Assembly: GCA_003483675.1 (NCBI GenBank)
Contig: DMYK01000195.1
Location: forward strand, 1,352 to 13,325
Direction: 5' to 3'
Origin: Microcoleaceae cyanobacterium UBA11344
Lineage (GTDB): Bacteria > Cyanobacteriota > Cyanobacteriia > Cyanobacteriales > Microcoleaceae
Length of the DNA stretch: 11,974 bases
Shown here piece after piece: positions 1-11,974 of the stretch. The notes beneath the pieces were generated by a model, which had not been told where the DNA came from, made no database searches, and worked only from the letters and a program-made list of their open reading frames with translations. Within the stretch, counting starts at the first letter, position 1. Each line of letters opens with the position of its first letter. A program made the position numbers and the translations under genes.

Positions 1-75
1 AAGTTGATGGAAGAATTGGCGGTGATTGGTAAAGTAATGGGTCGCTGGCCGCAACCGGTGCCTGTTTTGGCGTAG
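1..75 (+). CDS. 3' end of an unidentified gene (partial)
   Basis: The first frame is open from base 1 and ends at a TAG at 73-75, giving 24 C-terminal residues that include VIGKVMGRWPQP. Codon use looks ordinary, and an intrinsic terminator lies about 110 bases downstream on the same strand, as expected for the end of a transcription unit. The fragment is too short to assign to a family. It could also be a chance open frame, but frame, stop and terminator together favour a real gene end. Confidence 0.5.
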   Translation, partial: KLMEELAVIGKVMGRWPQPVPVLA

Positions 76-186
76 AAACAGGCGAAACGCCTCAAGTGAT
101 ATGGGTGAGTAACTTTTTACTAATCTCTACCCATATTTAGACTAAACAATGCTTTAGTTGGGATTGATAAAATATCCAGAAAGTTG

Positions 187-228
187 AGGACAAGCTAAGT
201 TAAAGTTAGCTTGTCTTTTACTTTTTTT
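187..228 (+). terminator. Rho-independent terminator
   Basis: A perfect 10-bp stem (GACAAGCTAA at 189-198, TTAGCTTGTC at 206-215) encloses a 7-base loop. It is followed by TTTTACTTTTTTT, a near-continuous T run, on the plus strand. It would end transcription coming from the gene that stops at base 75 and separate that gene from the wHTH/ATPase unit. Confidence 0.85.
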
Positions 229-234
229 AAAAGA

Positions 235-341
235 AGATTTGGGAGTTTTTAACCGCAGATAAATGCAGATTGACTAGGTGAGTGGAGATTTGGCAGTTCT
301 TAAATTAGTTTGAGATTTTAAACTGTAGATCAACGCTGATG
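235..341. repeat. Diverged direct repeats of the 'CGCAGAT' intergenic type
   Basis: Two diverged copies lie in tandem. AGATTTGGGAGTTTTTAA (235-252) recurs as AGATTTGGCAGTTCTTAA (286-303). The phrase AACCGCAGATAAATGCAGAT (251-270) is echoed by AACTGTAGATCAACGCTGAT (321-340). From memory, phrases of the form 'accgcagataaacgcagat' are common interspersed intergenic repeats in cyanobacteria. No coding function is apparent; this looks like decaying repeat sequence. Confidence 0.55.
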
Positions 342-565
342 TTATGCTGGAAGACTTTACTTGGGCAAGGGGTGTAGTAAATTGGCGATCGCTTCTGGTA
401 AAATCTAACTTTAGCTTACAGACTCAATATTTGCCGATTGTCCGCTCTCGCTTGTCAAGTCCCCAACCATTAAGTAATCAATATGACTGCTTTAGGAGTA
501 TGAGGCGTGGTATTCTCTAAAGTACCACCCACGTTCAGCCCAGTACCAATGGACAAGAGGAACTT
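342..565. other. Intergenic leader of the wHTH/ATPase unit
   Basis: There is no convincing gene here. A 58-codon open frame (344-520) has no ribosome binding site and no recognisable motif. The stretch holds one HIP1 octamer (385-392), the last before the HIP1-free block. TTGTCA near 453 could act as a -35, but no good -10 follows at the right distance, so the promoter is not resolved. A hairpin at 507-528 is listed separately. Confidence 0.4.
507..528. promoter_or_regulatory. Inverted repeat upstream of the wHTH gene, possible operator
   Basis: GTGGTA (507-512) and TACCAC (523-528) form a perfect 6-bp inverted repeat around a 10-base spacer, ending 37 bases before the ATG at 566. The next gene probably encodes a winged-helix protein, so an autoregulatory operator is conceivable. 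The short arms could equally be chance or an mRNA hairpin. Confidence 0.25.
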
Positions 566-1141
566 ATGATCGAGCTTTCTACCGAACAACTACTTTACTT
601 GCTGTACGCAGTAGCCTACTCTTTAGAGAGTAAGGTGACTAAAAGCGATGTGAAAAAGCATTTATCTAAAGGATACCAGAAGGATGCGAATGCTATCTGT
701 GATGCTTTGTGTCAGAAGCAATTGCTCGAATCTCCTAAAAAGGGTCAGCTTTTCGTGACAGAGCAAGGCAAGAAAGTTCTAGCTGTTAATCTGCAAACCA
801 GTAAATATGAGTTTGATTCAGCAAAAGGAGCTAAACTTATAAATACTCTTTGGCGCTACTGTCAAATCGGAGTTGTGGCTTCTCAGGCTTCCGATGGTGG
901 TAAAGAGATGGACTTTGAGACATTTGTAGAAAAGTTTAAGGCTCTTTATTTTGAAGAAAGAAAGCGTCAAGAGTTAAGGGGAGTAGTTGCTATTCGTAGC
1001 CGAGAAATTTGTCAGAAATTCTTGGAACAGAATGATATATCTCAATCAAATTTGAATAAAAACTTTGCTTTGCTTAAATCAAATGCTAAAGTTTTTGCAG
1101 TTATCGAAAAAGAAGATGAACTTATTCAGTGGGTAGAGTAA
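566..1141 (+). CDS. Small winged-helix-like protein, partner of the downstream ATPase
   Basis: This 191-residue soluble protein has no signal peptide or membrane segment. Residues 4-75 read as a winged helix: helices at 4-20 and 26-34, a recognition-like helix around 38-53, then a beta wing with KKGQLFVTEQGKKVL at 58-72. Residues 115-190 are mostly helical and may hold a second such fold (RSREICQKFLEQ, SNLNKNFALLK, then VFAVIE). The ATG is supported by AGAGGAA at 556-562. The stop is only 3 bases before the next start, so the two genes are almost certainly co-transcribed and translationally coupled. I infer a DNA-binding or adaptor subunit acting with the ATPase. I recognise no named family. 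There is no HIP1 octamer in the gene, unlike its surroundings. Confidence 0.75.
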   Translation: MIELSTEQLLYLLYAVAYSLESKVTKSDVKKHLSKGYQKDANAICDALCQKQLLESPKKGQLFVTEQGKKVLAVNLQTSKYEFDSAKGAKLINTLWRYCQIGVVASQASDGGKEMDFETFVEKFKALYFEERKRQELRGVVAIRSREICQKFLEQNDISQSNLNKNFALLKSNAKVFAVIEKEDELIQWVE

Positions 1142-1144
1142 GCC

Positions 1145-2866
1145 ATGCCAGAAGACGCAGGAAAAAAAAGGTACATAAGAGACTTCCTTCAGCAAGTGAA
1201 GTCAGGCACAGGATTTGTTGATGATATTAGAATAGAGCGCGTTGTTAGACTTCCAGGGTCAGAGGGTGAAGGATGTACAGCCAAAAGTTTGTCGGGGCAG
1301 CAAATATCTAACCTAACTCAGCTTATTGAGGACGATCTAAGTCATACATTTGATGATGGTTACTTTACATTTAGATTCGTTGCGGCCCTAGTTGGTAGTG
1401 GTAAAACTTCCCTATTAACTTACTTGCATGAATTAACTAAAACTAAACCAACGTATCAGAATCACTCTGTAGTCGTTGAGTTCCAACTTGCTGATTTACC
1501 TATGGAGAATGGTTTTAAGGAAAAATTGTATTCCCACATTTTAGCTCATACATTTTATGAATTGTTACACAATTCAAATCTCTTGTTGTCAGTTAAAAAT
1601 GTAGCTGAACAAGTTTTAAGGGATTATTTAGATGATGATCAAGTCAATGGACTCAATGGTGCAAAAAAAATAATACCATTTCGCAACAAATTTAAAACGT
1701 ATATTGCTAATAGAGTAGATAGTCTTGAAGAATTTTTCTTTTACATAGTATCTGAAGTATCAGCCGTCGATACTCAGTTTAGTTTTGTGTATCTCACAGA
1801 TGAGTTAGATGCTTTAGCACAATTTCCTAATCAAATTAAAGAAACCAGATTGCTTTTTAAGCAATTGATTAGAAGAGCATTAGACAAATTTGAATCAAAG
1901 ATTCGCATATTAATTTACTTAGTAGGTACATCAAATAACGTAGAAAGTTTTATTGCTGAAGATTCTGTCATGGAAAGTCTTTTAGGTGAATCAGTTATAA
2001 ATCTAAGTAAGGGTTATACCAATGAATTTGAACTGATTAGAAATAAAATAGATGAGCGTATTGAAGGGGCTTATAAGGGATATAAAAATTTTGCTCAAGC
2101 ATGGCAAGAAATCAAAGATATACCATTGAATCCTGTTAATACGTTGAGGGAGTTTTGTCAACACTATGCTGGGTCTGTCTTAGAAATACATCAAAAATAT
2201 TTTAAAGAAGCTCCAGAGCAGGTATTTGAAGGCAATTCACGCCAGTTAGTAGAATCTGAGTGTAGACAACACTGGGCAAGTTACCTCAAGCAGAAATCAT
2301 ACACTCTATCGGCAGTTTCAACTACAACAGTGATTGCACGTCATGCCTTCGACTCTTGTGTAGAATTACTGCACAACAGCCACTGCGTTGCTAAAGCCTT
2401 TGGGGAAGCTAAAAACTATGAACTGTTGAGCAGCCATTTAGAAACGTTTAATCAATGGTTAGAAGATGCCAGTTTCAAACCAGATGGGACACCGGGAGAT
2501 TTATCTTTTATGATTGCTCCTTCCTGTCCACCTCTCCTGCAAAGAAAGTTGGAACTTAAAAATATTCAATTTATCAAATCTGATAAGGTTATTAGCACAC
2601 CCACACCAACACCCACACCAATACCCACACCGATACCCACACCTACAACGCCATTACCTATTAATGTTAATAAAGCCGATAAATCCGAACTAACGAAGGC
2701 TTTCGAGAGAACCTATATCAAGCAGAAAACTATTGATAAATTGATCGACTATAGAAATACCAAAATCTATCATGACATAGAAGATATGGCGTTGCGTCTA
2801 AAGCTTACCACAGCAGTAAAGGAAAAACTTCAAGCAAAGTTTGATAAAGGTGAGATCTGCTTTTAA
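1145..2866 (+). CDS. P-loop ATPase with Thr-Pro linker and C-terminal ComEA-like helix-hairpin-helix
   Basis: This is a 573-residue soluble protein. Walker A is ALVGSGKT (81-88). A hydrophobic strand ending in acidic residues, FVYLTDELD (214-222), is the Walker B. LIYLVGTSNN (256-265) sits where AAA+ or STAND proteins carry a sensor strand. A long helical region of unknown role runs to about residue 480. A Thr-Pro linker (484-505) follows, then INVNKADKSEL and LIDYRN in residues 506-566, resembling the ComEA-type helix-hairpin-helix that binds DNA without sequence specificity. The layout suggests an ATP-driven machine on DNA, with the upstream winged-helix protein as partner. The general shape recalls ATPases of multi-gene phage-defence or DNA-processing systems, but I cannot place it in a named one, and no nuclease or methylase is adjacent. 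The start follows the previous stop by 3 bases. The gene is AT-rich and lacks HIP1 octamers, suggesting transfer. Confidence 0.8.
   Translation: MPEDAGKKRYIRDFLQQVKSGTGFVDDIRIERVVRLPGSEGEGCTAKSLSGQQISNLTQLIEDDLSHTFDDGYFTFRFVAALVGSGKTSLLTYLHELTKTKPTYQNHSVVVEFQLADLPMENGFKEKLYSHILAHTFYELLHNSNLLLSVKNVAEQVLRDYLDDDQVNGLNGAKKIIPFRNKFKTYIANRVDSLEEFFFYIVSEVSAVDTQFSFVYLTDELDALAQFPNQIKETRLLFKQLIRRALDKFESKIRILIYLVGTSNNVESFIAEDSVMESLLGESVINLSKGYTNEFELIRNKIDERIEGAYKGYKNFAQAWQEIKDIPLNPVNTLREFCQHYAGSVLEIHQKYFKEAPEQVFEGNSRQLVESECRQHWASYLKQKSYTLSAVSTTTVIARHAFDSCVELLHNSHCVAKAFGEAKNYELLSSHLETFNQWLEDASFKPDGTPGDLSFMIAPSCPPLLQRKLELKNIQFIKSDKVISTPTPTPTPIPTPIPTPTTPLPINVNKADKSELTKAFERTYIKQKTIDKLIDYRNTKIYHDIEDMALRLKLTTAVKEKLQAKFDKGEICF
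2597..2644 (+). repeat. Four 12-bp in-frame tandem repeats encoding the Thr-Pro linker
   Basis: Four consecutive 12-base units, ACACCCACACCA or variants with AT at the start and G or T at the end, occupy 2597-2644 inside the ATPase gene. They encode alternating Pro-Thr and Pro-Ile. Gain or loss of a unit keeps the reading frame and would only change the spacing between the ATPase body and the helix-hairpin-helix. Confidence 0.85.
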
Positions 2867-2890
2867 CAGAAAATGTAATAATTAGATCAT

Positions 2891-3658
2891 GTGGTAGTTG
2901 GTAGGCGATCGGCTTTGCAACTGAAAGATATCAACGACCGCAACGCTGAAATTGTTGCAGCGCGGGAGATGCTGTTTAAAGCTTTAGCAACATACAGAAA
3001 CCCGCATTTGTTAGCAGAAACTTGTGCGGCGGGACAGTTGCGGCGGTTAGAGTGCAGTTGGGCGATCGAGCAAAGTATTATCGGCACGTATCAGGTGCAG
3101 AATGAATTTGGTGCTGCGGGCGATCGCATTTCTCAACTTCAACAACAAATCCGTCAAGATGGCTTAACAGTAATTGCCGGCTGCGACTCTGAGGACGAAT
3201 TAGATTTTCTCTTCCCAGAAATCACGCGCATTCACAATCACGATTTAGCCGCATTAGACATTTGGCAAAATCAGATTGACTGGATGAATGCTTTGCCCCC
3301 AAGTGAGTTAAAACAGTTACAAAGTGCTGATTTTAGTAAATCCAACTTAGCTGTTATTGGGGATAAAAAATCAGCCGCAACAGCTTTAGCAATACCAGAC
3401 GAACAGTTATTTTATGAAAATTTGCGGCCCAAGTCTCATTTTTATGCGCTTCGCACTCAACTGGAATTAATGCTCGATCGGCAGCAGCGTGAAGATTACG
3501 AAAATTATATCATTGAGCAAGGGGAAATAGCGGGTCATAAAAGTTTAGTATCGTCGAATTTGGAAAAAGCTTCTGATTTGGCTGTTGCTAATCTTTTTTA
3601 CTATTTCAGAATCCGGGATGAATCGGAAGAGGAATTAGAATTAGCGAACACCCCATAA
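2891..3658 (+). CDS. Helical protein of unknown function, possibly 5'-truncated
   Basis: The frame encodes 255 residues from a GTG. An in-frame TAA at 2879-2881 closes it just upstream. There is no Shine-Dalgarno site before the GTG; a TTG at 2915 and an ATG at 2969 are alternatives with no better support. The protein looks soluble, mostly alpha-helical and partly coiled-coil, rich in Gln, Glu and Leu, with no signal peptide, membrane segment or catalytic motif I can name. It carries HIP1 or near-HIP1 sites (for example 3120-3127), so it looks native, unlike the block just upstream. The first residues already read like the middle of a helix, and the start lies 24 bases after the ATPase stop. 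I infer that the 5' end may have been lost when the upstream block arrived; it may alternatively be an intact gene with a weak start. Confidence 0.55.
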   Translation: MVVGRRSALQLKDINDRNAEIVAAREMLFKALATYRNPHLLAETCAAGQLRRLECSWAIEQSIIGTYQVQNEFGAAGDRISQLQQQIRQDGLTVIAGCDSEDELDFLFPEITRIHNHDLAALDIWQNQIDWMNALPPSELKQLQSADFSKSNLAVIGDKKSAATALAIPDEQLFYENLRPKSHFYALRTQLELMLDRQQREDYENYIIEQGEIAGHKSLVSSNLEKASDLAVANLFYYFRIRDESEEELELANTP

Positions 3659-3697
3659 AAGGGGTAAAATTCACCTGACGGCATCATTGTCACCCAT

Positions 3698-3758
3698 CCT
3701 GTAGGGGCGGGTTCACCAATAGCTTTAAAGCTAGCAGACAGGTTAAATAAACCCGCCC
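3698..3758. repeat. 61-bp interspersed palindromic repeat, copy A
   Basis: The unit begins CCTGTAGGGGCGGGTTC and ends ATAAACCCGCCC, its partly complementary other end. The middle (CCAATAGCTTTAAAGCTAGC and beyond) matches the reverse complement of the copy at 5522-5582 in most positions. A third, more diverged copy lies at 5437-5496. Conserved ends, fixed length and a variable middle mark a small non-autonomous repeat family. Confidence 0.8.
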
Positions 3759-3797
3759 CCACCCCGCGAGGTAGCCCTTTATTGCAACTGGTGCAAG

Positions 3798-3903
3798 ATA
3801 TAGCAATCCTTGCAGGAGTCGTAAAGTTTTTGACCCCACCCCAACCCTCCCCTTATTAAGGGGAGGGAGTAAGAAATTCACAAATGATTTAGGATTGCTA
3901 TAT
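3798..3903. mobile_element. MITE-like element with 13-bp terminal inverted repeats
   Basis: Perfect 13-bp terminal repeats, ATATAGCAATCCT (3798-3810) and AGGATTGCTATAT (3891-3903), enclose 80 bases. Inside is a near-ideal hairpin, CCCTCCCCTT and AAGGGGAGGG around an ATT loop (3845-3867), preceded by a CCCCACCCC tract. No open frame is credible. Size, ends and interior resemble non-autonomous elements common between cyanobacterial genes. It lies 29 bases before the sigma-like gene, so promoter or leader sequence of that operon may derive from it. Confidence 0.7.
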
Positions 3904-3932
3904 TAAGTCCTGCTTTTTTAGTTTCTGTATCT

Positions 3933-4628
3933 ATGGATGAACAACTGTACCGACTGATTTCACAGGTGTGCCAGCACCCTTTGAAAAGCCCGAAAAGGCG
4001 AAAAGCGATGAATCTGCTGCTCGTTGAAATTCAACAACTACCGGGATTAGGTAAATCCTCTCACCCAGACTATTTAGATGCTTTGAATCGTACCTTTGAA
4101 TGGATAAACCGACAACTATGTCAAGGCTTCGATCGCGATCGACCTTTGATTCAAAAGCGCTTGCTGCAATGGGTCAACAGTTACCTCTACTGGCGACTTA
4201 AAGATTTATACTCACAAGCAAAGGGCGATCGCAGTTTAGACGCACCTATTACAGACAGTCAAACCGAAACTTCCCTGCTAGAACTTCTACCGACAACAAA
4301 TTTTGAGATTCCCACGCGCAGCGGACTAGATGCTTATATTGAACAAATAGAACGAGAACAACAACAGCAGGTTGGTCTAAAATTGGAACAGTACGTGGAG
4401 GAAGATCCTGATGAAAAACTGCGGAATTGCCATCCTCAAACCTATCCAAATTGTAACTGTCAGTTACTCAGTTTCAGAGTGCTGCTAAAAAACCCACCAG
4501 ATAAATTTAGCGCGATCGCCAGAGAACATAATATCAACTATCAAACTCTAAAATCTCATTGGGAAAGGCACTGTCGCCCTTTACTCCAGGCGATCGCTCT
4601 AGAGCTAGGATACCAAAGAGAGGTTTGA
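3933..4628 (+). CDS. Sigma-70-like transcription regulator of the DUF1822/CHAT cluster
   Basis: This 231-residue protein resembles a divergent sigma factor. Residues 50-95 (ALNRTFEWINRQL to YWRLKDLY) look like a remnant of sigma region 2. SLDAPITD followed by SLLELLP (101-120) is the phrase that follows region 2/3 in many sigma-70 proteins. Residues 189-222 (FSAIAREHNINYQTLKSHW) form an HTH like region 4. Between them, C166, H167, C174 and C176 could bind a metal. The weak region 2 raises doubt about true promoter melting; it may act as an HTH regulator instead. The ATG at 3933 has no clear Shine-Dalgarno site. Its stop is 3 bases before the DUF1822 start, so the two are one operon. I recall such sigma-like genes beside DUF1822 and CHAT genes in other cyanobacteria, which supports but does not prove a shared job. 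Confidence 0.75.
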   Translation: MDEQLYRLISQVCQHPLKSPKRRKAMNLLLVEIQQLPGLGKSSHPDYLDALNRTFEWINRQLCQGFDRDRPLIQKRLLQWVNSYLYWRLKDLYSQAKGDRSLDAPITDSQTETSLLELLPTTNFEIPTRSGLDAYIEQIEREQQQQVGLKLEQYVEEDPDEKLRNCHPQTYPNCNCQLLSFRVLLKNPPDKFSAIAREHNINYQTLKSHWERHCRPLLQAIALELGYQREV

Positions 4629-4631
4629 ACA

Positions 4632-5408
4632 ATGAACAGCACAGAAGCCCCCCGATTGACAGTTCCCCTCGGTACCGAAGCTCACCGTCTGGCGAAGCAA
4701 TTAGCAACAGAAACCCTGCAACTCGCTCCCGCATCAATTAAGCGAGAAGTGGCTAAGCGAGTTTACCTCAATACATTAGCTGTTTATGCCGTTTACAGTT
4801 ACTTGAAGTGGCAAGCCTACGAGCCCCAGCTAGAGCAAGGGGATAGCTGGCAGCCTATAATTTGTGCTCGATGGGATGTCGCCGATTTGGTACTCCCAGG
4901 AATCGGTAAATTGGAGTGCCGTCCTCTGTGGTTCGGGGAAAGTGCGATCGCCATTCCCCTAGAAGCAACAGAAGATCGCATTGGCTATGTAGCAGTTCAG
5001 TTTGAGGAACAATTAAACTCAGCCAAACTGTTAGGATTTGTACCATCAGTAGAGGCTTTAGAAATACAAATTGCTAATCTTCAAACCCTCGATGATTTCG
5101 TAGATTATTTAGAGCGACTGGAGTTAGCTAATAGTTTTTTGCTCGGTGACGATCCAGTAGCAGTGCAAGTGAGAGATGTACTCAACACTCGACCAATAGC
5201 CGAGATTATTGCCCAACTGGAACAGATTTATTGCAACGAACCGGAAGATGAAAGAGCCTATGCTGTTAAAGATGTTTTTACTGGTGAGGGAATTTATGCA
5301 GGGAGCGATCGGGAATTGGGAGAAGATGTTGATGAGGGCGATCGGGAAATTGAATTACTGGAATTGGCTGAAGAATTGCTGGAAAAATTAAGAGAGATTT
5401 GGAGCTAA
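4632..5408 (+). CDS. DUF1822 family protein
   Basis: This 258-residue protein of unknown biochemical role matches what I know of the cyanobacterial DUF1822 family: VPLGTEAHRLAKQLA near the start, the conserved NTLAVYAVYSYLKW (47-60), then DSWQP, KLECRPLW (93-100) and a GYVAVQF strand (118-124). A C-terminal extension (about 150-258) is helical and becomes strongly acidic after residue 222, ending in a Leu/Glu-rich helix. No signal peptide or membrane segment is seen. AGAGAGG lies about 9 bases before the ATG, and the sigma-like gene ends 3 bases upstream, implying coupled translation. The CHAT gene follows after 224 bases of repeats. I infer an accessory or adaptor protein in the same pathway; no enzyme motif is visible. 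Confidence 0.85.
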   Translation: MNSTEAPRLTVPLGTEAHRLAKQLATETLQLAPASIKREVAKRVYLNTLAVYAVYSYLKWQAYEPQLEQGDSWQPIICARWDVADLVLPGIGKLECRPLWFGESAIAIPLEATEDRIGYVAVQFEEQLNSAKLLGFVPSVEALEIQIANLQTLDDFVDYLERLELANSFLLGDDPVAVQVRDVLNTRPIAEIIAQLEQIYCNEPEDERAYAVKDVFTGEGIYAGSDRELGEDVDEGDREIELLELAEELLEKLREIWS

Positions 5409-5436
5409 TATCATGTCACGTTAAATAGATATAATT

Positions 5437-5582
5437 CCTGTAGGGGCGGGTTCGCTTTAGTCTCAAATACAAATAATAAATCTCATAAACCCGCCCCGAT
5501 CGAGATATTACAAGTGGGGGAGGGCGGGTTTATTTAACTTATCTGCAAGCTTTGAGATGGTTGGCGAACCCGCCCCTACAGG
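5437..5582. repeat. Inverted pair of 61-bp palindromic repeats (copies C and B)
   Basis: The outer arms CCTGTAGGGGCGGGTTCGC (5437-5455) and GCGAACCCGCCCCTACAGG (5564-5582) are a perfect 19-bp inverted repeat. Inner arms ATAAACCCGCCC (5485-5496) and GGGCGGGTTTAT (5522-5533) are a perfect 12-bp one. Each half is a unit of the same family as 3698-3758, set head to head with 25 bases between. It fills most of the gap between DUF1822 and CHAT. In RNA it would fold into a long stable stem, but no T run follows, so it is not an obvious terminator. Confidence 0.85.
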
Positions 5583-5632
5583 TTAATTGAGAATACTAGA
5601 AAGCAGGCAATTTGAAATAGAGGCGATCGGCG

Positions 5633-8600
5633 ATGAGCGCTAAAAAAATTGATGAACAGCGACAACAAGCTTATTTCGATTTTCTAATGAAGTTGCTGCT
5701 GGTAGCGGCCCAAAGTGAAGGTAATGATAAGCTGTTTTACCCCTTATTTCTAGAAAATATAGAGCTATTAAATGAAGAATTTGCTCTCTATTTGCGAATT
5801 AAAGTCAATCAGTTTTATGAGGAATATGAATTTCAACAGTGTTTAACATTAGCAGCAATTCTTACTCTAATATCCGAAGCAATTCAAAAATTCCCTCAAG
5901 GCTCCAAGGCGAATAATTTAGAAATTGCGATCGCCGGTTACGAAGCAGCCTTACCAATTTTAAGCCAGCCTGAAAATCAGCTAATGCGGGCGCACCTACA
6001 AAATAATCTGGGTTTGGCTTATAAAGAGCGAATTTATGGTAATGTCTCTGACAACATAGAGCAAGCAATTCAATGCGATCGAGCAGCACTGCAAATTTTT
6101 ACCGATGAGGCATTTCCCGAACAGTGGGCGAGAGTATCTGGTAATTTAGCGATCGCCTATCAAGAGCGAAGCCAAGGAGAACCCGCAGACAATCTAGAAC
6201 GATCGATTGCTATCTTACAATCTACTTTACAAGTAAATACCCGCGAAGCTTTCCCCTATAAATGGGCAAATACTCAAGTGAATTTAGGGGCTGCTTACTT
6301 TCGGAGAATTCTGGGGAAACAGGCTGACAACATAGAGTTAGCTATTACTTGTTATGAAGCATCTCTACAAGTTTTAACCAAACAGGAATCTCCGCCGCTA
6401 TGGGCGGGTATTCAAAACAATTTAGGCGTTGCTTGCAGTCAACGAATTAACGGAGAAAAAGCTGACAATTTGGAGCGTTCAATTGAGTGCTACAAAGCAG
6501 CTTTAGAAATCAGAACTCTTTCAGAATTGCCGATCGACTGGGCGGAAACTGAAGATAATTTAGGCAGTGCTTATCTAAGGCGCATTCGAGGAGATCGCGC
6601 GGACAATTTGGAAAAGGCAATTCAACACTACCAAGCTGTTTTACAAGTTCGGACTCATCAAGCATTGCCCCAACTGTGGGCGCAAACTCAAAATAATCTG
6701 GGAAATACTTATCTTGACAGAATTCGGGGCGATCGAGCCGAAAATATCGATCGAGCAATTACTTGCTACCAAGGTGCATTGCAAGTTTATTCTCGCGAGG
6801 GAACACCTCAGTCTTGGGCAGATACACAAATGAATTTAGGCAATGCTTATTTTAGCATAATTTTGGGCGATACAGCCACAAATATAGAACTGGGAATTCA
6901 GTGCTATCAAGGAGCATTATTAGTCTACACCCGCGAAGCACATCCTTTAAATTGGGCTAAAATTCAACAAAATTTGGGCAATGCTTATCGGCAAATAACT
7001 GCGGGCGATCGAGCCGAGAACTTAGAGCAAGCTATTCGCTCATGTGAAGCAACTTTGCAAGTCTACAGTCAAGAATTAGACCCTTGTTATTGGGCTAATG
7101 CACAAGTAATTTTGGGAAATGCTTATGCAGATCGAGTGAAGGGAGTGCGGGAAGAGAACTTGAAAGCAGCCATCGATTGCTATCATAAAGCTTTACAAGT
7201 AAATACTCGCGAAGCCTTACCTGAAAATTGGGCTATGGTTATAAACGATTTAGGAGTGGCTTATGAAAAGCTAGGAGAAACTGAAAAAGCTATTGCTCAT
7301 TTTAAATTAGCTTTGGAAATTTACACTCCCGCAGCCTTTCCCAGCGATTGTTTGCGAGTAGGAAGAAGCCTCGGAAATATTGCTTTCACAACTGAACAGT
7401 GGGATAAAGCTATTGAAGCTAACAGTCAAGCTATTGAAGCGGTAGAAACTAGCCGTTCTTGGATTGTTAGCGAACAGCGGCGGCAGGAAATTTTAGAGTC
7501 ATCTTTTCTGGTATACGCTAATACAATACAGGCTTGCGTCAACAATAAACAGTTAGATAAAGCCATTGAATATGTAGAGAGAGGGCGCTCCCAACGCCTC
7601 GTAGATTTCATGGCAAGCAATGACCTTTACTCAACTGAATCAATTTCTCCTGAAATTCAAACTTATTTGCAGCAGTATGACAGTTTGCAACAACAAATAG
7701 ACTCTTACCGCTATCCTCAGTTATCTAAAAGTCAGCAAGAATTCGCGACGGTTAAAATTAGCACTCGTTCCCGTGCTGCTCTGGCTGCTATTAATGAATC
7801 GATCGCTCAATTAGAAGCTCAGAAACAACAAGTTTGGGAACAACTCAGGCGCTTAGATCCTGTGTTGGCCGGAGAAATGAAAGTCGCAGCTCCTAATTTA
7901 GCTCATATTCAGCAATTGATTGATTATCAAACAACAGCTATCCTGAGTTTTTACACAACTTACCAAAATACTCACATCTTTGTCATCAAACGCGATCGAA
8001 TTACTTGTCATACTTGTTTAGAGCAAGACAAAGGGTTGCAAACCTGGATTTTCGAGCGCTGGTTACTTCCCTACGTGCAGAATAAAGCGGAATGGGAAAA
8101 CTCTCTGCAATCAACTCTGTCTCAATTAGCAAAGTCTCTCGATTTGAAACAACTAATCGAACACCACCTCAGCGGTATTGAAGAACTGATTGTAATACCT
8201 CATCTTTACCTACATTCAATTCCATTTAGCGCTTTACCTATTGATAATGACCAATACCTAGGAGATAGATTTCTAATACGCTATGCTCCAAGTTGCCAAG
8301 TTTTAGAATTTTGTCATAAACGCCCTCAAACCAACGTTCAACTGAGGTACGGAACGGTGGAAGATGCGACAGAAGACCTACCTTGCGTGAGTTTTGAATG
8401 TTCTCAACTCGCTCAAATATATAGCATTCCTGAAGAACGACGGCTGCGCGGTCGCAGTCAAGCAACTGTCAGTAATTATCGGCGCTTGGTAGAGCAAGTT
8501 TCCGGTCTTCATTCTAGTCATCATGCCCAATCTCGCTTTGATAATCCTTTAGAATCAAAGCTATTTTTAGGTGATGGATCGATTACCCTTGGGCAACTCT

Positions 8601-9148
8601 TAACTCCGGCTTGGAGGTTCCCCAATTTGGAGGATGTTTTCCTTTCTTGCTGTGAAACAAATCTTGGTTTAACTGAAATAACAGATGATGTTCTGACTCT
8701 TTCCACTGGTTTCTTATGTGCTGGTGCGAGAAGTGTTATCGCTACCCTTTGGGCTGTTGACGATTTAGCAACCGCACTATTTTCTATTTTTTACCACCAA
8801 TACCGACAGCAAGGAAAAAGTCGCATTGTCTCTCTGCAACAAGCCCAAGAAAAGTTGCGATCGCTCAGCGGTCAAGCACTCAGTGAATACCAGCAGCAGC
8901 TAATACCATTACTTGAGAGTAAATTTAAGGCGGCCGAAAAAGCAAGAAAAGCAGCTAAAGAGTGTCGCGATCGCGAAGTCAAAGGCAGTGAAACTTATAT
9001 AAACTGGTATGACCAATACAAGCAACACAAAAAGGTAGCAGAAAGTCTCCTGAGAACGAAGAAGCAATTCAAAGATGCGATCGAGAAACCTCTTCCCTTC
9101 TCTCACCCCTCCGACTGGGCCGCTTTCACCTGTTCCGGCTTGCGGTAA
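5633..9148 (+). CDS. TPR-CHAT protein, probable caspase-like cysteine protease
   Basis: This 1171-residue cytosolic-looking protein has a helical N-terminus (1-115), then ten TPR-like repeats whose LG.AY motif recurs at residues 126, 172, 218, 264, 310, 356, 402, 448, 494 and 540: a constant 46-residue period. Each repeat carries the longer loop typical of cyanobacterial TPR-CHAT proteins (GDRAENLE). Irregular TPRs and coiled coil follow to about 750. The CHAT domain spans about 760-1171: LYLHSIPFSALP (858-869), the catalytic His region LHSSHHAQ (H964), LSCCETNLG (C1007), then AGARSVIATLWAVDD (1030-1044). The final HPSDWAAFTCSG (1158-1169) is the usual CHAT ending. Both dyad residues are present, so protease activity is likely; the substrate is unknown. 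A charged helical insert (about 1080-1155) separates the core from the ending. AGAGG at 5619-5623 supports the ATG. It follows the sigma-like and DUF1822 genes on the same strand, probably as one transcription unit unless the intervening repeats interrupt it. Confidence 0.92.
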   Translation: MSAKKIDEQRQQAYFDFLMKLLLVAAQSEGNDKLFYPLFLENIELLNEEFALYLRIKVNQFYEEYEFQQCLTLAAILTLISEAIQKFPQGSKANNLEIAIAGYEAALPILSQPENQLMRAHLQNNLGLAYKERIYGNVSDNIEQAIQCDRAALQIFTDEAFPEQWARVSGNLAIAYQERSQGEPADNLERSIAILQSTLQVNTREAFPYKWANTQVNLGAAYFRRILGKQADNIELAITCYEASLQVLTKQESPPLWAGIQNNLGVACSQRINGEKADNLERSIECYKAALEIRTLSELPIDWAETEDNLGSAYLRRIRGDRADNLEKAIQHYQAVLQVRTHQALPQLWAQTQNNLGNTYLDRIRGDRAENIDRAITCYQGALQVYSREGTPQSWADTQMNLGNAYFSIILGDTATNIELGIQCYQGALLVYTREAHPLNWAKIQQNLGNAYRQITAGDRAENLEQAIRSCEATLQVYSQELDPCYWANAQVILGNAYADRVKGVREENLKAAIDCYHKALQVNTREALPENWAMVINDLGVAYEKLGETEKAIAHFKLALEIYTPAAFPSDCLRVGRSLGNIAFTTEQWDKAIEANSQAIEAVETSRSWIVSEQRRQEILESSFLVYANTIQACVNNKQLDKAIEYVERGRSQRLVDFMASNDLYSTESISPEIQTYLQQYDSLQQQIDSYRYPQLSKSQQEFATVKISTRSRAALAAINESIAQLEAQKQQVWEQLRRLDPVLAGEMKVAAPNLAHIQQLIDYQTTAILSFYTTYQNTHIFVIKRDRITCHTCLEQDKGLQTWIFERWLLPYVQNKAEWENSLQSTLSQLAKSLDLKQLIEHHLSGIEELIVIPHLYLHSIPFSALPIDNDQYLGDRFLIRYAPSCQVLEFCHKRPQTNVQLRYGTVEDATEDLPCVSFECSQLAQIYSIPEERRLRGRSQATVSNYRRLVEQVSGLHSSHHAQSRFDNPLESKLFLGDGSITLGQLLTPAWRFPNLEDVFLSCCETNLGLTEITDDVLTLSTGFLCAGARSVIATLWAVDDLATALFSIFYHQYRQQGKSRIVSLQQAQEKLRSLSGQALSEYQQQLIPLLESKFKAAEKARKAAKECRDREVKGSETYINWYDQYKQHKKVAESLLRTKKQFKDAIEKPLPFSHPSDWAAFTCSGLR

Positions 9149-9156
9149 TATCAAAG

Positions 9157-9241
9157 CCGGTAGCATCGGAATTATTCATCTCTCTTATCTCCCTCTGTGT
9201 TCTCTGCGTTCTCTGTGGTTAAATCATTCCGATGCAACCGG
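9157..9241. mobile_element. MITE-like element with 16-bp imperfect terminal repeats
   Basis: CCGGTAGCATCGGAAT (9157-9172) and ATTCCGATGCAACCGG (9226-9241) are inverted repeats with one mismatch. The interior, CTCTGTGTTCTCTGCGTT and CTCTGTGGTTAAA, matches a phrase I recall as a common cyanobacterial intergenic repeat. The element starts 9 bases after the CHAT stop codon and has no coding content. Confidence 0.65.
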
Positions 9242-9355
9242 AAACGATATAACTCAAGCATTCCTGGACTGTTCGTGAAAAAGCCGGTTTCTGACTACCC
9301 CTGCGTCTGGGAAGAAACCCGGTTTTCGATCGTTTCGGCGGGCTGTAACGCACTA

Positions 9356-9393
9356 TTTTGGTGAGAAACCGGCTTTCTCACCAAAAATTTTTT
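9356..9393 (+). terminator. Terminator-like hairpin downstream of the CHAT gene
   Basis: A perfect 13-bp stem (TTTTGGTGAGAAA and TTTCTCACCAAAA, 9356-9386) around the loop CCGGC is followed by one A and six T. This fits an intrinsic terminator for transcription leaving the CHAT gene about 200 bases upstream. The hairpin core also belongs to the dispersed GAAACCGG palindrome family, so it may be a repeat that serves as a terminator. If it works, the short gene at 9510 needs its own promoter. Confidence 0.6.
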
Positions 9394-9452
9394 CATTTCC
9401 CCCCAAAAACCTGCATAATTTTTCGACTTGGCCCTGGTTAATAGAAAAGCGC

Positions 9453-9464
9453 AGTTGGCCAACT
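9453..9464. promoter_or_regulatory. 12-bp perfect palindrome upstream of the short gene
   Basis: AGTTGGCCAACT is its own reverse complement and ends 45 bases before the ATG at 9510. It lies about 34 bases downstream of the possible -10 at 9414-9419, a place where an operator could sit. Palindromes of this length are uncommon but do occur by chance. Confidence 0.25.
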
Positions 9465-9509
9465 CGCTTCTCCCAAAATTTCTGATTCGCCTTAACGGAG
9501 AAACGAGCA

Positions 9510-9626
9510 ATGACAGCATTTTATCAAGTCCTATCCTATCCCTCGCTAGGAGAGATTTTTCAGCCTCAAACCAAAAAAGGTGAGGATGAAGATGACGGTC
9601 CTATTGTTCCACCTAACCTTCGCTAG
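9510..9626 (+). CDS. Short 38-residue peptide of unknown function
   Basis: A 38-codon frame starts with ATG at 9510 and ends with TAG at 9624-9626. GGAG at 9497-9500 lies 9 bases upstream, good spacing for a ribosome binding site. The peptide starts with an aromatic and hydrophobic stretch (MTAFYQVLSYPSLGEIF), then QPQTKK, an acidic patch GEDEDDG (24-30) and the Pro-rich end PIVPPNLR. This three-part layout resembles a leader-plus-core precursor or a short signalling peptide, but it has no double-Gly motif, no Cys, and no modification enzyme nearby. It lies between the TPR-CHAT gene (same strand) and the convergent NB-ARC gene, is preceded by a possible terminator and palindrome, and is followed by an inverted repeat. 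I infer a functional tie to one of these neighbours; a protease substrate is one option. I do not recognise the family, and it could still be a chance frame. Confidence 0.5.
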   Translation: MTAFYQVLSYPSLGEIFQPQTKKGEDEDDGPIVPPNLR

Positions 9627-9654
9627 TCATCTAATCCTGGACGCATGGGCACCT

Positions 9655-9721
9655 AGAAACCGGGTTTTTTTACGAAAATACTGGATTTGAGCCTTTAATC
9701 CCGGTAAAAAACCCGGTTTCT
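9655..9721. repeat. 67-bp inverted-repeat element of the AGAAACCGGGTTT family
   Basis: AGAAACCGGGTTTTTT (9655-9670) and AAAAAACCCGGTTTCT (9706-9721) are perfect 16-bp inverted repeats around 35 bases. Related single arms lie at 9277-9292, 9313-9327, 9363-9379 and 11924-11940. It sits between the stop of the short gene and the stop of the convergent NB-ARC gene, so it may help end transcription from both sides, although the T runs lie inside the stem. Confidence 0.75.
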
Positions 9722-9743
9722 TTGGTATTGATGCGATCGCGAA

Positions 9744-11771
9744 CTAAATCTCTAATTTTGGAGACTGCGAATTATGGGGATAATTCAAGCGCTGGCGTGC
9801 TGTGATTTTCCAAATATCTAATTCTGGCAGTCTCCAATGAGCTCCTTGAGGTTTCCGATCGCCGCGATCGCACTTCAAAAAACGATCGTAATCAACTAAT
9901 GCTTCTTGGATCTTGCCTTGAGCCTCTTTCACTTGTGCCAAAATATAATAAGTCGCTGGGTGAAGATGATTGAGTTCGATCGATTTTAAAAGCTGTAACT
10001 CAGCATCGTTATAGCGATTTTGCAGGAAGTAAGCCCACCCCAGGTTTTTGTGCAAAGCCGCTAGAACCAGATCGTCTTTGACTTTCTCTAAAATCGGCAA
10101 TATCAGGTTAATTGCTGTCTCCACATTTCCCGATATAATTTCCAAACGTGCTAAATTACTAATAGCTGCATAAGCACCTCGGTTGTTAAATCCGGCGGCG
10201 ATTTGATAGTGAATTCGTGCCGTAGATAAATCTTGCAACTGTTCGTAAGTAGCTCCTAAGTTATAGTGAGATGCGGCTAAGTCAGGATTAAATCTGATGG
10301 CTTGGGTTAAGTAAGCTTTGGCAGTTTGGAACTCTCCTGATAAATACTTTTTATGACCCAGTTGATTGAGGTATTTGGCAATCAATTGATGAATTATGTA
10401 TTTTTTTATTTCTGGATTTAGGGTAAAACTATCTTCTGCCGCTTCAATAATTTTTAGTAAAAATGCTTGTTTGATGAGTGATTCTAAAACTGGTTGCAAG
10501 TCAGATATTTCTCCAGCAAAGGCTATTTTTGATTTCAAATCATTGGTGCTGACGGGTTTACTTCTCAAGGCTAAGCAACCGATTAGGTAAATTTCTGTAT
10601 CTGATAAATCAGCGCTAGTTTTTTGCAAAAAATCTCGCAGAATCGGCTGTATAACTAAGGTTGTCTGCTGGATAAATTGGGTGATATTCCCTGAAAATAA
10701 GTCAGCAAAGTTAGCGGTGACAATCTTTAAAAGTAAGGGATTGCCACCGTATAATTGGCTCATTTCTGAAAATGACTTGTTTTCGGTACTACTAGAAAAC
10801 CTTTTGGCTGAATAGAGAATTTTTAGAGCGCTTTGCTCGTCTAAGCCATTTAGTTGTAATACTTTAATATGTGAAGTTTCTTCTACGAGCGAATTAAGTT
10901 CTAGGGGTTGATGCCAACTGGTGAGTAGCAAACAACTTTGATGGCGGGATGTTACTATTCGTTGGAATAAGTCTGCATAATTTTCGTATCCTGGTTGATA
11001 GCGATCGCCCTGAAGGAGGATGCTATCAAGTTCATCGAATACTAACAAACACCGTGAGGAACGTAGGTATTTGAGCAATAAAGAGATTCTCTTTTCCGTA
11101 TTCTCTGGTAAGTGGGTTTCTGGCTGGGGAGACAAGGATTGAATTAAATCGAATAAGATATTTGACATGGGCGGGCGTTCTTTGAGCGATCGCCAAATGC
11201 AATAATCAAACTCACCCTGAATTTGTTGTAGTGTGGTGAGGGCCAATGCAGTTTTGCCAATTCCTCCCATTCCCAGTAGTGTAACTAATCGACAACCATC
11301 GTTGACTATCCATTGCTTTAAAGTGGCAAGTTCAGCACTGCGATCGTAGAAAATAGGGACATCGGGCGCTTCACCCCAATCGATCCGGGGGTGTGTTTTC
11401 GCCGCTGTCTCTGAGGGAATAACTTCGCTGATGGGCGGGGTAGTGTCAGCACTGACGCTAGAGTGTGCCGTGTCATTTTTAACAGAAATCCCATCGCTGG
11501 CTGTACCATTACTAAAGTTAGCGACTTGCTGTTGATACTGTGAAATGAGGATTTGTTGTAATCTAGCCAGCTTTCCGGGCCCTCGGCCCACAATTTGAAA
11601 TTTTTTGTAAACCTCACCGAGTCTTTTCTGAAGCGCTTCTTTGCTGACACCGAGTTCTTGTGCGATCGCATCCATCGGTTCGCCTTGGATGGCTCTGGAG
11701 AGTGCCTCAAATTCGTTGTCGGAAATACCTAAATTGGTGGCTAGATTTCTTAAAAAGTTTTGGGGAATCAT
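9744..11771 (-). CDS. STAND ATPase: HTH, NB-ARC and TPR domains
   Basis: This 675-residue soluble protein opens with a helical region (1-80) containing an HTH-like GEPMDAIAQELGVSKEALQK (30-49), a domain I associate with the N-terminus of cyanobacterial NB-ARC proteins. A polar linker (about 82-128) follows. The NB-ARC ATPase has Walker A GMGGIGKT (167-174), Walker B LLVFDELD (242-249), a sensor strand LLLTSWHQP (281-289, with Trp where Arg is often found) and the GLPL-like GGNPLLL (342-348). A helical/winged region spans about 375-460, and TPR-like repeats about 468-635. Proteins of this build are nucleotide-dependent switches that oligomerise when the repeat region senses a ligand. No protease, nuclease or TIR effector is attached, so output is presumably through the HTH or a partner. 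It is convergent with the CHAT cluster. No Shine-Dalgarno site precedes the ATG, and an inverted-repeat element begins one base upstream. Confidence 0.9.
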   Translation of the reverse strand: MIPQNFLRNLATNLGISDNEFEALSRAIQGEPMDAIAQELGVSKEALQKRLGEVYKKFQIVGRGPGKLARLQQILISQYQQQVANFSNGTASDGISVKNDTAHSSVSADTTPPISEVIPSETAAKTHPRIDWGEAPDVPIFYDRSAELATLKQWIVNDGCRLVTLLGMGGIGKTALALTTLQQIQGEFDYCIWRSLKERPPMSNILFDLIQSLSPQPETHLPENTEKRISLLLKYLRSSRCLLVFDELDSILLQGDRYQPGYENYADLFQRIVTSRHQSCLLLTSWHQPLELNSLVEETSHIKVLQLNGLDEQSALKILYSAKRFSSSTENKSFSEMSQLYGGNPLLLKIVTANFADLFSGNITQFIQQTTLVIQPILRDFLQKTSADLSDTEIYLIGCLALRSKPVSTNDLKSKIAFAGEISDLQPVLESLIKQAFLLKIIEAAEDSFTLNPEIKKYIIHQLIAKYLNQLGHKKYLSGEFQTAKAYLTQAIRFNPDLAASHYNLGATYEQLQDLSTARIHYQIAAGFNNRGAYAAISNLARLEIISGNVETAINLILPILEKVKDDLVLAALHKNLGWAYFLQNRYNDAELQLLKSIELNHLHPATYYILAQVKEAQGKIQEALVDYDRFLKCDRGDRKPQGAHWRLPELDIWKITARQRLNYPHNSQSPKLEI

Positions 11772-11842
11772 TAGACATCGACCATATTTATTGTGGAACA
11801 GGCATCTTGCCTGTTCAAAGCTTGCAATTCTTGCGATGTCTA
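11772..11842. repeat. Small inverted-repeat element in the NB-ARC 5' leader
   Basis: TAGACATCG (11772-11780) and CGATGTCTA (11834-11842) are perfect 9-bp ends. Inside lies the hairpin GAACAGGCA / TGCCTGTTC around a TCT loop (11796-11816), a sequence I recall as a widespread cyanobacterial repeat ('ggaacaggc...gcctgttcc'). It begins immediately upstream of the NB-ARC start codon, so the leader of that mRNA would be largely repeat-derived. On the minus strand TATATA at 11872-11877 could be a -10, without a good -35. Confidence 0.6.
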
Positions 11843-11923
11843 TTGTATTAGATTACTACAAAACATCCTTTTATATAAGGTTTTGCTGGTAGAACAGGAG
11901 GTTTGCGATCGCCCTTGGTAGTC

Positions 11924-11974
11924 AGAAACCGGGTTTTTTTACGCAAATCCTCCGCTCAAAGCCGACAGTTCAAG
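11924..11974. repeat. Partial copy of the AGAAACCGGGTTT repeat at the window edge
   Basis: AGAAACCGGGTTTTTTT at 11924-11940 matches 9655-9671. The next bases, ACGCAAATCCT, resemble the ACGAAAATACT that follows the other copy, so similarity extends past the palindromic arm. The window ends before a second arm could appear. Confidence 0.55.

Follow-up and report, generated by a model that had tools for sequence, protein, structure and literature searches.

A five-gene locus of cyanobacteria that may couple a PIVPPN peptide and a STAND protein to a CHAT protease and a sigma factor

Introduction

Five genes lie side by side in the 11,974-nucleotide stretch of DNA that was analysed here as a whole (the window), and they raise the question of whether a sigma-like regulator, a DUF1822 protein, a TPR-CHAT protease, a very short peptide and a HTH-NB-ARC-TPR (STAND) protein belong to one pathway or merely share a neighbourhood. 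The reading that we prefer, at a probability of roughly 0.4, is that all five make up a single signalling cassette composed of two coupled halves, both acting in one pathway. The host is a filamentous cyanobacterium.

Results

Gene composition of the locus

Examination of open reading frames and Pfam families placed all five genes exactly where the initial annotation had put them (Table 1), with 3 bases separating the sigma-like gene from the DUF1822 gene, and with the peptide and STAND genes arranged convergently. Both catalytic residues attributed to the protease, H964 and C1007, were likewise confirmed to be present. Scanning the window for Rfam families and tRNA genes gave no match, and PADLOC registered in it weak matches only, the best one being BovA (E 1.1e-4) on the CHAT protein.

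Table 1. Features of the locus, numbered from the first letter of the window
Feature	Position	Strand	Product and evidence	Proposed role
ECF-type sigma factor gene	3933-4628	+	sigma2 at residues ~1-103, sigma4 at ~138-229
DUF1822 protein gene	4632-5408	+	PF08852, E 2.4e-31	sigma partner and protease substrate
TPR-CHAT protease gene	5633-9148	+	1171 aa; clan-CD-type, His964 and Cys1007; PF12770, E 5.6e-38
38-codon peptide gene	9510-9626	+	ends GEDEDDGPIVPPNLR; motif recurrence	ligand
HTH-NB-ARC-TPR (STAND) gene	9744-11771	-	675 aa; PF00931, E 2.3e-14; TPR families	peptide receptor
STAND TPR region, residues 445-675	9747-10439	-	common to shorter HTH-TPR proteins beside peptide genes

Conservation of the five-gene order

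Linkage of all five genes, as suggested at the outset, held for one DUF1822 subfamily, in which the order is kept in 5 of the 5 loci with enough sequence, and did not hold for DUF1822 and CHAT genes in general: under the same peptide rule, a peptide or a STAND-TPR gene accompanied 0 of the 51 loci outside this clade. Identical order and orientation were found in the window's genome, G025, G011, G520 and G164. These represent three families, so that the recurrence on unrelated backgrounds named in the initial annotation as the expected support was indeed observed, and a partly preserved order in G518, where the contig ends, adds a fourth family in part. Several of the cassette DUF1822 proteins are only 40-60% identical to that of the window. 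Linkage in excess of chance is confirmed inside one clade.

In the first table of 80 DUF1822 loci both the peptide and the STAND gene appeared in L134 alone, and they could be taken for unrelated neighbours. This interpretation was revised when a search with the TPR region and further loci revealed the five-gene order in other families, and it survives as the first of the alternatives to be weighed. It supposes that a sigma-DUF1822-CHAT module and a peptide-STAND module became adjacent once, in the ancestor of the clade, and were kept together by descent or joint transfer while serving separate pathways. Such a history agrees with the zero count outside the clade, with the existence in many genomes of peptide-TPR pairs that have no sigma cassette, and with three clade genomes (those of L135, L136 and L167) that gave no STAND-TPR match at E ≤ 1e-30, an absence judged on assemblies for which completeness is not given. 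Against it stands the constancy of order and orientation across three families, with the partial fourth, at the low DUF1822 identities mentioned above, and we consider separate pathways rather unlikely.

The PIVPPN peptide

The peptide ends in a C-terminal motif, [D/E]DxPIVPPN, which recurs in other genomes. A back-translated pattern of the motif matched 15 times, in 12 of 386 genomes, and its reversed control 0 times, while PIVPPN proved to be encoded by 15 different DNA strings, i.e. the motif varies synonymously. Since the motif recurs and undergoes synonymous change, and the reversed control is empty, a chance open reading frame is ruled out and the 38-codon frame is a real gene. A laxer pattern had matches in 140 of 388 genomes, its control matching to a similar order, and served solely for choosing candidates in which the bases spell the motif; among the 11 stretches fetched in this way, L222 and L223 turned out to be chance matches. 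The copy in G025 is 82% identical to that of the window; of the codon differences between them 7 change the amino acid and 1 is silent, so no purifying selection is seen in the N-terminal part in this comparison. Even within the cassette 2 of the 5 peptides deviate from the motif (DDPIVDPN in G520 and DDPIVPTY in G164). Open-licence PMC papers contained no mention of PIVPPN, an absence that carries little weight.

As judged by eye, several relatives of the peptide have hydrophobic, signal-like N-termini, and some of them carry several copies of the motif. One can therefore imagine a secreted signal, or a modified natural product, that is sensed between cells and for which the sigma-CHAT half provides the output. 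The peptide of the window and several others lack such an N-terminus by the same visual judgement, and the Pfam scan of the window brought no modifying enzyme to notice, which makes this scenario quite improbable.

Co-occurrence of the peptide with a TPR domain

The TPR region of the STAND protein was detected at ≥150 bits in 43 of 368 genomes, and all 11 genomes with a strict-motif peptide fall among these 43 (hypergeometric probability 1.6e-11, uncorrected for kinship). Counted by genus, the co-occurrence amounts to 7 of 7 within 17 of 146 (8e-8). Reading of the loci gave 21 genomes in which the peptide gene lies tail-to-tail with a gene that has this TPR domain, and several in which the two are not adjacent. 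The NB-ARC domain of the window protein is well supported (PF00931, 53.7 bits at a cut-off of 23.5), and its HTH stays below the Pfam cut-offs (HTH_10, E 0.0012; GerE, 0.08). NB-ARC was considered as the part common to the neighbours of peptide genes and was rejected: shorter HTH-TPR proteins, including relatives of 344 aa, match the window protein only at query residues ~444-668, and the three scanned (344-357 aa) consist of a LuxR-type HTH and TPRs with no NB-ARC match.

Most of the peptide-TPR pairs viewed have no CHAT gene beside them, and therefore the TPR gene, not the CHAT gene, is the usual partner of the peptide. The same fact bears on the possibility that the CHAT protease either cuts the peptide or generates it, cleavage yielding a toxin or an exported signal, with the STAND protein acting as an immunity or control partner instead of a ligand receptor. 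In the cassette the peptide gene does come after the CHAT gene and shares its strand, two peptide copies (L120 and L126) reside in clusters holding other CHAT-like genes, and G475 encodes proteins with several copies of the motif. With the partnership so commonly formed by a TPR gene, we regard the substrate model as improbable and retain the ligand-receptor interpretation.

The protease, DUF1822 and the sigma factor

In the window protease TPR repeats are N-terminal and the CHAT domain occupies residues 829-1169 (Pfam). The catalytic histidine and cysteine are each present in 27 of the 27 TPR-CHAT proteins that passed the score filter, and a CHAT-type gene was found within 6 kb downstream of DUF1822 in 50 of the 55 loci having room for it, i.e. 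at least 5.5 kb of sequence.

No Pfam family reached its cut-off on the sigma-like protein. Its predicted fold resembles ECF sigma factors, with both sigma2 and sigma4 domains, and this comparison backs an identity that was earlier merely suggested, supporting assignment to the ECF type. A profile built from one alignment matched SigA at E 0.002, and a larger alignment gave no match. Of the 80 named DUF1822 loci, 79 have a sigma gene immediately upstream, and L167 is a clade locus with no recognisable sigma gene. No promoter motif common to the upstream regions of the sigma and peptide genes was found, in a search of low power in which the null also gave none.

For DUF1822 structure prediction (pLDDT 87) suggests an alpha/beta N-domain of PD-(D/E)XK-like type. 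We deem it very improbable that DUF1822 is itself an effector of nuclease type, serving in suicide or defence and freed or blocked by the CHAT protease. The catalytic lysine of the (D/E)xK motif is absent from 41 of 41 sequences compared: two residues after the invariant E95, which probably belongs to this motif, there is R in 30, C in 9 and S in 2 of them. Profile and fold searches detected no similarity of DUF1822 to known anti-sigma factors or Csx30; the profile had no Csx30 match at E ≤ 1 among PDB sequences, and among the listed fold matches, to which the comparison with anti-sigma factors applies, just RsbW rows represented this class (Foldseek E 2.9-4.5). DUF1822 is proposed here as sigma inhibitor and CHAT substrate.

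Discussion

A possible signalling cassette

In the preferred single-cassette reading the ECF-type sigma factor would be kept inactive by the neighbouring DUF1822 protein and released when the TPR-CHAT protease cleaves the latter. The PIVPPN peptide would bind to the TPR domain of the HTH-NB-ARC-TPR protein, whose gene is convergent with its own, and thereby switch the STAND ATPase. The latter could then act via the HTH, by turning on the CHAT protease, or both, and the freed sigma factor would transcribe its target genes. Taken separately, the CHAT/DUF1822/sigma switch appears rather probable, and pairing of the peptide with the TPR domain as ligand and receptor deserves comparable credence. 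The original proposal deemed plausible either a signalling or a defence pathway equipped with a dedicated transcription regulator; the evidence favours the former and lends no direct support to the latter.

A broader generalisation should be held only tentatively, with doubt prevailing: cyanobacteria may own a PIVPPN peptide family read by HTH-(STAND-)TPR receptors, and one lineage may have wired this input to a CRISPR-free CHAT/anti-sigma/sigma switch, a kind of circuit that could have supplied type III-E CRISPR with its Csx29-Csx30-sigma arm. If so, relief of a sigma factor by a CHAT protease exists widely without CRISPR. The so far unexplained cyanobacterial family DUF1822 could then be examined for binding to a sigma factor and cleavage by the protease, and the small peptide, its motif being fixed, could be made synthetically and assayed against a defined receptor domain.

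Comparison with known systems

Csx29 of type III-E CRISPR cleaves a sigma inhibitor, and the first half of the cassette might work like Csx29-Csx30-CASP-sigma minus the CRISPR part. In both cases a TPR-CHAT protease is encoded together with an ECF-type sigma factor and a third protein, and the spacing between catalytic His and Cys is 43 residues in Csx29 (H615/C658) as well as in the window protease (H964/C1007). Unlike in type III-E, the window protease scores far below the cut-off of the Csx29 model NF041237 (72.2 versus 300 bits), DUF1822 has no sequence match to Csx30 structures, and a peptide and a STAND protein are added. No Cas family, Cas7-11 included, matched any of the 8 window proteins scanned, and repeats in window positions 3659-11974 contained no CRISPR array.

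Peptides of FxSxx-COOH systems, as the family name tells, end in a fixed C-terminal motif. The TPR protein of these systems (NF040586) is, like the window STAND protein, of NB-ARC-TPR type; the latter reaches 39 bits, far below the cut-off of 300, and the peptide tail is different.

A similar gene neighbourhood is that of EACC2-caspase systems, where, according to the section of Kaur et al. 2021 (PMC8195603) devoted to them, ECF sigma and DUF1822 adjoin a caspase-like protease, just as in the window. In 8 of the 10 scanned proteins downstream of ECF sigma/DUF1822 the protease domain is Pfam CHAT. Unlike in EACC2 systems, where an EACC2 domain precedes the caspase-like one, the window protease has TPRs followed by CHAT with no EACC2-type N-terminus, as judged from domain order, and the window contains the peptide and STAND genes, which that section of PMC8195603 does not mention. 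It also terms DUF1822 a TPR protein, whereas our model predicts an alpha/beta N-domain.

The second half recalls RRNPP quorum sensing, in which, by the part of PMC10075063 used here, a short peptide gene likewise adjoins the gene of a TPR receptor. RRNPP receptors comprise 250-500 aa with TPRs; the shorter HTH-TPR relatives of 344-357 aa fit this description, unlike the window protein with its 675 aa and NB-ARC. In contrast to RRNPP as presented there, the peptide and receptor genes are here tail-to-tail, and the window peptide shows by eye no obvious secretion signal, while RRNPP propeptides are secreted. RRNPP systems are described in that source from Firmicutes and the present one is cyanobacterial. 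Should our reading be true, cyanobacteria possess a peptide-receptor family resembling Firmicute quorum sensing.

Gene content of the window

All five reading frames of the cassette were found where the initial annotation had placed them, and the catalytic pair H964 and C1007 of the TPR-CHAT protease, described there as intact, is indeed present. Pfam matches to DUF1822, CHAT, TPR and NB-ARC were clear in the window proteins; for the sigma-like protein no family passed its cut-off, and the STAND protein's HTH scored below Pfam cut-offs. The window comes from contig C45 of a genome of 4.78 Mb (643 contigs, 75% complete), and the closest among named genomes are two MAGs labelled Oscillatoriales cyanobacterium (loci L133 and L134), with 97% DUF1822 identity.

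A cluster of Cys and His residues in the sigma protein possibly represents a metal or redox site; Cys174 and Cys176 are almost invariant in 48 sequences. Of the three closely spaced genes upstream of the cassette, genome G025 has only a relative of the 255-aa one upstream of sigma. Among the intergenic repeats one inverted pair with 79-nt arms lies either side of sigma-DUF1822, and AGAAACCGG-type units surround the peptide and STAND genes.

Features of the window and of compared loci
Feature	Location	Strand	Remarks
Upstream gene 1	within window 566-3658	+	191 aa; weak Mrr_N match; no family above cut-off
Upstream gene 2	within window 566-3658	+	573 aa; P-loop-like; weak NACHT match; no family above cut-off
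Upstream gene 3	within window 566-3658	+	255 aa; GTG start; no family above cut-off
Sigma Cys166, His167, Cys174, Cys176	window 4425-4463	+	
Dispersed intergenic repeats	window 3686-3764, 5516-5594, 9272-9391, 9655-9682, 11917-11951		repeat analysis
G475 multi-motif protein	L213:9904-10464	-	signal-like N-terminus; DDPIVPPN-type motif
G475 multi-motif protein	L214 about 1700-1965	+	signal-like N-terminus; DDPIVPPN-type motif
Extra peptide copy, G286	L120:10001-10114	-	no adjoining TPR receptor
Extra peptide copy, G101	L126:6046-6150	-	no adjoining TPR receptor
CHAT-DUF1822 protein	L047:6815-8464	+	CHAT 108-340; C-terminal half of DUF1822 392-548
CHAT protein	L059:6902-9394	-	C-terminal periplasmic-binding-protein domain
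CHAT protein	L065:4672-7314	-	C-terminal periplasmic-binding-protein domain
CHAT protein	L071:6258-9185	-	C-terminal cyclase + CHASE2

Complete five-gene cassettes fall in one clade

The order sigma-DUF1822-TPR-CHAT-peptide followed by a convergent STAND gene was registered in the window and in genomes G025 (L033), G011 (L132/L034), G520 (L288, peptide in L271) and G164 (L289; NB-ARC under the Pfam cut-off), while in G518 (L221) CHAT-peptide-STAND is visible before the contig ends. A midpoint-rooted DUF1822 tree (86 proteins) groups the five complete loci within one clade of 10 (support 0.989), the remaining members of which (L133, L135, L136, L167 and G057) are truncated by contig ends. A single peptide rule, loose enough to admit the G520 and G164 copies, which deviate from the motif, was applied inside and outside this clade. 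The linkage of all five genes proposed initially holds within the clade, where the peptide is present in 5/5 loci with enough sequence, and fails beyond it: neither peptide (0/51) nor STAND-TPR (0/51) was detected at 51 outside loci whose downstream sequence extends 7 kb or more. Counting against the linkage, the genomes of L135, L136 and L167, assemblies of unstated completeness, gave no STAND-TPR match at E <= 1e-30. The L133 genome has such a match at a contig edge, G057 carries sigma-DUF1822-CHAT and an HTH-TPR gene on separate contigs, and no recognisable sigma gene was found in L167.

The sigma-DUF1822-CHAT core recurs in named genomes

In the best 80 of 387 DUF1822-encoding stretches from named genomes a sigma gene lies immediately 5' of DUF1822 in 79, commonly with a few-base overlap. 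A CHAT-type gene follows within 6 kb in 50 of the 55 loci having at least 5.5 kb of downstream sequence (exceptions L150, L161, L180, L183 and L211); by profiles built for this analysis the nearest one is a TPR-CHAT in 20 and has CHAT near the N-terminus in 30. Pfam detected CHAT in 8/10 downstream proteins chosen from DUF1822 loci without a nearby TPR-CHAT match, the other two being an AAA-like protein and one with WD40/nSTAND1 among its 25 listed families. After score filtering, catalytic His and Cys are kept in 27/27 TPR-CHATs, and the His column and Cys-Asp-Gly motif are invariant in 42/42 N-terminal-CHAT proteins. This neighbourhood is already published: Kaur et al. 2021 (PMC8195603) note ECF sigma and DUF1822 genes adjoining EACC2-caspase genes.

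In L047 protease and DUF1822 portions are naturally fused in a single protein, and the CHAT proteins following DUF1822 in L059, L065 and L071 carry swapped C-terminal sensors.

A peptide family often paired with TPR genes

The 38-codon product ends in GEDEDDGPIVPPNLR. The back-translated pattern (D/E)xPI(V/I/M)PP(N/S) plus stop gave 15 matches in 12/386 genomes of the phylum, all from the window's family or order (reversed control 0); with the stop omitted, there were 13 matches in 11/368 genomes of the order (control 1). Across the loci compared, 27 distinct ORF translations carry a variant of the motif, some being closely related to one another, and PIVPPN is encoded by 15 different DNA strings. 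N-terminal parts vary between loci and, by eye, are signal-like in some and not in others, including the window's, the secretion of which is doubtful. Between the window and G025 the peptide gene shows 7 codon changes that alter the amino acid and 1 that is silent, which places constraint only in the tail, as compared across genomes. G528 has two peptide genes in tandem; G475 encodes a 186-aa protein with several motif copies and an 89-aa one with two, resembling multi-copy precursors.

In family f25 and other genomes the peptide gene stands tail-to-tail with a gene of ~344-357 aa, matching the window STAND protein over residues about 444-668 only; the three shorter neighbours scanned each have a LuxR-type HTH above cut-off and TPRs, with no NB-ARC match. 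The STAND TPR region as query scored at least 150 bits in 43/368 genomes (hand count), and a gap separates these from the next score, 127. All 11 genomes of the second pattern, searched in apparently the same 368, fall within these 43 (1.6e-11, uncorrected for kinship); by genus it is 7/7 in 17/146 (8e-8). By reading of loci, 21 genomes have a peptide gene and a TPR gene tail-to-tail and no more than about 0.9 kb apart: G000, G025, G011, G518, G528, G286 (two), G151, G101, G136, G123, G175, G196, G200, G368 and G659, plus six located via inspection beside the TPR gene, namely G303, G030 and, with deviating motifs, G583, G236, G520 and G164. Beside the remaining TPR genes of one set examined no such peptide was seen, G303 excepted. 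Peptides with no such TPR gene beside them occur in G475 (two), G296, G537, G617, G575, G593, G202, G627 and G114, and as additional copies in G286, G101 and G030.

The L120 and L126 copies sit within gene clusters that encode weak relatives of CHAT as well as proteins whose N-termini look signal-like.

Proposed mechanism and comparison with known systems

Based on co-occurrence and adjacency it is proposed that the STAND protein binds the peptide through its TPR domain, whereupon the ATPase would switch; this may be coupled to DUF1822 cleavage by CHAT, which would release sigma. A role in defence is possible as well. The protease-sigma link is drawn from gene order and the precedent of Csx29, a protease that cuts a sigma inhibitor, that between the two halves from the conserved cassette and nothing else. 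Open-licence papers gave no mention of PIVPPN, and the accessible portions of those naming DUF1822 did not tie it to peptide or Csx30-like control.

The nearest peptide-receptor precedent is RRNPP systems, although the receptor encoded in the window falls outside the length range given for theirs (PMC10075063). The cassette is not a member of type III-E CRISPR: no Cas family match or repeat array was seen in the window, and its CHAT protein scores 72 bits with the Csx29 model (cut-off 300) and E about 4e-6 with sequences of Csx29 structures. By analogy it seems to work like Csx29-Csx30-sigma, and the 43 residues between H964 and C1007 equal the spacing of H615 and C658 in Csx29.
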